Positions 1 to 64,000 of a stretch of 64,000 nt of DNA are shown here, one piece after another. The position numbers and the translations under genes were made by a program. A model generated the notes under the pieces. That model searched no databases. It was not told the DNA's origin and was given only the letters and a program-made list of their open reading frames with translations. Numbering within the stretch: position 1 is the first letter of the stretch; the number at the start of each line of letters is the position of its first letter. This DNA is from Halothermothrix sp. Its GTDB lineage: Bacteria; Bacillota; Halanaerobiia; DY22613. Location: the NCBI GenBank assembly GCA_016841825.1, contig JAENYK010000016.1, positions 1 through 64,000 of the forward strand. The letters are read 5' to 3'.

Positions 1-60
1 GGCTGATTGCTATTCACTTTTCAAAGGTCATCTCCTGTCGCTTATTGTCGCGACTCTCAT
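1..60 (-). other. rRNA-operon-like leader with boxA-like element
   Basis: Read on the minus strand, positions 26-11 give CTTTGAAAAGTGAATA, which closely resembles the boxA/antitermination sequence found in Firmicute rRNA leaders and 16S-23S spacers (CTTTGAAAACTGAA). It lies just downstream of a strong promoter (61-89) and points off the left edge. I infer that a 16S rRNA gene begins to the left of position 1; none of the rRNA itself is visible. Confidence 0.5.
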
Positions 61-89
61 ATCTTATCATCTCTTTTTAAGATTGTCAA
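61..89 (-). promoter_or_regulatory. strong sigma-A promoter, probably of an rRNA operon
   Basis: On the minus strand there is TTGACA (89-84), a spacer of exactly 17 bases, and TAAGAT (66-61). The surroundings are A/T-rich upstream, as expected for an UP element. The promoter faces the boxA-like leader at 26-11 and no protein gene follows inside the window, so a stable-RNA operon is the best reading. Confidence 0.65.
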
Positions 90-740
90 GAACTTTTTAA
101 ATTCTTTTTTAAAAAGAACAGTCTAAAAAATATTCAGCTATACTATGTGGGGAATTTTATAAAAACTGCCAGAGATAAATTATTTCAAGGAATTCTACAA
201 GTGTGTTCGTTAGCGAATTCTTTAGTATGTCATATTCCCCATACTAGTATAAAAATAGGGATGACGTAAGTCAAGTATATTCTTCATAAATACACTGCAT
301 CACTGTCTTTTAAATTATATCTAAGTTCTATGACTCCCACTTCTATTAAGTGGGAGCTGCCCCATTCTACTTCAAGTAGGGTTTGAATCCCCATAGTTCA
401 GCTTTAGCTGAACGAGTTCACTAGCAAACTGTTTAGGTACTTCGACAATTTTAGTTCAGTTAAACCCGCTTGCAATTTCTAAATAATTCCTATATTATTC
501 TCCTGGTGGTTCATCTGTCACAATTAATTTAATTCGTTGAACATTTACTCTTTCCAAATCCTATCCACTTAAAGATATCAGAAAGCCTATTATCTCGGAA
601 TAGTCCACTGCTTTTTCATTCCAAACTTTCCATCTAACAATTTTTTTATAAATTTCAATTATCATATATAATAAATGCCTTTAGTATATGTACTAAGCAA
701 AACCATCAAATCTAAATATAGCTTCCAGAATACATCTGAA
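90..740. other. gene-free stretch containing an insertion-sequence remnant
   Basis: No supported gene lies here. The stretch contains the hairpin-rich remnant described at 325-440 and otherwise A/T-rich sequence with stops in all frames. It separates the end of the ABC exporter operon from the rRNA-type promoter. Confidence 0.5.
325..440 (-). mobile_element. remnant of an IS200/IS605-like right end
   Basis: Two neighbouring hairpins are visible: CTCCCACTT...AAGTGGGAG (333-356) and GTTCAGCTTTAGCTGAAC (397-416). Closely spaced hairpins of this style are typical of the right ends and omega-RNA region of IS200/IS605 elements. On the minus strand one frame reads like a short decayed protein tail (QTLLEVEW...HLIEVGVI), but stops interrupt it upstream and no transposase is present. 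The identification is by resemblance only. Confidence 0.35.
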
Positions 741-2501
741 TCAATGTTCATACCACTGTGCCTGAGATTTCAACAGAGCATGATACCTTCCTTCCAGAAT
801 CATCAGTTCTTTGTGTGTACCTTCCTCTACAATCTCCCCTTTTTCCATAACAATAATTCGATCTGCAATTTTAGTAGAACCTAATCTATGTGTCACAAAA
901 ATGCTTGTTTTACCAACACTTATCTCCTTAAAAGACTCAAAAACGTTTGCTTCCTCAATTGGGTCAATCGCTGCTGTAGGCTCATCTAATACAATTAGAT
1001 CATGAGGGCGATAGAGCCCACGTGCTATTGCAATACGCTGCCACTCTCCACCTGAGAGATCTTGTCCGCCGAACTCTCTAGATAAAATAGTTTCTGAATG
1101 GATGCTCAAATTGGCTAAACTTACACCCGCCTTGTCAAGAGCATCTTCGGTCATGGCTTTTGATGTAATATTGCTGATCTTAATATTATCTTCTGCCGAC
1201 AATTTATATTTCACAAAATCCTGAAATACTGCACTAATTCCATTGAATCTGGAAGTATCTGCATAGTAATTCAAAGGCTTATTACCATATTTCACAACTC
1301 CCTGTGTAGGATCATATAAACCCATGATTATTTTGGTCAATGTACTTTTCCCTGAACCATTTTCTCCCACAATAGCCAACGATGTTCCTGCTTTTATCGT
1401 AAGATTAATATTTTTAAGTGCTTTTTCTTTTGAATTTGGATAGGTAAAACACACATCTTGTAAATGGATGTCTTGAGCTTTTGAGATGGTATTCTTCTTA
1501 CCTGACCTATCATCGCCTTCAAGAAGTCTCACCAGAAAAGAAGTGTTCGCAATTCCAACTAACGCTTCTCCAATATCACTAATCGCTCTCCTAAACATGT
1601 TAGTGATTTTGGAAATCGAATAATATATGGCAGCAAACAGTCCAATTGATATAGTCCCTCTATATACATAATACACTAGCAATGCAAGTACACTTAAGAA
1701 ACCCGCTGCATTCAACAACTTCATCAACACTGATGTCTTAAGTATGCGTTTTTTTATAGCAATAAGTGCTTTACTGAATTCCCTATTTGACTCAGTAAAT
1801 AATTGATAGAAATATCCGAAGGAGTCGTTGAGAAAAGTCTCTTTTAAGTACTCTTTTGACAAGATACATCTTTCAAAATACCTGGTTTTTCTTCTCCGAT
1901 TCGCGATTTTATCCTCAAAATCAAAATTTTGCCTCATCCGGATCAGTTGTAATATTAATGTTGGGATAAAAATCAGCACAATTGTAAATCCCAGCATAGG
2001 CTTAATAGAGACAAGATAAACCATCAAACTCAGAATATAGGGCAAATATAGAAATAAGATCTGAACGATTACTCGCAGTCCATTTGGAGCGTCCTCACTA
2101 CCAAGAGTTGCTTTATGTAGTTCATCAATATTAGCTGCATTTTCAAACTCAATAGACCTCATATGATTAATACGTCCATGATGCAGAAATTTCATATATC
2201 CGCTTCCACGTCTCCAAAAATAACCCCTTACCAGATACTCCAACCATTCACCAACAGGAAATAAAACCAGAATTCCCAATAAAACCAGCATCGGCTTATA
2301 GATAAGTTCTACCGCAGCTCCAGTGGCAACATTAACTGCGCTATCGAACAATTCCTCTATTGTTATGATTTCAAGAAATCCAAGGCTGCTCATAAATAAC
2401 GAAGATATCACCAACACAACAAATGTAGCTGGACTGGCACGCCAGGTATATTTAATTAAGTTCGCCAGAATCTTAATAGCAGATATTTTCTTCTCTTTCA
2501 T
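741..2501 (-). CDS. ABC exporter half-transporter (TMD+NBD), subunit 2
   Basis: A 586-residue half-size ABC exporter with a six-helix membrane domain in roughly residues 20-310 and a nucleotide-binding domain from about 350. The Walker A (GENGSGKST), the signature (LSGGEWQR), the Walker B (LIVLDEPTAAIDP) and the switch histidine (VTHRLGS) all look intact. It would pump a substrate out across the cytoplasmic membrane, probably as a heterodimer with the product of the preceding gene, whose end it overlaps. I chose the ATG at 2501 (MKEKK) because the longer frame adds 15 residues lying inside the upstream gene and lacks a ribosome site. The substrate cannot be read from the sequence; drugs, lipids and peptides are all possible. 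It is the last gene of a six-gene operon. Confidence 0.9.
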   Translation of the reverse strand: MKEKKISAIKILANLIKYTWRASPATFVVLVISSLFMSSLGFLEIITIEELFDSAVNVATGAAVELIYKPMLVLLGILVLFPVGEWLEYLVRGYFWRRGSGYMKFLHHGRINHMRSIEFENAANIDELHKATLGSEDAPNGLRVIVQILFLYLPYILSLMVYLVSIKPMLGFTIVLIFIPTLILQLIRMRQNFDFEDKIANRRRKTRYFERCILSKEYLKETFLNDSFGYFYQLFTESNREFSKALIAIKKRILKTSVLMKLLNAAGFLSVLALLVYYVYRGTISIGLFAAIYYSISKITNMFRRAISDIGEALVGIANTSFLVRLLEGDDRSGKKNTISKAQDIHLQDVCFTYPNSKEKALKNINLTIKAGTSLAIVGENGSGKSTLTKIIMGLYDPTQGVVKYGNKPLNYYADTSRFNGISAVFQDFVKYKLSAEDNIKISNITSKAMTEDALDKAGVSLANLSIHSETILSREFGGQDLSGGEWQRIAIARGLYRPHDLIVLDEPTAAIDPIEEANVFESFKEISVGKTSIFVTHRLGSTKIADRIIVMEKGEIVEEGTHKELMILEGRYHALLKSQAQWYEH

Positions 2502-4281
2502 ACATCTCACTCTGCTTTCTATATAGTTTCGCATAGACGCTATCATTCTTCATCAGTTTCTGATGGATTCCCTTTTCAATGATTCTCCCCTGGTCAAGAA
2601 CAATAATTTCATCTGTTATTTTCGTGGAACCTAGCCTATGGCTGATCATAAACAGAGTCTTATCATGTGCTATCTCCAAAAAATGTTGATAAATCATACT
2701 TTCTGCTGTTGGACTTAAGCTGGCGGTGGGCTCATCCATGATCATAAAAGAGGAATCCTGATACAGTGCACGAGCAATCGCAACCCGCTGCCATTGTCCG
2801 CCGGAAATATCAACTCCGTTTTCATAAATTTTACCGAGCAAACTATCTTCTTTCATCGGCAGATCGTGGACTAAATCTTCTAATTCCATCTGTTTAATCA
2901 CTTTACTAATATCACCTTCCTTGTCATCAAAAGTGATATTCTCCTTAAACGAAACGTAGTATTTAGCAAAATCCTGAGACACTACTGAGAACATTTTACG
3001 TAACTCTGCAAATTCATATGATTTTAAATTTTTCCCATTTAATAAGATTTCACCTTCATAATCACGATATAGACCAACTATAATTTTTACTAATGTTGAT
3101 TTGCCAGCACCATTTAACCCGACTAACGAATACGATTTACCTCTTTGTAAGGACAAGTTAATTCCTTTTAGAATATAGTCTTCAGAATCCGTATATTTAA
3201 ACCAAAGATTTCGTATCTCAAGGCTTTCAAATGATATATCAGGTAATGTATCACATCCAATATTCTCAAAATCCAATCTGGTTCTCTTCAGCTGCATAAA
3301 CTCATTAAAATCTTTCGCATATTCATAATGCGTTGAAAATTGCAAAATCAATTCTGATGTCTGAAAAGCAACAATCTTACTTAAATTAATCATGCTGCCT
3401 ACTATAGAAGTGAACAGACCAACAGACAAAGCACCTCCTGATATTTGTCGTGACAGCACAAATATAATAAATATAGTATACATACTGATCGCGATATTTA
3501 CCATCGTACTGGCTAATGTTTCCCTTGCCAACACCCTGGTATTATAATTGGATCTATATAGATGTGCCTTTAAAAATCTTTGATTAAGCGTTGGGATAAA
3601 GCCAAAAAGGGATCTTTCATTAACTGTTTCCCTGTTTATCAATATTTCTGACAAATAATTCATCTGCCTGGTAATGAATCCGATCTTTTTATCTTCCTGA
3701 TAAATAACCCTGCCGTTTCTGAAAGTCAAAATAAAAGTTGGGATCATAATAGCTATATATACCAAAACAACCCACCAATTATATACTGCAACAGCATAAA
3801 GAACCCCAAATACCTGGATTATTACAGAGATCAAGGTATTGACGGAACGAGTTACCTTTGTGAGCTTTGCTTCTATATCTCCGGTCACTCTTAGTAACAG
3901 ATCTTGCACTGCAGTTGATTCAAACAGTAAGTAGTCAATGGAAAATTGCTTTTTAATAATATCTGGTTTTAACTTATTCCTCAAACCATCTTCTAACAGA
4001 TCGTAACTATATTGTCGAAAATCCTGTCCCAGTTGCGAATACAGATAGCCTAGAACCGTCAATCCCAGATAAATAAACATGGTCATCGTTTCTGGGTTTA
4101 GAGATATCATTGTCATGGCAGCATCTATAAATTTAGCCACAGTAAATAGCATAAATGGAACCATCAATCCATCAATGATAGTTAGTATCAAACATACTGT
4201 AAAATAAATCGGAGAATAGTGTGCACTCAATTTTATTAGAGATAGAATTTTAAATTTACTTTTTAGATAATTTAATTTCAT
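2473..4281 (-). CDS. ABC exporter half-transporter (TMD+NBD), subunit 1
   Basis: A 602-residue half-size exporter with membrane helices in about residues 20-320, then an ATPase domain with Walker A GLNGAGKST, signature ISGGQWQR and Walker B FMIMDEPTASLSP followed by the ISHRLGS histidine. Both ATP sites look catalytically competent, unlike many heterodimeric exporters in which one is degenerate. Its 3' end overlaps the next exporter gene, so the two are translationally coupled and probably form a heterodimer. The start at 4281 (MKLNY) is preferred over a GTG at 4302, whose Shine-Dalgarno would abut the start codon. The position downstream of two FtsX-type permeases suggests one export or envelope-stress function for the whole operon. 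The substrate is unknown. Confidence 0.9.
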   Translation of the reverse strand: MKLNYLKSKFKILSLIKLSAHYSPIYFTVCLILTIIDGLMVPFMLFTVAKFIDAAMTMISLNPETMTMFIYLGLTVLGYLYSQLGQDFRQYSYDLLEDGLRNKLKPDIIKKQFSIDYLLFESTAVQDLLLRVTGDIEAKLTKVTRSVNTLISVIIQVFGVLYAVAVYNWWVVLVYIAIMIPTFILTFRNGRVIYQEDKKIGFITRQMNYLSEILINRETVNERSLFGFIPTLNQRFLKAHLYRSNYNTRVLARETLASTMVNIAISMYTIFIIFVLSRQISGGALSVGLFTSIVGSMINLSKIVAFQTSELILQFSTHYEYAKDFNEFMQLKRTRLDFENIGCDTLPDISFESLEIRNLWFKYTDSEDYILKGINLSLQRGKSYSLVGLNGAGKSTLVKIIVGLYRDYEGEILLNGKNLKSYEFAELRKMFSVVSQDFAKYYVSFKENITFDDKEGDISKVIKQMELEDLVHDLPMKEDSLLGKIYENGVDISGGQWQRVAIARALYQDSSFMIMDEPTASLSPTAESMIYQHFLEIAHDKTLFMISHRLGSTKITDEIIVLDQGRIIEKGIHQKLMKNDSVYAKLYRKQSEMYEREENICY

Positions 4282-4298
4282 ATTAATACCACTCTCCC

Positions 4299-5552
4299 TC
4301 ACTCCTCCAAAGCTTCCACTGGAGCCATTCCCGCAGCCTGCACTGCCGGATACAGCCCAGAAAGCAGGCCGATCACCATACTTCCACCAATTGCAAACAA
4401 GATCACCCGCAAACTAACTTCCGTCGAAACCACGGTGAACTGTTGGAACAATTGGAGGATGAACTTATCCACTACAAACCGCACACTCCACATAGCCAGA
4501 ACGATTCCCAACAGACTTCCACTCAAAGACAGTATAACCGACTCACTCAAAACCTGCCTTACAATATTCAACCTATTTGCGCCTAACGCTCTGCGAAGTC
4601 CGATCTCCTTCGTTCTTTCCACAATGCTCACCAACATCATACTTAACACACCCACAAAACTGATGATAACTGCGATAAATGCAAAAGATCCGATAAATAT
4701 CCCAAATTTGACCGTAACCTCTTTCGTAATCTTCAAATCTTCACCGAATATCTCCCGAAACTGAACAAACTCTGGCCCTAAAGGCCCTGGAGTTGGAAAA
4801 TCCTCAGGAGTAGTCATTATTACTACCATATCCGCTACTTCCTGCTTCCCCTGGATATCTTTATTTGGAGCAAACTTCGCCCATAGATGGTTGAATTTAA
4901 CCTTTTCAATCCCGATAGAAGTATAGGGCATAAACAAGTGTAACCCCTTTTCCACTAGATGAGGTTGATCCTTAACCAAAAAGACACCAATAACCTCTAA
5001 TCTCTGTACAACTTTCTCCTCTTCCTTACGATAGATAAACTTACCTACTCCCGATTCTTCACCAAATAACAACCCGTTTGCCAGTTCAGATATTATGATC
5101 ACATCCTGCTTATTCCTTATATCAAGCTGTTGAAAAAATCTCCCATCAACCAATCGCAGATTCAGTAAACTCTCAAATCCACTGTCCACACCATAAATCT
5201 TATCATAAGAGTACCACACTCTATCTATCTCAAAAACACCTGCACCACTCTCCTGAACAATCATTGCAGTTTTAATATTTTCGCTGCCTTTAAGCATCCG
5301 TTCAACCATCTCTTTTGTAAAAACTTCCACCTTATAGTTAGTTACATTTTTTGGACTACCATAAAAATACTCATATCTAGCCTCATATACATCAGACTTC
5401 TCCAATGTTTCAACTCCACTGATAACATTTGACAAAAAGGTTAACACGATTGTGATAACCGCAACCCCTATACCTATCTGAAGTAGTGATAACAGAGTCC
5501 TGACAGGTTGCTTTTTCATCATCTTAAAGATAAACAACAAATTAGTAATCAC
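4299..5552 (-). CDS. FtsX/MacB-type ABC permease (second copy)
   Basis: A 417-residue permease of the MacB/FtsX superfamily. One N-terminal membrane helix (about residues 20-40) is followed by a large extracytoplasmic MacB-like domain (about 45-270) and three C-terminal helices, with the conserved FtsX stretch ERTKEIGLRRALGA preceding a helix. Family members use mechanotransmission to drive efflux or lipoprotein release, and need a separate LolD/MacB-type ATPase. No such stand-alone ATPase is present in this window. I chose GTG 5552 because AGGAGGT lies seven bases upstream; the longer frame would start inside that ribosome site. The gene lies 12 bases downstream of a paralogous permease and four bases' overlap or less from the exporter pair, so it is certainly in the same transcript. 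Confidence 0.85.
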   Translation of the reverse strand: MITNLLFIFKMMKKQPVRTLLSLLQIGIGVAVITIVLTFLSNVISGVETLEKSDVYEARYEYFYGSPKNVTNYKVEVFTKEMVERMLKGSENIKTAMIVQESGAGVFEIDRVWYSYDKIYGVDSGFESLLNLRLVDGRFFQQLDIRNKQDVIIISELANGLLFGEESGVGKFIYRKEEEKVVQRLEVIGVFLVKDQPHLVEKGLHLFMPYTSIGIEKVKFNHLWAKFAPNKDIQGKQEVADMVVIMTTPEDFPTPGPLGPEFVQFREIFGEDLKITKEVTVKFGIFIGSFAFIAVIISFVGVLSMMLVSIVERTKEIGLRRALGANRLNIVRQVLSESVILSLSGSLLGIVLAMWSVRFVVDKFILQLFQQFTVVSTEVSLRVILFAIGGSMVIGLLSGLYPAVQAAGMAPVEALEE

Positions 5553-5564
5553 TCGCCACACCTC

Positions 5565-6842
5565 CTACTCGCCTTTGATCACATCTACAGGATTTATTTG
5601 CGACGCTTGATATGCTGGATACAACCCAAACGCTACCCCAGTAAAAATCGCCAACCCTATTGCCACAAAAACAGTCATCAAAGATAAATATAAAGGAATC
5701 TGAATAAATTGTGATAATACCACCAATCCCCCATAGGCTAAGCCAAGACCTATAATCGAACCAAGCAAACCCAATAACACCGACTCTACTAAGAATAATT
5801 TAAAGATATCTAGCTTACTGGCTCCCAACGCCACCGATAATCCAATATATTTATTTCTTCGCAAAATCCTGGCCAGCATTAAGTTTAAGATATTGATTGA
5901 TGCAATTAACAGACCCGCTATGGCAAAAAATCCAATGACCTTGCTTATTAACACATTGGATTTGCTCACCCGATTCTTTTGTAGATAATCCCCTTTAATA
6001 TACACTTGACCAGCGTAATTATCATCAAGGTATCTCTTCAATCTTCCATAGACTGTTTGCACATTTTCATTTTTGGCAACAGTCACATAGATACAATTCA
6101 CGTTATCTGTAGTTCTAGACTCCTTTCCCTGCACATCTGTAAAATATGGCACAAAAACGTATCGATTAATCCTACCCAATTCTCCAATCCCCTCAACAAC
6201 ATTAACTCGATCAATAGGTTTAAAATTAACCACTCCAATAATCTGTAACCTCTGATATGTGGACCCAATTGGTTTAACATCATAACCAGGCGGATAGAAT
6301 GCCTGAGCCAGACTTTTCCCCATAACTGTCACTTCACTAGCTTCACTAACATCATGTTCAGCAAATACACTACCCATCTCAATCTCAGCCTCGATAACCT
6401 TAAAATACTCTGGAGTTACAAAGACTATTTTTTCCATATTCCCTTCAGCAGATAGGTCAATTCCAACCTGGGTTCCTAAATCCAAACTCTGCCCTTTCAC
6501 AAAACTGGATAACCAAATGTATTCTATACCAGGTATATCAGCTTCGCGCAGCTTCAAATAATCATCATACGTTAACTTCAACCGCTCTTCTTCGATTATT
6601 CCACCACGCCGGAGATTCTTCAATCCACCCTCACCTGTATCTATCATCGTTGTGAGCTGGAATATTCTAAAGCTAGGTGAATTAACATATTCTACAAATT
6701 GTCTTTCATACCCCTCAGTTAATCCAATTACCCCTGTGACTACTGCTATACCCAGAGCTATACCACATATAATCAAAAACGACTCTAAAAAATGCTTCCT
6801 AATCTGTTTAAAAGAAAATTGAAACATTTCTATAATTCCCAT
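5565..6842 (-). CDS. FtsX/MacB-type ABC permease (first copy)
   Basis: A 425-residue MacB/FtsX-type permease with the same plan as its downstream neighbour: an N-terminal helix (about residues 17-38), a large extracytoplasmic domain, then three helices with the conserved RRNKYIGLSVALGASK segment. The two permeases probably form a heterodimer. The ATG at 6842 has a GGGGG ribosome site about eight bases upstream, better than the GTG at 6848. The upstream 45-aa ORF ends in TGA at 6845, three bases before this start, so translation of the two is likely coupled. No dedicated MacB/LolD ATPase or membrane-fusion protein is seen nearby. Confidence 0.85.
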   Translation of the reverse strand: MGIIEMFQFSFKQIRKHFLESFLIICGIALGIAVVTGVIGLTEGYERQFVEYVNSPSFRIFQLTTMIDTGEGGLKNLRRGGIIEEERLKLTYDDYLKLREADIPGIEYIWLSSFVKGQSLDLGTQVGIDLSAEGNMEKIVFVTPEYFKVIEAEIEMGSVFAEHDVSEASEVTVMGKSLAQAFYPPGYDVKPIGSTYQRLQIIGVVNFKPIDRVNVVEGIGELGRINRYVFVPYFTDVQGKESRTTDNVNCIYVTVAKNENVQTVYGRLKRYLDDNYAGQVYIKGDYLQKNRVSKSNVLISKVIGFFAIAGLLIASINILNLMLARILRRNKYIGLSVALGASKLDIFKLFLVESVLLGLLGSIIGLGLAYGGLVVLSQFIQIPLYLSLMTVFVAIGLAIFTGVAFGLYPAYQASQINPVDVIKGE

Positions 6843-6844
6843 CT

Positions 6845-6982
6845 TCACATCCCCCTTCCCAAAGTAGAATCAATCCACTGACCCATACCACGTAAAACTA
6901 TATCCAAAATCGCTACTAAATTTTCCTTCAATGCTTTCAAAGAGATCTCACCGATTCTCGCCAAACTTTCCCCTTGAGACAT
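6845..6982 (-). CDS. unrecognised 45-aa amphipathic peptide in exporter operon
   Basis: A 45-codon ORF starting MSQGESLARIGEISLKALKE and ending DSTLGRGM. It begins five bases after the stop of the P-loop kinase gene and ends three bases before the first permease start, so it fills the gap exactly. AAGGTGG at the end of the kinase gene may be its ribosome site, though the spacing (about 13) is long. Residues 7-38 are dense in Leu/Ile/Val with charges spaced three to four apart, as in an amphipathic helix. Net charge is near zero, which argues against a typical cationic bacteriocin. It could be a small regulatory or membrane subunit, or the chance opening of a leader. No family is recognised. 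Confidence 0.4.
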   Translation of the reverse strand: MSQGESLARIGEISLKALKENLVAILDIVLRGMGQWIDSTLGRGM

Positions 6983-6987
6983 AATGT

Positions 6988-7509
6988 TTATTGTTCCACC
7001 TTAGTTTCAATAACCATATTCCAAATCTCCTCTGCAACTTCACTAACTTCTTTTCCTATAGTCTTAACTTCGATTCCGATATCACCAGATTGATTTGCTG
7101 CAGCAAGGATCTGGTTTAATTCAAGATAACGTTTCAATTCCCATTCTTTTTGGTCTGTACTTCTCTTCATGATCCTTTCCTTCTGTTCAGAATCAGAACA
7201 TGTGAGATAAAAAGTCTTCACCAGACAATTCAAGGCTACAAATTTGTCCACCAACTGTCGTAAACTATCTGGAGTTTCGAAAACATAGTTGATAATAAAA
7301 TGTTCATAGCCATTACACATATGAAATTTTACCAAAAATTCAATAGTCCTATATAAATATTCAATCCGTTCTTCATCATAAATATCAAAGGGATGGATTG
7401 CACCAATATAATCTCCATCAAGCATTATTGCCTTCTCAAACTTCTCCATTAACTCCCATGAGACTGAGGTTTTTCCAACCCCTACTGACCCATTAATAAT
7501 AATCACCAT
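6988..7509 (-). CDS. P-loop nucleotide kinase-like ATPase
   Basis: A 173-residue P-loop protein of the AAA_33/nucleotide-kinase type. The Walker A GSVGVGKTS sits at residues 7-15, a DGDYIG motif at about 31 resembles the substrate-binding DxD of small-molecule kinases, and the protein is as short as shikimate- or gluconate-kinase-like enzymes. The substrate cannot be told; it might phosphorylate a nucleoside, sugar or antibiotic. It is the first gene of the operon 7509-741. Its ribosome site (GAAGG) is modest. The association with efflux-type genes makes a resistance-related role possible but unproved. Confidence 0.75.
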   Translation of the reverse strand: MVIIINGSVGVGKTSVSWELMEKFEKAIMLDGDYIGAIHPFDIYDEERIEYLYRTIEFLVKFHMCNGYEHFIINYVFETPDSLRQLVDKFVALNCLVKTFYLTCSDSEQKERIMKRSTDQKEWELKRYLELNQILAAANQSGDIGIEVKTIGKEVSEVAEEIWNMVIETKVEQ

Positions 7510-8013
7510 AACTTTAACCTTCTTTCATCATCGTATTTTTTACCATCTCTCCGAAAGCATTACATCAACTAAAATTTGCCTTAAACATCGAGCAACCACA
7601 CTCCAAACGAAATCTATAAAGATCATTTACAATCATCTACCAAATAAGTCAGACAATTACCACAAAAGAGTCCATCAGTAGCTATTATAGAAAAATAGAA
7701 ATATAAGGTTAGCTTTACAATTAAGAAATTGACCATATAACATTTTTTACCTTCATATAATGAAAAGATTTTAGCTTTCGTTAATTATTTTTCTGTAATC
7801 TATGGATTCGCAACAAACAGAGTACAAATTTTATTCTCTTTGTGAACGATTTCAGTATGTTATGAATAAAGAATACTATTCAAAAAGCTAACTGAAAAAA
7901 TATCCAGCTAAGAGTTCATTAAACAATAAAAAGATATCATTATACGGGTTAATGCCTACATGTAATATAATAACTCGATTAATGTTGCTTTTTCTAAATG
8001 CAAATTTTCCTCA
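7510..8013. other. gene-free A/T-rich intergenic region
   Basis: About 500 bases between the exporter operon and the aminopeptidase terminator. I see no ORF with a credible ribosome site and no recognisable RNA. It should hold the minus-strand promoter of the 7509-741 operon, but no hexamer pair with good spacing stands out. Confidence 0.4.
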
Positions 8014-8057
8014 AAAAAGTAATCTAGCCGTACCATTCGGTACGGCTAGATTACTTT
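8014..8057 (-). terminator. Rho-independent terminator of M29 aminopeptidase gene
   Basis: A perfect 20-bp stem (8014-8033 with 8038-8057) with a four-base loop. On the minus strand the stem ends in a run of T. It lies 32 bases beyond the stop of the aminopeptidase gene. Because A/T pairs flank both sides it could also work in the other direction. Confidence 0.9.
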
Positions 8058-8088
8058 TAATGATTTCTTCCTTAATAATTATATCAAT

Positions 8089-9204
8089 CTATTTCAAATT
8101 CTCAGGATTTAATCCTTCCAACTCTTTAATGACAAACAATCCACCCTTCCGGATTAATTGCCCATCAAAGTACATCTCACCTCCACCATATTCTGGACGC
8201 TGGATACAAACCAGATCCCAGTGAATGGCAGAACGGTTACCGTTATCACATTCATCATAAGCAGCTCCAGGGGTAAAGTGGAAACTACCGGCAATTTTTT
8301 CATCAAAAAGTGTGTCTTTCATTGGCTTCAAAATATAAGGATTGACACCAATAGCAAATTCTCCAACATATCTAGCACCTTGATCGGTATCAAAAACCTT
8401 TGTGATCCTCTCAGTATCATTTGCTTCAGCATTAATGATCTTACCATCTTTAAATTCCAGGCGAACATTTTCATATGTAAATCCCTGATATAAAGCAGGA
8501 ACATTATATGTAATTACCCCATTAACTGAATCCTTGACGGGTGCTGTGAAAATCTCACCATCAGGAATATTGTAATTACCGGCACACTTCACAGACTTCA
8601 TCCCCACGATGCTAAATTCTAAATCTGTTCCGGGTCCAACTATCCGTACATGTTTAGTTTTGTCCATCAACTCTACCATAGGATCCATAGCTTTCGACAT
8701 CTTAGCGTAGTCTAAATTACATACATCAAAATAAAAATCTTCAAAAGCCTCGGTACTCATATTGGCTGATTGAGCCATTGAATGGCTTGGATATCTTAAA
8801 ACACACCATTTAGTCTTGGGAACACGAACTTCTCCGTGAATGGGTTTATTATAAAACTCCATATAAAGTTTCATCTTATCTCCCAGAATATCAGCCCATT
8901 GATTAGTGTTGTTACCAGAACGAAGCCCGATATAAGCATCCATCTCTTTCATTCGATCTACTTCAAATTTAGCGATCAATTCTAATTGTTCCCTAGTAAC
9001 ACCTTTCAGAAGTTCTCTCCATAACACCTTGTCCTTAACCGTTAACAGCGGAACTCCACCAGCTTCATATGTAGCCTTAATCAACTCCTGGGCCAGCGGG
9101 ATCTCCAGCCCTATTACCTCAATCAAAATTTTCTCACCAGGCTGCAAATCAACAGAATAGTTAATTAGGTTCTTTGCTAACTCGGTAAATCTTGGATCAC
9201 GCAT
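8089..9204 (-). CDS. M29-family (thermophilic) metal-dependent aminopeptidase
   Basis: A 371-residue protein that reads as a peptidase family M29 aminopeptidase (AmpS/AmpT type). These cytoplasmic enzymes remove N-terminal residues from peptides using two metal ions. The N-terminal half carries the family segments YSVDLQPGEKILIE and LWRELLKG. The C-terminal metal site region is visible as GEFAIGVNP, the FHFTPGAAYDE stretch and HWDLVCI, containing the Glu, His and Asp ligands expected for the family. Length is normal (about 370-410). The start has a GGGGG ribosome site. It is monocistronic, with its own terminator at 8014-8057. Its role is probably peptide turnover. Confidence 0.9.
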   Translation of the reverse strand: MRDPRFTELAKNLINYSVDLQPGEKILIEVIGLEIPLAQELIKATYEAGGVPLLTVKDKVLWRELLKGVTREQLELIAKFEVDRMKEMDAYIGLRSGNNTNQWADILGDKMKLYMEFYNKPIHGEVRVPKTKWCVLRYPSHSMAQSANMSTEAFEDFYFDVCNLDYAKMSKAMDPMVELMDKTKHVRIVGPGTDLEFSIVGMKSVKCAGNYNIPDGEIFTAPVKDSVNGVITYNVPALYQGFTYENVRLEFKDGKIINAEANDTERITKVFDTDQGARYVGEFAIGVNPYILKPMKDTLFDEKIAGSFHFTPGAAYDECDNGNRSAIHWDLVCIQRPEYGGGEMYFDGQLIRKGGLFVIKELEGLNPENLK

Positions 9205-9532
9205 AGCTTTTCCCCCTTTAATTTGTTAACATACTGTGCTACTTCTTTCATTATAGCATATTTTCTGTTTAGAAGAACAGATTTCGAAAAGTTTTTCACT
9301 ATAAATTAAGAAAATTTCTCTTTTATTGATCTATTCCCAAACCATTTTTTGTACTTTTTGAAAATTATCCACAGCTAAAGTCTCGTTAATAGTAAGCTGT
9401 TAAAGTCCGCGTTTAAAGACTTCAGAAGAAGATTTGTACATGTTAAAGGAAATACTAGCTATTTATACTCCCACCCAGGAGACTGAGAAACTCCCTTCTG
9501 AAATGTCATTAAAATGCATAATTCTAAGCAGC
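9205..9532. other. intergenic region with a decayed repeat
   Basis: No gene is seen. It contains the promoter side of the aminopeptidase gene (A/T-rich, around 9230-9330) and the repeat copy at 9391-9516 described separately. Confidence 0.4.
9391..9516 (+). repeat. dispersed repeat, copy C (insertion-sequence-end remnant)
   Basis: This segment aligns end to end, with gaps, to copies at 13201-13333 (same strand) and 36116-36252 (opposite strand). Shared blocks are CTGTTAA near the start, GATTTGTAC in the middle, TATTTATACTCCCACC, and the tail CTTCTGAAATGTCATTAA. It is more diverged than the others in the first half. It is non-coding here and lies between two genes. Confidence 0.55.
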
Positions 9533-9561
9533 AAAAAAGGCTGCTGACCCGGTCAACAACC
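9533..9561 (-). terminator. terminator of the PhoH-type ATPase gene
   Basis: On the minus strand GGTTGTTGAC and GTCAGCAGCC form a ten-base stem (with two G-U pairs) around a three-base loop, followed by six T. It lies ten bases past the stop codon. Confidence 0.85.
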
Positions 9562-9571
9562 TTTTGGACAC

Positions 9572-10900
9572 TTACAATATTTTCGAACCAATCTCAGCCA
9601 GTGGAGACCGTTCACCTTTAATCAGACTTATATGCCCAGCCAGAGCTACATCTTTAAATTGATTAGCCACATAAGTCAAACCATTCGTATTCTCATCCAG
9701 ATAAGGATTATCTATCTGTTCAGGATCTCCGGTCAAAACAATTTTCGTACCATGACCCGCCCTGGTAATAATTGTTTTAACTTCATGGCGCGATAGATTT
9801 TGAGCCTCATCAACGATTAAAAACTGTGCGGGAATTGATCTGCCCCGAATATAAGTTAATGGCTCAATCTGAATAAATTCTTTCTGTTCCAAATACCCAA
9901 TACTGATGTCGGTATCTTTCTTTTTACTATCTGGATCATCACCATGTAGCATCAATTCCAGATTATCATATATCGGCTGCATCCAGGGACGTAGCTTTTC
10001 ATCTTTATCTCCAGGCAGAAAACCGATATCTCTTCCCAGCGGAATAACAGGTCGCGCTACCAGTAATCTTCGATAAACCTCTTCTTCAGTGACTTTATGC
10101 AGCCCAGCAGCTAAGGCCACCAATGTCTTTCCTGTTCCTGCCTTTCCAACAATAGTCACTAATTTAATATTATCATTCAACAATAGTTCCATGGCAAAAC
10201 GCTGCTCTCGATTTCGTGATCTAATACCCCAGGGCACAACTGTTTGGAAATTCAAATCTTCAATCCGCTCAGTCTCTCCCCGATAGATTCCCAAAGCTGA
10301 CTGCGTGCCACAACGCAAATTAATACATTCATTTGGATAAAGGTTCTTTCCTTCTATTTTAATATATCTGTCTTTGTAAAAGGTATCAATAATCTCTGGG
10401 GTCACTTCCAGTTCAACCATACCGGAATAAAAAGTTTTATACTCTACCCTGTCTTTAAAATAATCTTCTGCATCTAAACCAAAAGCATTTGCCTTAATCC
10501 GCATATTAATATCTCTAGAAACCAGGATTATCTTATCATATCCCTCTTTATAACGATCTTTTGCGGAAAAAGCCACTTTTAAAATTCTGTTATCCATCTT
10601 ATCCTGAACCATACCTTCAGGAATAAAATGCCCGTTTTTATCAATTTCAATCTTAAATTGACCACCACTTTCCAAAGGAACCCAATCATCCAATCTTCCA
10701 TGTTGCCTCAACTTATCCAACAATCTGGAAGTCAACCGGGCATTAAATCCTACACTGTCATTTCTGGATTTCATGGCATCTATCTCTTCAATAACCGCAA
10801 TAGGAATCACCACATCATTCCCCTGAAAAGCATTGATGGCATGAGGATCAACTAGTAGTACATTCGTATCAAGAATTAAAAGTTGCTTTCTCTCCTCCAT
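9572..10900 (-). CDS. PIN domain-PhoH family ATPase
   Basis: A 442-residue two-domain protein. Residues 1-150 form a PIN-type nuclease domain with the acidic motif LILDTNVLL near the N-terminus. Residues from about 215 form a PhoH-like ATPase with Walker A VGKAGTGKT and Walker B LIVDEAQNLS. PhoH/PIN fusions (YlaK type in Bacillus) couple RNA unwinding to ribonuclease activity; the exact substrate is unsettled. I chose the ATG at 10900 (MEERKQ) because GGAGGTGAAAGT precedes it; the longer frame adds eight residues that include the ribosome site. It is monocistronic, with a terminator at 9533-9561. Confidence 0.9.
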   Translation of the reverse strand: MEERKQLLILDTNVLLVDPHAINAFQGNDVVIPIAVIEEIDAMKSRNDSVGFNARLTSRLLDKLRQHGRLDDWVPLESGGQFKIEIDKNGHFIPEGMVQDKMDNRILKVAFSAKDRYKEGYDKIILVSRDINMRIKANAFGLDAEDYFKDRVEYKTFYSGMVELEVTPEIIDTFYKDRYIKIEGKNLYPNECINLRCGTQSALGIYRGETERIEDLNFQTVVPWGIRSRNREQRFAMELLLNDNIKLVTIVGKAGTGKTLVALAAGLHKVTEEEVYRRLLVARPVIPLGRDIGFLPGDKDEKLRPWMQPIYDNLELMLHGDDPDSKKKDTDISIGYLEQKEFIQIEPLTYIRGRSIPAQFLIVDEAQNLSRHEVKTIITRAGHGTKIVLTGDPEQIDNPYLDENTNGLTYVANQFKDVALAGHISLIKGERSPLAEIGSKIL

Positions 10901-11207
10901 ACTTTCACCTCCGTAATTTATCACAGTTTAATAATTAGGGCAATGTAGACTTATTCTTGTTTGCTACACATTTCTCCTTTCACTAAAGATTAATACTCGG
11001 TAAAACATCTTAATATAAACATATGCGGTACGACCAACTTTTAGGAAAAATACATCTCATTTATTCGATGAATGTTGTCTATATTCCATCGGAAAGGTTG
11101 ATAATACAATCTTCCGACACTATTACACTATCTTTAATAGATGAAACTTAGATAAATTTCAATCATTTGAATTTTCCACAGTTAATAAGTTGATTTTTAC
11201 TTATAGC
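10901..11207. other. gene-free intergenic region with one imperfect hairpin
   Basis: About 300 bases without a supported gene. The one structured item is an imperfect inverted repeat with TCGGAA and TTCCGA arms (11090-11119). It carries no T-run and its role is unknown. Confidence 0.4.
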
Positions 11208-11235
11208 AAAGCCAACCTCTGATAAGGTTGGCTTT
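11208..11235. terminator. terminator hairpin downstream of DUF4015 gene
   Basis: An 11-bp perfect stem, AAAGCCAACCT with AGGTTGGCTTT, around a six-base loop. It begins ten bases after the stop of the 11245-12582 gene. T-runs are short on both sides, so it may be bidirectional or weak. Confidence 0.7.
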
Positions 11236-11244
11236 TGGTAAAAT

Positions 11245-12582
11245 CTAAAATTTTGCTGACTTTATATCGGTAATCATACTAACAGCATCTTCAATCTCAA
11301 TATTGTTCGCTCCTTCGACCTGTTCAGTTTGAGGATCTTGAGCTTCTTCGGTCTTCTCTGCTATTACATCTTCTCCACCATCGGGCAATAAAGCAGCCTC
11401 AGTATACCGAGATCTAGGATTCCAGAGTAACCATTCCTCAATCCCCAGATCATTTAAAGCCTGAATCTGTTCTTTAACCTCTTTAGCCCCATAAGTGTAA
11501 TTTAAAGAAAAATCTTGTAACCAGGGACGCAAACGTGCAGAATGATCTTTGGTAAGCCTCATGATAGCATCACTCATACTATGATATATCGTTTCATAAG
11601 GAGCTTCTTCCGGAATAGGCAATTTAAATACACCGTGAGCATAATGAGAAGGGTAAATCATGGGTGAGAGAATATCAACCGCATCACTAATACTTTCTAA
11701 TTTTTGACCAATTCCCAGATCATCACTGGCTGATGTTACGGCACCAAAAATATCCGCAGAGATTGGTGCTCCATATGGTGCAAGCTCTCTTTTCGCATAA
11801 CTCAGAAAAGAGTTAATAACTCGCTCCTTAGTTACCTCAGTCTCATAATCAATCTGAGTCGGTCCATTTCCCAAAGCAGGAAAACGTACATAATCAAATT
11901 GGATCTCGTCAAATCCCAATTCCAAAGCTTCTCTCGCCAGATCTACAGCATAATCCCAATTCTTCTTTATATATGGGTTAACCCACTCATCATCTTGCCA
12001 ATTTTTAGTAGCATTTTTCAGTTTTAGAGCCCGATCCGGTTGAGCTTGGGCCATAATTGGATCTTTAAAAGTTACAATCCGCCCAATAAGATAAATGTCT
12101 TCCTTTTTTATCTTTTTAATCAATGCTTTAATATCTTTAACTTTTTTACGATTTGCTTTAACTTCAATAGCTGAAGGTACAGAACTGTTATAAGTGACCG
12201 TTCCAGTATCATCTTTAATATCAATCACAAATGCATTGATCTCTGTCTCCCGGGCCAGTTCTATATATTCATTCATTTTACCTTCAAGCCCTGCTAGCCA
12301 ACCGGTAATAAAAATCCCTTTTACCCTGGGAGGATCAATAACCGGCATGACCAATTTATTATAACCAAGATATCCGTTTTTCATTTCTAAATCATCAACC
12401 TGAGTAAAAAACTCTGTATTTAATTCCACCTGATAATTATAATCACAATTATATTCCACGCTCATTTCCCTTTGCGGTATCCGACCCTGAACCTGATTAT
12501 AGGTAGCAGAGACATGTCCCAGGAGTACAATTAAGAACCCAACAATTATCAAAACAATTAGAAGCGGATATCTCTTTTTCAT
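11245..12582 (-). CDS. putative glycoside hydrolase, DUF4015 family, membrane-anchored
   Basis: A 445-residue protein with an N-terminal signal/anchor helix (about residues 5-25) and a TIM-barrel-like domain of the DUF4015/putative glycoside hydrolase family (about 85-390). Family-type segments seen are GIFITGWLAG, NAFVIDIKDDTGTV, FDEIQFDYVRFP and DILSPMIYPSHY; the Asp/Glu in the first strands are the likely acid residues. It should act outside the cytoplasmic membrane on a polysaccharide, but the substrate is unknown. The last 50 residues are acidic and rich in Glu and Gln, probably disordered. It is monocistronic. The ribosome site is a run of G about ten bases upstream. Confidence 0.85.
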   Translation of the reverse strand: MKKRYPLLIVLIIVGFLIVLLGHVSATYNQVQGRIPQREMSVEYNCDYNYQVELNTEFFTQVDDLEMKNGYLGYNKLVMPVIDPPRVKGIFITGWLAGLEGKMNEYIELARETEINAFVIDIKDDTGTVTYNSSVPSAIEVKANRKKVKDIKALIKKIKKEDIYLIGRIVTFKDPIMAQAQPDRALKLKNATKNWQDDEWVNPYIKKNWDYAVDLAREALELGFDEIQFDYVRFPALGNGPTQIDYETEVTKERVINSFLSYAKRELAPYGAPISADIFGAVTSASDDLGIGQKLESISDAVDILSPMIYPSHYAHGVFKLPIPEEAPYETIYHSMSDAIMRLTKDHSARLRPWLQDFSLNYTYGAKEVKEQIQALNDLGIEEWLLWNPRSRYTEAALLPDGGEDVIAEKTEEAQDPQTEQVEGANNIEIEDAVSMITDIKSAKF

Positions 12583-12807
12583 CTTATAACAACTCCCCCC
12601 GTTCTCGCGTCATGCACGCTAATATAATCTTTCTATTTTATTTCGTATATTACTTAATTCTAAAAAAAATATCAAAACCCTTCTGGTAAATTTATATTGA
12701 TTCTTTTTACCTATAGGCATAGGATTACAGTTTATAGATAAGTAACCAAAAACTTAATACAAAGCTCAGACTGAACTTTCAAACCTATTGATATACCATT
12801 TTTTAAA
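12583..12807. other. gene-free intergenic region
   Basis: A/T-rich and non-coding. It should hold the promoter of the DUF4015 gene. I see no structured RNA or repeat. Confidence 0.4.
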
Positions 12808-12857
12808 ACAAAAACCACTGAATACAACCCTTTTTACAAAGAATTATACTCAGTGGT
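12808..12857 (-). terminator. terminator of the FTR/thioredoxin pair
   Basis: Minus-strand ACCACTGA and TCAGTGGT form an eight-base outer stem around a 28-base loop that can pair further (TATAAT-like against TTGTAT), followed by TTTTTGTTTT. Confidence 0.7.
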
Positions 12858-12888
12858 CACATTGATAATTTATTTATAGTCCAGTAAT

Positions 12889-13170
12889 CTATTTTGCAAA
12901 ATAGAGCTGACAATGACACATGCCATCATGCGCGATTTCATCTTTATGCCACTTACATGGACAGATCTTAGCTCTATCCTCTTCAGAGTTACCGCTCAAT
13001 AATCGACATGGACAATACCGTTTGCCATGAATAGCTTTATTTCTGGCAAGCCCTTCAATGACAGCATCCAGAATCTCTTGGTTCTCATTTAACCGATAAC
13101 CAGCTTTAGCAGCATATTTCTGTACAAACTCCTGCGTCTCTGGTATTAAATGAGTAAATTCATCAGACAT
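12889..13170 (-). CDS. ferredoxin:thioredoxin reductase catalytic chain
   Basis: A 93-residue small Fe-S protein with the exact cysteine pattern of the FTR catalytic subunit: CPC (53, 55), CPC-x-x-H (70, 72, 75) and CHC (85, 87). In this family four cysteines bind a [4Fe-4S] cluster and two form a redox disulfide that reduces thioredoxin with electrons from ferredoxin. Length matches bacterial catalytic chains. It lies 160 bases downstream of a thioredoxin gene on the same strand, which fits a working pair. No variable chain is seen nearby, as is usual for anaerobic bacteria. Start ATG 13170 has AAGGAGG eight bases upstream. Confidence 0.92.
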   Translation of the reverse strand: MSDEFTHLIPETQEFVQKYAAKAGYRLNENQEILDAVIEGLARNKAIHGKRYCPCRLLSGNSEEDRAKICPCKWHKDEIAHDGMCHCQLYFAK

Positions 13171-13200
13171 AACCAGACCTCCTTAGATTAAAGTCAAATT

Positions 13201-13333
13201 AACAGCTAACTGTTAATGCCTTAAGTTGAACGACGTCAGAAAGAGATTTATACCCCACTGAAGTAAACACTCCTTTGTTATTCACTCCCACCTATAAAGG
13301 TTGGGGGACTTTCCTCCTAATATGTCGTTAAAT
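13201..13333 (+). repeat. dispersed repeat, copy A (insertion-sequence-end remnant)
   Basis: It aligns to the copies at 36116-36252 (inverted) and 9391-9516. In the plus frame 13209-13271 the residues TVNALS, then D-L, then EVNT appear at the same spacing as in the 36-kb copy. This suggests a decayed protein C-terminus, each copy being broken by a stop. The far end carries the hairpin CCCACCT...AGGTTGGG and the tail CCTAATATGTCGTTAA, which runs into the last codons of thioredoxin. I infer a decayed tnpB-type IS right end. Confidence 0.55.
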
Positions 13334-13648
13334 ATGACGGTCAATAACTGTTTTCAGATTATCTTTACTGGTAAATCCAACAACTTGATCAACCTGCTTG
13401 CCATCTTTGAAGAACAGTAATGTCGGTATTCCGGAAATATTATATTTAAAGGCAGTTCCCGGATTTTCATCTACATTCAATTTGCAGACCTTAACATTGT
13501 CTTCCTCTTGACTAATATCTTCAACAACTGGTGCAATCATTCTGCATGGGCCACACCACTCCGCCCAGAAATCTACCATTACCAGACCGTCATGCTTCAA
13601 TACATCACCATTCCAGGTAGAATCAGTTACTTTAAAAATTTTATCCAT
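13328..13648 (-). CDS. trxA: thioredoxin
   Basis: A 106-residue thioredoxin with the active site WCGPC at residues 31-35, the cis-proline segment SGIPTLLFF and normal length. It reduces protein disulfides in the cytoplasm. I use ATG 13648 (MDKIF), which has GGAGGG seven bases upstream; the longer frame adds five residues containing that site. The downstream neighbour is the ferredoxin:thioredoxin reductase catalytic chain, so electrons probably come from ferredoxin rather than NADPH. Its stop codon overlaps the end of repeat copy A, so that repeat may now supply the 3' untranslated sequence. Confidence 0.95.
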
Positions 13649-13784
13649 ACTTAATCCCTCCATATTTTTAAATTTCCATCTCGCGATGGTATTTACTCAA
13701 ATTCACTCCCCTTATACCCCCGGGGTGTATCTAATATTATTATAAACCATCTTTTTTAAGAAAGCAAGTCATTTTCAAAAAAAT

Positions 13785-14831
13785 TTATCTATTTTTTGCG
13801 ATTAATATATCTCGAGTAATCGAAGCATCTACCACATGCTCTAGCTTATCAAGATTATCCGAATGTAAAACTTTCAATCCGGCATCAATAAATATCTGTT
13901 CCAGTTGAGGTCTGGGAAGTATTCGGACATTCCAGGAGACAGCTATAACTCCACCAGGTTTCAACAGTTTTATCCAGGCGGGTAATGCCTGCTGAACCAT
14001 TGAGCTGGGATTACGGGTTAGACTACCTTGATTAGTCGGGCTGCCATGTTGAACGCCATAAGGCAAATCGCCAACTATAATGTGAAAAGAACCATGTTTA
14101 AAATGTTCACTGGCATATTTGGTATCATCCTGAACTACATCAATTAAAACGACATTCTTATCTTTATAAGCTTCTTTTGACGGTGCTGCCTCAAAACTAA
14201 ATTTGCTACCAACCACCTTTCCCTTACGTCTAAATTTAGATTGATTCAACTGATGTTTATATCGTTTCTCCATCAAATACCGTTTCAAAAACGTCATCAT
14301 CGCATGAGTGGATTTTTTATCAGCTTCCACACCAGCCACATTATATCCATAAATCAATCCCTGAAACAGGGTAGTACCACGACCGGCTACAGGGTCTAAC
14401 AGATTCATTCTATCGTAAAACATATCACCAAAATCACTGCAAAAAACTGCAATGTTGATCAGCATTTTTGTAAATTCTTCATTAGTCTTACCTGTGTACT
14501 TTAAAATCGACGTAATATCATCATCAAAATACGTCTGCTCTCCAATCAATAGCGGCCGTAAAATAATCTCTTCTCCAGCAATAATCTCAAACAGACAATA
14601 CAGGGATGATAGGCGAGATAAATACCGTAACTCTTTTTCTGCTATCTCTTCATCAGAAGTAAAAGTAATATAATCTACACCACCAAGTTGTGTTATTGCA
14701 AACTCCCGATAATTTTGTTTCAAAACCAGCTGATCAAGAATTTGAATCTCACAAATCATTAACTGTTTTGCCGCATTGAAGAAAACTTTGTTCATCGAAG
14801 GCTGGAGCAAAATACCATACTTGTTCAACAA
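13785..14831 (-). CDS. TRM11-like RNA/DNA methyltransferase
   Basis: A 348-residue class I S-adenosylmethionine methyltransferase. The SAM-binding motif I reads LLDPVAGRGTTL (about residues 144-155). A catalytic DLPYG in place of the usual (N/D)PP(Y/F) (about 255) points to N-methylation of a base. The N-terminal ~130 residues are unlike common domains and may bind RNA. The general layout recalls Trm11/THUMP-type tRNA guanine methyltransferases, but no clear THUMP domain is visible. Start is TTG 14831 with GGAGG six bases upstream. It appears monocistronic. The substrate is uncertain. Confidence 0.75.
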   Translation of the reverse strand: MLNKYGILLQPSMNKVFFNAAKQLMICEIQILDQLVLKQNYREFAITQLGGVDYITFTSDEEIAEKELRYLSRLSSLYCLFEIIAGEEIILRPLLIGEQTYFDDDITSILKYTGKTNEEFTKMLINIAVFCSDFGDMFYDRMNLLDPVAGRGTTLFQGLIYGYNVAGVEADKKSTHAMMTFLKRYLMEKRYKHQLNQSKFRRKGKVVGSKFSFEAAPSKEAYKDKNVVLIDVVQDDTKYASEHFKHGSFHIIVGDLPYGVQHGSPTNQGSLTRNPSSMVQQALPAWIKLLKPGGVIAVSWNVRILPRPQLEQIFIDAGLKVLHSDNLDKLEHVVDASITRDILIAKNR

Positions 14832-14956
14832 ATGATTCCTCCTTTATAAACACTGTGGCATATAAGTGACCCAGGTCTTTTTTACTTTATTTATTTCACC
14901 ATTTGTTGATTAATTCCTCTTTATACTCTATGTATTTGATAAATTAATCCTTTTAC

Positions 14957-15418
14957 TTAATCATTAAGGTGAACTTCTTTAATATTCCCCATATCTTCCA
15001 CAGCTTCTAAGTCCGCCTCATCTATATTAAACATGCTTCCACGACGATTCCGACTCAGATATAGAATAACTCCCCTTTTTATCTCATTTCTGGTTACAAA
15101 AGTGGAATCCAGTTCTGCCGCAATATATTCAGACGCCGCCACAGGATCTGAATTATCACCGCAGGTAAAAACGTCAATCGCTGCATAACCCAGTTCCGGC
15201 CATGTATGAATTGACAGATGAGATTCAGAAACAATCGCTACAGCAGTTATCCCGTAAGGAGTAAATTTTTCAATCAGTATATCCCGCAAATCAGTTTTCG
15301 CTACTTTAGCAGCTTCAATTAATATATTCCTAATTCGCTGCTCATCATTAAGAAAATCCGAATCACACTCAAAAGCTTCACAGATTACATGGTTTCCCAA
15401 GATTAGATTCTCAGACAT
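14957..15418 (-). CDS. speD: SpeD-family pyruvoyl decarboxylase (AdoMet decarboxylase)
   Basis: A 153-residue member of the SpeD family. These proenzymes self-cleave to make a pyruvoyl cofactor; the expected cleavage is between Glu65 and Ser66 in VSESHLSIHTWPE, and the conserved FTCG motif follows. The classical reaction makes decarboxylated AdoMet for spermidine synthesis. Length is about 25 residues over the Bacillus enzyme, the excess being an acidic C-terminal tail. No spermidine synthase lies in this window. SpeD homologues without SpeE are known in some bacteria to decarboxylate arginine or ornithine, so the substrate is open. AGGAG lies well spaced before ATG 15418. Confidence 0.85.
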   Translation of the reverse strand: MSENLILGNHVICEAFECDSDFLNDEQRIRNILIEAAKVAKTDLRDILIEKFTPYGITAVAIVSESHLSIHTWPELGYAAIDVFTCGDNSDPVAASEYIAAELDSTFVTRNEIKRGVILYLSRNRRGSMFNIDEADLEAVEDMGNIKEVHLND

Positions 15419-15544
15419 CTGATAACTCCTCTCCTGACTATATTAAACTTTTTTTTAGTATTACCCGTGATTCAGAATAAAATCACTTTCAAGAGAATTT
15501 CTTTTATTCAGGAGCATCATTTAACCTTCAATTAAAAATGCAAC

Positions 15545-15575
15545 AAGGCTTCCTGCTAAGACAGCAGAAAGCCTT
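15545..15575 (-). terminator. terminator of the U32/aminotransferase/SBP operon
   Basis: AAGGCTTCCTGCT and AGCAGAAAGCCTT pair over 13 bases with one mismatch and a five-base loop. It lies 13 bases past the stop of the 15588 gene. The minus-strand T-run is short and displaced (GTTGCATTTTT). Confidence 0.7.
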
Positions 15576-15587
15576 AGATAAACATAT

Positions 15588-16523
15588 CTAATCAAACAAG
15601 TCCTCATACACCAGGTCATCATAACCTAGATCTGCTTTCTTTAATCCCTTGTTCTCCGCCCATCTAAGAATTCTATCCAATTCGTCCCTGGATGGTAATT
15701 CTGCCTTTCTAAAGTGCGGAATCACGATATCATCAATAACAGTCTCAGGAAAACCACCTTTAGTCAATAGTAATTGACGATATTTCTCCGGAGTTTTGTT
15801 TATCGCTTCTACTGCTTTATCGTAAGCCCGGTAAAGGTCGGCCAATACATCACCCTGTTCATTTATAGTTTTGTCCGTAAAAATCAATACTGCAGGATCA
15901 ATCTTCATCTCCCGGCTGTCAGCCAGGATTGATGCACCAGATTTGGTAAGAACAGTGGCCAGCGGATCGGGAAGTGAAGCTGCTACCATTTGACCACTTC
16001 TCAACAACTCCATCCTGACCGGAATCTGAGGTACACTTATATTCTTTGCTTTAATACCTCTATCCGACAAGACACTATCAACAAAGTATTCAATTACCGT
16101 ATTAACCGAAAGTCCAATTTCCATATTCTCCAGTTCAATCAACCCTGTAATACCGGAATTTTGAGATCCTAAAAGCAGGAAACGGCTTTCGGTTATAGAT
16201 GTAGCTTTGACTTTTATCTCACTACTATTTAAAAAATATACCGCCAAAAGATCACTCATTGTACCATTCAACTGACCACTTTGCAAAGCTGTATCTCGAT
16301 CTTTGGCACTCTTAAAGACGAGTAATTCTACATCTAGCTGTTCATCTTCAAAATAACCTTCTTCTTCTGCTACCAATAATGGAAACATACCAATATCTGG
16401 CATCAAACCAATCTGCAAAGTCCGCTCTTCCTGAATATCAGCAGTCTTATTACACCCAATCAAACCTCCCATTAACACTAAGACCATCAATCCCACAAGA
16501 ATCCAACGTTTTACCTTCATCAT
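15588..16523 (-). CDS. NitT/TauT-type ABC substrate-binding lipoprotein
   Basis: A 311-residue exported lipoprotein. A signal peptide is followed by the lipobox LIGC (Cys about 24), then a periplasmic-binding fold of the NMT1/SsuA type with QIGLMPDIGMFPLLVAEEEGYF at its start (shown here in part: GYFEDEQLDVELLVF). Relatives bind sulfonates, nitrate, thiamine precursors or other small ligands for ABC import. No matching permease or ATPase is adjacent, so it must work with a transporter encoded elsewhere. It is the last gene of an operon with a class III aminotransferase and a U32 peptidase; the 10-base gap to the aminotransferase shows cotranscription. Confidence 0.85.
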   Translation of the reverse strand: MMKVKRWILVGLMVLVLMGGLIGCNKTADIQEERTLQIGLMPDIGMFPLLVAEEEGYFEDEQLDVELLVFKSAKDRDTALQSGQLNGTMSDLLAVYFLNSSEIKVKATSITESRFLLLGSQNSGITGLIELENMEIGLSVNTVIEYFVDSVLSDRGIKAKNISVPQIPVRMELLRSGQMVAASLPDPLATVLTKSGASILADSREMKIDPAVLIFTDKTINEQGDVLADLYRAYDKAVEAINKTPEKYRQLLLTKGGFPETVIDDIVIPHFRKAELPSRDELDRILRWAENKGLKKADLGYDDLVYEDLFD

Positions 16524-16532
16524 CTCTCACTC

Positions 16533-17840
16533 CTACACAATTCCATACTTTTCTTCGGTCAATGTCAACACTTCATCCAGATGTAAAATAGCTTCATTCA
16601 AATCTTCTTTTGTTACTACTAATGGTGGTTGAAAAGCCAATACATTTCTGTCCGGTCCATTCTTTCCAAGTAAGAAGCCGCGATCTTTCATCTCCTCTAA
16701 CAGATAATCCGTCTCCTGAATCGCCGGTACTTTGTTCTCCCGCACCAGTTCAGCTCCTAGCATCATTCCGAGGCCGCGTACTTCACCAATTATCCGATGT
16801 TTTTTCTGTAAGTTAAGCAGCCCAGCTTTAAGATATTCTCCCAACTCCTGAGCCCGTACAACTAACCCTTCCTCTTCAATCACTGCCAGGGTACTCAATG
16901 CTGCCACTGCAGTCACCGGATTACCTCCAAGGGTTGAAGCACCTGGTCGAGTATAACAGCTAGCTATCTCATCTGTAGTGATAAATGCTCCCACAGGAAC
17001 ACCATTGGCCAGGGCTTTGGCCACACACATAATATCGGGAATAACCTCATAATTTTCAATGGCAAACATTCTACCTGTTCGCGCAAAACCAGTCTGCACT
17101 TCATCACAGATAAAAAGAATATCATACTTATCTAAAATCTCTTTAACCCGTTTAAAATAACCCGGAGGAGGGGTAATAATTCCCCCATTGCCTTGAATAG
17201 TCTCTGCAATAAAGGCAGCCACCTGCTTTGAAGTCTGAGTCTCAATCACCCGTTCAATTGCATTAGCACAGGCTAAATCACACTCAGGATAAGTCAGGTT
17301 AAATCGGCAGTGATAACAGTCAGGATTTGGGGCAAAATGAACTCCTCCCACGGGATTGGGATCTGTTCGCCAGAAAGAGAGTCCTGTTAGTGACATCCCT
17401 AATTTGGTTCTTCCATGTAATCCTTGCTCTAAGGCAATAAATTCACTGTTTCCGGTATATAATGTTGCCAATAAAGCAGCACCTTCCACCGCTTCTGAAC
17501 CACTATTACAAAAAAAACTTCGCTTCAGTTCACCTGGAGTAATATTAGCTAATTGTTCAGCCAATTCCACCATCGGTTGAGTCAGATAAATCGAACAAGT
17601 ATGCTGCAAAGTCTTGACCTGATCACAGATTGCTTCCGTAATCCGTGGATGACAATGACCACAATTAATTACCGATACTCCCGCAAACAAATCGAGATAT
17701 CTTTTGCCAGTACTATCATACAGATATTGCATTTCCCCTTTGACTAACTGCATTGGTTTTTGATAAAAATGATAAAGACATGGTATGATGTATTCATTTT
17801 TTAAATTTAATATCCCTGTTGTTCCCAGATAATTTTTCAA
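16533..17840 (-). CDS. class III PLP-dependent aminotransferase
   Basis: A 435-residue fold-type I aminotransferase of subgroup II (acetylornithine/ornithine/AGXT2-like). Visible family features are NSGSEAVEGA (cofactor phosphate site, about 115), FICDEVQTGFARTG (Asp binding the pyridine nitrogen, about 245) and the Schiff-base lysine in VAKALANG (about 275). A CxxC..C cluster (PDCYHCRFNLTYPECDLAC) is unusual for the class and is seen in AGXT2-like bacterial members. The substrate cannot be assigned. TTG 17840 has AGGAGG eight bases upstream. The gene sits between a U32 peptidase and a solute-binding protein gene. Confidence 0.87.
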   Translation of the reverse strand: MKNYLGTTGILNLKNEYIIPCLYHFYQKPMQLVKGEMQYLYDSTGKRYLDLFAGVSVINCGHCHPRITEAICDQVKTLQHTCSIYLTQPMVELAEQLANITPGELKRSFFCNSGSEAVEGAALLATLYTGNSEFIALEQGLHGRTKLGMSLTGLSFWRTDPNPVGGVHFAPNPDCYHCRFNLTYPECDLACANAIERVIETQTSKQVAAFIAETIQGNGGIITPPPGYFKRVKEILDKYDILFICDEVQTGFARTGRMFAIENYEVIPDIMCVAKALANGVPVGAFITTDEIASCYTRPGASTLGGNPVTAVAALSTLAVIEEEGLVVRAQELGEYLKAGLLNLQKKHRIIGEVRGLGMMLGAELVRENKVPAIQETDYLLEEMKDRGFLLGKNGPDRNVLAFQPPLVVTKEDLNEAILHLDEVLTLTEEKYGIV

Positions 17841-17853
17841 TTGACAGTCCTCC

Positions 17854-19755
17854 TTATTTTTTCGTTACCAGTGCCCCATAGGTTAATGGAACCCGGCAAA
17901 CCTCCTGTAATTCTTCAAATGACTCCTGAACCACCCCGGGATCATAATCATAGCGAATAACCCGATCATAAAGATCAATAATCTGAACCAATTCTTCCGG
18001 TGAATAGAATACCCCCTCTATTCTAAAGGAAGCGATTCCGTTATGCGCTAGCTCATCTAACACTGGCATCAATCCCAAATGATTCTGTAAAAATACATGG
18101 TTTCGACAATATTGATCCATCTCCACCTGGTGCAGACAACCGGATTCATCTTCCAGAACAATACCCTGATTGCAGCCCAGCTTACAGATACCATCCCGTT
18201 TATATTTAAGACAGTTATCACTCACCATTCCACGAATCGGGCCTTGTACAACCATCTCAAGATCAATTAAATCTTGCTTACCAATATTTTGAACTTCTTG
18301 TACCCCTGCTTCCAGAGATAGAGTCGCAGATCGAAAACCCTGTTGTTTTAATAATTTACAACTACGGGTATTAAAAATGTTTAGTCCAGTATCACCAAAA
18401 AGGCTAAATTCTAAATCTGCACCATATAGAGCTTCAACAACCCCAATATTACCAGTCATCACTCGCAAATAGTACGTATCAAAATCACTGAAAAAATCTT
18501 TCAAATCATTCATTTCCCGTTCCATAATAACACTGGGAGTGCGAAAGACTACTTCTCGGCCATGAAGATTACCTAATTTTATAGCTAAAGCTATCTCTTT
18601 TTTGGTCCATGGACTATATGGTCGGAAAGCATCTCCTCCAATAAGTATACGCTCCACATTAGATTTTAAGACTGCTTCAAAATGAGTAAATGTTGGTACT
18701 GCTGCGGTCAAACTGGCAGTTTTTTTGAATTCCCTACCCGATAACCCCTGTACTAAGCTAGCTTTAAGCTCAGCTGTATTCTTTGTAGTAATCTCTGGCT
18801 CTTTTATCGCTGTGGAGAATACACGTGGTTCTCTCTCTCCACTTTGATCGATAAAATCAGCACCGGGATGCCCGAAAGCAAAACTAGTGCTATATTCACG
18901 AATCCGTTGTCTATACATCTCATTACCTGCCAACTGGTTATTCTCATAACCAATCGGGTCTGCCAGATAACGGTCGATCTCTCGACGATAACTGGAGATC
19001 AAAAAATGCAAATACTCTGGTGAACGCATCCGACCTTCAACTTTAAAACAGACTACACCAGACTGAATCATTTCTCGCAAGTTATAGAACATACACATAT
19101 CTTTGACAGCTAAATGATATTTAAAATCTTCTTCTCCGGTCAGACGAAATGGCCAGCGACATGGCTTCATACATTTCCCCCGATTACTACTCAGTCCGAA
19201 GAGAATTCCACTATGTATACATTGACCACTCTGGGCATAGCACATATCTCCATGAATAAAATATTCAAATTCCATATCCAGAGTCTGGCTGTATGCTTTT
19301 ATCTGTTCTAAAGTCATCTCCCTGGAAGTGACCACCCGGGTTACACCTCGATCTCTCAGGTAACGAATAGAATCCAGATTACTGGTATTCATCATCACAC
19401 TAGAATGAACCTCAAAACTGGGTTTTAACTCTCTAATTAAGTCCAGCATAGCCAAATCCTGAATAATAACTCCATCGACGGATATCTCATCTAAAAACAC
19501 CAAAAAATCCACCATTTCAACCAGTTCATGATCTGACAGCAGATTATTTACTGTCACATAAAGACGTGCATCCCGCTCATGGGCATAATCAACAGCTTTT
19601 CGCAGCTGTTCGTTATCAAAATTAAATTCTTTACGATGCATTCGCATGTTAAAACGCTTGCCACCTAGATATACAGCGTCTGCCCCAGCTTCAATCACTG
19701 TTTCAAAAGCTTGCCAGGTACCGGCTGGAGCGAGTAGTTCAACTTTTGGTTCCAT
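17854..19755 (-). CDS. U32 family peptidase-like protein (RlhA/TrhP relative)
   Basis: A 633-residue U32-family protein. The N-terminal U32 barrel shows ELLAPAG, DAVYLGG and the signature FIHGDMCYAQSGQC with cysteines, and continues SNRGKCMKPCR. A long C-terminal part carries DUF3656-type sequence with a second Cys cluster (GICKLGCNQG). Members are annotated as collagenase-like peptidases, but well-studied ones (RlhA, TrhP) hydroxylate RNA cytidine or uridine and contain Fe-S clusters. The several conserved Cys pairs here fit the RNA-modification view better. It is the first gene of the operon 19755-15588, with AAGGAG upstream. Confidence 0.85.
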   Translation of the reverse strand: MEPKVELLAPAGTWQAFETVIEAGADAVYLGGKRFNMRMHRKEFNFDNEQLRKAVDYAHERDARLYVTVNNLLSDHELVEMVDFLVFLDEISVDGVIIQDLAMLDLIRELKPSFEVHSSVMMNTSNLDSIRYLRDRGVTRVVTSREMTLEQIKAYSQTLDMEFEYFIHGDMCYAQSGQCIHSGILFGLSSNRGKCMKPCRWPFRLTGEEDFKYHLAVKDMCMFYNLREMIQSGVVCFKVEGRMRSPEYLHFLISSYRREIDRYLADPIGYENNQLAGNEMYRQRIREYSTSFAFGHPGADFIDQSGEREPRVFSTAIKEPEITTKNTAELKASLVQGLSGREFKKTASLTAAVPTFTHFEAVLKSNVERILIGGDAFRPYSPWTKKEIALAIKLGNLHGREVVFRTPSVIMEREMNDLKDFFSDFDTYYLRVMTGNIGVVEALYGADLEFSLFGDTGLNIFNTRSCKLLKQQGFRSATLSLEAGVQEVQNIGKQDLIDLEMVVQGPIRGMVSDNCLKYKRDGICKLGCNQGIVLEDESGCLHQVEMDQYCRNHVFLQNHLGLMPVLDELAHNGIASFRIEGVFYSPEELVQIIDLYDRVIRYDYDPGVVQESFEELQEVCRVPLTYGALVTKK

Positions 19756-19912
19756 ATTAAAAGGTCATCTCCTTCATCTTAGGTTTATAAAAACAAATTA
19801 CTTATTTCGTTCTTTACCCCCCAAAACCCTGCTTAAAAATTCAATTTCCACGATTTATTAAATCTTAACACCTTTTATCACCTAATTTATAAAACCAAAA
19901 TCTAACATATTT

Positions 19913-19953
19913 CCTAAAAAACAAAGACACCTTAAATAGTAAAAGGTGCCTTT
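19913..19953 (-). terminator. terminator of the PLP-enzyme gene
   Basis: Minus-strand AAAGGCACCTT and AAGGTGTCTTT form an 11-bp stem with one mismatch, followed by GTTTTTT. It lies 64 bases past the stop of the 20017-21486 gene. Confidence 0.85.
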
Positions 19954-20016
19954 AAGAGGAGATATATTCAAATATAAAATGTAATGTGTAATACTAACCG
20001 GACATTCTCCAAATTA

Positions 20017-21486
20017 TCAGAGCAATTCTAGCAAACCGGTCTTCTCGTTAAATTCCTTTATCAGGATATCAATCTCTGCAGCCTGTTTCTGAATAGAAAC
20101 CCAATACTCCGGGTTATACCACTGAGCATCCAACTCTCGCGGATTCCTGGCCTGTTGTTCCACCCATGTATAATATTTCAGATTATGAATCCGTTTTCTA
20201 TCATAGTAACCCAATTCCTGCATATAATCAATACTTAACCCCATCAGATAGCGATGATAATCTTTAATAGCATCTTCTCTAGAATAAACTCCATCCTGTT
20301 CTTCCAATTCCTTTAATCTAGAACCATACATCTCCATTGAGTCAGTACAGACAGTCATTATTACATCATTACCAGCAAGTTCATAGTATTTGGCGAATTT
20401 AATCGCAGTTATTATATTCGCTACACCGGAAATACCTATCAATGGAAGTTTAGCAATAAAATCTGCTGATACTCCCTGATCCAGTAAATATTGCTGCCCA
20501 GCCGGTTCATTAAATAGACGAATTAGATTCATAGTTATATTATCGTCAACTGCTGCTACCATATCAGTATTTCTCACATTATGAATCCAGGGAACATGTT
20601 TATCCCCAATACCTTCAATTCGATGTTCTCCGAAACCATTTATGTATAAAGTTGGACACTGAAGAGCTTCACTGGCAGCAATCTTTACATTTGGGAATAT
20701 TTTCTTCAAATAATCACCAGAAGCTAATGTTCCCGCTGATCCTGTTGTCAAAGTAACACCCGCCAGATTATGATCCTCTCCAGCTACTTTATTAAAAACA
20801 TCTTCCATGGCATGGCCAGTAACTTGATAATGCCAGAGATAATTGCCAAATTCATCAAATTGATTAAAAATAACCACATCATCTCTAGTTCTTCTCAACT
20901 CCCAACACTTATCATAGATCTCTTTAACATTACTCTCAGTTCCCGGAGTTGGGACTACCTCTCCTGCAACTTGATTCAACCAATCAAATCGCTCCTGGCT
21001 CATTCCTTCAGGTAAGATAGCGATAGAGTCACAGGCCAGTAATGTTGAATTATATGCTCCTCCCCGGCAGTAGTTACCTGTGGAAGGCCAAACTGCCTTA
21101 TGACTGGTAGGATCAAACTGTCCAGTCACTAATCTTGGAGCCAGGCAGCCGTAGGAAGCTCCGACTTTATGTGCTCCTGTAGGAAACCATTTACCTACAA
21201 GAGCAATTATCCTGGCATTAACTCCGGTAATCTCCCGGGGAATCTCAATATAATTGACTTCCCCATATCTACCTCCATCTTTAGTCGGTTCATTCTTCCA
21301 GGTAATCCGAAAAAGATTTAATGGATTAATATCCCATAACCCGACATCCTTTAGTCTATCTTTAATCCTGTCTGAGATTAATTCGGGATTTCTCATCTCT
21401 GCAAATGTAGGCATAATGATCTTCTTTTCTTTAGCCCTTTCTACAGTGCGCTGTAGTAATCTTTCGTTAACTGTTAAATCAATCAT
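20017..21486 (-). CDS. PLP-dependent cysteine synthase/TrpB-superfamily enzyme
   Basis: A 489-residue fold-type II PLP enzyme. The cofactor lysine is in PTGAHKVGASY (about residue 105), and a glycine-rich phosphate loop is seen in TTGSAGTLASGDYL (about 250). Related domains occur in cysteine synthase, threonine dehydratase and TrpB. Proteins of this length are usually annotated only as PLP-dependent enzyme, subunit beta, and the substrate here is unknown. It stands alone with its own terminator (19913-19953). Start ATG 21486 has a GGAGGGG ribosome site at about ten bases. Confidence 0.8.
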   Translation of the reverse strand: MIDLTVNERLLQRTVERAKEKKIIMPTFAEMRNPELISDRIKDRLKDVGLWDINPLNLFRITWKNEPTKDGGRYGEVNYIEIPREITGVNARIIALVGKWFPTGAHKVGASYGCLAPRLVTGQFDPTSHKAVWPSTGNYCRGGAYNSTLLACDSIAILPEGMSQERFDWLNQVAGEVVPTPGTESNVKEIYDKCWELRRTRDDVVIFNQFDEFGNYLWHYQVTGHAMEDVFNKVAGEDHNLAGVTLTTGSAGTLASGDYLKKIFPNVKIAASEALQCPTLYINGFGEHRIEGIGDKHVPWIHNVRNTDMVAAVDDNITMNLIRLFNEPAGQQYLLDQGVSADFIAKLPLIGISGVANIITAIKFAKYYELAGNDVIMTVCTDSMEMYGSRLKELEEQDGVYSREDAIKDYHRYLMGLSIDYMQELGYYDRKRIHNLKYYTWVEQQARNPRELDAQWYNPEYWVSIQKQAAEIDILIKEFNEKTGLLELL

Positions 21487-21661
21487 TAATGCTCATCCCC
21501 TCCAAAATATTTTCAGTTTTGCATCATTCAAAAAACAGATACATACACCAAATAGTTCAAACTCTAACTTACTAAATATTAAATTACATTTATATATAGA
21601 GAATATATTCAACAAGATTTAATATATTCCTGCCTTAATGTTAATTTTTTTTAAAAACAAA

Positions 21662-21732
21662 TATCTGTAAACATCATCTATTTATATTCCCATATCGAGG
21701 TTGAAAGACTTCTCTTGTGAAATATCGCTAAG
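21662..21732 (+). repeat. dispersed repeat, copy D (partial)
   Basis: Only the distal half of the repeat is recognisable: GTAAACA, CTATTTATATTCCCA, GAGGTTG and the tail CTTGTGAAATATCGCTAA. The order and spacing match copies A-C. It is the most eroded copy. Confidence 0.4.
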
Positions 21733-21783
21733 TCCAAACCTTGCTTCTAAATGAGCTTTCGTAATATCTCTGAAATACAGAAA

Positions 21784-21812
21784 ACTACAGAAGAATTATC
21801 CTCTGTAGCTTT
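21784..21812 (-). terminator. terminator of the small 21817-22014 gene
   Basis: Minus-strand CTACAGA and TCTGTAG form a seven-base stem followed by TTTTC. It begins five bases after the stop codon. Confidence 0.65.
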
Positions 21813-21816
21813 CATT

Positions 21817-22014
21817 TTAAAAATTATTAATAAAATCTCTACCAGTATAATGAGTAACCATATGGTTATCAATATGTAAAATCTCCATCTCATCCAGATC
21901 AACCTGATGTTCCATCCACTCTTCCATTCTAAACTTAACCCTATCTACCACTTCTTCAACTTCTCCGTACTCCTTATCCTGATATTTTACCAGGATAATA
22001 AAAGACTCTTTCAC
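21817..22014 (-). CDS. small conserved-looking hypothetical protein
   Basis: A 65-residue acidic, non-membrane protein beginning MKESFIILVKYQDKEYG and rich in Glu, Asp and Met. The GTG start at 22014 has AAGGAGGGG seven bases upstream, and a terminator follows, so it is very likely a true gene. No motif or family is recognised. It lies between the PLP enzyme and mnmA, and is probably transcribed alone. Confidence 0.7.
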   Translation of the reverse strand: MKESFIILVKYQDKEYGEVEEVVDRVKFRMEEWMEHQVDLDEMEILHIDNHMVTHYTGRDFINNF

Positions 22015-22114
22015 AGACTCCCCTCCTTATAAATACCCTTTATATCTATTTTACCTCTTTATAAATTACTTTTCAATATTAATTTTTATGTTTTTTACCA
22101 AATTGCACATGGTA

Positions 22115-22147
22115 CTCAAAAAAATGCCGATCCCTGGACCGACATTT
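22115..22147 (-). terminator. terminator of mnmA
   Basis: Minus-strand AAATGTCGGTCC and GATCGGCATTT pair with G-U wobbles and are followed by seven T. It lies ten bases past the stop. Confidence 0.8.
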
Positions 22148-22156
22148 TAAAAAAGT

Positions 22157-23245
22157 TTACCCCTCTATCGTTTTAATCTCCTGAATAATCACCCCACCAC
22201 CGACCATGATATCTCCCTGATAAAAGACTACTGACTGTCCAGGGGTAATAGCACGCTGCATGTGATCAAAAATAATCTTTACTCGATTATCCTCCATTGG
22301 ATAAAGTGTGGCTTTGGCAGACGGTGAATTATAACGAATCTGGGCCTCAACCACCATTGGCTCTGTCAGCTTAGCAATGGAGATCCAATTTAGTTGACCA
22401 GCATACAATCCAGCTCCAAAAACTTCATTATTCTCTCCTACAATAACAGCATTTCTATCAGTATCCAATTCGATCACATAAATCGGCTTACCGGCAGCAA
22501 TTCCCAACCCCTTACGCTGACCAATGGTATAGAACGGTAACCCATCATGAGTACCCAGACAATTACCCTGAACATCCAGGATCGGGCCAGGCTGAACCAA
22601 CTGAGGATGGTGTTCTTTCAAAAATCGCCCGTAATCATCATCGGGAATAAAACAAATCTCCTGACTATCGGGTTTGTTATGCACACTCAAATTCCGTTCT
22701 TTTGCCATCTCTCGAGTCTGCTCTTTCGTATAATCACCCAATGGAAAAAGCGTATGTGCTAGTTGAAATTGAGTCATTCCCCAGAGGGCATATGTCTGAT
22801 CTTTAGCATTATCTCTACCTTTTCTAATCAAATGTCGGGCGTCTAGATTATGCTCCACCCTTGCATAGTGACCTGTCGCTACATACTGAGCATCTAACTC
22901 CAGAGCACGCTTTAACAAAGCCTCGAATTTAACCTTCTGATTACACATAATACAGGGATTAGGAGTACGCCCCTGACTATACTCTTCCACAAAATAATCA
23001 ATAACTTTGTCCTGAAAAAGTTCCTGAAAATTTACTACATAAAAAGGAATATCTAATCTGTGTGCTACCCTTCTGGCATCTTCCACAGCTGAAAGAGAAC
23101 AGCAACCACCGTGATCTCTAGCAGGTTCATATTCCGGCCAAATTTGCATCATAATCCCAATTACATCATAACCCTGTTCTTTTAATAGAGCAGCAGTCAG
23201 AGAGCTATCAACTCCCCCACTCATTGCTGCAACAACTCGTGTCAT
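22157..23245 (-). CDS. mnmA: tRNA 2-thiouridylase MnmA
   Basis: A 362-residue MnmA/TrmU, which adds sulfur to U34 of tRNA-Lys, -Glu and -Gln. Visible are the PP-loop SGGVDSS (residues 9-15), the catalytic cysteine in NPCIMCN (about 100) and its partner in DSQEICFIPDDDYG (about 200). Both thiol positions needed for persulfide chemistry are present. The upstream genes encode the cysteine desulfurase and IscU scaffold, so the sulfur source is in the same operon. Length is normal. Start ATG 23245 has AAGGTGG upstream. Confidence 0.95.
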   Translation of the reverse strand: MTRVVAAMSGGVDSSLTAALLKEQGYDVIGIMMQIWPEYEPARDHGGCCSLSAVEDARRVAHRLDIPFYVVNFQELFQDKVIDYFVEEYSQGRTPNPCIMCNQKVKFEALLKRALELDAQYVATGHYARVEHNLDARHLIRKGRDNAKDQTYALWGMTQFQLAHTLFPLGDYTKEQTREMAKERNLSVHNKPDSQEICFIPDDDYGRFLKEHHPQLVQPGPILDVQGNCLGTHDGLPFYTIGQRKGLGIAAGKPIYVIELDTDRNAVIVGENNEVFGAGLYAGQLNWISIAKLTEPMVVEAQIRYNSPSAKATLYPMEDNRVKIIFDHMQRAITPGQSVVFYQGDIMVGGGVIIQEIKTIEG

Positions 23246-23281
23246 CTTACTTCCACCTTTACTTGAGGTTTTTCTGCATAT

Positions 23282-23692
23282 TTAGTCTTCTTCAATATCG
23301 TGATGATGATCATGCTCTTCTTCTGTAAAATCCTCCCCCAAATAATCAGCTATAGCTTTGCGCAGAGCATCTGCAGCTAAATTAGAACAGTGCATCTTCA
23401 CTGGTGGAAGACCACCCAGTTCTTCGGCAACCATTTTATTTGTAATCTTTTTCGCCTCTTCGACAGTTTTCCCGATGACCATCTCAGTAACCTGACTACT
23501 GGTAGCGACAGCTGCTCCACAACCAAAAGTTTTAAATTTACAATCTACAATCTTACCATCCTCTACTTTGATAGTAATCTTCATAATATCACCGCAAGTA
23601 GGATTACCTACCTGACCACTTCCATCTGGATTTTCGATCTCCCCAACATTTCGGGGATTTTGAAAATGATCCATTACCTTCTCATTATACAT
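23282..23692 (-). CDS. iscU: NifU/IscU-type Fe-S cluster scaffold
   Basis: A 136-residue IscU-like scaffold with its three cluster-binding cysteines at 33 (PTCGD), 58 (FGCGAA) and 102 (MHCSN). It assembles [2Fe-2S]/[4Fe-4S] clusters from sulfur delivered by the upstream desulfurase. I use ATG 23692 (MYNEKVMDHF), the usual start of this family, with AAGGAG nine bases upstream; the longer frame adds three residues. The C-terminus is a His/Glu-rich tail, common in anaerobe versions. It is in the operon iscR-iscS-iscU-mnmA. Confidence 0.95.
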   Translation of the reverse strand: MYNEKVMDHFQNPRNVGEIENPDGSGQVGNPTCGDIMKITIKVEDGKIVDCKFKTFGCGAAVATSSQVTEMVIGKTVEEAKKITNKMVAEELGGLPPVKMHCSNLAADALRKAIADYLGEDFTEEEHDHHHDIEED

Positions 23693-23735
23693 TCTAATCA
23701 TCTCCTTAAAAATTACACTATTAATTCAGATAAAA

Positions 23736-24908
23736 CTATTTAGTTGCATTATATAAAGGTGACATCTGGCGAAGCTTTTCTACTACTCCCGGCAGCACTT
23801 CCAGAACATAATCAATCTCTTCTTCAGTATTATAAATTCCCAGAGTTAATCTGAGAGACCCATGAGCCACCTCATGGCTTAAACCGATGGCCAAAAGAAC
23901 ATGAGATGGATCAAGGGACCCTGAAGTACAGGCAGATCCACTAGATGCGCCAATCCCCTGTAAATCTAAATTCAAAAGCAATGATTCGCCTTCAATATAT
24001 TTAAAACAGACGTTAACATTTTGCGGTAATCTCTCAGTCGGATGACCATTCAAAATAATTTCTGGAACTCTCTCTTCAATTCCTTTGATCAATTTATCTC
24101 TAAGTACAGTTAATTTCTTCTGCTTTTCGTCCAAATCTGCCATAGCCAGTTCTGCAGCTTTACCCAAACCGATAATTCCAGTTGTATTATGCGTACTACC
24201 CCGACGTTTGCGCTCCTGAGCACCGCCATGCATGTGAGGGACTAATTTAACACCTTTCCGCACATATAAAGCCCCTACACCTTTCGGTCCATTAAACTTA
24301 TGACCACTCAAAGACAGCATGTCAATCTTCATCTCTTGCACATTGACCGGTATACTACCGATCGCCTGCACAGCATCAGTATGAAATAACACACCCTTCG
24401 TACGAGCAATGTTACCAATCTCATGAACAGGTTGAATTGTCCCAATTTCATTATTGGCAAACATTATAGTAATTAAGATTGTCTTATCAGTGATCGCATT
24501 TTCTAAATCCTGAAGACAAATTTGACCATATTCATTCACTGGCAGATATGTTACTTCTACACCATGATATTTTTTAAGATATTCACAGGTGTGCAATACA
24601 CCATGGTGTTCAATCTGGGTAGTAATGATATGGTTTCCTTTATTCTTCTGGGCCAGAGCTATACCAATAATCGCCAGGTTGTCAGCTTCTGTTCCTCCGC
24701 TGGTAAAAATAATCTCCGAAGAATCCTTAGCACCTATCAATTTTGCTACCTGTTCACGCGATTCTGTAATGTATTTGGATACATCTCGTCCAAAAGAATG
24801 AACACTGGATGGATTACCAAAATGTTCAGTAAAGAAAGGCAGCATTGCCTCCACAACCTCAGGACGGGTAGGAGTTGTTGCACTATTGTCTAAATAAACT
24901 CTTCTCAT
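23736..24908 (-). CDS. iscS: cysteine desulfurase (IscS/NifS)
   Basis: A 390-residue class I cysteine desulfurase. The PLP lysine is Lys204 in SGHKFNGPKG, and the persulfide cysteine is Cys327 in SSGSACTSG. It frees sulfur from cysteine for Fe-S clusters and for tRNA thiolation. It lies between the Rrf2 regulator gene and the scaffold gene, the standard IscR-regulated order. Start ATG 24908 has AAAGGAGG at good spacing. Confidence 0.95.
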   Translation of the reverse strand: MRRVYLDNSATTPTRPEVVEAMLPFFTEHFGNPSSVHSFGRDVSKYITESREQVAKLIGAKDSSEIIFTSGGTEADNLAIIGIALAQKNKGNHIITTQIEHHGVLHTCEYLKKYHGVEVTYLPVNEYGQICLQDLENAITDKTILITIMFANNEIGTIQPVHEIGNIARTKGVLFHTDAVQAIGSIPVNVQEMKIDMLSLSGHKFNGPKGVGALYVRKGVKLVPHMHGGAQERKRRGSTHNTTGIIGLGKAAELAMADLDEKQKKLTVLRDKLIKGIEERVPEIILNGHPTERLPQNVNVCFKYIEGESLLLNLDLQGIGASSGSACTSGSLDPSHVLLAIGLSHEVAHGSLRLTLGIYNTEEEIDYVLEVLPGVVEKLRQMSPLYNATK

Positions 24909-24941
24909 TGTGATTCCTCCTTTGTACGCGCTTGTACACGC

Positions 24942-25397
24942 TTAAATGTGATACATAAACCCTTCATTTTGATCATGTTTCCTCTGTAAAGCATTCTGGC
25001 AAAGATCGTCTAAAGTTATATCATCTAACACTTCATCAATCTTCTCCTTCAAACGCTCCCAGATAATCCTGGTAACACAATCTTCGGTATTCTCACATTG
25101 AAAGTCCTCGTCTTCACTAACACATTCTGTTGGTGCAATTGGTCCCTCAAGAGTACGAATTATGTCGCCAATAGTTATCTCTTTAGGCTCACGAGTCAAA
25201 AGATATCCTCCATAAGCACCCCGAATACTTTTGACAATGCCAGCTTTACGTAGTGAAGCAATCAACTGCTCCAAATAATGTTCAGAAAGTCCCTGACGTT
25301 CTGCAATGGTACGTAATGATACCGGACCTGAGCCATAGCGCATCGCTAAATCAAACATAGCACGCACTCCATAACGACCTTTGGTCGATAATTTCAT
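24942..25397 (-). CDS. iscR: Rrf2-family regulator, IscR-like
   Basis: A 151-residue winged-helix regulator of the Rrf2 family. The N-terminal HTH runs from about 1 to 60 (KGRYGVRAMFDLA, then the recognition region LSEHYLEQLI). Three cysteines at about 92-105 (ECVSE, FQCE, EDCVTR) match the Fe-S cluster ligands of IscR, setting it apart from the CymR branch, which lacks them. It presumably senses cluster status and represses the iscS-iscU-mnmA genes that follow. A promoter and dyad lie directly upstream (25418-25481), suggesting autoregulation. Confidence 0.88.
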   Translation of the reverse strand: MKLSTKGRYGVRAMFDLAMRYGSGPVSLRTIAERQGLSEHYLEQLIASLRKAGIVKSIRGAYGGYLLTREPKEITIGDIIRTLEGPIAPTECVSEDEDFQCENTEDCVTRIIWERLKEKIDEVLDDITLDDLCQNALQRKHDQNEGFMYHI

Positions 25398-25417
25398 GCT
25401 ATTAACCTCCCTTATTA

Positions 25418-25440
25418 ATTCCGACTATTCTTATAGGGAT
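25418..25440. promoter_or_regulatory. possible IscR operator dyad
   Basis: ATTCCGACTATTCTTATAGGGAT has imperfect dyad symmetry (ATTCC... against ...GGGAT) and lies between the promoter and the start of iscR. The position suits autorepression, and the A-T-C-C half-site style resembles Rrf2 sites. The assignment is inferred. Confidence 0.35.
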
Positions 25441-25451
25441 TTCCTAGATTA

Positions 25452-25481
25452 ATCTTACCACATTTCACTGAAATATGTCAA
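25452..25481 (-). promoter_or_regulatory. sigma-A promoter of the isc operon
   Basis: Minus-strand TTGACA (25481-25476), an 18-base spacer and TAAGAT (25457-25452). It lies 55 bases upstream of the iscR start. Confidence 0.6.
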
Positions 25482-25578
25482 CACCTGAATATAAATCTAA
25501 TCACTAAAAAATATTTTTTCCATTATGTAAGATTTTATAAGAGTATACTTCCAGACATTCAATTATCATGTTATCAAA

Positions 25579-26220
25579 TTAATCTCGAAATTCCGATTCT
25601 ACCACTGTCACTATAGCTTTTCCCCTTGTGGCATCAATTAATTTTTGAGTAAATCTTTCTAAATAACCTGGCAAAAGGTCAACTATCACTGCGGCTCCTT
25701 CATTAGAATATTGGGTATCTTTTATTTCACCTATTCCACTCTGAACTTCTTTAACTACGGAACCTATCTGGTCGTAAGGTACTTCTACTCTCACCAGCAG
25801 GAACTGAACTTTCTCTTTAATCTCTGCCAGAGTCAACCCCGCTTTAGCGCAATCCCCATATGCCCGTACAAGCCCACCAAACCCCAGTTTAGTACCACCA
25901 AAATATCTGGTGACTATAACCGCCACATTGGTCAGCTCTTCTCCTTCAATAGCCATTAATACAGGCGGTCCAGATGATCCGGCAGGTTCTCCATCATCAT
26001 TATAGCGTTTTATCGCCTGATCACCTAAACCTACTTTGAAAGCAGTTACATTATGGGTTGCATCATAAAATTCTCTGGAAATTCGTTCAATAAAACTCAT
26101 AGCCTCTCCTTCAGATTGCACAGGCGCTACAGAAGCAATAAATTTACTATCTTTAACCTTTATCTGAGTCCGTACTTCTCCAGTAATGGTCAGATATCGA
26201 TCATTCACTACGTTCACCAC
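25579..26220 (-). CDS. yigZ: YigZ/IMPACT family protein
   Basis: A 213-residue IMPACT-family protein. The N-terminal domain holds the family signature VTRYFGGTKLGFGGLVRAY and the DDGEPAGSSG loop, and the C-terminal domain is the ferredoxin-like DUF1949 type. The cellular role of YigZ/YvyE is not firmly known. Relatives in eukaryotes affect translation control. It overlaps the end of rarA by 20 bases, so it is cotranslated. The start is ambiguous among GTG codons at 26220, 26217 and 26208. Confidence 0.88.
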   Translation of the reverse strand: MVNVVNDRYLTITGEVRTQIKVKDSKFIASVAPVQSEGEAMSFIERISREFYDATHNVTAFKVGLGDQAIKRYNDDGEPAGSSGPPVLMAIEGEELTNVAVIVTRYFGGTKLGFGGLVRAYGDCAKAGLTLAEIKEKVQFLLVRVEVPYDQIGSVVKEVQSGIGEIKDTQYSNEGAAVIVDLLPGYLERFTQKLIDATRGKAIVTVVESEFRD

Positions 26221-27526
26221 ATCTCTTCAAATATTCCTGAATCTGTTTCTCATAGCCATTAGAAGTAGTTGTATAAAATTTTTTACCTACCATCTGTTCA
26301 GGCAGATAATTCTGAAAAACATAATTTCCCGGATAATCATGGGGATATTTGTACCCCTGACCATTCCCCAATTTTCCAGCCCCAGAATAATGAGCATCTT
26401 TAAGATGACGCGGGACAGAACCGACTTCCTCCTGTTCGATAGCTTTTAAAGCAGAATCAATACCCACAATCACTGAATTACTCTTTGGAGCAGTTGCGAT
26501 AAATAACGCAGCTTCTGCAAGAGGAATTCGTGCCTCTGGCATCCCCACATGTTCCACTGCCTGGGCAGCAGCCACCGCCACAATCAAGGCATGGGGATTT
26601 GCCAGACCGACATCTTCTGCAGCATGAACCAATATTCGTCGAGCAATAAACCTCGGATCTTCACCAGCATGAATCATCCTGGCCAACCAATACAGGGTAG
26701 CATCAGGATCAGAACCTCGCATACTCTTAATGAAAGCAGAGATGGTATCATAATGATTGTCTCCTTGTTTATCATAACTTAAAGCCCGTTTCTGGATAGA
26801 TTCTTCTGCCACTGACAAGTTTATATGTACGATTCCAGATTCATCCTCTGGAGTCGTTAATACAGCCAACTCCAGAGCATTAAGTGCAGCCCTCGCATCT
26901 CCATTAGCCATATTAGCTAAATGCTCTAAAGCCAGATCTTCTATCTCCAGTTTATACTTACCCAGACCGCGCTCATCATCCCTAATGGCATTAGACAATA
27001 TCTCTTTAATCTCCGTCTGAGTCAGATTACGTAACTGGAAAATTCGCGAACGAGAGAGCAAAGGTGAGTTAACTTCAAAATATGGATTCTCAGTGGTCGC
27101 TCCAATCAGAACAACAGTACCATCCTCTACCGCAGGGAGTAATGCATCCTGCTGCGATTTATTAAAACGGTGAATCTCATCGACAAACAAGATTGTCCGT
27201 TTCTGATACATTCCTAAATTTTCCCGGGCTTTCTGAATAACATCCCGAATATCCTTAACTCCTGAAGTCACAGCATTTAGAATCTGAAAATCTGACCGGG
27301 TGGTATTGGCAATAATCTGAGCCAAAGTGGTCTTACCTGTTCCCGGAGGTCCATAAAAGATGAGTGAAGACATCCTATCAGCCTGAATTGCCCTTCTAAG
27401 CAGTCTACCCTCTCCCACTATCTCCTCTTGCCCAACAAATTCATCCAGGGTCTGAGGGCGCATTTTGGCTGCCAGAGGAGCATCCTTTCGTTTTTCTTGT
27501 TCAGCGTGTATACTAAACAGATCCAT
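26201..27526 (-). CDS. rarA: replication-associated recombination ATPase RarA
   Basis: A 441-residue RarA/MgsA AAA+ ATPase acting at stalled replication forks. Walker [12 protein letters not shown] (about 55), Walker [20 protein letters not shown] (about 110), the Ser-Arg arginine-finger region [10 protein letters not shown], and the C-terminal MgsA tetramerisation part are all visible. The ATG at 27526 (MDLFSI) is chosen over TTG 27535 because AAAGG then has a nine-base spacing. The order with 5-FTHF ligase before it and the isc genes after it is conserved in Bacilli and Clostridia. Confidence 0.93.
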
Positions 27527-27531
27527 CTTAC

Positions 27532-28128
27532 TCAACCTTTCTCTCGATTTTCTCGACAGGGTATCAATCGACGTTCAGTAGCTATCAGATCAACCGGTAT
27601 ATCGTATTCTTCATAAGGAATCGCATCAGAAATTACCTGTAATTCATAAGCAGGAGCCAATAAGAATGGTTTTTTGTCAAGTCCACCCAAAAAGCGATCA
27701 TAGTATCCCCCACCATAGCCAATCCGATAACCCAACTCATCAAAAACCAATCCTGGATTTAGAACCAATTCTATCTCTTCAGGAACCACTGGTCTGATAT
27801 ACTCTGTTTTCGGTTCCAAAATATTATACGCACCATACTCCAATTCCTGTTCAAAATCTCGAAGTTCTGAAAAAGTTAGATAACCTTCCTCTAAATTTGT
27901 GATTGGAATAACAACCTTTTTCCCAGAGATCAAACCATCTTTAATCAGTGAAATAGTATCTATCTCGCTACGAAAAGAGATAAAGTAGAGTATTGTATCA
28001 GCTTTTTGATATTCAGGATGACTCAGTACTCTTTTATGAATCGATCGGGAAAATAATTGTCGGTCAGTAATAGATAATTCATCCCGTAATCGACTGATCT
28101 CTTTACGTAAAACCTCTTTTTCTAACAT
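27532..28128 (-). CDS. 5-formyltetrahydrofolate cyclo-ligase
   Basis: A 198-residue 5-FTHF cyclo-ligase, which converts 5-formyl-THF to methenyl-THF with ATP. Visible are the N-terminal KEISRLRDEL, the substrate loop YFISFRSEIDT and the C-terminal ATP-binding GYRIGYGGGYYDRFL. Length is normal. It directly follows the 6S RNA gene, as the same family (fau/ygfA) does in enterobacteria. AGGAGG precedes ATG 28128. Confidence 0.93.
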   Translation of the reverse strand: MLEKEVLRKEISRLRDELSITDRQLFSRSIHKRVLSHPEYQKADTILYFISFRSEIDTISLIKDGLISGKKVVIPITNLEEGYLTFSELRDFEQELEYGAYNILEPKTEYIRPVVPEEIELVLNPGLVFDELGYRIGYGGGYYDRFLGGLDKKPFLLAPAYELQVISDAIPYEEYDIPVDLIATERRLIPCRENREKG

Positions 28129-28254
28129 GAAGAGAAATTCCTCCTCCTAAAATATTTTCCACTTTTAATCATACCAGATTGTATAACAAGAGTCAAAACT
28201 TTAGCGACTTTTTCTGACAATTATTTTTAGCAGACTTAAGATATTTTTTTCACA

Positions 28255-28465
28255 TAAATGTTGACCAGATTAGCGGCTATAGAAAAACCCTCTGGCTTTG
28301 CACCAAAGGGTCAAAAGATTCAATCCGCTAAGCCGTGTGGAACTATATTTTTGATCCCCGATAATCAGGGGGGTTCCCTCTCAATTGGTTAATAGGTCCT
28401 CTCAAAGAAGGCATCTATGCTGCAACCGAAGTCCAGGATCCCATTTCGTTAGTGTTGGTCAAAAA
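28255..28465 (-). ncRNA. ssrS: 6S RNA (probable)
   Basis: The gap between aspS and 5-FTHF ligase holds a roughly 200-base structured stretch. On the minus strand it opens TTGACCAACACTAACG (from 28462) and closes CGCTAATCTGGTCAA (to 28261), so the ends form a closing stem. A hairpin on the 3' side, CCCTTTGG...CCAGAGGG (about 28282-28312), resembles the small hairpin beside the 6S central bubble, and an apical stem GGAAC...GTTCC encloses a CCCC/GGGG hairpin. Position supports it: 6S lies next to aspS in Bacillus and before the 5-FTHF ligase gene in enterobacteria. 6S RNA binds sigma-A RNA polymerase in stationary phase. Exact ends and strand are inferred. Confidence 0.68.
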
Positions 28466-28629
28466 TATTTTTTCCATCACGTGCCTAGCAGACAATGTTA
28501 AGTTTTTCTTTATTTTGTATGTCATCTGTAATCTAATAATATCATAAAGTAACTATACTTTCAAGTAACAATATTTTCATATAATACCTAACCAGACTAC
28601 CTCATCTAACCAAAGATTAGCCAATGATA

Positions 28630-30408
28630 TTAGGCTCTCTCTACAACCTTTACATGCAATTCTTCCAACTGGTCAGAAGCTACTGGAGAAGGTGCATTGG
28701 TCATTAAATCGGTGGCACTGGCGGTCTTTGGAAAAGCAATAACGTCTCTAATTGTATCTCCACCAGCCATTAACATAATCATTCGATCCAGACCATAAGC
28801 AATACCTCCATGAGGTGGTGTACCATATTGGAAAGCTTCTAACAGAAAGCCAAACTTATCATTAATCTCTTCCTCTGTCAAGCTCAACATCTGAAAAACC
28901 TTCTTTTGTAACTCACTATTGTGAATTCTGATACTTCCTCCACCTAATTCCACACCATTTAACACCAGATCATAAGCTTGAGCTCTTACTTCGCCCGGAT
29001 CTGTATCCAACAAATTAATATCTTCTTCCAGAGGATGAGTAAAGGGATGATGCAAAGAGACAAAACGTCCCATCTCCTCATCGTACTCGACCAATGGAAA
29101 TTCAGTTACCCATAAAAACTTATACTCTTGCTCTTTGACCAATCCTAACTGTTTACCTAAATTTAGACGCAGTGCACCTAATGATGCGGCTACAACTTTT
29201 GGACTATCAGCTACAAAAAGTAACAAATCTCCGCTCTTACCTTCCAGAGCATCAATTATAGCACCCAACTCTTCCTCTGTAAAAAATTTAGCGATAGGTG
29301 ATTTGATCTCATCTTCCTTTAGAGCAATCCAGGCGAGACCCTTAGCACCATAGATAGAAACATATTGAGTCAACTGATCAATCTCTTTTCGGGAGAATTC
29401 AGCACACCCCTCCGCTCTAATACCCTTTACCTGTCCACCTTTCTGCACAGTACTGGCAAAAACCTTAAATCCTACATTCTTAACCTGCTCAGAAACATCT
29501 ACTAATTTCATTCCAAAGCGAATATCGGGCTTGTCAGATCCGTAATCTCTCATTGCATCAGCATAGGTCATCCTGGGAAATGGATATTCTACGTTCAAGC
29601 CTACGCCTTTAAAGACCTCAATAATCATCTCTTCCATCATCTGTAACACATCTTCCTGAGTTACAAATGACATCTCAATATCTATCTGGGTAAATTCAGG
29701 TTGTCGATCTGCCCGTAAATCCTCATCTCTAAAACATCTAACGATCTGAAAGTATTTTTCCATTCCGGCGGCCATTAATATCTGTTTAAAAAGCTGTGGA
29801 GACTGAGGTAAAGCAAAAAATTTGCCAGGGTTCACTCTACTAGCCACCAGATAATCCCGGGCTCCTTCGGGTGTGCTTCTGGTTAACATTGGAGTCTCAA
29901 TCTCCAGAAAACCTTGACGATCCAAATATTGACGTACCAGCATAGTTACCTGATGCCGTAAGATCAGGTTTTTTTGCATGATCGGTCTCCGCAAATCCAG
30001 ATAACGATACTTTAATCTCAGGTCTTCATTAACATTAAGATCATCCTGAATATAGATCGGTGGAGTTTTCGCTTCATCTAAAATCCGTAAAGAGTCAACA
30101 GTGATCTCAATTTCGCCTGTGGCTAGATTAGGATTGCTCTGCAGACGTTTCTGGACAGTACCCTCAATAGCTACTACATATTCGCTTCTGATTTTTTCGG
30201 CTTTGGTAAACAGATCTGTTGTTACCTCATCCGGATTGAAAACAACCTGAACCAGGCCAGAACGATCTCTCACATCGACAAAGATCAAACCACCCAGATC
30301 TCTTCTTCGTTGAATCCAACCCATGATCGTAACCTTATCACCCGCGTTGCCAATTCGCAGATCACCACAATTGTGTGTACGTTTCAAACCTTTAATACTT
30401 TCACCCAT
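28630..30408 (-). CDS. aspS: aspartyl-tRNA synthetase
   Basis: A 592-residue bacterial-type class IIb synthetase. The N-terminal OB-fold anticodon domain runs from about 15 to 110. The catalytic core has motif 2 ([18 protein letters not shown]) and motif 3 ([14 protein letters not shown]), and the bacterial GAD insertion lies between (about 300-400). Length matches. Whether it also charges tRNA-Asn depends on a GatCAB not seen here. It is cotranscribed with hisS, 13 bases apart. AAGGGGG precedes ATG 30408. Confidence 0.95.
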
Positions 30409-30421
30409 TCCAACATCCCCC

Positions 30422-31684
30422 TTACTTAACCCTATTATTCATTTCTGTTACCAGATTACTTAATTTAATCTCCACCTGATCCCCCGTTTGCATATCTTTA
30501 ATCGTAGCGGTATCTTTGGCTAATTCATCGTCACCTAAGATAATACTATATCTGGCATTAAGCCGATCAGCCATCTTCATCTGACCTTTAACGCTCCTTC
30601 CCAGATAATCCATAGCAGCTTTCAATCCTGCTTTGCGTAATTCATATAGATACCTAAACGAAGCTTCTGTAGCTTTTTCTCCAATACTGATAATAAATAG
30701 ATCAGTGTCATAATCGATTGGCCATTCCTCAATCTGCTCATCAATGGTCATAATCAAACGTTCTACTCCCATCGCAAAACCAATCCCCGGCACATCTCTG
30801 CCGCCAATCTCCCGGCCTAGACCATCGTATCGACCACCCCCAAAAATAGTATCCTGTGCACCGAGTTTGTTATATTTTACCTCAAAGGCAGTCTTTGTAT
30901 AATAATCTAAGCCCCGAACCAGACCTGGATCAAGAGTATAGGGGATATTAACCATCTCCAGATAAGAACATACTTTGGTAAAGTCAGTTTTACAACTCTC
31001 GCACAGATGATCAATAATCGAAGGAGCACCTTCCATATACCCTCTACAATCTGAATTTTTACAATCCAGTATCCGCATTGGATTACGCTCATAACGGCGC
31101 TGACAATCTGGACACATCTGCTCCAGATTAGGACTGAAGAATTCACGTAAAGCTTCGCGATAATCATTCCGACATTCAGGACAACCCACACTATTAATTA
31201 ACAACTGATAATCTTTGATACCCAATCTCTCTAATAAGTGAAGACCCATAATAATAACTTCCGCATCAATAGCCGGGTTATCCACTCCTAAAACCTCTAC
31301 ACCAATCTGGTAGAACTGACGAAAACGTCCAGCCTGCGGTCGCTCATATCTAAACATCGGACCATAGTAGAAATACTTGGTAGGTTGAGTCTGTCCATAT
31401 ATTTTATGTTCCATATAAGACCGCATAACCGAAGCAGTTCCCTCAGGTCTCAAAGTAATACTCCGTCCACCTTTATCTTCAAAGGTATACATCTCTTTTT
31501 CAACAATATCAGTAGTTTCCCCAATACCTCGCTGAAAAAGCTCAGTGTGTTCAAATATTGGTAAAATAATCTCATCATAATTGAATTGTCCAAATACCTC
31601 TTCCGCCTGTTTACGAATATACTGCCATTTTAATGAATCTGGTGGAAGGATGTCATTGACACCCCGTGGTGCTTTCATACTCAT
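30422..31684 (-). CDS. hisS: histidyl-tRNA synthetase
   Basis: A 420-residue class II histidyl-tRNA synthetase. Visible are the N-terminal [13 protein letters not shown], motif 2 ([20 protein letters not shown]), the histidine motifs [14 protein letters not shown] and FGGGRYDGL, motif 3 (GFAMGVERL), and an anticodon-binding C-terminal domain from about 325. ATG 31684 has AAGGAGG upstream. It is the first gene of the hisS-aspS pair. Confidence 0.95.
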
Positions 31685-31750
31685 ATCCAGTCCTCCTTGT
31701 ATGTAACTTATTATACATTATCAGATGTCTAACAATGTACGTTATTTGTG

Positions 31751-31783
31751 AATCAGGCTACAGGGAATCACCTGTAGCCTGAT
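31751..31783 (-). terminator. hairpin after the SurA-like gene
   Basis: A 13-bp perfect stem, ATCAGGCTACAGG with CCTGTAGCCTGAT, around a six-base loop, 25 bases past the stop of the 31809 gene. No good T-run follows on either strand, so termination may be weak or assisted; the hairpin could equally protect the 3' end. Confidence 0.55.
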
Positions 31784-31808
31784 GTTATTACCCTTATTCA
31801 ATTACAAC

Positions 31809-33281
31809 TTAATTTGTATCTGTCTCTGTAGATCCTGTTTCTTCCTGGTTTCTGGCTTCAGCAGCTGCTTTATCTTGAGCTTCCAACTCAGCAGCCTGTT
31901 TTTCAGCTTCTGCCTGAGCTTTAGCTTCAATATCATCAATAATAGCCTGTTCCTGCAATGCCAGGTCTTTGTAACCCATAGATTCATAGGCTTTCATAAT
32001 TCTATCATGTGCATATTTCTCATCACCAGCTTCTTCACTGGCAATTTTCATATTAGCAACAGCATTTTCTTTATCATCAATTTCTTTATAAGTCCAACCC
32101 AGGTCATAGTAAATCTCCCAATCAATAGTAGCATCTGCTATTGCTTCTTGATAAGTCTCAATAGCTTTATCTACCTGACCATTTTCCTTATAAGCCTGAG
32201 CCAGATAGGAGTAGAATACACCATTGCCCGGAACATTTTCAATAGCTTCTTTAAATTTATTAATGGCTTGATCAAAATTACCTTTAGTCATAGCTTTATA
32301 CCCAGCTAACTCTGGAATCTTAATCTCAATCTTAGCTTCAGCCAATAGATCTTCAAACCAATCATTTTGAATCTGACTCTTTCTTAAGGTGAGTAGTCTG
32401 GTTCTGATATCTTCCTTGTCAGCTTCAAAATCTTCACCTTCAGCAACTTTCTTATCAGTTACTTCAACGATATAATAACCATCATTAGCTTCAAAGATAT
32501 CAGAAACTTGACCAACATCTAAAGAGAAAGCTTTATTTACTACTTCTTCTCCATAAGCAGCTCCATCCCGATTAAAGAAACCTAAGTCACCACCATTAGC
32601 TGCTGCCTGGTTTTGGGAATAAGCTTTTGCAACTTCAGCAAAATCTTCACCAGCTTTAAGCTTAGTTAATGCTTCTTCGATTTTAGCCTTGTCCTCTGTT
32701 TTGACAAAAATAGTACTTGCACGAACTTCTTCATATTCATTAATAATATCCTGGTCAGTGATTGTAATCTCACCGGTAACCTTGTCTAACAAATTTTCAA
32801 TAAGTTTTGGCTCTTGTAAGGCTTCTTTGATATTACTTCTCCAGGTAGCCATATCCATCTCAGCATCTGCTAATAATTCATCAATTTTGGCATCATCAAT
32901 GCCGTAATTTGCTTTAAAATCTGCAATATACTGGTCAACATCTTCATCAGTTACAGTAGCGGTGATCTTCTCATTTTTAACTTCTTGCATTAATAACTTA
33001 TTCTGAATCACCTCATTCAATGCTTGATATTGATACATCAAAAGCATATCTGCAGGAGCATCAGTTAATATACTAGCATATTGCTGATATTTTGCATAAA
33101 ACTCGTTAAATGTGACCGGTTCTTTATTTACTTGAGCCATATAAGATGTTGCTTGAGTTTGACTACCTCCTCCTCTCAGGAAGTTGTAAGCTCCAAATCC
33201 CATTAAAGCACCACCAAATATAAAGGAAATAACAACAAACCACACAATTATTTTTTTATTTTTGCGGAAAAAACTATGCAT
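31809..33281 (-). CDS. SurA/PrsA-like foldase (PpiC domain) with TPR repeats
   Basis: A 490-residue envelope protein. The N-terminus has a basic stretch and one membrane helix (about 10-30). A SurA-type N-domain follows (about 35-185, with FNEFYAKYQQY), then a parvulin-type PpiC isomerase domain (about 190-290, with NGGDLGFFNRDGA and NKAFSLDVGQVS), then three TPR-like repeats (about 330-430). The tail is Ala/Glu/Gln-rich low complexity. It probably helps fold secreted or outer-envelope proteins. The fusion of PpiC and TPR is not unusual in Clostridia. AGGAGG precedes ATG 33281. Confidence 0.88.
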   Translation of the reverse strand: MHSFFRKNKKIIVWFVVISFIFGGALMGFGAYNFLRGGGSQTQATSYMAQVNKEPVTFNEFYAKYQQYASILTDAPADMLLMYQYQALNEVIQNKLLMQEVKNEKITATVTDEDVDQYIADFKANYGIDDAKIDELLADAEMDMATWRSNIKEALQEPKLIENLLDKVTGEITITDQDIINEYEEVRASTIFVKTEDKAKIEEALTKLKAGEDFAEVAKAYSQNQAAANGGDLGFFNRDGAAYGEEVVNKAFSLDVGQVSDIFEANDGYYIVEVTDKKVAEGEDFEADKEDIRTRLLTLRKSQIQNDWFEDLLAEAKIEIKIPELAGYKAMTKGNFDQAINKFKEAIENVPGNGVFYSYLAQAYKENGQVDKAIETYQEAIADATIDWEIYYDLGWTYKEIDDKENAVANMKIASEEAGDEKYAHDRIMKAYESMGYKDLALQEQAIIDDIEAKAQAEAEKQAAELEAQDKAAAEARNQEETGSTETDTN

Positions 33282-33364
33282 TAATCCTTCCTCCTCTTTT
33301 CCATAATATTAAAATTAAAATAAAAAAGTTTCTCTTTTCACCCTCCCCCTATTTTACCTTAACA

Positions 33365-34879
33365 CTAATGGGATGTCAACAATGACAATTTGTCAGCAAC
33401 TATTCTCTCAATATCTTTGATATAATCTCCGGGATATTTTGGATTTGAATGTCTGACAAGACTCCAATCAGCAGAATTCACTATTTTTGTCACAGAACCT
33501 CCACCGAGACCAATTACTGTCTCCCGCTCTTCAATCATTATCATATTATACAAAGATTCTTTGCCTGTCAATGCATATCCAACATTTTCTTGGTTGCCTA
33601 AAATATATTTTTGTCGATACATATAATAAGGTAATAAATGATTCTCTTGTAAAATCCCACTAACATACTCTAACATTCGTGTGACCTGTGAATCTTCCGG
33701 AAATGGCAACTCTCTGGCAGTCTCCCACCAGCTAGAAGCTTTCTTCAAAGATAAAGTATGAACTGTCACACTATCAGGTTTTAAACTCAAAATCTCTCTC
33801 ATAGTCGATTGAACATCGAAAAAATTCTCTCCAGGCAGACCTATAATCAGATCAGCATTGATATTTGTAAAACCCATTTCTTTAGCATAGGCAAATACTT
33901 GCTGTATCTCTAAACTAGTGTGATGACGACCAATTGCGTTCAAAGTTTTCTGCTGCATGGTCTGAGGGTTAATACTAATGCGATTTACACCATGGTGAAA
34001 TAAAACTTTAAGTTTATCCAAATTAATAGTATCAGGACGTCCAGCTTCCACATTATACTCTATCAACTTACCAACAGGAAAAGATTCGGCAATTACCTCT
34101 AAAAGAATCTCCAACTGCTGACTCGACAAACTGGTCGGTGTCCCTCCACCAATATAAATAGAGTCGATTTGATAAGCATTTTTCTCAATAAACTCTCCCA
34201 CTGCCCTAATTTCATAATACAGTGCTTCTAAAAAAGGTTGCACAAAAGAACCATGTTTTTGTAGTGAAAAAGCAGGAAAAGAACAGTAACTACACCTGGA
34301 AGGACAGAATGGAATTCCTAAATAGATACTGACCCGTTTATCTGCTTCTTCTCTAGTGGGTAAATATCTCTCCTCAACCTTTACGACCCGTTCAAGAAGA
34401 TCTATCTTTTCGGGAGAAACAGCGTATACTGTCCGAAAAATCTCTTTGATCTCTAAGAATCCAAATCCAGTATCCCTGAGATAGTGTACCAATTTTGTAG
34501 GTCGGATTCCAGTCAGAATCCCCCAGGGACTTATCTCCTCAGATAGATACTCCACCAAAAAAGTATATAGGTGTTTTTTTAACAGATCTTTCCCCCGCCG
34601 CAGATAATCAAATTCTCCATAGCGCTCATCCAATATCTCATAATGATAATATTGCTCTACATAACGAGTGCAGCCTTCGATAAGCACGAGTTCTGTTACC
34701 AATGGATCTTTGATAGCAAAATCTGCAGGTAAAAGTCTTAATTCTAGTATCAATCTTTCTCCGGTATCTTCTGAGTCAAAATCAAAGACATAATTGGGTA
34801 AAAGGATCTCTAACAATCTCTGTAAAGATAGCTGATATGATTCTTCTTCCAATCGAATAATTATCACTGTGTCTTTCAA
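33365..34879 (-). CDS. hemZ: HemZ-type oxygen-independent coproporphyrinogen dehydrogenase-like radical SAM
   Basis: A 504-residue HemN-family radical SAM protein of the HemZ subtype, with an N-terminal extension of about 160 residues unlike HemN. The CxxxCxxC cluster motif reads FCPSRCSYC (about 190), followed by IYIGGGTPTSL and INADLIIGLPGE. It would oxidise coproporphyrinogen III without oxygen, although several HemN relatives have other roles. TTG 34879 has AAAGGAG seven bases upstream. It lies 13 bases downstream of the metallo-hydrolase gene, in one operon. Confidence 0.88.
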   Translation of the reverse strand: MKDTVIIIRLEEESYQLSLQRLLEILLPNYVFDFDSEDTGERLILELRLLPADFAIKDPLVTELVLIEGCTRYVEQYYHYEILDERYGEFDYLRRGKDLLKKHLYTFLVEYLSEEISPWGILTGIRPTKLVHYLRDTGFGFLEIKEIFRTVYAVSPEKIDLLERVVKVEERYLPTREEADKRVSIYLGIPFCPSRCSYCSFPAFSLQKHGSFVQPFLEALYYEIRAVGEFIEKNAYQIDSIYIGGGTPTSLSSQQLEILLEVIAESFPVGKLIEYNVEAGRPDTINLDKLKVLFHHGVNRISINPQTMQQKTLNAIGRHHTSLEIQQVFAYAKEMGFTNINADLIIGLPGENFFDVQSTMREILSLKPDSVTVHTLSLKKASSWWETARELPFPEDSQVTRMLEYVSGILQENHLLPYYMYRQKYILGNQENVGYALTGKESLYNMIMIEERETVIGLGGGSVTKIVNSADWSLVRHSNPKYPGDYIKDIERIVADKLSLLTSH

Positions 34880-34891
34880 TGAAATTCTCCT

Positions 34892-35518
34892 TTACTGAGC
34901 ATAGGGATTTTGGACTTTAATCTCACCTATTGTAGCCAAACTATTGTGTCCTGGATATACCATTGTATCATCAGGATAAATCAATAACTTATTCTTGACC
35001 GAATCCATAATGGCTTCATAAGACCCGCCCGGAAAATCCGTTCTCCCTATGCTATAACTAAATAAGGTATCACCTGAGAACAGATGTCCATCCTGATATA
35101 AAGCAATAGAACCGGCGGTATGACCAGGAGTATGGATAACCTTTAACTTAATCGAATTTCCAACTTCTATAATATCTCCATCTTTTAAGAACCGATCGGC
35201 AGCAGGACCATTTATTAACCCTCTACCGGAAAAAACAGAAAAATTCTTATTAGGGTCAGTCAACATCGGTGCATCCTCTGCATGAATCAAAATCTGCGCT
35301 CCGGTCTTTTCTTTTAACTCCGCATTTGCTCCAATGTGATCATAATGACCATGAGTATTAACAATATAGCGTACATTCCATCGACCTTTATCCACTTCTT
35401 CCAAAATCCAGGGTGCATCTTCACCAGGATCAATAATTAAGGCATCTTTGGTCTCTGTACATCCAATTAACATACAGTTAACCCCCATAGTTCCAACTTC
35501 AATCCTTTGTACAAACAA
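34892..35518 (-). CDS. metallo-beta-lactamase-fold hydrolase (glyoxalase II-like)
   Basis: A 208-residue MBL-fold hydrolase with the metal motif THGHYDHIG, downstream HTPGHTAGS and the Asp in SGDTLF, giving all expected metal ligands. It resembles YqgX/GloB-like thioesterases; the true substrate is unknown. I use TTG 35518 because GGAGGTG sits seven bases upstream; the ATG at 35533 overlaps that ribosome site. It precedes hemZ and follows dtd in one cluster. Confidence 0.85.
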   Translation of the reverse strand: MFVQRIEVGTMGVNCMLIGCTETKDALIIDPGEDAPWILEEVDKGRWNVRYIVNTHGHYDHIGANAELKEKTGAQILIHAEDAPMLTDPNKNFSVFSGRGLINGPAADRFLKDGDIIEVGNSIKLKVIHTPGHTAGSIALYQDGHLFSGDTLFSYSIGRTDFPGGSYEAIMDSVKNKLLIYPDDTMVYPGHNSLATIGEIKVQNPYAQ

Positions 35519-35591
35519 CACCTTCACCTCCATTTTTCTAAGTTGATGTAATAATCAGGTCATTACATCTGCATTTCCATTTGATATGTCG

Positions 35592-36041
35592 TCAAAAGTT
35601 CCGTTTACTATCTAATAACATAGTAACAGGGCCAGTATTCACCAGTTCCACATCCATCATTGCCTGAAACTCCCCTGTCTCTACTTTAAGACCATATCTT
35701 TCGATCTCCTCAACAAAATTTTCATATATCTTCTCCGCATCTTTCGGTGGAGCAGCTTCGGAAAAACTAGGTCGTCTCCCTTTCCGACAATCACCATAAA
35801 GGGTAAACTGAGAGATAACCAGCAGCTCCAATCTCTGATCAAGAGCTGACAGATTCATCTTCCCATCATCGTCTTCAAATATTCTCAGATTAACGATCTT
35901 CTCTGCCAGATATTTAATATCTTCTGCTCCATCATCCTGGCCAATTCCCAGCAGAATGACCAGACCTGCACCGATCTGGCCAATAATCTTACCTTCTACT
36001 TTTACAGACCCCCGTAAGACTCGTTGAATTACTGCTCTCAT
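35592..36041 (-). CDS. dtd: D-aminoacyl-tRNA deacylase
   Basis: A 149-residue DTD, which cleaves D-amino acids (and glycine mischarged on tRNA-Ala) from tRNA. The SQFTLYGD motif (about 78) and the cross-subunit cis-Gly-Pro motif NTGPVTM (about 136) are both intact. Length matches the family exactly. It is usually next to rel, as here (rel lies upstream). The stop codon region shows a short match to the tail of the dispersed repeat (CATTTGATATGTCGTCAA). Confidence 0.95.
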
Positions 36042-36273
36042 TAAACTTCACCTCACAACTTAACTGTTACTATAGCTAATAAATTTCACGAAATTGTTTC
36101 AACAAAAAATATTTTAACGACTTTTCAGAAGGGAAGTATCCCAATATCGATAGGTGAGAGGATAAATAACTAAATAGTGTTTACTTCAAGAAAGCACAAA
36201 TCTCCATCTTAAGCAGTCAAACTTAGGGCATTAACAGTTTGCTGTAATGCGACTGTAACCACACACTAACTAT
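36042..36273. other. intergenic region holding repeat copy B
   Basis: It carries the inverted copy of the dispersed repeat (36116-36252) and no gene. The repeat separates rel from dtd, which are often closer together. Confidence 0.45.
36116..36252 (-). repeat. dispersed repeat, copy B (inverted)
   Basis: Its reverse complement aligns over about 130 bases with 13201-13333: ACTGTTAATGCCCTAAGTTT, GAGATTTGTG, TTGAAGTAAACACTATTTAG, and the tail CCCTTCTGAAAAGTCGTTAA. In the minus frame TVNALS...DL...EVNT recurs at the same spacing as in copy A, with the stop in a different place, so both descend from a shared coding 3' end. Confidence 0.55.
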
Positions 36274-38430
36274 TTATGTAGGATTAGCACGTCGAACATC
36301 CAATATTCCATCTATCCGATATAATTTTTTAATAATATCATTCATATGCTCCAAGCTACTAATCTCCAGTGAAATATTAATTTTAGCAGTACCATCACGA
36401 CTGGTTCTGGCATTAATAGCTGAGATATTTACCTTAGACTCAGAGATGACACTGGTAACATTATTTAAAAGCGAACGTTGATTCATGGCTTCCAGTTCTA
36501 ACTCCACCTGATAACTTTCTACCCGATCAATATCCCAGGAGACAGACATACAACGCTCCTGTTCTTTTTCTAAACTCTTTACATTGGGACAGTCTTTGCG
36601 ATGCACTGACACACCACGACCTCTGGTGATATATCCTACAATCTCATCACCTGGCACAGGGTTACAACAGCGACTTAATCTGACATACAGATCGTCCATA
36701 CCTTCTACCCTGACACCTCTGCTAACACTACTTTTTCGCACAGGTGGATTATTCTGAATTAATTTCTCCAAATAATTAGGCTGCGGTGGTATCAGATTTA
36801 GTTTGTTAGCTATCTGGGATGGAGTGACTTTGTTATACCCGACAGCCTCATAAAGATCTTCCAACTTATTAAATCCAAACTTGTGAGCTGCCTCTTCCAT
36901 CCTACCACTCTTCTCCAGAGTCTTCAGGTCAGTCTCATAACGTTTAATCTCCCGCTCCAGTGTATCTCGACCCCGTTCAGCGACCTCTTCCTGTTGTAGT
37001 CGCTTAAACCAACGTTTGATCTTACTCCTGGCTCTGGAAGTTTTGACAAAATTTAACCAATCCCTGCTCGGGCCATTGGTAGTTTTTGAAGTAATAACCT
37101 CAACAATATCACCATTGTCTAACTTATACTCTAATGGAACAATCCGTCCGTTGACCTTCGCTCCAACACAGCTCATTCCCACTTCTGTATGAATGGAAAA
37201 AGCAAAATCTACCGGTGTCGCTTTTCTTGGTAAAGAGATAACATCACCTTTTGGAGTAAACACAAAGACCTCATCTTCAAAAAGTTCGATCTTTAAATTC
37301 TCCACAAACTCATCAGCATCCTGAAGTTCTTTTTGCCATTCCAAAATCAATCTTAGCCAGGAGAGTTTTTTATCAAAATCTTCTCCTTTACCGCTGCGGC
37401 CTTCTTTATATCGCCAATGGGCAGCGATACCATATTCAGCAGTCTGGTGCATATCCCAGGTGCGAATCTGAATCTCTAAAGGCTCTCCTTTAGGTCCAAT
37501 AACAGTAGTATGCAAAGACTGATACATATTAGATTTAGGCATAGCTATGTAATCTTTAAATCTTCCGGGTATAGGTTTCCAGATCTCATGGACAATTCCC
37601 AACACCTCATAACATTCCCGTACAGTATTGACAATTACTCTGATAGCTGTCAGATCATATATCTCAGAAAATTCTTTCTTCTGTTTTAACATCTTCTGAT
37701 AAATACTGTATAAATGCTTGGGGCGTCCATAAATATCGCCATCAATAGAAGTATCTAACTTAATCTTCGCCATAATTGCTTCAGTGGCAGTTTTGATATC
37801 CTCTTCCCGTTCTTTACGGGTATAAGCTAATTTTCGTGCCAGATCATAATACATATTTGGTTCAATAAACCTGAAAGATAAATCTTCCAACTCCCATTTG
37901 ATTGTAGACATTCCCAGGCGGTGTGCCAGGGGAGCATATATCTCCAGAGTCTCTTCAGCTTTCCGTTTTTGCTTTTCGGGGGTGGTATATCTGAGTGTTC
38001 GCATATTATGCAAACGGTCGGCCAGTTTGATCAAAATCACCCTAATGTCTTTAGCCATAGCTAAAAACATCTTGCGAAGATTCTCTGCTTGATGTTCTTC
38101 CCGGGATTTGAATTTGATCTTACTCAATTTGGTAACACCATTTACCAATTGAGCGATCTCTTCTCCAAACTCTTTTTCAATCACTTCTAAAGTAACGTCT
38201 GTATCTTCCACCACATCATGCAAAAGAGCTGCTGCAATAAAGGTCTCATCAAGTTGCAGTTCGACCAATATCTCTGCTACTTCCACGGGGTGAATAATAA
38301 ACGGCTCTCCCGAATCCCGGAATTGACCTTCATGGGCTTTACAGGCAAATTCATATGCTCGTACTATCAAATCCAGATCAGGATCGTTGGTATATGCTTG
38401 TATCTTTTCTAGCAACTCATTATATCCCAT
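36274..38430 (-). CDS. relA: bifunctional (p)ppGpp synthetase/hydrolase Rel
   Basis: A 718-residue long RSH protein. The order is an HD hydrolase domain with HDVVEDTDVT (about 70), the synthetase with IYQKML and the PGRFKDYIAMPKSNMYQSLH stretch (about 240-330), a TGS domain (about 385-450), a CC/zinc-finger region with RCCNPVPGDEIVG (about 590) and a C-terminal ACT domain (about 650-718). Both the hydrolase (ED motif) and synthetase features are intact, so it can make and degrade the alarmone. ATG 38430 has GGGAG eight bases upstream and is preferred to TTG 38436. It follows apt, a common arrangement. Confidence 0.95.
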   Translation of the reverse strand: MGYNELLEKIQAYTNDPDLDLIVRAYEFACKAHEGQFRDSGEPFIIHPVEVAEILVELQLDETFIAAALLHDVVEDTDVTLEVIEKEFGEEIAQLVNGVTKLSKIKFKSREEHQAENLRKMFLAMAKDIRVILIKLADRLHNMRTLRYTTPEKQKRKAEETLEIYAPLAHRLGMSTIKWELEDLSFRFIEPNMYYDLARKLAYTRKEREEDIKTATEAIMAKIKLDTSIDGDIYGRPKHLYSIYQKMLKQKKEFSEIYDLTAIRVIVNTVRECYEVLGIVHEIWKPIPGRFKDYIAMPKSNMYQSLHTTVIGPKGEPLEIQIRTWDMHQTAEYGIAAHWRYKEGRSGKGEDFDKKLSWLRLILEWQKELQDADEFVENLKIELFEDEVFVFTPKGDVISLPRKATPVDFAFSIHTEVGMSCVGAKVNGRIVPLEYKLDNGDIVEVITSKTTNGPSRDWLNFVKTSRARSKIKRWFKRLQQEEVAERGRDTLEREIKRYETDLKTLEKSGRMEEAAHKFGFNKLEDLYEAVGYNKVTPSQIANKLNLIPPQPNYLEKLIQNNPPVRKSSVSRGVRVEGMDDLYVRLSRCCNPVPGDEIVGYITRGRGVSVHRKDCPNVKSLEKEQERCMSVSWDIDRVESYQVELELEAMNQRSLLNNVTSVISESKVNISAINARTSRDGTAKINISLEISSLEHMNDIIKKLYRIDGILDVRRANPT

Positions 38431-38457
38431 ATACAACTCTCCCTTAAAATAAATTTA

Positions 38458-38970
38458 CTAATCTTTAATCAATGAGACCAATGGATAATCTCCCAACTTC
38501 TCGCGTCCATGTAAAAAAGTTAATTCAATAATAAATGCTAGACCAGTAACAGTTCCCTGTAATTCTGTGACCATCTCAATACTGGCTCCCACAGTCCCAC
38601 CAGTTGCCAGAAGATCATCTATAATCAAAACTTTACTCCCCGGTTCAATAGCATCTCTATGCATCTCTAAAACATTGGAACCATATTCTAATTCATACTC
38701 TGCACGGATAATCTCACCAGGTAGTTTTCCTTTTTTTCGGATCGGGATAAAACCTTTTCCCATCTTTAATGCCAGAGGAGCTCCAATCAAAAAACCTCTA
38801 GCTTCGATTCCTGCAATATAATCAAACTCAAGGCTCTTTATCTCCTCATAGAGTTCGTCAATCAACCCCGTAAACGCTCCCGGGTCTTTGAAAATAGGGG
38901 TTATATCTTTAAAAATAATCCCCTCTTTTGGAAAATCAGGAATCTCACGGATACTTTCACGATAATTCAT
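38458..38970 (-). CDS. apt: adenine phosphoribosyltransferase
   Basis: A 170-residue purine-salvage enzyme making AMP from adenine and PRPP. The PRPP-binding motif VLIIDDLLATGGT (about 115-127) and the adenine loop EARGFLIGAPLA (about 57) are both clear. Length is normal. It lies between recJ and rel, the usual recJ-apt-rel order of Firmicutes. AAGGAGG precedes ATG 38970. Confidence 0.95.
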   Translation of the reverse strand: MNYRESIREIPDFPKEGIIFKDITPIFKDPGAFTGLIDELYEEIKSLEFDYIAGIEARGFLIGAPLALKMGKGFIPIRKKGKLPGEIIRAEYELEYGSNVLEMHRDAIEPGSKVLIIDDLLATGGTVGASIEMVTELQGTVTGLAFIIELTFLHGREKLGDYPLVSLIKD

Positions 38971-38988
38971 GACTCAAAACCTCCTTCA

Positions 38989-41900
38989 CTAATTGCCGCC
39001 CCTAATCTCAGTGCGACTGATCTTTTGCAGAATAATCTCAGCCTTCTCTGTTAATGCCAACTCAGAAAATGCTGCAAATTCTCTTCTTTCTGTAATACAC
39101 TCATTATACCTTATTGAGGAATTTAAGTCCAGTTTTTGATTAGGTTTCGGTAATAGTCTGATGCCATTTTTATCATCCACTCGAACAAATTCAAGCAAAG
39201 ATAATTCGAGAAAGATTCCTAAAGATTCTATTAAAACTGCAGATTCCAACCGCCGAATCCCCTTATTTCTTAACTCGGTCAACAATGTATCAGGAGAATG
39301 GGGTATAAATCCAGTTTTGTCAGATAATTTTTGTAACGCAATATATATCTTGGCCAATAGATCTCGATCTGGTAAACGGCCATCCATAATTACTCGATTT
39401 ATTTTCCCTTCATAGTCTCCATATAAGAGATGAATCCATGCTCTGATATCAGAGCAGATTAATTGTGAACGTTCCCGAAAGTCAGTCAAATTCAAAGCCA
39501 GATCATAATGTACCACATGATGTATGTCGGGAATTCTTTCACCTTCTACAAAATAATCAGTAGCAACAACTGTAGTTAATCCACCACGCTTCAAAAGTTC
39601 TTTGATCTTTTGCCCATCCCGAAAACTCAATTTTTGATGATAAAACATCACCTGTTCACTCATCTCTGGTATAAGTTTTCTAAGGGTATGGGTTAATTTC
39701 ACACTGAATTCAGGAGTATTAACAAAGATGACTATCTTTTCACCCTGAAGAATTAACTCTCGCAAATATTTATCCTTCTGAGTACTATTCCGCTGATCAG
39801 AGATTTGCACATCTCCCATCGTTCTTCCCATGGTAATAATCTGTTCAATGGATAATAATTTTTTTACTTCTCTTATCTTTTCGCCCAACTCCTGTTCAGC
39901 TAACGGTGTATAGGCCAAAATTAAAGATGCAGGTATCTTTGCCTTTAAAAAAGACAAAATCTTTCCCAACCATGCTTCAAATCCAAACTGATGAATCTCC
40001 GGAATCACTAATAATCCTATTCTAGCTAACAATACTTTAAACATATCCAAATGGTTTTTTAAATATTCAGGGGTGGTGAAGATAATATCTATATCTCTGC
40101 CTGGTTTTGCTGTAAGCACAGAATAAAGTTCTCTTTTCTCACTAATACTCATTAGACCTGAAGCCTTATAAACATTTAATCCCAGGTATTTGGCAGTTCG
40201 CTGAACAATCCCATAACCAGTATTCAGATATGACTTTAAAGGGCTGAGTACCAGAGTAACTCCCCGATGCTTCAATGCCTGAAAACCAGCAAAACTCAAA
40301 ACAGTTGGCAGAATATCTGAGCTGTTCACCGAATGAACCAAGGTGTTCGTAGATGTTCGTAGACTTTCCTGGAGTTTACCATGAAATCGGGTATCTACCG
40401 CAAAATGTTCAGCAAGATGTTCTGTCAATTTTTCATCCTGCAGACTGGTTAACTTTGTCCGTTCCAGAAACCAATCTCCCGATTCTTCTGCATTTTGCAA
40501 CCCATTCGCAGCCTGAATAAAAATCTGTTCAACAAAGTCCAATTCAACAGGGGCGAGATCAATAAGCATCATCTGTAAATACTCTCTTTCTCGCCAGATA
40601 TTGCGATTTAAATTAAATACCAGGTCTATTTTAACCGAATCCGCAAGGGTCTTTAGTCTTTCTCCCATACTAAAACCAATTCCACCCAACTGATGTGAAC
40701 CCTTAGAAACCTGAATTTTCAAATGATCTCCAGTAGCTCCTACGGTTCGAGCTTCATACTGAACCTTGCGAACCACAAAAACTGGCCGCGCATTACCCGA
40801 CCCATGGGGTTCTAACTTTTCCAATTCATCCAACAGGGAAAAATTCAACTCTGCCAAATCTACCTCCAGATCAACCATCTGATAAGGTACAAGATCTTCT
40901 GAAGTCAACACCTTCTGTGAATAACTCTGAAATACCTTGCGAAAATTAGCTATCTGCTCTGGAGAAATGGATAAACCTGCAGCCATCTTATGACCTCCAT
41001 AACCCAACAGATACTCCTGACAATGAGTAAGAGCTTCATACAAATTCTGCCCTCTAATCCCCCGGGCAGAACCTTTCCCAATTCCATCTTTAATGGCTAT
41101 TAAGACAGTTGGACGATAATATTTCTCAACCAATTTCGAAGCCACAATTCCAATAACTCCAGGATGCCATTCCTCTGAAGCTAAAACAATTCCATAACTA
41201 TCTGCATATCCCTCCCGTTCAACCATCTCTACTGCCTGTTTAAAAATATTTTCTTCGATCATCTGTCTCTTCCGATTGACCTGGTCCAACTCTATCGCTA
41301 ATTCAAGGGCCCGTTTCTGTTCAGTAGTCGTAAATAGCTCTACACCAAGCATTGGATTACCCAACCGGCCAATAGCATTAACCCTCGGCCCGAGAGTAAA
41401 CCCCAGATGTCCTGTATTGATAATCTTATCTTCCAGGTCAGCAACTTTTAATAATTCTCGTAATCCAGGATTTGTGGTCCCGGCAATTTTGCGCAGACCA
41501 TTGGCTACTATGATCCGATTTTCCCCTAATAATGGTACAATATCTGCAACCGTTCCCAGTGCTACTAGATCAATCTGTTCCAATACATATGAAGCCAGAG
41601 TCTGTAAATTCAGCTTCTGGGCTAATGCCTGACCCAGCTTAAAACCAACCCCTACTCCAGATAAATATTTACAGGGATAACTACACTTAGACAGTTTGGG
41701 ATTAATTATGGACACAGCGGGTGGAATCTGTTCTGGTGGTTCATGATGGTCTGTTATAATCACATCCATTCCCAGTGAGTTAGCCAACTCCACCTCTTCA
41801 TAGCAACTAATACCATTATCTACCGTTACAATCAAAGTATATCCACCCATACCTAATCTATGAACAGCGTCTTTGTTTAACCCATAACCTTCAGACCGAT

Positions 41901-42243
41901 CAGGTATATAATAATCCACATTTTTGTTTATCTGTCGCAAAACCCTTAGCAGTACACTGGTTCCTGTGATTCCGTCTACATCATAATCTCCGAAAATGAT
42001 CATCTTTTCATTCTCCTGCACACCGGCAAGTAACCTTTGAACCGCTTCTTCCATTCCCAGCAACAAAAAAGGGTCCAGAAGATCTGTTAACTCAACCTGA
42101 AAAAAGCTCCGAGCCTCCTCAATGGTGGTTATTCCCCGATTGACAAGAACCTGAGCTGTGATATAAGATAATCCTAATTCAGTTGCAATCTCCCGGGCTA
42201 AATCATTGCCCTCTGAGCATATCTCCCATCTCTTGTTAGTCAT
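38989..42243 (-). CDS. recJ: RecJ exonuclease fused to a degenerate RecQ-like helicase half
   Basis: A 1084-residue protein, far longer than Bacillus (about 790) or E. coli (577) RecJ. Residues 1-570 are a complete RecJ 5'-3' single-strand exonuclease: FGDYDVDG (85-91), TDHHEP (about 165), GPRVNAIGRLG (about 290) and YGGHKMAAGL (about 420). Residues about 640-960 resemble a superfamily 2 helicase of the RecQ kind: LVLSPLKSY, DIIFTTPEYL, then VIPEIHQFG where an active enzyme has DEAH, and later TTVVATDYF...HHVVHYDLALNL. The Walker A and arginine-finger motifs are not recognisable, so this half is probably inactive in ATP hydrolysis and may bind DNA or partners. Confidence 0.9.
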   Translation of the reverse strand: MTNKRWEICSEGNDLAREIATELGLSYITAQVLVNRGITTIEEARSFFQVELTDLLDPFLLLGMEEAVQRLLAGVQENEKMIIFGDYDVDGITGTSVLLRVLRQINKNVDYYIPDRSEGYGLNKDAVHRLGMGGYTLIVTVDNGISCYEEVELANSLGMDVIITDHHEPPEQIPPAVSIINPKLSKCSYPCKYLSGVGVGFKLGQALAQKLNLQTLASYVLEQIDLVALGTVADIVPLLGENRIIVANGLRKIAGTTNPGLRELLKVADLEDKIINTGHLGFTLGPRVNAIGRLGNPMLGVELFTTTEQKRALELAIELDQVNRKRQMIEENIFKQAVEMVEREGYADSYGIVLASEEWHPGVIGIVASKLVEKYYRPTVLIAIKDGIGKGSARGIRGQNLYEALTHCQEYLLGYGGHKMAAGLSISPEQIANFRKVFQSYSQKVLTSEDLVPYQMVDLEVDLAELNFSLLDELEKLEPHGSGNARPVFVVRKVQYEARTVGATGDHLKIQVSKGSHQLGGIGFSMGERLKTLADSVKIDLVFNLNRNIWREREYLQMMLIDLAPVELDFVEQIFIQAANGLQNAEESGDWFLERTKLTSLQDEKLTEHLAEHFAVDTRFHGKLQESLRTSTNTLVHSVNSSDILPTVLSFAGFQALKHRGVTLVLSPLKSYLNTGYGIVQRTAKYLGLNVYKASGLMSISEKRELYSVLTAKPGRDIDIIFTTPEYLKNHLDMFKVLLARIGLLVIPEIHQFGFEAWLGKILSFLKAKIPASLILAYTPLAEQELGEKIREVKKLLSIEQIITMGRTMGDVQISDQRNSTQKDKYLRELILQGEKIVIFVNTPEFSVKLTHTLRKLIPEMSEQVMFYHQKLSFRDGQKIKELLKRGGLTTVVATDYFVEGERIPDIHHVVHYDLALNLTDFRERSQLICSDIRAWIHLLYGDYEGKINRVIMDGRLPDRDLLAKIYIALQKLSDKTGFIPHSPDTLLTELRNKGIRRLESAVLIESLGIFLELSLLEFVRVDDKNGIRLLPKPNQKLDLNSSIRYNECITERREFAAFSELALTEKAEIILQKISRTEIRGGN

Positions 42244-42428
42244 TACTCCAACTCCTAGAATCCTTTTTTCAATATGACATATGTTCTACACTAAATACTC
42301 CTTTCCTGCCCATGGTTAAATAATAATAAAGCTCTTAGAATCAAAACTGAAAATGAAGTCTATACTACAAAAATTATAGTGAATCATTATATTCACCAGA
42401 CAAATAGTAAACTCCCAATCATATGAAA

Positions 42429-42459
42429 ATCTCCTCTAAAACAATGTCCTAGAGGAGAT
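42429..42459 (-). terminator. terminator of the TrpP-like gene
   Basis: ATCTCCTCTA and TAGAGGAGAT form a perfect ten-base stem around an 11-base loop, with TTTT following on the minus strand. Confidence 0.75.
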
Positions 42460-42503
42460 CTTAAGGGAGGTAATAACACATTATATTGTAAACCAATACT
42501 GAG

Positions 42504-43019
42504 TTATGAAGAACAAAGACGTTCTCCAAACTCCATGGAGCTAAAAAACACATATGTAGCACCAATATTAAAAATTGCTGCCGGCAAAAACACCCTGGTG
42601 ATCGCAACTTCCAAATTCAAAGACAATCCACCAAGTCTTACTACCAAAAAACCAAAAACAATCCCGCTAATAATCGTCCCCAAAATCGCTACCAAACATA
42701 CTAAAATTCCTGTCCTCGGGAAAAAACTTCTATAACGATTCACAAGCAAATACATAATCCCACCAGTAACTAGCTTGTCAACTAAATTAATCCATTGCCC
42801 ACTATCTACGGAGCTGGTTAATGAAGTAAACACCCCAATAATTAAGGCACTTCCCATCACTAATCCGGGATCACGCTTTAAAAGAATAATCGAAAAAAGA
42901 ATAGCTAACGAAAAGTCAGGTTTCATCCCTCCAGCCAGAGAATTGCCCGGAAAGATAACATGAAAGAGTAAACCAACCATTAAAAGGAGAATGACATCAA
43001 CTATATCCATAATCCGCAT
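42504..43019 (-). CDS. TrpP-family (tryptophan transporter-like) membrane protein
   Basis: A 171-residue, five- to six-helix membrane protein. The N-terminal half carries GLLFHVIFPG and GGMKPDFSLAILF, matching the style of the Bacillus TrpP/YhaG tryptophan transporter, whose length is the same. It likely imports tryptophan or acts as the substrate-binding part of an uptake system. ATG 43019 has AAGGAGAGG upstream; the longer frame adds 11 residues that contain the ribosome site. A sigma-A promoter lies at 43090-43118, and no TRAP-like GAG/UAG repeat series is visible in the leader. Confidence 0.72.
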   Translation of the reverse strand: MRIMDIVDVILLLMVGLLFHVIFPGNSLAGGMKPDFSLAILFSIILLKRDPGLVMGSALIIGVFTSLTSSVDSGQWINLVDKLVTGGIMYLLVNRYRSFFPRTGILVCLVAILGTIISGIVFGFLVVRLGGLSLNLEVAITRVFLPAAIFNIGATYVFFSSMEFGERLCSS

Positions 43020-43089
43020 TAATAATTCCTCTCCTTCTCTAGAAAAACCCATCTCCTAAACAGACATCAGTAATTGATGCTTACCTTAT

Positions 43090-43118
43090 ATATTAGTACA
43101 TTACCAGGAATTTGTCAA
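43090..43118 (-). promoter_or_regulatory. sigma-A promoter of the TrpP-like gene
   Basis: Minus-strand TTGACA (43118-43113), a 17-base spacer and TAATAT (43095-43090). A small hairpin, CATCA...TGATG, lies in the leader between it and the start codon. Confidence 0.65.
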
Positions 43119-43164
43119 GCCTTTCCGAGAAAATGTAAAGATTTTTTAGTATATAAGTCTTTGC

Positions 43165-43578
43165 TTAGTTTTCCTCTTTTTCTTCACTAACCAAAATCTC
43201 CCTTTCAGGGGAATACTGTATTGCTTCCTGAGCCAGAATCTCCTCCTGAGCTCCCTCATATCTGGCAAGATCCACTGCCATGTCATTCTTCTCACCCAAA
43301 AGTGCATCCATTTCGATTTGCGTTTTATCCAACTCTTTCTCTAAAGTTTTAATTCTACCTTTTAAAGTTCTAATTTGAAGTCTAGCTTTGATCTGCCCAA
43401 TCAATCCCAAAATCCCAATCATTAAGGCTCCAAATGCTACACTTGATAAGACTACAACAACTAGAGATGTACCCACCTCATACGAAAAAAATTTTAATGT
43501 TACTGGAGTGACATTCTGTACTGAAAATAACCCTACAGCCAGCGCAAAAACCAAAGCTATCACAACTGTCCATTGCAT
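43165..43578 (-). CDS. LapA-domain membrane protein
   Basis: A 137-residue protein with two N-terminal membrane helices (about 3-22 and 40-62) flanking SVQNVTPVTLKFF, the mark of LapA (DUF1049). A coiled coil follows (about 70-105) with an acidic tail. In Gram-negative bacteria LapA takes part in lipopolysaccharide assembly, but it is also common in Firmicutes with unknown role. I chose ATG 43578 (MQWTVV) because the first helix begins there and AGGTCG is upstream. Confidence 0.82.
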   Translation of the reverse strand: MQWTVVIALVFALAVGLFSVQNVTPVTLKFFSYEVGTSLVVVVLSSVAFGALMIGILGLIGQIKARLQIRTLKGRIKTLEKELDKTQIEMDALLGEKNDMAVDLARYEGAQEEILAQEAIQYSPEREILVSEEKEEN

Positions 43579-43761
43579 AATATTCGACCTGCCATCCAAA
43601 TATAGATATCTGAAATCTATGCTTCTCCTCATCACCAGGACTGGCAGTATTCACCCCTTTCCCTATTATATTATAAGTTACCAGATTCTCTGTTTAATTT
43701 CTAATATGAGTAAAGAATTCGCCAAAACCAACATTATTCCTGCATATGCTGTAAAGTAAAT

Positions 43762-44238
43762 TTAGAATATTATATAGAGTACCCATCCCGCCATCAACAG
43801 AGCAATTATAAAAGTAGCAACCACTCCTCCTAATACCCCAAAAAGGCTACCAACACCAACTCTGATTGCCTGATCCAAAGGACGCCCTCTGATCAATTCT
43901 ATTAAAATCGCACCCACCGGAGGGCCAACAATCAATCCGATCGGACCTAATGTAAATAGACCAACAATCAACCCAAACATCCCTCCAACAGCTCCCAGTT
44001 TACTCGCACCAAACTTTTGGGCACCAATCATACTCAAAAGATACTGCAGTCCTTCACCTAAGATCACTAATAACCCCAGAATAATTAATGTATTGATCGA
44101 AGGTACATTAAACCCAGTAGCATATGAATGAATCACTGCTCCGATTAAAATTAGAGGCGTCCCAGGTAACATCGGTAAAAAAGTCCCCAACACACCAATA
44201 ATCACCAGAACTGTTGTTATAGCTTTGTACACAACCAT
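43762..44238 (-). CDS. DUF456 membrane protein
   Basis: A 158-residue, Gly/Ile/Leu-rich protein with four to five membrane helices. The GTFLPMLPGTPLILIGA start and the glycine-zipper segment GAVGGMFGLIVGLFTLGP are typical of DUF456. The function is unknown. It is divergent from the RiPP-like cassette that begins 313 bases to its right. Confidence 0.82.
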   Translation of the reverse strand: MVVYKAITTVLVIIGVLGTFLPMLPGTPLILIGAVIHSYATGFNVPSINTLIILGLLVILGEGLQYLLSMIGAQKFGASKLGAVGGMFGLIVGLFTLGPIGLIVGPPVGAILIELIRGRPLDQAIRVGVGSLFGVLGGVVATFIIALLMAGWVLYIIF

Positions 44239-44550
44239 AGACTCTCTCCTTATCTCTCATTTTATTTAGTTTATCAAAATTACTCTCCTTAATACCTACC
44301 GATCTTCTTTCATTAGATACCTATCTATTACTCCTAATTTTAACAATATCCTTTATTTTTAGCCATCCAGTAAGACTTAATCTATAACACTTATTACGTT
44401 TTGTAACGATTATCAATGAGCTACTTTTTTCCCATTTTATATATTTATTTTTTTCATTACGCAGGACTTATAGCTTTTTTGCAGAATTATAATTTTATGG
44501 AAATGGGGTGAAGTAAGATATTTAACATCTATAACGGGGAGGTGATTTTA
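44239..44550 (+). other. divergent intergenic region upstream of the peptide cassette
   Basis: A 312-base A/T-rich gap that separates the minus-strand DUF456 gene from the plus-strand cassette and must hold promoters for both. A TATAAT hexamer is seen at 44488-44493 but its -35 partner (GACTTA at 44465-44470) is poor. No other structure was found. Confidence 0.4.
44465..44493 (+). promoter_or_regulatory. candidate promoter of the peptide cassette
   Basis: TATAAT at 44488-44493 lies 17 bases after GACTTA at 44465-44470 and 58 bases before the first peptide start. The -35 match is weak, so the promoter may need an activator or the true one lies elsewhere in the gap. Confidence 0.3.
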
Positions 44551-44655
44551 ATGTTAAATACCTGGAATTTGAAAGATTTTGACTGGAGCATTGAGACTGC
44601 CAGTAGAGAATGTTATGGCGTTGAGCCACCAATCGAATTTGAAAATAACTATTAA
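44551..44655 (+). CDS. RiPP-type precursor peptide 1
   Basis: A 34-residue peptide, first of four tandem near-copies. It starts MLNTWNLKDFDWSIETASRE and continues CYGVEPPIEFENNY. Residues 1-7 and Asp11-Trp12 are identical in all four copies, as are Thr16-Ala17, Cys21-Tyr22-Gly23 and Pro27. GGGGAGGTGA precedes the ATG at seven bases. The conserved first half looks like a leader bound by a modifying enzyme, and the second half like the core, with one Cys and one neighbouring Tyr as likely targets. A radical SAM/SPASM gene follows the fourth copy. No homologue is named from memory; the precursor call rests on copy number, pattern and context. Confidence 0.78.
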   Translation: MLNTWNLKDFDWSIETASRECYGVEPPIEFENNY

Positions 44656-44693
44656 TCTAACTAATCTAATCGCTATACAAGGAGGTGAATTTG

Positions 44694-44795
44694 ATGTTAA
44701 ATACCTGGAATCTGAAAGATTTTGATTGGAGCACTGAGACTGCCAGTAAAGAATGTTATGGCGTCGAACCACCAATCGACGAATTTGTATATTAA
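44694..44795 (+). CDS. RiPP-type precursor peptide 2
   Basis: A 33-residue peptide almost identical to the first: MLNTWNLKDFDWSTETASKE, then CYGVEPPIDEFVY. The differences are Ile14 to Thr, Arg19 to Lys and a changed C-terminal end (DEFVY). AAGGAGGTGAATTTG lies directly upstream. It starts 38 bases after the previous stop. Copies 1 and 2 share most silent positions too, so their duplication is recent. Confidence 0.78.
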   Translation: MLNTWNLKDFDWSTETASKECYGVEPPIDEFVY

Positions 44796-44831
44796 TCGAG
44801 CAACTATAATTCTTATAAGGAGGTGATTCGA

Positions 44832-44933
44832 ATGTTAAATACCTGGAATCTAAAAGAATTTGATTGGACTATCGAGACAGCAGGTGCAGTATGTTACGGG
44901 GCTAAGCCTCCTCTTGATGAATATGAATTATAA
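44832..44933 (+). CDS. RiPP-type precursor peptide 3
   Basis: A 33-residue peptide: MLNTWNLKEFDWTIETAGAV, then CYGAKPPLDEYEL. The leader-like part differs only at Asp9 to Glu and Ser13 to Thr, but the residues before and after the Cys-Tyr-Gly have changed (GAV, AKPPL). AAGGAGGTGA is upstream and the gap to the previous gene is 36 bases. Confidence 0.78.
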   Translation: MLNTWNLKEFDWTIETAGAVCYGAKPPLDEYEL

Positions 44934-44969
44934 TTGACGAGTCAGGTTTTTTATAAGGAGGTGAATTTG

Positions 44970-45071
44970 ATGTTAAATACCTGGAATCTGGAAGCTTATG
45001 ACTGGAACACTATAACAGCTACCGCTCCTTGCTATGGAACACTTCTACCTCTTCCTCCATACGAATTTTAG
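44970..45071 (+). CDS. RiPP-type precursor peptide 4 (most diverged)
   Basis: A 33-residue peptide: MLNTWNLEAYDWNTITATAP, then CYGTLLPLPPYEF. Leader residues 1-7, Asp11 and Trp12 are unchanged while most other positions differ, and Tyr replaces Phe10. Thr16-Ala17, Cys21-Tyr22-Gly23 and Pro27 remain. AAGGAGGTGAATTTG precedes it. It is the copy nearest the radical SAM gene. Confidence 0.77.
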   Translation: MLNTWNLEAYDWNTITATAPCYGTLLPLPPYEF

Positions 45072-45215
45072 TAAAAAATAAGTAATCTACATAGCATTCA
45101 CCCCATTTCCTTTCCAAAAAATTAGCAGATAGTTATCCATATTCAGAGTACAGCTACTGGTGATCAAAATTTTTTATTTTTTATGTCTCAAATATAATAT
45201 AAGGAGGAAAAATAC
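45072..45215 (+). other. spacer between peptide genes and radical SAM gene
   Basis: A 144-base non-coding gap, four times the spacing between peptide genes. It has a T-rich stretch (TTTTTTATTTTTTATG, about 45170-45185) preceded by only weak stem potential (AGTA...TACT), so partial termination that favours precursor over enzyme is possible. A TATAAGGAGG ribosome site for the enzyme ends it. Confidence 0.4.
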
Positions 45216-46262
45216 ATGAATTATTACCCACGTAAAGTAGTCTGGGAACTTACTAATGCCTGTAATGCCAAATGTATCCATTGTGGTTCTGAATCTGGCC
45301 CGAAACGGGCTAATGAAATGCCTGTAAAAGATGCCTTACGGGTCTGTGATGAATTGGGTGAATTGGGAACCAAACATGTTACCTTAATTGGAGGAGAGTG
45401 TTTCTTGAGCCCTTATTGGGACAAAGTATGTGAACGACTACTCGAAAACAATGTTCAAGTTACCCCCCTCAGTAACGGTATTTTACTGAATGAAGCTAAC
45501 TTACAATTAATGAAAAAAATTGGCCTCAAAGGTGTATCTGTCAGTATTGACGGTATTGGTGAAACCCATGACTATATTCGGGGAGTACCAAAGATGTTTG
45601 ACAAAGTTATTTCAAATATTAAGCAAGCTCAACATTTGGGATTTGGGGTTGGAGTTAATACCTCTGTTTCTAAGGTTAATATCCACGAATTACCTGCACT
45701 ATATTATTTCCTCAGAGAATTGGGTATCAAAATTTGGCAGGTTCAGATTGTTGAGGATATCGGTAAAGCTACCCGCAACACTGAATTAAAACTCGATCTG
45801 GAAGATCTGTATCAGATCGCCAAATATGTCGCCGAATTCCGTAAAAAAGAGGGTATGCGAGTCATCGTCGGTGATAATGTAGGCTTTTATGCTTCTTTTG
45901 AACCTATGATCCGTGAGCAACCTTTCACAGGCTGTTCTGCCGGAAGATGGACACTTGGAATTGAATCAACTGGTAATGTTCGTGGATGTCTCTCTGTTTT
46001 AGGAACAGACGAGAATACTGAGGGTAATCTCCGGGAAAGATCCCTTATTGACATCTGGAATGACCCGGAACTCTTTGGCGTTTACCGACAGCGAACTGTG
46101 GACAAATTGGAAGGTTTTTGTGCTGAATGTGAATTTAACAACCTTTGCCGGGCAGGCTGTTCTTCCCTATCTTATGCTTTAACTGGCAGCTTTTATGAAA
46201 ATCCTTTCTGTCTACATAAATATGAAGTTGAGCAGGGAATAGTTGAACAAAAAATGGCATAG
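45216..46262 (+). CDS. radical SAM/SPASM peptide maturase
   Basis: A 348-residue radical SAM enzyme. The cluster motif is Cys16-xxx-Cys20-xx-Cys23 in TNACNAKCIHCG, followed by the SAM-binding GGE segment (LIGGECF, about 58). The C-terminus has a complete SPASM motif: Cys240, Gly253, Cys258, Cys302, Cys305, Cys311, Cys315 and Cys332, in the exact CX(12)GX(4)C...CX2CX5CX3C...C order that binds two auxiliary Fe-S clusters. Such enzymes install thioether, C-C or other bonds in ribosomal peptides. No PqqD-like recognition domain is visible. AAGGAGG precedes the ATG. Directly upstream are four precursor-like genes, the presumed substrates. A terminator follows at 46308. Confidence 0.92.
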   Translation: MNYYPRKVVWELTNACNAKCIHCGSESGPKRANEMPVKDALRVCDELGELGTKHVTLIGGECFLSPYWDKVCERLLENNVQVTPLSNGILLNEANLQLMKKIGLKGVSVSIDGIGETHDYIRGVPKMFDKVISNIKQAQHLGFGVGVNTSVSKVNIHELPALYYFLRELGIKIWQVQIVEDIGKATRNTELKLDLEDLYQIAKYVAEFRKKEGMRVIVGDNVGFYASFEPMIREQPFTGCSAGRWTLGIESTGNVRGCLSVLGTDENTEGNLRERSLIDIWNDPELFGVYRQRTVDKLEGFCAECEFNNLCRAGCSSLSYALTGSFYENPFCLHKYEVEQGIVEQKMA

Positions 46263-46307
46263 TTTTTCAAAACGATAAGTTTGGTTCACATAACAATATA
46301 TTTAATA

Positions 46308-46336
46308 CAAAGCCCCGTTACAGGGGTTTTATTTTT
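46308..46336 (+). terminator. terminator of the peptide cassette
   Basis: AAAGCCCC and GGGGTTTT form an eight-base stem with one G-U pair around a short loop, followed by ATTTTT. It lies 46 bases past the radical SAM stop and closes the cassette. Confidence 0.75.
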
Positions 46337-46465
46337 AATCCAACTATCTGATCAGCGGGTCTATAAACAAATTTAAAGATTCCTTTGCTAATTAACTGAG
46401 TAAAAAGTATTTCTATGACATAATCTAATTTTACAGATTGAACATTAATTGTGGCAGGTGAAATT

Positions 46466-47362
46466 ATGCTTAAGATTACTATTGAAATACTAATCATGTT
46501 TATTCTAACCATTGGCATTATGCGGCTGATGGGTAAATCCAGTATCGTGCAGCTGACTCCCTATGATCTGGTAGCAATAATTATTGTAGGAACAATTATT
46601 GCCGAACCATTGATTAGTCCTGATTTCTGGCCGGCTATTCTCCGTTCAGTTATCATCGTTCTTCTCTATCTTCTCTTTGCCAAATTGAGTCTAAATCAGA
46701 TAATGAACAAATTTTTACTCGGAGAACCCAGCATCTTAATCAAACATGGTAAAATAGTGGAAGATGTATTAGAAAGAGAACATATTTCTTTAATTCAATT
46801 ATTATCTATCCTACGAACTGCCGGATACTCTAAATTGACGGAGATAGAATACGCTATTTTGGAACCAACAGGTTCCATTAGTGTTATTCCTATCTCCTCT
46901 GCCCGACCTGTCACTCTTTCTGATCTGAATATTGAAGGAGAATATGAAGGATTACCTTTAGCTGTAGTGATAGATGGAAAGATTCAAAAGAAGAATTTGC
47001 AGTTGGTCGATAAAGATGAAGCATGGGTGATGGAAAAAATTAGAAGTAAGGGTGTTACTGATCTTAAACAGATTATTTATGGATTTATCGACGACCAAAA
47101 TAGTAAAATCTATCTTAATTTGCGAGATTCGCCAAATAGCGAAAATGAGCTGATCTCAGATCAGACTACCGCTGCAAATAACGACATGAATTATACTCAA
47201 AAAATTTATCTGGTCAAAAATAAATTAATTCAATTAGACGGTTTAAAAGAAGCCCGTATCAAAAAATCTGAGTTATTCCAGATACTCAAAGTGAACAATT
47301 TATCCGGAATTGATGAAGTAGTTTTAGAAAAAAAAATCCATGTCACAACCGCCAAAGAATAA
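46466..47362 (+). CDS. DUF421 (YetF-like) membrane protein
   Basis: A 298-residue protein with three N-terminal membrane helices (about 5-75) and a cytoplasmic DUF421 domain. The RTAGYSKLTEIEYAILEPTGS segment (given here in part: AILEPTGSISVIP, about 135) is the family mark. The C-terminal 100 residues are longer than in the short YcaP form. YetF-like proteins have been tied to spore membranes in Bacilli, but the biochemical role is unknown. ATG 46466 has AGGTGA five bases upstream; GTG 46451 has none. It is on the plus strand like the cassette but is separated from it by a terminator, so it is probably its own unit. Confidence 0.88.
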   Translation: MLKITIEILIMFILTIGIMRLMGKSSIVQLTPYDLVAIIIVGTIIAEPLISPDFWPAILRSVIIVLLYLLFAKLSLNQIMNKFLLGEPSILIKHGKIVEDVLEREHISLIQLLSILRTAGYSKLTEIEYAILEPTGSISVIPISSARPVTLSDLNIEGEYEGLPLAVVIDGKIQKKNLQLVDKDEAWVMEKIRSKGVTDLKQIIYGFIDDQNSKIYLNLRDSPNSENELISDQTTAANNDMNYTQKIYLVKNKLIQLDGLKEARIKKSELFQILKVNNLSGIDEVVLEKKIHVTTAKE

Positions 47363-47427
47363 CTTGCAGTCACCTGATAAAGTACTTTTGCGTTAATCTG
47401 TGTTTAAATAAACTATAAAAGGATGTA

Positions 47428-47475
47428 GCTGTTTGAAAGTGGTTTTCATAAACCATTTTCAAACAGCCCCTTTTT
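47428..47475 (+). terminator. terminator of the DUF421 gene
   Basis: An 18-bp stem (47428-47445 with 47450-47467, one G-U pair) around a four-base loop, then CCC and five T. It points rightwards. It also ends 54 bases before the convergent gene stop at 47521 and may serve both. Confidence 0.9.
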
Positions 47476-47520
47476 ACACAAAACCGGTTACCTAACTAGA
47501 TTTATTAAGGTGAAACTTTG

Positions 47521-49476
47521 TTACTGTATCATTCCTTTCCTCAAGGACGCTGGATTTAGCCAATCAAAAAGAGCTGCTCCGACATAAAAATAATATCTAC
47601 CTTCCTGTTCAAGTTTGCCAAAATTCATGCCATAACCGATCTCTACATTATCACTAAAAAGAGTTAGAGCGACTCCCAATCCATATTCCACTTTATCTTC
47701 ACGAGAAATCATCACCGAAGACAATCCCACTCCCGGATTGAGTACATCATTATAAAGATAATCAGCTATCCGCCACTTTCCAGAATCATTGGGGCGATTC
47801 CCATAATGTAGAATCCAGGAAACTGCAAAGGCAGGTTGAAAAGCTTCCTGCCATCCCCCCTTAACAAAGACAAAGTTATTCGCCCAGTTATTAAAAACTC
47901 CATAACGTTTTACTACAAACGAAAACTCTCTTCTAATTACAGGTGAACCTTGACCTGTAATCTGAACATATAAAGTATAGATATCATCTTCCTGTCTTCG
48001 GGTTGCCGGTATGTCTATCACAGTAGGTGGAGCATTAGCCAGATTAACCTCTCTTGTCTGCTGAGGTTTTAACTGCTCAGAATTAGCTCTATCCCCAACA
48101 GCTGATACAAAGGATATGCGCTCAATTAAACCTTGAAAAGCAGATTTATAGTCGGAGTAATAATTATTTTTCGCCAAAATTTGCTCCAATTCAGCTAATG
48201 ATTTTGTCCAGCTCTGGGCAGTAGTATTTAAAAATCCTGCTATTTTATTGGATATCTCTATAGGTAATTCTTTCTCTAATTCTTCACTTAATTCTTTAAC
48301 CTCTTGAATAGAATGAACTACCGATCCATAAAGGTCATTTTCAACAGCCTTCCGAATATCGCTCATCAGCTTACTTAATGTATCTAATTTGCTCAAAATA
48401 TTCCTTATCTGAGTTGTGGAATCTACCTCAGAAATTGTTAATATCTCGCGAATCAGATCTTCGTAATCATCACGTAGAACAGATAATTTTAAAAATTTAT
48501 CTTTTAATCCTACCAAAACCCCCTCTAACTCCTTAAATTTGTCATCTACAGGTAATTTAGCCAATTTTGCGGTAAGCTCGTCCAAGATTTGCTCTATATC
48601 TTTAGAACCAAACAATCCCTCCAATTCTTTTAATTCTGAGACCAATTGTGTTTTTAAACTACCAATAATTTTCCTCAATTCAGAGTCTTTGTTTTGAATA
48701 TCTTCAGCCAGATCCTGGATATCCTGATATAACCCATAGTTTTCATCCAGATGAGTCATTTCTGCTTGCGACATCCCAAAAGTGATTTTTTTTACCTCAT
48801 GTTCTGAACCCATCTCTAATGAGTCATAATTGCGCAAATGAATCGCCGCTGAGTGTTGACTTTTTGATCTCTGAATACACCAGACACTCAAACTTAATTC
48901 ATTCTTTTGAATTATATCTTGCGTCTCTGCAGACAAATTTTCCTGAGTCTTATCCAAATGTTCAGCTAACAACTTTAATAAATCATTATAAGTAGGATCA
49001 GGTGTACTCAATGCCTGTCCAAGTTGTTCTTCAGTGAAAACTTTCTCTAATGTGTCCAACAAATTTAAAATAAAAGATCCCCTTCCCTTAAGTTTGCTTC
49101 TAAATTCCTGTTCCTTCTCTGGTGTCGGATCTTTCAGTAAACTTTCCCGCAGACTGCCCATCTGTTCCACATAATCACTTAATTCATCTCTACCTTCCAC
49201 CAATAACGTTTTCAATGCCAATACTTCTGCTCTTAACTTTTTGCTCTCAGGTGTAGCGATTATATCAGAATCAAAACCCAATTTTTCTGGGAAAAATTTT
49301 ACATGAATCATACTATTGATATCTACATAATACATAAATTTACCTTCCATCAGGTTTATCGTTCTTCCTTCCTGAGTGTATTCAGTAAAAGTCACAAAAC
49401 TCTCTTCCGCTCCAATAACTGCAGACCAACTAACCACAATCAATACCAGGACTAGCATACATCTGATAGTTCTCAT
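47521..49476 (-). CDS. exported coiled-coil protein with beta-barrel-like C-terminus
   Basis: A 651-residue protein with a clear signal peptide (hydrophobic about 6-18, Ala-rich cleavage site near 23). Residues about 230-450 are rich in heptads (for example DLAEDIQNKDSELRKIIGSL) and should form long coiled coils. The last 130 residues alternate polar and non-polar residues with Tyr/Gly ends (EYGLGVALTLFSDNVEIGYG), as in outer-membrane strands. No catalytic motif or known family is recognised. A diderm Firmicute could use it as an envelope tether or barrel-anchored structural protein. ATG 49476 has AAGGAGAGG upstream. It is cotranscribed with the small 49503 gene. Confidence 0.75.
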   Translation of the reverse strand: MRTIRCMLVLVLIVVSWSAVIGAEESFVTFTEYTQEGRTINLMEGKFMYYVDINSMIHVKFFPEKLGFDSDIIATPESKKLRAEVLALKTLLVEGRDELSDYVEQMGSLRESLLKDPTPEKEQEFRSKLKGRGSFILNLLDTLEKVFTEEQLGQALSTPDPTYNDLLKLLAEHLDKTQENLSAETQDIIQKNELSLSVWCIQRSKSQHSAAIHLRNYDSLEMGSEHEVKKITFGMSQAEMTHLDENYGLYQDIQDLAEDIQNKDSELRKIIGSLKTQLVSELKELEGLFGSKDIEQILDELTAKLAKLPVDDKFKELEGVLVGLKDKFLKLSVLRDDYEDLIREILTISEVDSTTQIRNILSKLDTLSKLMSDIRKAVENDLYGSVVHSIQEVKELSEELEKELPIEISNKIAGFLNTTAQSWTKSLAELEQILAKNNYYSDYKSAFQGLIERISFVSAVGDRANSEQLKPQQTREVNLANAPPTVIDIPATRRQEDDIYTLYVQITGQGSPVIRREFSFVVKRYGVFNNWANNFVFVKGGWQEAFQPAFAVSWILHYGNRPNDSGKWRIADYLYNDVLNPGVGLSSVMISREDKVEYGLGVALTLFSDNVEIGYGMNFGKLEQEGRYYFYVGAALFDWLNPASLRKGMIQ

Positions 49477-49502
49477 CAATTCCTCTCCTTTCCCTTTTCG
49501 TT

Positions 49503-49850
49503 CTAAACTTTTGTTTCAGCTACAGCAAAAGCTCTCTCTAATGATAAAAGTTTAACCTCGTCTTTTTTTAAAAAATCTACTGGCTGACCATCAAGATTTA
49601 AAACCACCACCACATTGTCTTCAGCTTTATATTTTTCTAATTTTTCAGTGGTCAAAACTTGCAAATCAACTATCCAAATTAATCGGCGAACATCTTCAAA
49701 GGCCTGACTGCGTACCTCAGCCATCTTCACTATCTCTTCAATATCATTTCCTTTACCAAAAACCATCATTTTTACCGTAAATTCCTCCGCAAGAGCTGCT
49801 GACAGACTCTCTCTGTCTCTGACAAGATTTTCACCAGATAATACCAGCAT
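49503..49850 (-). CDS. hypothetical small alpha/beta protein
   Basis: A 115-residue soluble protein of alternating strands and helices (MLVLSGENLVRD, then VKMMVFGKG, LIWIVDLQVL, NVVVVLNLDG), suggesting a Rossmann-like or receiver-like fold without catalytic motifs. No family is recognised. ATG 49850 has GGGGG seven bases upstream and is preferred to 49856. It lies 26 bases upstream of the coiled-coil gene and is likely to serve the same process. Confidence 0.7.
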   Translation of the reverse strand: MLVLSGENLVRDRESLSAALAEEFTVKMMVFGKGNDIEEIVKMAEVRSQAFEDVRRLIWIVDLQVLTTEKLEKYKAEDNVVVVLNLDGQPVDFLKKDEVKLLSLERAFAVAETKV

Positions 49851-50055
49851 CTTCATACCCCCTTTAAATTTTACCTTTTAATATCATGAAAACTTATAGC
49901 TGACAACCATCCAATACTAAAACTCTCCGCAATAGTCCTAGTATTTATTATATTCTATTTTTACCTCCTTTTTCCTTCTAAGTAATATATAAGATTTTAA
50001 TTTTTGCTATATTAGTTTCATCGTATCTTTTCTATTTACAGACTTCTACTTCCAT

Positions 50056-50090
50056 AAAAAAAACCCCACAGATTAATAATCTGTGGGGTT
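50056..50090 (-). terminator. terminator of secDF
   Basis: A perfect 13-bp stem, AACCCCACAGATT with AATCTGTGGGGTT, around three bases, followed on the minus strand by seven T. It lies 15 bases past the secF stop. Confidence 0.92.
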
Positions 50091-50104
50091 GAAGATCAAT
50101 TGAG

Positions 50105-50980
50105 TTAGATTTTACTACCTTCAGCAACCCACTTCTTCCAGGTTACCAACAGTGGTGCAGCTACAAAAATAGAAGAATACGTTCCTGTAATAACACCAAA
50201 CAGCAGAGCAGTCATAAATACTTTGATGGAAGCACCACCAAAAAGTAAGATTGCCAGAACTGTCAACAGTGTAGTTACAGAAGTATTAATCGAACGAGGT
50301 AAAGTATCAAGAACTGCCTTATTACACACTACTTCAAATGGGGTCTTCCTCGCCAATTTCACATTCTCGCGAATTCTATCAAAAATAACGATTGTATCAT
50401 TAATAGAATAACCGACAATAGTCAAAATCGCTGCAACAAACGGTGTATTAATCTCTAATTGGAAGATAGAGAATAAACCGATTACGATAAAAGTATCGTG
50501 CAGCAACGCAACAATCGCCGCAATAGCATATTGAAATCTGAATCGTAAACTGATATAGAGAACAATCGCAATTGAAGCAACTAAGAGAGCAAGTAAAGCC
50601 TTGAGTCTTAACTCTTTACCGATGCTTGGACCAACTTGCTCAGTTCTCATATTCTCAGCATCAGGATATTTAGCCTGAATACTACTAATAAGATTAGCTT
50701 GCTCATCAGCCTGTAAATTTGCAGTTCTGATCAAAACACCTTTATATGGGTCAGACGTTTCAACAATACTACTTACCTTATCTAAGTTATACTCAGCCAA
50801 AATACTACGAATGTCTGCAGTAGTAACCGTGGTAGTATCATCAAATTTGATATCTAAAAGAGTACCTCCGACAAAATCAATACCCAAATTTAAACCCTGA
50901 AACAGCATTGATATTAAACCTAAGCCAATAATCACCAGAGAAATTATATACCAGATTCGTCTCTTTTTAATTAAGTCCAC
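50105..50980 (-). CDS. secF: protein translocase subunit SecF
   Basis: A 291-residue SecF with six helices and one extracytoplasmic loop. The first helix is followed by GLNLGIDFVGGTLLDIKF, and the TM4 region has the RND-type TIVGYSINDTIVIFDRIREN stretch (given in part: GYSINDTIVIFDR). With SecD it pulls secreted proteins across the membrane using the proton or sodium gradient. The gene is separate from secD, whereas Bacillus fuses them. GTG 50980 has AAGGAGG eight bases upstream. A five-base gap joins it to secD. Confidence 0.95.
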   Translation of the reverse strand: MDLIKKRRIWYIISLVIIGLGLISMLFQGLNLGIDFVGGTLLDIKFDDTTTVTTADIRSILAEYNLDKVSSIVETSDPYKGVLIRTANLQADEQANLISSIQAKYPDAENMRTEQVGPSIGKELRLKALLALLVASIAIVLYISLRFRFQYAIAAIVALLHDTFIVIGLFSIFQLEINTPFVAAILTIVGYSINDTIVIFDRIRENVKLARKTPFEVVCNKAVLDTLPRSINTSVTTLLTVLAILLFGGASIKVFMTALLFGVITGTYSSIFVAAPLLVTWKKWVAEGSKI

Positions 50981-50985
50981 CTCTA

Positions 50986-52191
50986 TTACCTCCTTACACC
51001 AAAAGCGCGAGGGCTATTGATCAATTTTGCCTGGATATCCATTAAACTGCGGGTAATGACAATTGCCGAGAACATACTGGCTAAGATACCAATCCCCAGT
51101 GTGACTGCAAATCCACGTACAGTACCACTGGTGAAATACGCCAGAATCAGAGCTGTAATTAGAGTAGTAACATTGGAATCCATAATAGTTGTGATGGCAC
51201 GCTTAAAACCTGCATCAATACCAGCTCTTACAGTCTTGCCAGCACGTAATTCCTCTCTAATTCGCTCAAATATGATGATGTTGGCGTCTACTGCCATACC
51301 AATAGACAGAATCAAACCTGCAATACCTGGCATGGTCAGTGTAGCTTTTAAACCTGCCAGAATCCCCATGACTAATAGTCCATAGATAACCAATGCCTGA
51401 GCGGCAATGAAACCAGGATAACGGTAATATAGGGTCATAAAAATTCCTACCAAAATTAGACCGATAAGACCAGCTGTTAAACTTTTATCAATGGAAATCT
51501 TACCCAGGGAAGGACCGACAATTCTGGTCTCTTCAACGGTTACTCGCACGGGTAAAGCACCTTCACGTAATAAGATTACATCTTGTTGAGCCTCTTCTAA
51601 AGAGTCATAGCCTGTAACCTGGACACCACTGTTCCGACTAATCTTTTCCCGTACTCTGGGATCAGTTAGCAGTTCCTCGTCCAGATAGATACTGATCTTT
51701 TTACCAATATTTTCCTCAGTAATCTTTTCAAAAAGTTTACTACCTTCATCATTCAAAGTGAAGTTCACTACTGCACGACCAAATTGGTCATAATTGGCTT
51801 CAGCAGTCTTAATATATTCACCTGTTAAAACAACTTCTCCTTCTTCATCTCTGAATTCTAACATTGCTGTTCTACCAATAACTTTGATCGCTTCAGTTGG
51901 GTTATCAATGTCTGGGAGCTCAACAATAATTCGTTTTACACCCTCCAACTGAATATTTGCTTCAGTAAGGCCTAATGCATTGATACGTCGATCCATTATA
52001 TTCATTATTCCTTGCATTGCATCTGAATCAACCTTACGTTGATCGGTATCATGTGCCTCAAGGACGATATGAGCTCCGCCCTTTAAATCCAACCCTAGCT
52101 GAATTCCATTGAACGCAAATAGGAGACAGGCAAAACCTATGATCGCCAGGATTGTAATAAATTTTAAATATCTTTTCTTTCTCCAGTCCAT
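50986..52191 (-). CDS. secD: protein translocase subunit SecD
   Basis: A 401-residue SecD with one N-terminal helix and the P1 head domain, then five helices. The sequence GIQLGLDLKGGAHIVLEA at about 30 and the TM4 motif SIGMAVDANIIIFERIREE at about 300 (Asp for ion coupling in MAVDAN) mark it. Length is typical of clostridial SecD. AAAGGAGG precedes ATG 52191. It heads the secD-secF pair. Confidence 0.95.
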   Translation of the reverse strand: MDWRKKRYLKFITILAIIGFACLLFAFNGIQLGLDLKGGAHIVLEAHDTDQRKVDSDAMQGIMNIMDRRINALGLTEANIQLEGVKRIIVELPDIDNPTEAIKVIGRTAMLEFRDEEGEVVLTGEYIKTAEANYDQFGRAVVNFTLNDEGSKLFEKITEENIGKKISIYLDEELLTDPRVREKISRNSGVQVTGYDSLEEAQQDVILLREGALPVRVTVEETRIVGPSLGKISIDKSLTAGLIGLILVGIFMTLYYRYPGFIAAQALVIYGLLVMGILAGLKATLTMPGIAGLILSIGMAVDANIIIFERIREELRAGKTVRAGIDAGFKRAITTIMDSNVTTLITALILAYFTSGTVRGFAVTLGIGILASMFSAIVITRSLMDIQAKLINSPRAFGVRR

Positions 52192-52291
52192 TCCGTTTTC
52201 CTCCTTTAATAACGATTCATAATTTCCTCAAGAATTCAACTCTAATTATATCTCGTACAACATTGTTTTGTCAATGAATTCCCGTGATTAA

Positions 52292-52957
52292 TTAGAGGAG
52301 TTTCGTGTTATTAATACATAACCCAAAAGTACATTCAAGTAATTGAGCAGCCCTACGACTCATAATCATTCTCGTTAAAAAGATTTCAAAATACTCCATT
52401 ACTGGACAAATCTTAGTATCAATTTCTAAATTTAAAGTAATAGTCTTCTGAGCTGCATCTACTTTAATCTGAGATTTTTCCACTGCATAATTAACCCGAT
52501 CATGAATATCAAAAGTTGCAAAATCTCGATTCCGCACCCGCCCCCGGGCTACATCACCTTTATCAGCAATAATCAGAGCCGCAGCAACCGGATTTACTGC
52601 CTCTCCTGTATGTTCATCGTGATTGCCAATCGCCCCAATGATTGTTCCAATCTCTTCAAAATCCATCTCTAGCCTGGCTAAAATCTGTGAAGCCAACAAA
52701 GCTGAAGCCTGCCAATGATTGGCTCTGGCTACAACATTACCAATATCATGAAGATAGCCAGCGATAGCTGCCAGTTCACAGATTCGTTCGGGATAATTGA
52801 GGTCGACTAAAATATTACGGGCCACAGCAGAAACCAGACCTCCATGCCTTAATCCATGTTCAGTAAATCCCATTTCTGCAAGATGTTTATTAGCTAATTT
52901 AAGATATATCTTAACTTGTTCATCATTTTTGACATCTTCTACTGTAATTAGTTTCAT
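52292..52957 (-). CDS. HD-domain phosphohydrolase
   Basis: A 221-residue HD-superfamily protein. The metal ligands are visible: His in LRHGGLVSAVAR (about 37), HDIGN (about 70) and GNHDEH (about 110), with Asp in IADKGDVARGR (about 131). Proteins of this size hydrolyse nucleotides or cyclic nucleotides, but the substrate is unknown. GGGGGTA precedes ATG 52957. It stands alone, facing a gene-poor region. Confidence 0.85.
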   Translation of the reverse strand: MKLITVEDVKNDEQVKIYLKLANKHLAEMGFTEHGLRHGGLVSAVARNILVDLNYPERICELAAIAGYLHDIGNVVARANHWQASALLASQILARLEMDFEEIGTIIGAIGNHDEHTGEAVNPVAAALIIADKGDVARGRVRNRDFATFDIHDRVNYAVEKSQIKVDAAQKTITLNLEIDTKICPVMEYFEIFLTRMIMSRRAAQLLECTFGLCINNTKLL

Positions 52958-53038
52958 TATTATACCCCCGTAACAAAGTTGCGCAAACTATTTGTCTAAC
53001 AAATCATATCTTTCGTTATTTGAGTAGTTAGTATTCAT

Positions 53039-53065
53039 AAAAAAGGTGAAGCTTTACACTTCACC
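53039..53065 (-). terminator. minus-strand terminator T4
   Basis: GGTGAAG and CTTCACC form a seven-base stem around seven bases, followed on the minus strand by six T. No annotated gene ends immediately upstream, so it implies a short transcript from the region 53066-53228. Confidence 0.75.
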
Positions 53066-53113
53066 AACATCTCCAATATCACTATATTCGATTAAATAGT
53101 CGCAAAATTCACC

Positions 53114-53127
53114 GACGCATATGCGTC
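53114..53127. other. perfect 14-base palindrome
   Basis: GACGCATATGCGTC is perfectly self-complementary with no loop, in otherwise A/T-rich sequence. It may be an operator for a dimeric regulator; no partner gene can be named. Confidence 0.35.
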
Positions 53128-53228
53128 AAAATAAAACACTTCAATCAAGCATAAGATACCTTTCCAATAATACTATTAATTCACCTTACTCTCACAATAG
53201 TACCTAAAAATTTCTAAATATGACTGAC

Positions 53229-53272
53229 AAAAGGACAAGAGTTAGTCTGAGGGGATAAACCTCCTGTCCTTT
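53229..53272 (-). terminator. minus-strand terminator T3
   Basis: AAAGGACA and TGTCCTTT pair over eight bases, with an inner GAG/CTC pairing, then TTTT on the minus strand. It lies 54 bases past the tiny ORF at 53327-53377. Confidence 0.6.
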
Positions 53273-53326
53273 CATCAAAGACTAATCCAACTAACCAACA
53301 TATACTTTATTTACAAAAATCAACCT

Positions 53327-53377
53327 CTAGACTCTAACCCCAACACCTAATGAAGAATTCATAATTATAATCCACAT
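53327..53377 (-). CDS. possible 16-aa peptide
   Basis: AAAGGAG is spaced eight bases from an ATG that opens MWIIIMNSSLGVGVRV and a stop. An earlier ATG at 53383 is too close to the site. The ribosome site and terminator T3 support expression, but so short a frame can arise by chance. No function is suggested. Confidence 0.25.
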   Translation of the reverse strand: MWIIIMNSSLGVGVRV

Positions 53378-53478
53378 ATTCATCTCTCCTTTGCTTAAAA
53401 TTTTATATTATCCACACAATTAATGCGTGAAAATAACCATTAGAACATTATTTCTATCTTACCTCCTGAGCGGTCTAC

Positions 53479-53517
53479 AAAAATAAAAAAAGATGCCAAG
53501 CCAAAGCTATAGCACCT
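53479..53517 (-). terminator. minus-strand terminator T2
   Basis: AGGTGC and GCATCT pair (one G-U), enclosing a further AGC/GCT pairing, followed by TTTTTTTATTTTT on the minus strand. Confidence 0.55.
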
Positions 53518-53573
53518 CAATATACCATATATCCCAGAATGTAAGACTACTATCCTGAGTCAGTAATAGATAT

Positions 53574-53607
53574 AAAAAGGGCTATAGTCCACGACGAACT
53601 ATAGCCC
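53574..53607 (-). terminator. terminator T1 of the 39-aa peptide gene
   Basis: GGGCTATAGT and ACTATAGCCC form a perfect ten-base stem around nine bases, followed on the minus strand by five T. It begins 31 bases after the peptide stop. Confidence 0.88.
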
Positions 53608-53637
53608 TACTAATCTTCATATGTAGTATAGAAGTAA

Positions 53638-53757
53638 TTAACCTATACTCACCAGTAAGGAGTCGTCGCGAAGATATCCTAAAATTAGACAAACTACACC
53701 TATAAAACTAGCACCAAAATCAGAGATATAGCTAACCAATACCTTTTTCTTCATCAT
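53638..53757 (-). CDS. 39-aa hydrophobic peptide, strongly expressed
   Basis: A 39-residue peptide opening MMKKKVLVSYISDFG and closing GYLRDDSLLVSIG. A basic start, a hydrophobic stretch in about residues 14-29 with one Cys (23), and an Arg-Asp-Asp after it suggest a single membrane helix. AGGAGGT sits nine bases before the ATG. A perfect sigma-A promoter (53804-53832) and a perfect terminator (53574-53607) make this a complete, probably abundant monocistronic unit. It does not carry the Pro motifs of AgrD-type pheromones. It may be a signal peptide pheromone, a small membrane regulator or a toxin; no family is recognised. Confidence 0.7.
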   Translation of the reverse strand: MMKKKVLVSYISDFGASFIGVVCLILGYLRDDSLLVSIG

Positions 53758-53803
53758 CTTAACACGACCTCCTTTCTTAAAATAATAACATTAACCTACA
53801 GAA

Positions 53804-53832
53804 ATTATACAGGTAATTCATATTTTTGTCAA
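53804..53832 (-). promoter_or_regulatory. perfect consensus sigma-A promoter
   Basis: Minus-strand TTGACA (53832-53827), 17 bases, and TATAAT (53809-53804). Both hexamers and the spacer are exact consensus, which is rare for protein genes. It lies 47 bases upstream of the 39-aa peptide start. Confidence 0.8.
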
Positions 53833-53860
53833 GAAAAAATCATCAAAAAATTAAATTAAT

Positions 53861-53882
53861 AAAAGACTAATTTGATCAGTCT
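53861..53882 (-). terminator. terminator of the pyruvate-kinase-domain gene
   Basis: AGACT and AGTCT form a short five-base stem followed by TTTT on the minus strand, just after the stop at 53889. It is weak but well placed, and it separates this gene from the peptide promoter. Confidence 0.5.
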
Positions 53883-53888
53883 ACAGGC

Positions 53889-54458
53889 TTACCTTCTAGG
53901 CTTACAGATTAATTCTTTAATTTGAGTTTTAAAGATAGCAGATGAATGTTCTGGCTGAATAATAATTGCGGTATCTGCACCCCTCCCTGTCCCACCAATG
54001 GCAATTACTTCTTCTCCATATTCGATGAGACCAGCATCCAGAGCCATCACTGCTATCTCAAATCCAACTTTAACCCCCTGACCTAACATTCGTAAACTCA
54101 TTGCAACAATCTCAGCAGGATAAAGACCTCCAAATTGATATCGGAGAGCTCTATCAACTCCTGCCAAAAGATGAGTTGTTGTCAGTACTTTAACCCCTAA
54201 TTTTTGTAGTCGCTCTCTCATTTCTGGACCCATTTCATCTTCCCCAGGATTTTTAAACCCCACTTGATGAGTAACACAGACAATGTTCATCTGAGATCGA
54301 TCAATCGAATTACTTGTACAATAATTTACAAGATCAAGAACTGTTTGCCCAGTATTTGATGCCACTACAATATCTGACAGTTGAAGTTCCTCTGCACGCT
54401 GAAGTGCGAAAATTATCGTCTTTTCAGTGTTTTCTGATCCTTTATTGTCCCAGTACAT
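53889..54458 (-). CDS. stand-alone pyruvate kinase alpha/beta-domain protein
   Basis: A 189-residue protein that corresponds to the C-terminal alpha/beta domain of pyruvate kinase without the catalytic barrel. Typical segments are SDIVVASNTGQTVLDLV, NIVCVTHQVGF and VIAIGGTGRGADTAIIIQP. Stand-alone copies occur in Clostridia and archaea; the role is unknown and may be ligand sensing. AGGAGGT lies six bases before ATG 54458. It follows the small HTH gene by 71 bases, perhaps in one operon. Confidence 0.85.
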   Translation of the reverse strand: MYWDNKGSENTEKTIIFALQRAEELQLSDIVVASNTGQTVLDLVNYCTSNSIDRSQMNIVCVTHQVGFKNPGEDEMGPEMRERLQKLGVKVLTTTHLLAGVDRALRYQFGGLYPAEIVAMSLRMLGQGVKVGFEIAVMALDAGLIEYGEEVIAIGGTGRGADTAIIIQPEHSSAIFKTQIKELICKPRR

Positions 54459-54529
54459 AATATAACCTCCTAATCGCTTTTTCTTATCTATCTATTTTCG
54501 CGATAAGGGGTCAATCTTCCTTTACAAAA

Positions 54530-54754
54530 CTATTCCAATTCATTATCTTCTTCTAAAGTAACAGCAGCCGGAATTATATCCTGGGCCATTAAATAATCAT
54601 CAATAGCTTGTTTATGGAATCTCCATTGGCCACCAATCTTTTTAGCTGGTAGTTGACCTTGCCGCAGTAAATTATAAATAGTTTGTTTATTTACTCGCAG
54701 ATACTCAGCCACCTCTTCTACTAACAAAATTTCTGGATAATTGTCTGTTCTCAT
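54530..54754 (-). CDS. excisionase-family (MerR-like) HTH protein
   Basis: A 74-residue DNA-binding protein with the HTH_17 core LLVEEVAEYLRVNKQTIYNL and the wing KIGGQWRFHKQAIDDYL. Such proteins bind short sites and serve as excisionases or small regulators. There is no integrase or phage gene in the window, so a regulator of the neighbouring genes is more likely. GGAGGA sits seven bases before ATG 54754. Confidence 0.85.
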   Translation of the reverse strand: MRTDNYPEILLVEEVAEYLRVNKQTIYNLLRQGQLPAKKIGGQWRFHKQAIDDYLMAQDIIPAAVTLEEDNELE

Positions 54755-55042
54755 CTATACATCCTCCTCCCACATTTTATCTAATACTATGAGACAATTT
54801 TTTTCATTAAATCTTTTACTCTTATGTACTAGGTAGCCCAGAGGGTTAAATTTGGGAAACTTATTTATCTCTTAGTAGAGAATCACCTCATTTTTCCAGA
54901 CTTACTAACTCATAATATTTGCCATTACTAATCCTAGCTTATTTTTATGTTACTTTGTAGTCATTTAGAGTATATTATAGGTATGGTTTTCTTCATATAG
55001 AGAGTATACCCTATTTTTAACAAACTTGCACCCCATTTTTAT
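54755..55042. other. intergenic region upstream of the HTH gene
   Basis: A 288-base gap holding the promoter side of the HTH gene and the 3' side of the response regulator gene. A TATAAT hexamer occurs on the minus strand near 54975 without a good -35. No gene is seen. Confidence 0.35.
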
Positions 55043-55693
55043 TTATACTTGTATAATTCCTCTGCGGATTGCATATTTTACCAAGTCAATTCGATCATGC
55101 ATATCCAGTTTGTCCATTATATTATATCGATGTGACTCAACTGTTTTCACACTGACGTTGAGTAAATCTGCAATTTCCTGATTCTTATAGCCTTCTGCAA
55201 TTAACTTTAACACTTCTAACTCCCTTGTTGTCAATCCATCCCATTCATCAACAACTTCTGCCGATACATTTTCTATATAATGGTTAATTATAAATTTCGA
55301 TATAGTAGAATCTAGATAATATCCACCTTTGCTGACAGATTCTAAAGCCAATAAAACTTCTCTGGCAGGTGCTGTCTTAATCAAATATCCATGAACTCCT
55401 GCTTTGAGTAACGCGGAAACATAAGATTCATTATTGTGTAAGGTCAAAACTACCACCTTCATCTCAGACAAATGGTTTTTCAGTCTCTCAATTACCTGAA
55501 ATCCAGTAAAAATCGGCATACTGATGTCTAACAATAAGATATCCGGGTGTACCTCCTGAACCTTATTTATAGTCTCTTGACCATCACTGGCCTCTCCAAT
55601 CACACTAAAATTCTCATGCTCATTGATAATCTTTTTTAGACCATCTCTCAATACTGCATGATCATCTGCAATAAACACTGTTGCAATTGTCAT
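55043..55693 (-). CDS. NarL/LuxR-type response regulator
   Basis: A 216-residue two-domain regulator. The receiver domain has the phosphate-accepting Asp56 in LLLDISMP, the acidic pair ADD at 9-11 and Lys in LIKTAPA (about 105). A LuxR-type HTH follows at about 150-210 (LTTRELEVLKLIAEGY, then NVSVKTVESHRYNI). It is the partner of the overlapping histidine kinase (ATGA overlap). The target genes are unknown. Confidence 0.93.
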   Translation of the reverse strand: MTIATVFIADDHAVLRDGLKKIINEHENFSVIGEASDGQETINKVQEVHPDILLLDISMPIFTGFQVIERLKNHLSEMKVVVLTLHNNESYVSALLKAGVHGYLIKTAPAREVLLALESVSKGGYYLDSTISKFIINHYIENVSAEVVDEWDGLTTRELEVLKLIAEGYKNQEIADLLNVSVKTVESHRYNIMDKLDMHDRIDLVKYAIRRGIIQV

Positions 55694-56340
55694 CTTTCAT
55701 CATCACCTTTGTAGGGTATAATAATCTTCAAAACAGTTCCCCCTCCTAATTGAGACTTAATTTGTACATCGCTCTGAATAGATACAGCACGTTCATTAAT
55801 TAGTTTGATACCTAGCCCGACAGCTTCATTATCTGGTTGAAACCCCCTACCATCATCTATTAAAGTAATTATAAGATTACCCTGCTCCTTTTCAAAATTC
55901 AAAGTTACATGATTTGCCTGAGCATGACGAATGATATTATTTACACCTTCTTGTATAATTCGAAAAATTTGACCAGATTCAAAACGTGATAAATTCACAG
56001 GGTATGGGTATTTTTTTAATTCAAAGTTGATATTCTGCAAACTAAATTGTCTACTGACCCAAACATTGATTCCTTCCTGTAAACCTAATTGATCAATTAA
56101 AACCGGCTTAATACCATAAATTATTCTCTGAAGATCGGCAATAACCTCCCTCAGATAATCTCCAAGGGTGGCTAATTCTTTTCTCAATTCTTCTTCTTTA
56201 TGAACACCGTGTAGCTCTTCAATCTTCCAGAGCATGGTCACCAACTGTTGGCTGATACCATCATGCAAATCTTTAGCCAGTTCTTCGTATTTCTCCTCAA
56301 TAGATAAAAATGTATTCATTATTTTCTTTTCAGCCACCAT
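55690..56340 (-). CDS. minimal soluble histidine kinase (HisKA_3)
   Basis: A 216-residue kinase with no membrane helix and no sensory domain. The phosphorylated His is residue 26 in LAKDLHDGISQQ, and the ATPase domain shows EGVNNIIRHA (N box, about 130), DDGRGF (G1) and GLGIKLINERA (G2). It lacks everything normally upstream of the HisKA_3 domain, unlike DegS, which has a PAS-like N-terminus. It may sense through a partner protein or cytoplasmic conditions. ATG 56340 has GGGGAG upstream. It is cotranscribed with its response regulator. Confidence 0.88.
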   Translation of the reverse strand: MVAEKKIMNTFLSIEEKYEELAKDLHDGISQQLVTMLWKIEELHGVHKEEELRKELATLGDYLREVIADLQRIIYGIKPVLIDQLGLQEGINVWVSRQFSLQNINFELKKYPYPVNLSRFESGQIFRIIQEGVNNIIRHAQANHVTLNFEKEQGNLIITLIDDGRGFQPDNEAVGLGIKLINERAVSIQSDVQIKSQLGGGTVLKIIIPYKGDDER

Positions 56341-56474
56341 TCCCACCCGCTCCCCAATGTTTATATATTTTCCTATAATGATATATTAGGTATATTTTTG
56401 AAAATTCCTTTTAAAAATTCATTTATTTTGTGATATATTGCAGAAAAATTTTTTTCCTACCTATTTTCTGGAAT

Positions 56475-56505
56475 AAAAAAAAGTATCAGTTGAAAAACTG
56501 ATACT
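56475..56505 (-). terminator. terminator of lepB
   Basis: AGTATCAGTT and AACTGATACT form a perfect ten-base stem around four bases, followed by eight T on the minus strand. It ends the lepB unit. Confidence 0.9.
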
Positions 56506-56538
56506 CGAATTTCTAAATTGAGGATGAAATTATAATAT

Positions 56539-57081
56539 TTAGTCGGAATATTCGGGAGATTTAAGAATTCTTATTCTGTTTAAAGGCCAATATATCCAAA
56601 AAGCTTTGCCTGAAATACTTTTATAAGTAACAAAACCAACCTGGCTCGGACTCCTACTATCGGTACTATGGTTTCGGTTATCTCCCATGACAAATACATG
56701 GTCTTCTGGAACTTCATACCGTCCTAAACCATAAGCAGCTTTCTCATAAATATAGTCTTCATCTAAAATCATTCCATTTATGTATACACCACTTTTATCA
56801 ACTATCACAATGTCACCGGGAAGACCAATGACACGCTTAATATATTTAGTCCTGGGTTCACCTTTGGGGGCAAATACAATAACATCTCCCCGATGTGGTT
56901 CCTGAAACCGATAGATAAATTTATTGACGAAAAGCCTTTCGCCATCGTGCAAGCTTGGATCCATTGAATGGCCTTCAACTACAAATGACTGAACAACAAA
57001 AGTTATAATAAAAAATGCTAGAATACCTGCAATAACAATGGATTCAAAAAATTCCCTAATTTGTGTCTTTTGAATTTGCAT
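56539..57081 (-). CDS. lepB: signal peptidase I
   Basis: A 180-residue type I signal peptidase with one N-terminal helix (about 14-32). The catalytic Ser39 lies in EGHSMDP, and the general-base Lys82 in YIKRVIGLPGD. The final box GDNRNHSTDSR is present. It removes signal peptides at the outer face of the membrane, and so serves the SecDF-exported proteins encoded nearby. Length matches the compact Firmicute form. It lies 32 bases downstream of yajC. Confidence 0.95.
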   Translation of the reverse strand: MQIQKTQIREFFESIVIAGILAFFIITFVVQSFVVEGHSMDPSLHDGERLFVNKFIYRFQEPHRGDVIVFAPKGEPRTKYIKRVIGLPGDIVIVDKSGVYINGMILDEDYIYEKAAYGLGRYEVPEDHVFVMGDNRNHSTDSRSPSQVGFVTYKSISGKAFWIYWPLNRIRILKSPEYSD

Positions 57082-57113
57082 TAAGCTGTCCTCCCCAATA
57101 ATTTAAAAATAGC

Positions 57114-57416
57114 CTAGTTCGATGCTTCTTTCTCTTTCTCTTCCTCTTCTTCCTCATGTTTAGGGTCTTTTTGTAAGATACCGGATTTGATTAGCTCAAT
57201 CTCTACCCCGGTAGCAATTCTTAACTTAATCTCTTGATCCTTAACTTTAGTAATCACACCTTTAATTCCACCTCTAGTGATTATATAATCACCAACTGTA
57301 AGTTCCTTTAACATTCCTTCATACTGCTGTTGCTGCTTCTTTTGTGGTCTTATCAACATAAAATAAAAGACAACGAAGATGGCTAGCAATGGCCATAGTG
57401 AAGCTAATCCTTGCAT
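57114..57416 (-). CDS. yajC: preprotein translocase subunit YajC
   Basis: A 100-residue YajC with one N-terminal helix (about 5-22, WPLLAIFVVFYFMLIRPQ), a compact cytoplasmic domain with YIITRGGIKGVI, and a very acidic, Glu-rich tail. It associates with SecDF. It lies between tgt and lepB, the usual tgt-yajC order. Confidence 0.95.
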   Translation of the reverse strand: MQGLASLWPLLAIFVVFYFMLIRPQKKQQQQYEGMLKELTVGDYIITRGGIKGVITKVKDQEIKLRIATGVEIELIKSGILQKDPKHEEEEEEKEKEASN

Positions 57417-57479
57417 AATTGTTTTCCTCCTAACATTTGTTCTAGTATATTTGTATTCTACACACCAACAATAATTCCT

Positions 57480-59634
<2,155 letters not shown>

Positions 59635-59727
59635 ACCGATTCCTCCAGACATCTTTGTTATTTTCTATTCTCTCTAATTTTGCTAAAAGTATACCTAATT
59701 ATAATTTTCTATGCTCAGTCTATACCA

Positions 59728-59940
59728 TTATCGAAAAATCCGAAAAAGTAATGATAAAATTAAACTAATCAGCAAGGACGTAGTAATTGGAATAAACAGA
59801 GTAAACCCTTCTTTTTTGATATAAATATCTCCGGGTAACCTCCCCAACCAGGAAATCTTACCATTCAAAAGAAAAACAACCCCAATAATAATCAGAAAAA
59901 TACCGAGACCAATAAAAATTCTTCCCAGATCATTGAACAT
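59728..59940 (-). CDS. DUF2905 small membrane protein
   Basis: A 70-residue protein with two membrane helices (about 5-25 and 45-65). Between them lies the family segment LPGDIYIKKEGFTLFIPI. Members sit after ruvB in many Clostridia, as here. The role is unknown. I use ATG 59940, as GGAGGA abuts the earlier ATG at 59949, and the start then lies just past the ruvB stop. Confidence 0.82.
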   Translation of the reverse strand: MFNDLGRIFIGLGIFLIIIGVVFLLNGKISWLGRLPGDIYIKKEGFTLFIPITTSLLISLILSLLFRIFR

Positions 59941-59945
59941 ATTAA

Positions 59946-61007
59946 TCATTCCTCCTCGTTTGACTCTTCAAAAAGGCTGATTTCTTTAGATAAATCATTC
60001 TCTTCAGTGGGACAACCTATTCCCAGATGTTGATATGCCAGAGCAGTAGCTACTCTTCCACGGGGAGTCCGCTTCAAAAAACCAATCTGTAACAGATATG
60101 GTTCATACACATCTTCAAGCGTATCAGTCTCTTCACTAATGGCAGCAGCCAGGGTGCTGAGTCCTACTGGAGAACCATGAAATTTGGTGATTAAAGTCAA
60201 TAATAAACGTCGATCGGTTTTATCTAATCCCAATGGATCAACCTCTAAGAGTGCCAGAGCATCCTGGGCCACATCTCTGGTAATAACTCCATCGGCCTTT
60301 ATCTGGGCAAAATCTCGAACTCTCTTCAAAAGTCGATTAGCAATCCGGGGTGTCCCTCTGGAACGTCTGGCAATCTCTAATGCACCTTCAGCTTCGATTT
60401 CAATTTTAAGTGCACGGGCTGCTCTACTAACTATGGTTTGCAAATCTTCCTCTTTATAAAACTCTAAACGACTAATAATGCCAAATCGATCCCGTAATGG
60501 TGAAGTCAACATTCCTGCTCTGGTTGTAGCTCCCACCAGAGTGAACGGAGGAATATCAAGACGAATACTGCGAGCACTGGGACCTTTCCCAATAATAATA
60601 TCCAGAGCATAATCCTCCATAGCAGGATATAAAATCTCCTCAACCATCCGATTTAAACGATGAATCTCATCAATAAACAGAACATCACCTTCATTAAGAT
60701 TAGTTAAAATCGCAGCAAGATCGCCAGGTCTCTCAATAGCCGGACCAGAGGTTACTTTTATGCTAACTCCCATCTCATTGGCGACAATATTGGCTAGAGT
60801 AGTTTTACCGAGACCTGGAGGGCCATATAACAACACATGATCCAAAGCCTCATTGCGAATTCTGGCAGCTTCAATAAATATCTTAAGATTCCGGGTTACC
60901 CCTTCCTGCCCAATGTATCCTTCCAAAGTTCTGGGTCTGAGACTGAGATCCAGATCAACATCTTCATTTTTTAATTCTGGTGAGATTATCCGTTCCTCAT
61001 CCCTCAT
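59946..61007 (-). CDS. ruvB: Holliday junction helicase motor RuvB
   Basis: A 353-residue AAA+ motor. Walker [12 protein letters not shown] (about 60), Walker [11 protein letters not shown] (about 108), the sensor/arginine-finger region [13 protein letters not shown]...RDRFG (about 160), and a C-terminal winged helix with [11 protein letters not shown] are all clear. It drives branch migration on RuvA. The ATG overlaps the ruvA stop (TAATG), showing coupling. Confidence 0.96.
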
Positions 61008-61612
61008 TAGCTTTTACCTCTTCCCTGCGTTCTAAGTGCCTCCCGGATAATGACCTGTACATCGTCTTTTTCCTGAACATGTTCAATAGCCGCATAAGCT
61101 TCTGAACGACTGAAACCCAGAGTCTCTAAAGCTTCTCTCGCCTCTTCAACCGCAGGAGTTCCTAAAGATGTTTGTTCTTTAACAATCTGATTATCTTCGT
61201 CAATTATCCGTAAATCTATCTTATTCTTCAACTCTAATATCAATCTTTTGGCAGTCTTTTCGCCAATACCGGGAATCTTCTTCAGTGTAGCCACATCTTC
61301 ATAGACGATAGCTTTCTTCAATTCAGAAGTTTGTAGAGCAGAGACCATCCCTGTAGCCACTTTAGGACCAATTCCGGAAACCGTAATCAACTGTTTAAAA
61401 AGATCCAACTCTCCTACAGTTAAAAAGCCATAAAGGGTGATAGCATCTTCCCGGACAACTGTGTGAATGTAAAAGGTTACATCTTCTCCCCTGGGGGGTA
61501 AATGGTTGAAAACGGTTGAAGGGACATAAACCTGATACCCAACCCCATGTACATTAACCAGCAAATAATCATTATTCTCCAATAATAGCTTACCCTCAAG
61601 ATAGCCAATCAT
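61007..61612 (-). CDS. ruvA: Holliday junction-binding RuvA
   Basis: A 201-residue RuvA with an OB-fold start ([10 protein letters not shown]), two helix-hairpin-helix motifs with [16 protein letters not shown] and [16 protein letters not shown], and a C-terminal domain III for RuvB contact. It binds four-way junctions as a tetramer. It is one base after ruvC and overlaps ruvB. Confidence 0.96.
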
Positions 61613-61613
61613 A

Positions 61614-62108
61614 TTAATACCCTCCCAACTGATTGATCATCTTCACACTATGCCCATGACAAATCGCTACAGCCAGGGCATCGGCAGCATCAGCCTTACC
61701 TGGAAGTTCTGACAAGTTTAACAATACTTTAACCATCTGTCTGACTTGATTTTTGGCTGCCCTACCATAGCCAACAACCCCCTGTTTGACCTGCAAGGGG
61801 GTATATTCAAAAACAGATATACCGGCATTAGCTCCTGTCAAAAGAGCCACACCTCTGGCTTGTCCTACCTGAATTGCTGTGTTAACATTTTTGTTAAAAA
61901 AAAGTTCCTCTACAGCCATAACCTCGGGATGATGGGTTTCAATCAACTCCATCAGACTATCATAAATCTTTTTCAGACGATCTGAAGGTTGAAACTCAGG
62001 TGGAGTTGTAATCACCCCATATGTTATCGGTTTAAATGAGTTTCCTATCTTATGTATGATCCCATAACCCAGGGTCGCATATCCCGGATCAATACCTAAT
62101 ATTATCAT
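61614..62108 (-). CDS. ruvC: Holliday junction resolvase RuvC
   Basis: A 164-residue RuvC nuclease. The four acidic catalytic residues are seen in LGIDPGYATLGYG (Asp7), VEELFFNKN (Glu about 67) and KADAADALAVAICH (two Asp, about 140). It cuts junctions after branch migration. It is the first gene of ruvCAB here. Confidence 0.95.
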   Translation of the reverse strand: MIILGIDPGYATLGYGIIHKIGNSFKPITYGVITTPPEFQPSDRLKKIYDSLMELIETHHPEVMAVEELFFNKNVNTAIQVGQARGVALLTGANAGISVFEYTPLQVKQGVVGYGRAAKNQVRQMVKVLLNLSELPGKADAADALAVAICHGHSVKMINQLGGY

Positions 62109-62262
62109 GAATACACCTCCTCTAATAGCATATCACGAACATCAGTTCCCGTCAAGAAGGTGCAATAAGCTCACTGATTGGTGATAAACAGAGACAAATT
62201 ACTATTCACCCAATGTTACAATTACTTCTCAGATATTTTCAAGAAATAATGGTTTACTCCTC

Positions 62263-62880
62263 CTAATCCCAATAAAAAGAAGCCAGACCATCAATAAAGG
62301 AGATCAAGTGGTCTTCCGAGTTGGAAACAATTCCCTGACGTAATTTTTCCTGTAGAGATACCGGGAATCCAGCGGTTGGAATATCGGTAATCTTAACTAG
62401 CTTTTCTTTCATCCCAGGCTCACCATAAAATATAGCAACAAATCCATCCTTTTCACCAACATAACGTTTTTTTAAGTCTTCAGGACAAAAATCATTAATC
62501 TTCATCTGTAAAACTAATTGTCCCCCACTCTCATCTTTTATCATCCATCCTGGGTATAAACCCAAAAATTCTTTTCGGGAAAGGTTTAACAAAGGTGAAC
62601 TTTGTTTTAACTCCTCAATTACCGTATGATTGCAATACGTGTAAACTCTTTCAAAAATTATTTTATTCCAGGTTCGATTCACACTTAACTCAACCTCAAT
62701 CTCTTCAGGGTTAGTCGGAGTCTGTGTTACAAGATTGATTGGCTTATTATCCTGCTGCTCTGATCCACCCTGATTAGGTTTAGTAATCTCAGGAGTTGGT
62801 TCTTCCCAGATTAAAATTGAATAGGTAATTCCTGCGGAGATGGCTACAAATAAAATGGCTAAAAGCAAATAACGTCTCAA
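62263..62880 (-). CDS. BofC-like exported protein
   Basis: A 205-residue protein with an N-terminal signal/anchor helix (about 4-20), a polar linker, and a C-terminal domain with PGWMIKDESGGQLVLQMKIND and DGFVAIFYGEPG that resembles BofC. In Bacillus BofC is a forespore protein that restrains the SpoIVB protease controlling sigma-K. The position between yebC and the ruv genes is the same as in Bacilli, supporting the call. It would hint at sporulation, though the Bacillus N-terminal domain is not clearly visible. TTG 62880 has GGAGGA about seven bases upstream. Confidence 0.6.
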   Translation of the reverse strand: MRRYLLLAILFVAISAGITYSILIWEEPTPEITKPNQGGSEQQDNKPINLVTQTPTNPEEIEVELSVNRTWNKIIFERVYTYCNHTVIEELKQSSPLLNLSRKEFLGLYPGWMIKDESGGQLVLQMKINDFCPEDLKKRYVGEKDGFVAIFYGEPGMKEKLVKITDIPTAGFPVSLQEKLRQGIVSNSEDHLISFIDGLASFYWD

Positions 62881-63068
62881 CCTAACTCCTCCTTTCAGTG
62901 ATTGAAGTCATCTTATGGAATATGATTCTTTCAGAAAATATAATTCCCATAAATAACTCCATTTATTCATCTGCAGGGTAAATTAAGTTGGACGTTACAT
63001 AATTATGATTTATAGCGCCGACAGTGCGCACCGCCTAGCTGCTCTTAGCAGAACTAAATTCGATTAAA

Positions 63069-63824
63069 TTAATCCTCTAACTGTTCCATTATATTTTCCG
63101 GAATGTCAAAGTTAGCATACACTGCCTGCACATCATCGTGATCTTCCAGGAGATCCATCAATTTAAGAACTTTTTTTGCTGTATCTACATCATCAATAAT
63201 CATAGTATTTTGTGGAATCATAGAGATCTCGGCATCAGTAATCTCGAAGTTATCTAACAAACCCTCCCGAACTTCCATCAAATCAGTGGGATCGGTATAA
63301 ATAGTAGCAATACTATCCTCAACCTCTACATCTTCTGCTCCAGCTTCTAAAACAGCTATCATCAATTCATCCTCATTAAAAGGATCTTCTGTTCCATCAA
63401 TGATAATTTGACCTTTTCGTTCAAACATCCAGGCCACACAACCGCTTTCACCTAAGTTACCTCCATGTTTAGAGAAAAGATGTCGAATCTCCGCTGCAGT
63501 TCGATTGCGGTTATCTGACATTAATTCCACATACATAGCTACACCAGCTGGACCGTAACCTTCATAGTTAAACTCTTCATAAGAAACACCTTCAAGCTCT
63601 CCGGTACCTTTTTTAATAGCCCGCTCTACATTATCACTAGGCATGTTAACTTCGCGAGCTTTTATAATTAGCATTCTCAACTCTGCATTAGCGTCAGGGT
63701 CACCACCATGATGACGGGCAGATGCAGTAATCTTCTTGCTAATCTTTGAGAAAACTTTACCTTTTTTTGCATCTTCTCTTGCTTTTTTATGTTTGATATT
63801 GGCCCATTTTGAATGACCAGCCAT
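63069..63824 (-). CDS. yebC: YebC/PmpR family translation/transcription factor
   Basis: A 251-residue YebC protein. The start MAGHSKWANIKHKK, the ITASARHHGGDP segment and the GYGPAGVAMYVE domain are characteristic. Family members were described as transcription regulators and more recently as factors that help ribosomes through polyproline stretches. ATG 63824 has GGGAGGAG nine bases upstream; the longer frame adds seven residues that include the site. It is the first gene of the yebC-bofC-ruv series. Confidence 0.95.
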   Translation of the reverse strand: MAGHSKWANIKHKKAREDAKKGKVFSKISKKITASARHHGGDPDANAELRMLIIKAREVNMPSDNVERAIKKGTGELEGVSYEEFNYEGYGPAGVAMYVELMSDNRNRTAAEIRHLFSKHGGNLGESGCVAWMFERKGQIIIDGTEDPFNEDELMIAVLEAGAEDVEVEDSIATIYTDPTDLMEVREGLLDNFEITDAEISMIPQNTMIIDDVDTAKKVLKLMDLLEDHDDVQAVYANFDIPENIMEQLED

Positions 63825-63975
63825 AAATCTTCTCCTCCCTTCCAAAATATCCTCTTGATTTCAAATGCTCCACACTTTATAAACCTAAATAATTGTACCA
63901 TATTTCCGCTACTAATTCAATATGGTATAAAGTGTTGTGACCTTTTCTTCTCTCTCCGAAGGTATATTCAAAAAC

Positions 63976-64000
63976 TTAATGACCACAGGAACCACAATTT
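63976..64000 (-). CDS. partial C-terminus of a Cys-rich protein (off the right edge)
   Basis: The minus strand at the edge reads NCGSCGH and a TAA stop (63978-63976). The CxxC with a terminal His suggests the end of a metal- or Fe-S-binding protein whose start lies beyond the window. Seven codons alone could be chance. Confidence 0.3.

Follow-up and report, generated by a model that had tools for sequence, protein, structure and literature searches.

The window, a 64,000-nucleotide stretch of a Halothermothrix sp. contig, has a compact cassette of four tandem short ORFs followed by a gene for a radical SAM/SPASM enzyme (table 1). The ORFs are present as described in the first-pass annotation, each of 33–34 aa and preceded within a few nucleotides by its own ribosome site (GGAGGTG), and the four encoded peptides, nearly identical to one another, all begin with MLNTWNL and have Cys21-Tyr22-Gly23. 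The copies belong to a single 99-nt direct-repeat family with spacings of 143, 138, and 138 nt. In the pairs that allow a calculation, dN/dS is 0.07–0.26 (several pairs approach saturation at synonymous sites and one is saturated), indicating that the precursors are under coding constraint by purifying selection. Neither the Pfam nor the NCBIfam models matched any of the four peptides, which have no Nif11 or NHLP leader and no DUF1843, and an Rfam search found no match inside the cassette.

The inverted repeat that flanks the precursor array has no further copy in the window or at other cassettes (0.04 chance matches expected). The hairpin located after the enzyme gene is the probable end of the transcription unit; three such hairpins were found versus 1.2 expected in shuffled sequences. 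The neighboring genes lack an evident tie to peptide maturation. Consistent with the first-pass annotation, no protease, exporter, or recognition-domain (RRE) gene adjoins the cassette.

Table 1. Location of features of the cassette and its flanks in the window
Feature	Position	Strand	Description
DUF456 neighbor	43762-44238	-	flanks cassette
Inverted repeat, left arm	44499..44512	+	perfect 14 nt, GGAAATGGGGTGAA; flanks precursor array
Precursor 1	44551..44655	+	34 aa, MLNTWNLKDFDWSIETASRECYGVEPPIEFENNY; RBS GGAGGTG at 44538; CYG codons 44611-44619
Precursor 2	44694..44795	+	33 aa, MLNTWNLKDFDWSTETASKECYGVEPPIDEFVY; RBS at 44681
Precursor 3	44832..44933	+	33 aa, MLNTWNLKEFDWTIETAGAVCYGAKPPLDEYEL; RBS at 44819
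Precursor 4	44970..45071	+	33 aa, MLNTWNLEAYDWNTITATAPCYGTLLPLPPYEF; RBS at 44957
Inverted repeat, right arm	45097..45110	-	14-nt partner of left arm
Radical SAM/SPASM enzyme, splicease-like	45216..46262	+	348 aa; CNAKCIHCGS, HDYIRG, WQVQ, GCSAG, full SPASM
Intrinsic-terminator-like hairpin	46309..46335	+	after enzyme
DUF421/YetF neighbor	46475-47362	+	flanks cassette

Family placement of the enzyme

The enzyme exceeds the Pfam cut-offs for both Radical_SAM and SPASM. Its cluster ligands, reported as intact in the first-pass annotation, comprise C16xxxC20xxC23 and seven SPASM cysteines (C240, C258, C302, C305, C311, C315, and C332), all invariant in an alignment with 14 relatives. The best NCBIfam model is TIGR03913 (246.8 bits; curated cut-off of 591.75) in a near-tie with TIGR04103 (244.5 bits; cut-off of 725), with the third-ranked model well behind at 165.7 bits. 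With scores that fall well short of these cut-offs, it is not an equivalog of TIGR03913 or of TIGR04103. We take TIGR04103 to be equivalent to IPR026482, the family of PlpX. The window enzyme and nearly all of its YG-associated relatives carry the motifs WQxQ and GCxAG, which are absent from sampled MftC, TIGR04053, TIGR04133, and Methanoperedens enzymes, as well as from other radical SAM enzymes of the same genome. Its nearest families and these motifs place the enzyme in the splicease radiation, and the CYG of its precursors reads as an Xaa-Tyr-Gly splice site, which revises the earlier statement that no named class fits. PlpX, the prototype splicease, is a member of IPR026482 (PMC11002830).

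The first-pass annotation had also raised SPASM subfamilies that act on proteins or metabolites. The enzyme is outside the subfamilies known for metabolites, and some of its relatives adjoin longer proteins described below. A sequence search of the PDB matched distant SPASM enzymes only and no splicease structure, and viral contigs have no relatives of the enzyme. Since CxxxCxxC starts at residue 16, there is no room for a fused RRE at the N-terminus. No PlpY-type RRE ORF is present in the window cassette and, across the genome, no match to the PqqD family (PF05402) is near this or any of its paralogous cassettes.

Seven paralogous cassettes with a common peptide module

A search of the genome (5.08 Mb, 43 contigs) identified six more enzymes with 54–58% identity to that of the window, after which identity drops to 31%. 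One to four short peptides adjoin each of the six, for a genome total of seven paralogous cassettes and 17 precursors. The precursors are located before or after the enzyme gene or are separated from it by a B12-rSAM gene. The earlier reading of a RiPP-like precursor and maturase cassette is supported. A DNA pattern of ribosome site, start codon, and W-[ND]-L has 15 matches across the genome versus none for the reversed control, and all matches are at the seven cassettes except for one orphan. The orphan precursor, MINKWNLENLSYESATEPPYMDYMPSEPPYDEHFNIA (YMP; L081:1407-1520), has no splicease alongside and is located directly after an NRPS condensation/carrier gene.

The peptides start with M-[ILV]-[ND]-x(1-2)-W-[NDE]-L, continue with an acidic/aromatic stretch, and next have a Tyr motif. 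A MAFFT alignment of the 17 peptides misregisters the Tyr and spacing was therefore measured directly: in 17 of 17 precursors, the Tyr is 17–20 residues on from the Trp of W-[NDE]-L, forming a shared WNL-(17–20)-Tyr module. The motifs vary by cassette and are CYG (the four of the window), PPYG, TPYG, KPYS, xYMP (four in one cassette and one in another), and xYC[TAC]P (four). Tyr is the sole invariant core residue and is followed by Gly, Met, Cys, or Ser. The lone Cys, treated in the first-pass annotation as a key feature, is unconserved among the paralogous cassettes and is merely one option at the Xaa position.

Besides the four precursors of the window, XYG persists at two sister cassettes and in the SAR324 outgroup described below. 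Four of the sister cassettes, as well as the orphan, do not keep Gly after Tyr, such that 11 of the 17 precursors, all at sister cassettes or the orphan, have YM, YC, or YS instead of YG. Either the target site in the cassettes of this genome has drifted from the known XYG rule or the chemistry differs among cassettes. In the tree, the two enzymes of YMP cassettes are sisters (support 100/98) and those of PYG and PYS cassettes group together (100/98), a pattern that coevolution of enzyme and site would produce.

YG precursors beside related enzymes and the origin of short precursors

The only close enzyme outside of the genome is in a SAR324 MAG (55% identity); a phylum-wide scan of 398 genomes found no other genome with close enzymes. 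The SAR324 enzyme is sister to the seven (support 100/100). Its precursor has 98 aa: residues 1–62 match the Os1348 leader of the NHLP clan at a score over the cut-off and are followed by FWNLDVDNIGPSEMAHSSHSAYGGCSGCGGW, which has FWNL and, after a 20-residue step, AYG. Most simply, the window peptides would be spliceotide precursors that lost the leader domain and were reduced to the recognition module, now at the N-terminus.

A second case is on the plasmid NZ_CP143948.1 of Agathobacter rectalis, a human gut plasmid. An unannotated 35-aa ORF, MFNLEELSLEFVKISELKTSKNLFGPVMYGTGVRM (MFNLEELSLEF...GPVMYGTGVRM; L098:3795-3901), has a strong ribosome site, GGGAGGTGG, and is located 82 nt before a splicease-like radical SAM gene and an MFS transporter gene. 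Because its enzyme is in a clade distant from the seven cassettes, XYG precursors this short probably have more than one origin. Together with the six further cassettes and SAR324, this case shows that homologous enzymes do pair with such peptides, whose lack the first-pass annotation would have counted as a refutation, and the cassette type is more widespread than that annotation could see.

Related enzymes also neighbor YG-containing precursors. The Nostoc plasmid nif11_3 enzyme (RefSeq label TIGR04103) is located between a Nif11 precursor and, downstream in the PlpY position, a 72-aa protein. The precursor has the C-terminal end GGRGSIALYGLPPELF, in which ALYGLPPELF is close to the PlpA-derived splice tag PIRPLYGLPI (PMC10533398). 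Azospirillum and Aureibacter enzymes of the GDL type (TIGR03913) have DUF1843 precursors alongside with RPYG or QPYG. In a relative from the same taxonomic class as the window, several precursors are of the leader type, and SRYGVM/KYGV repeats occur in some of them. Across relatives with a scorable upstream neighbor, the ORF just upstream is enriched in YG dipeptides (26 vs. 7.4 expected, 3.5-fold; 0 of 1,000 permutations reach 26). The neighbors, chosen by a simple rule of length and distance, include some false genes, an error expected to weaken the signal rather than generate it. YG is spread across the clades that surround the seven-cassette clade, which is itself separate from the TIGR04103/TIGR03913 clade.

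Not all upstream proteins of relatives are short. In Melainabacteria and alphaproteobacterial relatives (L018, L019, L021, L034, and L039), they are longer and secreted-looking, with VTKYGVYFP or DYGVEW near the C-terminus, and may be subject to protein splicing. Myxococcota relatives (L020, L017, L022, and L023), often two in tandem, have upstream a C-terminal YKGV[ST]F instead of YG, possibly another change of the site rule.

Proposed function and alternative explanations

In spliceotides, part of a tyrosine is excised from the peptide, which generates a reactive alpha-keto-beta-amino acid. In the characterized system, PlpXY excises a tyramine equivalent at XYG and leaves a ketoamide, without needing a RiPP leader, and a tag of about ten residues is enough (PMC10533398). 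Splice products can inhibit proteases (PMC10373908). By analogy, we consider it probable that the window encodes an RRE-independent spliceotide cassette with ultrashort precursors. The MLNTWNL module of each 33–34-residue peptide would be bound by the enzyme itself, with no RRE involved. At Cys21-Tyr22-Gly23, the enzyme would then use SAM and its FeS clusters to remove a tyramine equivalent (C8H9NO, -135.07 Da) and join the ends. The electrophilic ketoamide product could serve as a warhead of the protease-inhibitor type, and the four precursor copies would vary the residues around it. No CYG splice was found in the literature covered by the search.

Like the spliceotide system of the Pleurocapsa plp cluster, the window cassette has a SPASM radical SAM relative, a core Xaa-Tyr-Gly, and several precursors per enzyme. 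Unlike that system, its precursors are 33–34 aa without a Nif11/NHLP leader, its enzyme is below the TIGR04103 cut-off, and some of its sister cassettes have YM, YC, or YS; PlpX also works with the RRE PlpY, whereas no such partner was found here. Because the RRE partner and leader are absent and the chemistry is predicted from sequence, we consider the cassette most likely a variant of spliceotides with neither leader nor RRE, and not a full member. Relative to the GDL-motif maturases of TIGR03913, the window enzyme has its top HMM score, and DUF1843 neighbors of that family have PYG. However, those enzymes are longer (about 475–520 aa) with a C-terminal extension and their precursors are DUF1843 proteins of 54–70 aa. 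With 246.8 of 591.75 bits and no DUF1843 in its peptides, the window cassette was rejected as a full member.

The loss of Gly at sister cassettes and in the orphan is the weak point of the splicing interpretation and sets its main rival. A splicease relative could instead attack the conserved Tyr by another reaction, such as desaturation, epimerization, MftC-like oxidative chemistry, or a Tyr crosslink, which would account for Gly not being kept in this genome. That Tyr alone is invariant in the core while its next residue varies, and that the seven-cassette clade stands apart from TIGR04103/TIGR03913, are consistent with this alternative. We nevertheless regard it as unlikely, given that XYG persists in the window precursors, two sister cassettes, and SAR324, that YG recurs across the surrounding clades, and that the enzyme retains WQxQ and GCxAG. 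Mycofactocin biosynthesis resembles the window system in its small precursor, radical SAM/SPASM enzyme, and Tyr chemistry, but MftC lacks WQxQ/GCxAG, depends on MftB as its RRE, and modifies a Val-Tyr at the C-terminus. Mycofactocin and PQQ were rejected as candidates: the enzyme scores 121.5 of 265 bits to the MftC model (TIGR03962) and 87.3 of 381 bits to the PqqE model (TIGR02109), and the window peptides run 11–12 residues beyond the Tyr with no C-terminal VY or E-x3-Y.

Short ORFs upstream of an enzyme and flanked by an inverted repeat could also be regulatory (leader peptides or attenuators) or unrelated, with the enzyme having another substrate. This explanation is very improbable considering the dN/dS of the copies, the recurrence of such peptides at each of the seven paralogs, where their position varies, and their fusion to a RiPP leader domain at SAR324. 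The slimmest chance falls to a thioether RiPP, sactipeptide or ranthipeptide-like, formed through Cys21. Although each window precursor has a single Cys and the enzyme is a SPASM protein, the PYG, PYS, and most YMP precursors, whose enzymes are 53–58% identical, lack a core Cys, leaving no conserved crosslink donor, and the enzyme has far lower scores to the models for PapB, SCIFF/six-Cys, AlbA, and SkfB.

Implications

To our knowledge, few ribosomal pathways yield beta-amino acids, and tyramine splicing is among them. It has already been applied to protein labeling and is linked to protease inhibition. The prototype splicease is a two-protein enzyme and needs tag optimization. If the window enzyme does splice, one small protein acting on a natural substrate of 33 residues would make the simplest splicing system known to us. 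Splicing without an RRE at non-XYG sites, which we consider somewhat less likely than not, would offer self-contained tools for placing ketoamides there, and Cys as Xaa would put a thiol adjoining the alpha-ketoamide. The seven paralogs, with differing residues after Tyr, represent a natural series for mapping determinants of the splice site. Such precursors are missed by annotation, as with the Agathobacter rectalis MYG ORF, which is missing from the gene table as given by PLSDB.

Additional genes at sister cassettes

Genes encoding B12-binding radical SAM proteins are beside three sister cassettes (L011:6212-7696, L013:6387-7871, and L014:10727-12193). Their best model is BchE and they are also ApyD/BzaD-like. 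Their location suggests a second modification such as C-methylation. In the apy cluster, three metalloenzymes, including the B12-rSAM ApyD, produce RiPPs with C-terminal beta-amino-alpha-keto acids (PMC11117315). The two systems are alike in their alpha-keto-beta-amino acids, as predicted here, and in the ApyD-like neighbors of the three sister cassettes; they differ in the enzymes that make them and in the precursor type, and the window cassette has no B12-rSAM gene. The YCxP cassette (L009:7536-15948) is within an array of several radical SAM genes, including a Clo7bot-like one, together with a gene for an M16/PqqF-like peptidase.

Follow-up and report, generated by a model that had tools for sequence, protein, structure and literature searches.

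Spliceases introduce backbone ketoamides into peptides, which are used for protease inhibition and bio-orthogonal labelling. The prototype splicease is PlpX, a member of IPR026482, which cuts Xaa-Tyr-Gly (PMC11002830) and removes tyramine from this motif together with the RRE protein PlpY (PMC11002830, PMC10533398). In the published motif, Tyr is followed by Gly (PMC10533398, PMC11002830). A second related arrangement is formed by radical SAM enzymes of the TIGR03913 'GDL motif' type and DUF1843 peptides (Azospirillum, Aureibacter), where several small substrates with XY[G/M/A] stand in tandem and no RRE gene is annotated alongside. On a plasmid of Agathobacter rectalis, a 35-aa peptide with a short leader (MFNLEEL) and an XYG motif (..PVMYGTGVRM) is encoded 82 nt before its radical SAM enzyme.

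The locus described here was found in a window of 64,000 nucleotides (the whole stretch of DNA analysed) from Halothermothrix sp., contig JAENYK010000016.1. It is probably a minimal splicease-type ribosomal-peptide locus whose precursor segment is closed by an RNA stem (Table 1).

Table 1. Features of the precursor array and of the adjoining maturase gene in the window.
Feature	Position	Strand	Remarks
5' arm of bracketing stem, GGAAATGGGGTGAA	44499..44512	+	52 nt before first start codon
Precursor 1, MLNTWNLKDFDWSIETASRECYGVEPPIEFENNY	44551..44655	+	intact ORF, ribosome-binding site GGAGGTG
Precursor 2, MLNTWNLKDFDWSTETASKECYGVEPPIDEFVY	44694..44795	+	intact ORF, ribosome-binding site GGAGGTG
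Precursor 3, MLNTWNLKEFDWTIETAGAVCYGAKPPLDEYEL	44832..44933	+	intact ORF, ribosome-binding site GGAGGTG
Precursor 4, MLNTWNLEAYDWNTITATAPCYGTLLPLPPYEF	44970..45071	+	intact ORF, ribosome-binding site GGAGGTG
3' arm of bracketing stem, TTCACCCCATTTCC	45097..45110	+	25 nt after last stop
Radical SAM/SPASM maturase, 348 aa, splicease-like	45216..46262	+	CxxxCxxC at C16, C20, C23; SPASM cysteines; PF04055, PF13186

The four precursor ORFs stand in tandem (44551-45071), encode 33-34 aa and are all intact, each preceded by a strong ribosome-binding site. At the nucleotide level they form a repeat of four 99-nt copies with spacings of 143, 138 and 138 nt and with 92, 77 and 65% identity to the first copy, far above chance. 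The residues that a sequence-only reading had listed as fixed or variable in the four peptides exactly match the invariant columns of the alignment (M1-L7, D11, W12, T16, A17, C21, Y22, G23 and P27).

The maturase scored above the Pfam cut-offs for both the radical SAM and the SPASM domain (PF04055 and PF13186). Its best NCBIfam model was TIGR03913 (246.8 versus a cut-off of 591.75, not reached), followed by TIGR04103, which we take to be identical to IPR026482 (244.5 bits versus a cut-off of 725, not reached). Like the PlpXY spliceotide system of Pleurocapsa, the locus combines a radical SAM/SPASM enzyme with a single X-Y-G core motif (C-Y-G in four of four precursors) in genes adjoining the enzyme. 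Unlike PlpXY, it has 33-aa precursors, lacks a Nif11 or nitrile-hydratase-like (NHLP) leader, and has no PlpY/RRE partner nearby; its score is far under the family cut-off, and its sister clusters extend the residue after Tyr to Gly, Cys, Met or Ser over seven clusters. The precursor leader of about 12 residues has no NCBIfam match. No PqqD hit was obtained beside any of the seven maturases of the genome, in a search that a very divergent RRE could escape; PqqD/RRE-like genes do exist in this genome beside other radical SAM genes. Because the RRE partner and the leader type are lacking and the model cut-offs were missed, the enzyme is regarded as splicease-like in its action and is not assigned to TIGR04103.

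The TIGR03913 systems share the tandem small substrates, the absence of an annotated RRE gene and the best-scoring model with the window locus. They differ in that the DUF1843 substrate carries its motif near the front, whereas the motif in the window stands behind a short unrelated leader; the precursors match no NCBIfam family and do not resemble the DUF1843 peptides, and with the score under the cut-off the enzyme was not assigned to the GDL type. The Agathobacter system resembles the window in its short leader, its XYG motif and the enzyme downstream, and differs in its single precursor, the lack of a significant bracketing stem and an enzyme only 34% identical. No transporter/exporter or peptidase was recognised in the window cluster. 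A 652-aa ORF on the minus strand of the window (47521-49479) has no Pfam or NCBIfam match.

Six further maturases with 54-58% identity to the window maturase were found in the same genome, on other contigs or far off on the same contig, each adjoined by one to four short precursors. Together with an orphan precursor on contig C2, which has both bracket arms and no maturase within the 3-kb stretch read, seven clusters and 17 precursors at 8 loci were obtained, with substrate lengths of 28-41 aa over the clusters. The leaders follow the pattern M[ILV][ND]x0-2W[NDE]L, and in most of them an aromatic residue comes shortly after it (one precursor has a GTG start). All 17 contain one invariant core Tyr, as X-Y-[GCMS]; this was read from the precursor sequences themselves, since the spacing differs and a program alignment of all precursors therefore does not put Tyr in one column. 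Besides CYG in the window, the cores are PYG; PYS; VYC, IYC, AYC and LYC; and EYM, KYM, LYM, DYM and CYM. Precursor type tracks the enzyme tree, with YM in clusters B (L041) and F (L045) and PY[GS] in (E,(C,D)), that is L044, L042 and L043.

The sequence-only reading had described a conserved front, a varied rear and one fixed core motif, as enzyme recognition and core diversification would give, and this same pattern recurs in the 17 precursors of all 8 loci. CYG is indeed invariant in the four window copies; the fixed functional point is, however, the Tyr, as the sister clusters have PYG, PYS, xYC and xYM.

In three of the seven clusters (L042 8212-9696, L044 6387-7871, L045 10727-12208), the operon includes a gene for a B12-binding radical SAM protein (about 494 aa), which the window cluster lacks; this protein may be a methyltransferase that modifies the same peptides. 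The cluster with xYC precursors (L040 3997-10805) also encodes an acetolactate-synthase-like ThDP enzyme, an aminotransferase, a cupin protein and a second radical SAM/SPASM protein (Clo7bot-like).

Homologues of the maturase at about 35% identity occur in Gastranaerophilales, Thermoplasmatota, Alphaproteobacteria and others, also on plasmids. Among those with examined neighbours, most are adjoined by X-Y-[G/A/M] peptides, in several phyla. In Nostoc, a Nif11 peptide ending in GSIALYGLPPELF (ALYGLPP) stands beside a protein passing the TIGR04103 cut-off, and DUF1843 peptides with PYG, LYG, MYM and LYA adjoin TIGR03913-type enzymes. Repeated [MLV]YGI..P and YA-type motifs were found by the homologues at L022 (five copies of [MLV]YGI..P), L023, L028 and L030, and FYG/YYG peptides near those at L011 and L012. 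No XYG peptide was seen near the homologues at L013, L014 and L019-L021. In a maximum-likelihood tree, the window enzyme and the XY-motif-associated enzymes lie on one side of a branch with 100/99 support, opposite NirJ, MftC and TIGR04053, and the seven window-like enzymes group at 100/100.

Proline-rich proteins with PLAGxIAPPTP repeats instead of XYG are encoded upstream of the homologous enzyme at L019, L021 and L034, and these repeats are possibly another motif for this enzyme class. At L018 (3512-3880), repeats of the form [VI]YY[IV]APIDR, with Tyr followed by Tyr/Ile rather than Gly, stand beside a homologue.

Since X-Y-G/A/M peptides adjoin its homologues and the tree places these enzymes together, the window maturase is read as acting on Tyr by tyramine excision. 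It would recognise the first 12 residues or so of each 33-aa precursor (M[IL]N..W.L..[YFL].[WYF]) and act on the one Tyr that never varies. If it behaves as PlpX does, it would take a tyramine equivalent out of Cys-Tyr-Gly and join the ends again, with an expected mass change of -135.07 Da; what remains would be an alpha-keto-beta-amino residue bearing the Cys side chain. Through the variation of the rear half, one enzyme would then yield a small set of related products. Several points count against this reading: Cys, Met or Ser follows Tyr in sister clusters, versus Gly in the published motif; both NCBIfam cut-offs were missed; no RRE-like gene was found by the seven maturases; some homologues have no XYG peptide nearby; and no transporter or peptidase was recognised in the cluster.

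A Tyr-centred cross-link or other Tyr chemistry (cyclophane, aryl ether) in place of backbone excision would fit the same invariant core residue, as well as the variation of the residue after Tyr among sister clusters and the sequence identity of only about 33% between the window maturase and a TIGR04103-type enzyme. As the enzyme is phylogenetically bracketed by XYG-associated enzymes, those of the TIGR04103 type included, such chemistry is considered unlikely.

The second feature of the locus, which the sequence-only reading had missed, is an exact inverted repeat around the array (14 of 14 positions complementary), which encloses exactly the four precursors (p ~0.001 alone). The precursors of all other clusters and the orphan are bracketed likewise with other letters, giving ten units with complementary pairs of 13-19 bp; the 5' arm begins 38-80 nt ahead of the leading start codon, and 14-61 nt separate the final stop from the 3' arm. 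Brackets were tested with an ungapped stem score, which replaced RNAduplex energies after their signal had been swamped by gappy duplexes. Compared with random places of the same geometry, nine of the ten units gave p<=0.017 (Fisher p 3.5e-17); the tenth (A2-A3 of L040) gave p 0.16 and pairs well only with bulges. Arms of the same unit paired with a mean score of 33.4, versus 21.5 for arms of different loci, and none of 20000 permutations reached the own-pair score. As a control, two of 168 ordinary genes reached a score of 31, one of these through the precursor arms themselves.

When nine stems were compared in a fixed register, 93.7% of the cells paired, and sliding the partner lowered pairing to about 50-56%; the register was chosen by eye, which favours the unslid version. 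Seven of the 14 pairs changed on both sides (0 of 500 shuffles), one column showing GC, UA, AU and CG. The imperfect core cells comprised nine G.U (the A0-A1 unit included), one A.C and one A.A (binomial ~0.01, with events that are few and not fully independent). Because the imperfections are almost all G.U, the bracket probably pairs as RNA rather than as DNA. For clusters C, E and B4, no more than about 15 nt lie between the stop of the gene upstream and the beginning of the 5' arm, which at these places thus probably lies inside a longer transcript.

The repeats could also be DNA elements, either repeats at the ends of a mobile cassette of precursors or inversion sites for phase switching, and two observations agree with this: the orphan unit has both arms apart from any maturase in the 3-kb stretch, and similarity between units stops at the arms. 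Yet target-site duplications were not seen, the arms differ between loci while matching within each, every unit with a maturase is oriented as the maturase with no reversed arrays, and hits to the arm pattern form pairs only where precursor units lie, with no other copies. With the ratio of nine G.U to one A.C also as expected for RNA, DNA elements appear rather improbable.

Under the preferred RNA reading, the 14-bp stem between the 5' and 3' flanks would close the four-gene segment. Most likely it would separate the precursor segment from the enzyme message, through stability/protection or processing, so that more substrate than enzyme is made. Long-distance pairing of 5' and 3' ends is a feature of type I toxin mRNAs (hok, AapA), each with a single toxin gene and an antisense RNA as partner. 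The resemblance lies in the pairing between far-apart ends of an mRNA with small ORFs; here, unlike in hok/AapA mRNAs, the bracket encloses up to four ORFs, at several loci forms part of a longer operon, and has no known antitoxin. No Rfam match was obtained in 43500-46500, and a promoter scan gave nothing exceeding shuffles. No bracket was found at a second short-peptide family of the same genome (L047) or around the precursors of the distant homologues tested. A literature search for the bracket gave no match, and we know of no earlier description of an RNA device that delimits the substrate genes within an operon for peptide modification.

For the core, Cys thioether formation was considered as well, in which the radical SAM/SPASM enzyme would cross-link the conserved Cys of CYG to give a sactipeptide or ranthipeptide. 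This chemistry is common for such enzymes, C21 is invariant in the four copies, and the best solved-structure relative of the maturase is SkfB. It is nevertheless very unlikely, because several sister cores lack a Cys as thioether donor (PYG, PYS, DYM, EYM, KYM and LYM, with enzymes 56-58% identical) while Tyr is invariant; homologues, too, stand beside XYG peptides that are free of Cys.

That the copies are non-functional duplicates in degeneration, as the low identity of copy 4 to copy 1 (45%) might suggest, is hardly credible, as all ORFs and ribosome-binding sites are intact, dN/dS is below 1 in both halves and CYG is free of nonsynonymous change. The sequence-only reading had spoken of uneven decay and had named frameshift decay of pseudogenes as its counter-case; neither a frameshift nor an internal stop is present in any copy, so nothing is decaying. 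For codons 1-12 of the four copies, dN was 0.065 and dS 0.45 (dN/dS 0.14), versus 0.48 and 1.45 (0.33) for codons 13-33. Added up over all pairs of copies, the CYG codons differ at 11 synonymous sites and at 0 nonsynonymous ones. In this comparison by codon block, which that reading had proposed, the front half is slower at nonsynonymous sites, but its dS is lower too, so that the contrast in dN/dS is weaker than that in amino acids. As 60 genomes of the class and phylum were without any enzyme at E<=1e-60, the orthologue comparison that had also been proposed was limited to paralogues. Altogether, the earlier observation was confirmed and its interpretation partly supported: the outline holds, but not the decay. 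The assignment to a splicease type and the covarying long-range repeat go beyond that reading.

With moderate confidence, the seven enzymes and 17 precursors are proposed as a splicease-like family without a clustered recognition partner, acting on X-Y-[GCMS] in 28-41-aa substrates, in which a long-range RNA stem with compensating changes encloses each precursor set and delimits the substrate cistrons. If true, such a small system would be simpler to use as a tool, with its leader of about 12 residues, no clustered recognition protein and Cys at the spliced position. The genome, with seven sets of enzyme and substrates in parallel, provides natural data on the residues read by the enzyme, and the bracketing stem suggests a general way for an operon to make far more substrate than enzyme.

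Two other groups were noted in the same genome. Three radical SAM genes with PqqD/RRE hits form a separate group (L046, C22:274-289 kb), and the second tandem short-peptide family mentioned above (MLNFNDLNPTIA..., MFNDLNPIIA...; L047 9057-9713) stands beside a different radical SAM gene.

Follow-up and report, generated by a model that had tools for sequence, protein, structure and literature searches.

The window, the whole stretch of 64,000 nucleotides analysed here, contains a tandem array of four peptide genes (44551-45071) that encode 33-34 residues each, every one with its own GGAGGTG site, and a radical SAM/SPASM gene of 348 codons that lies downstream of the array on the same strand. 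The array and the maturase gene probably encode RiPP precursors and a stand-alone splicease-like enzyme that splices tyramine out of them at Tyr22. All four peptides would be such precursors, with Tyr22 as the modified residue. As we infer the reaction, the maturase would recognise the N-terminal M-L-N-T-W-N-L leader, with its W-N-L segment as the recognition element, and would most likely use a 5'-deoxyadenosyl radical to attack Tyr22. Excision of the tyramine portion of this residue, a net loss of C8H9NO (135.07 Da), would join Cys21 to Gly23 via an alpha-keto group, and the resulting ketoamide could serve as a protease-inhibiting warhead, as for reported spliceotides. The calculated masses of the untagged, full-length peptides 1-4 are 4109.845, 3926.769, 3816.805 and 3817.805 Da, and this loss would bring them to 3974.777, 3791.701, 3681.737 and 3682.736 Da. 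The X-Tyr-Gly (XYG) motif and the splicing chemistry of PlpX are reported in excerpts of three papers (PMC10533398, PMC11002830, PMC10373908), and protease-inhibiting spliceotide products are mentioned in excerpts of two (PMC11117315, PMC10373908). The features of the region are as follows.

44499-44512, + strand: long-range inverted repeat around the precursors, 5' arm GGAAATGGGGTGAA, complementary at 14 of 14 positions to 45097-45110
44551-44655, + strand: precursor peptide 1, 34 aa; GGAGGTG ribosome-binding site 44538-44544; Cys-Tyr-Gly codons 44611-44619
44694-44795, + strand: precursor peptide 2, 33 aa; ribosome-binding site 44681-44687; Cys-Tyr-Gly codons 44754-44762
44832-44933, + strand: precursor peptide 3, 33 aa; ribosome-binding site 44819-44825; Cys-Tyr-Gly codons 44892-44900
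44970-45071, + strand: precursor peptide 4, 33 aa, the copy noted in the preliminary description; ribosome-binding site 44957-44963
45030-45038, + strand: Cys21-Tyr22-Gly23 codons of copy 4, a predicted X-Tyr-Gly splice motif that fits the XYG reported for PlpX
45097-45110, + strand: same inverted repeat, 3' arm TTCACCCCATTTCC, located 3' of precursor 4 and 5' of the maturase gene
45216-46262, + strand: radical SAM/SPASM peptide maturase, splicease-like, 348 aa; Shine-Dalgarno sequence AAGGAGG at about 45201-45207
46309-46330, + strand: weak terminator-like hairpin 3' of the maturase gene, from a consensus scan

The terminator-like hairpin is weakly supported, as three such sites were found and 1.4 are expected in shuffled sequence. 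An Rfam scan of 44240-46450 gave no match, a tRNA search found none within the 64-kb window, and the window precursors match no Pfam or NCBIfam family. The preliminary description concerned 45001-45071, which is the end portion of copy 4 only; the codons at issue there are Trp12 (45003-45005), Cys21 (45030-45032) and Tyr22 (45033-45035).

All four window copies carry [F/Y]10-Asp11-Trp12, Cys21-Tyr22-Gly23 and Pro27, as had been described. The codons for Asp11, Cys21, Tyr22, Gly23 and Pro27 differ synonymously between the copies while the amino acid is kept, and codons 18-20 and 24-26, which flank the Cys-Tyr-Gly motif, have diverged. Because the neighbouring codons have diverged and the motif changes are synonymous only, conservation in the array looks like the work of selection, beyond shared ancestry or simple recent copying.

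Across the genome the pattern narrows to the tyrosine. A search with the leader pattern M-[I/L/V]-[N/D]-x(1-2)-W-[N/D/E]-L, which is common to the whole set, gave 15 precursors, and a backward control pattern gave no matches. Four of these precursors are in the window, three each are at the paralogous loci L002 and L003, one each is at L004, L005, L006 and L007, and one is an orphan on another contig; the 11 outside the window thus represent six paralogous loci and the orphan of the same genome. Tyr occurs at leader Trp+17 to +20 in 15/15 and is the sole core residue common to all, and the next-commonest residue in that interval occurs in at most 6/15. When post-leader residues were shuffled, with one precursor per locus, Tyr was kept at all seven loci in 1 of 20000 shuffles, over an offset range picked after the sequences were seen. 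The word "invariant", applied earlier to Trp12, Cys21 and Tyr22, thus holds for all three within the array and for Tyr alone genome-wide: Cys is present in eight precursors and absent from seven, and the Trp+7 position (Trp12 of the window copies) is W, Y, F or V. Tyr is followed by Gly in six precursors, by Met in five, by Cys in three and by Ser in one, and Cys-Tyr-Gly in 4/4 window copies stands beside Gly after Tyr in 6/15 genome-wide.

The maturase matches Pfam Radical_SAM (1.1e-21) and SPASM (3.2e-7), and its NCBIfam matches are TIGR03913, the GDL peptide maturase (3.2e-73), and TIGR04103, the nif11-class peptide maturase 3 (1.4e-72). Presumably TIGR04103 corresponds to the InterPro family of PlpX. 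Both scores lie far under the curated cut-offs (246.8 of 591.75 bits for TIGR03913; 244.5 of 725 bits for TIGR04103), and membership in either equivalog was rejected, for TIGR04103 on the score and on precursors without a Nif11 leader match, for TIGR03913 on the score and on precursors without a Pfam match (the DUF1843 criterion). Six paralogs of the maturase are encoded in the genome at 54-58% identity, the next genome match being at 31%, and each of the seven maturase loci has its own leader-sharing small precursor or precursors. In an NCBIfam scan that took in the window maturase and five paralogs (L007 was left out), TIGR03913 and TIGR04103 were the top two families for every enzyme, at 209-260 bits and all under the cut-offs; the next family for these six scored 157-179 bits, 55-98 bits lower than whichever of the two ranked first.

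A maturase tree of 52 rows places the seven paralogs in one clade (100/100). The 44-row group that unites them with TIGR04103, GDL and further relatives is split (99/99) from eight SPASM proteins of the window's own genome, outgroups that are long-branched and come from a single genome. W174, Q175 and Q177, the WQxQ signature, are present in 44/44 splicease-like rows and 0/8 outgroup rows, and C16, C20, C23, C240, C258, C302, C305, C311, C315 and C332 are present in 44/44; the window maturase has the radical SAM CxxxCxxC motif and seven SPASM cysteines. Within the paralogs, L004, L005 and L006 group together (98/90) and have the motifs PYG, PYG and PYS, L003 and L007 (100/98) have YMP, and the window and L002, whose grouping is weak (80/24), have Cys adjoining Tyr. 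Clade and motif shifting together would look like what is expected of enzyme-substrate pairs with changed specificity. At E<=1e-70 the maturase was found in 1/59 genomes of its class, and TIGR03913 at E<=1e-65 in 1/398 genomes of the phylum sample, in both cases the window's own; comparison with close relatives was therefore impossible.

TIGR04103 scores over its cut-off in 13/244 sampled Cyanobacteriota genomes, and precursors with LYG, MYG or IYG are present at 13/13 of these loci. On plasmids, six of 39 matching records were inspected and a motif-bearing peptide was found nearby in five: DUF1843 peptides of Azospirillum and Aureibacter have LYG, PYG, MYM, LYA and MYA, an Agathobacter peptide has MYG, and a Nostoc Nif11 peptide has LYG. 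In the Tropicibacter plasmid record no motif peptide was identified near the enzyme gene. Relatives on genome contigs comprise 29 loci, 23 of them good matches (32-36% identity). Fourteen of the 23 adjoin a protein with xYG or xYA, with repeated motifs in nine (up to six KYG), and one has a neighbour with repeated YYI/YYV; in the other eight no xY[G/A] neighbour was seen, two of them having Tyr-less LAG-repeat proteins and two lying near contig ends. No chance control accompanied the choice of these neighbour motifs, which was made by eye and by pattern; where a membrane protein has a single motif, the match may be accidental. Thermoplasmatota (archaea) precursors beside relatives have YYG or FYG, and LYG, MYG, PYG, KYG, MYM and MYA are among the motifs seen beside the related enzymes of archaea, cyanobacteria, Azospirillum and Bacteroidota.

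Several neighbouring proteins have features of their own. In gut-type uncultured bacteria (L011, L013, L014, L018, L020, L021, L026 and L028), repeated KYGANIGC, LYGIPTP and VYAYIPP-like segments adjoin the related enzyme, and these repeat proteins are apparently multi-site substrates. Repeat proteins at L017 (3527) and L019 (3515) adjoin a related enzyme that is divergent; their repeats read PPLAGLIAPP instead of x-Tyr-Gly, and this branch may do different chemistry. In the DUF1843 "GDL" peptides (L102 3046-3746, L103 3293-3748, L106 2659-3372), LYG, PYG, MYM, LYA or MYA lies close to the N-terminal end; DUF1843 itself may thus act as a scaffold for splicease substrates.

The preliminary description had proposed that a SPASM enzyme acts on Cys-Tyr-Gly and could form a Cys thioether or an aromatic cyclophane. 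Action by the enzyme, inferred from adjacency, and Tyr22 as a key site both stand; the proposed chemistry is not supported. In the thioether form of that proposal, the sulfur of Cys21 would bond to a carbon close by, in the backbone or in a side chain, as in sactipeptides or ranthipeptides, which we consider highly improbable, though for this array taken by itself a thioether is still conceivable. A donor Cys is conserved within the array, with synonymous codons in 4/4 copies, and the SPASM cysteine set of the maturase is complete, but seven of the 15 precursors handled by the same enzyme clade have no Cys, and no acceptor is fixed. These precursors led us to reject Cys as a family-wide modified residue and speak against the sactipeptide/ranthipeptide assignment, and the W, Y, F or V at position 12 led us to reject Trp12 as a cross-link site. 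The maturase scores far lower for every family that forms thioethers or cyclophanes than for TIGR04103 and TIGR03913; StsB, the highest-scoring of the thioether families, reaches 78-107 bits in the scanned enzymes, against 209-260. The relatives of the maturase have substrates with x-Tyr-[G/A/M] motifs in common. An AlphaFold2 model of the maturase (pLDDT 93.1, pTM 0.90) matches SuiB, SkfB, anSME, CteB and PqqE. The best solved match by sequence is SkfB, a sactisynthase and so a thioether former, which speaks for the thioether form; since the best solved matches include both SkfB and SuiB, the fold does not discriminate between SPASM chemistries. No solved splicease was among the matches in the fold search lists, which are uninformative in this respect. 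The model aligns with SuiB from SuiB residue 101, so the N-terminal peptide-binding extension is absent from the maturase, a further point against thioether formation.

Another Tyr-centred radical reaction that retains tyramine, such as cyclophane formation, a C-C or C-O cross-link, oxidation or epimerisation, is unlikely. Like tyramine excision, it would fit the conservation of Tyr. The variation at the next position (G, M, C or S) suggests rules looser than XYG, and no source consulted describes the clade's own reaction; against this, no partner residue at a fixed distance is conserved, and the splicease is the nearest characterised family. PQQ-type cross-links join Tyr to a Glu four residues before it, and mycofactocin precursors end in Val-Tyr. 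Glu at Tyr-4 occurs in 0/15 precursors and a C-terminal Val-Tyr in 1/15 (window precursor 2), and both types were rejected. Tyramine excision itself has points against it, among them the scores far under both curated cut-offs, the small share of precursors with Gly after Tyr, the solved matches that include a thioether former, the eight relatives where no xY[G/A] neighbour was seen, and the long-branched outgroups of the tree. A view centred on Tyr alone must also accommodate the ten Cys residues tabulated among the 15 precursors, every one of which is at Tyr-1, Tyr+1 or Tyr+2, so Cys near the motif Tyr may matter too. One refinement, which overlaps with tyramine splicing, has the neighbouring Cys set the mature product: the thiol would add to the new ketone, with a six-membered thiohemiketal possible for Y-C cores, or would be eliminated in C-Y-G cores. 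The position of all ten Cys residues speaks for it, but it comes from chemical reasoning alone, Cys is missing from nearly half of the precursors, and in C-Y-G cores the ring would be four-membered and strained; we regard it as quite improbable.

A further point against tyramine excision concerns the partner protein: at none of the seven loci was a PlpY-like gene seen next to the maturase, and one Nostoc PlpY candidate, the single query of a genome search run without a positive control, gave no match. A broader proposal, in which the lineage has expanded to seven PlpY-free, single-protein spliceases that act on precursors of about 33 residues, accept any of Gly, Met, Cys and Ser at the position that follows the excised Tyr, and place a thiol beside the ketone to give new cyclised sulfur heterocycles, would be an unlikely outcome on present evidence. 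Among the listings that literature searches gave, we recognised none on this cluster; the splicease survey of Scott et al. 2022 (Chem) may already list the family.

Complementary arms enclose the precursor arrays at the window, L003, L004, L005, L006, L007 and the orphan; their sequences differ between loci, and complementarity of each arm to its own partner is kept. Besides the window, the arm-bearing loci are also listed as L039, L040, L041, L042, L043 and L100. Over seven loci, with the three L002 units left out, the cognate assignment of arms is the single best of 5040, and over all ten arm units 8 of 20000 random assignments equalled the cognate pairing. The arm score was reached by 7 of 500 shuffles at the window and by 24 of 500 at the orphan. 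Because the arms vary between loci yet stay complementary, with some G-U pairs among the locus-specific pairings, they most likely form a long-range RNA stem that would hold the precursor cistrons inside and leave the maturase outside; a DNA-level role is possible.

Other genes lie near the paralogous loci. B12-binding radical SAM proteins of 488-494 aa (L040 6212-7693, L042 5387-6868, L043 8730-10193) adjoin precursors at three of the seven loci, which suggests an extra tailoring step such as methylation. The orphan precursor (L046 / L100; G000 contig C2, about 115901) has a YMPSEPP core. No maturase was found in the 3-kb locus L046 around it, and in L100 an ORF of about 900 aa near it resembles, by eye, part of a non-ribosomal peptide synthetase. 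Clo7bot-like and CcpM/RumMC-like maturases, both under cut-off (L038 10493-11805 and L042 3006-4460), are each the neighbour of a splicease-like locus, two such loci in all; RiPP systems of different kinds thus lie clustered in the genome.

If tyramine excision is correct, the window and its paralogs offer very short natural substrate-enzyme pairs for this backbone reaction, with no partner protein found, and a compact tool to install ketoamides in peptides. The seven co-diversified pairs in one genome would be a natural test of what determines specificity at X and at the +1 position. The splicing reading also shifts the search from a Cys thioether to a 135 Da loss at Tyr22.

Among known systems, the PlpX/PlpY splicease of Pleurocapsa (TIGR04103 type) resembles the window cluster in its radical SAM/SPASM enzyme, which HMM scores and the tree show to be related, and in an X-Tyr-Gly precursor adjoining the enzyme gene. 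In contrast to that system, the window maturase has 348 rather than about 420 residues and falls under the TIGR04103 cut-off; its precursors are 33-residue peptides with a short leader that is not of the Nif11/NHLP type, no PlpY was found, X is Cys, and in the precursors of the paralogs Tyr is followed by M, C or S. The GDL maturases (TIGR03913) that accompany DUF1843 peptides on Azospirillum plasmids are the family with the best HMM match to the window maturase, and their tandem small precursors have PYG, LYG or MYM. In those precursors the motif stands at the N-terminus and the remainder is DUF1843, whereas the window peptides begin with an unrelated leader, and the window maturase is under the cut-off and lacks the C-terminal extension of the GDL enzymes. 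In Gastranaerophilales-type bacteria, a related maturase (33-36% identity) adjoins KYG/MYG/VYA repeat proteins, which are large and multi-motif, unlike the single-motif peptides of the window. SkfB, CteB, CcpM and RumMC, the maturases of sactipeptides and ranthipeptides, have the radical SAM/SPASM fold in common with the window enzyme; they differ in belonging to other HMM families, in the N-terminal extension that is absent here, and in that window-type precursors have no conserved Cys. From these comparisons of sequence we read the window cluster as a putative variant of the known splicease/spliceotide kind.
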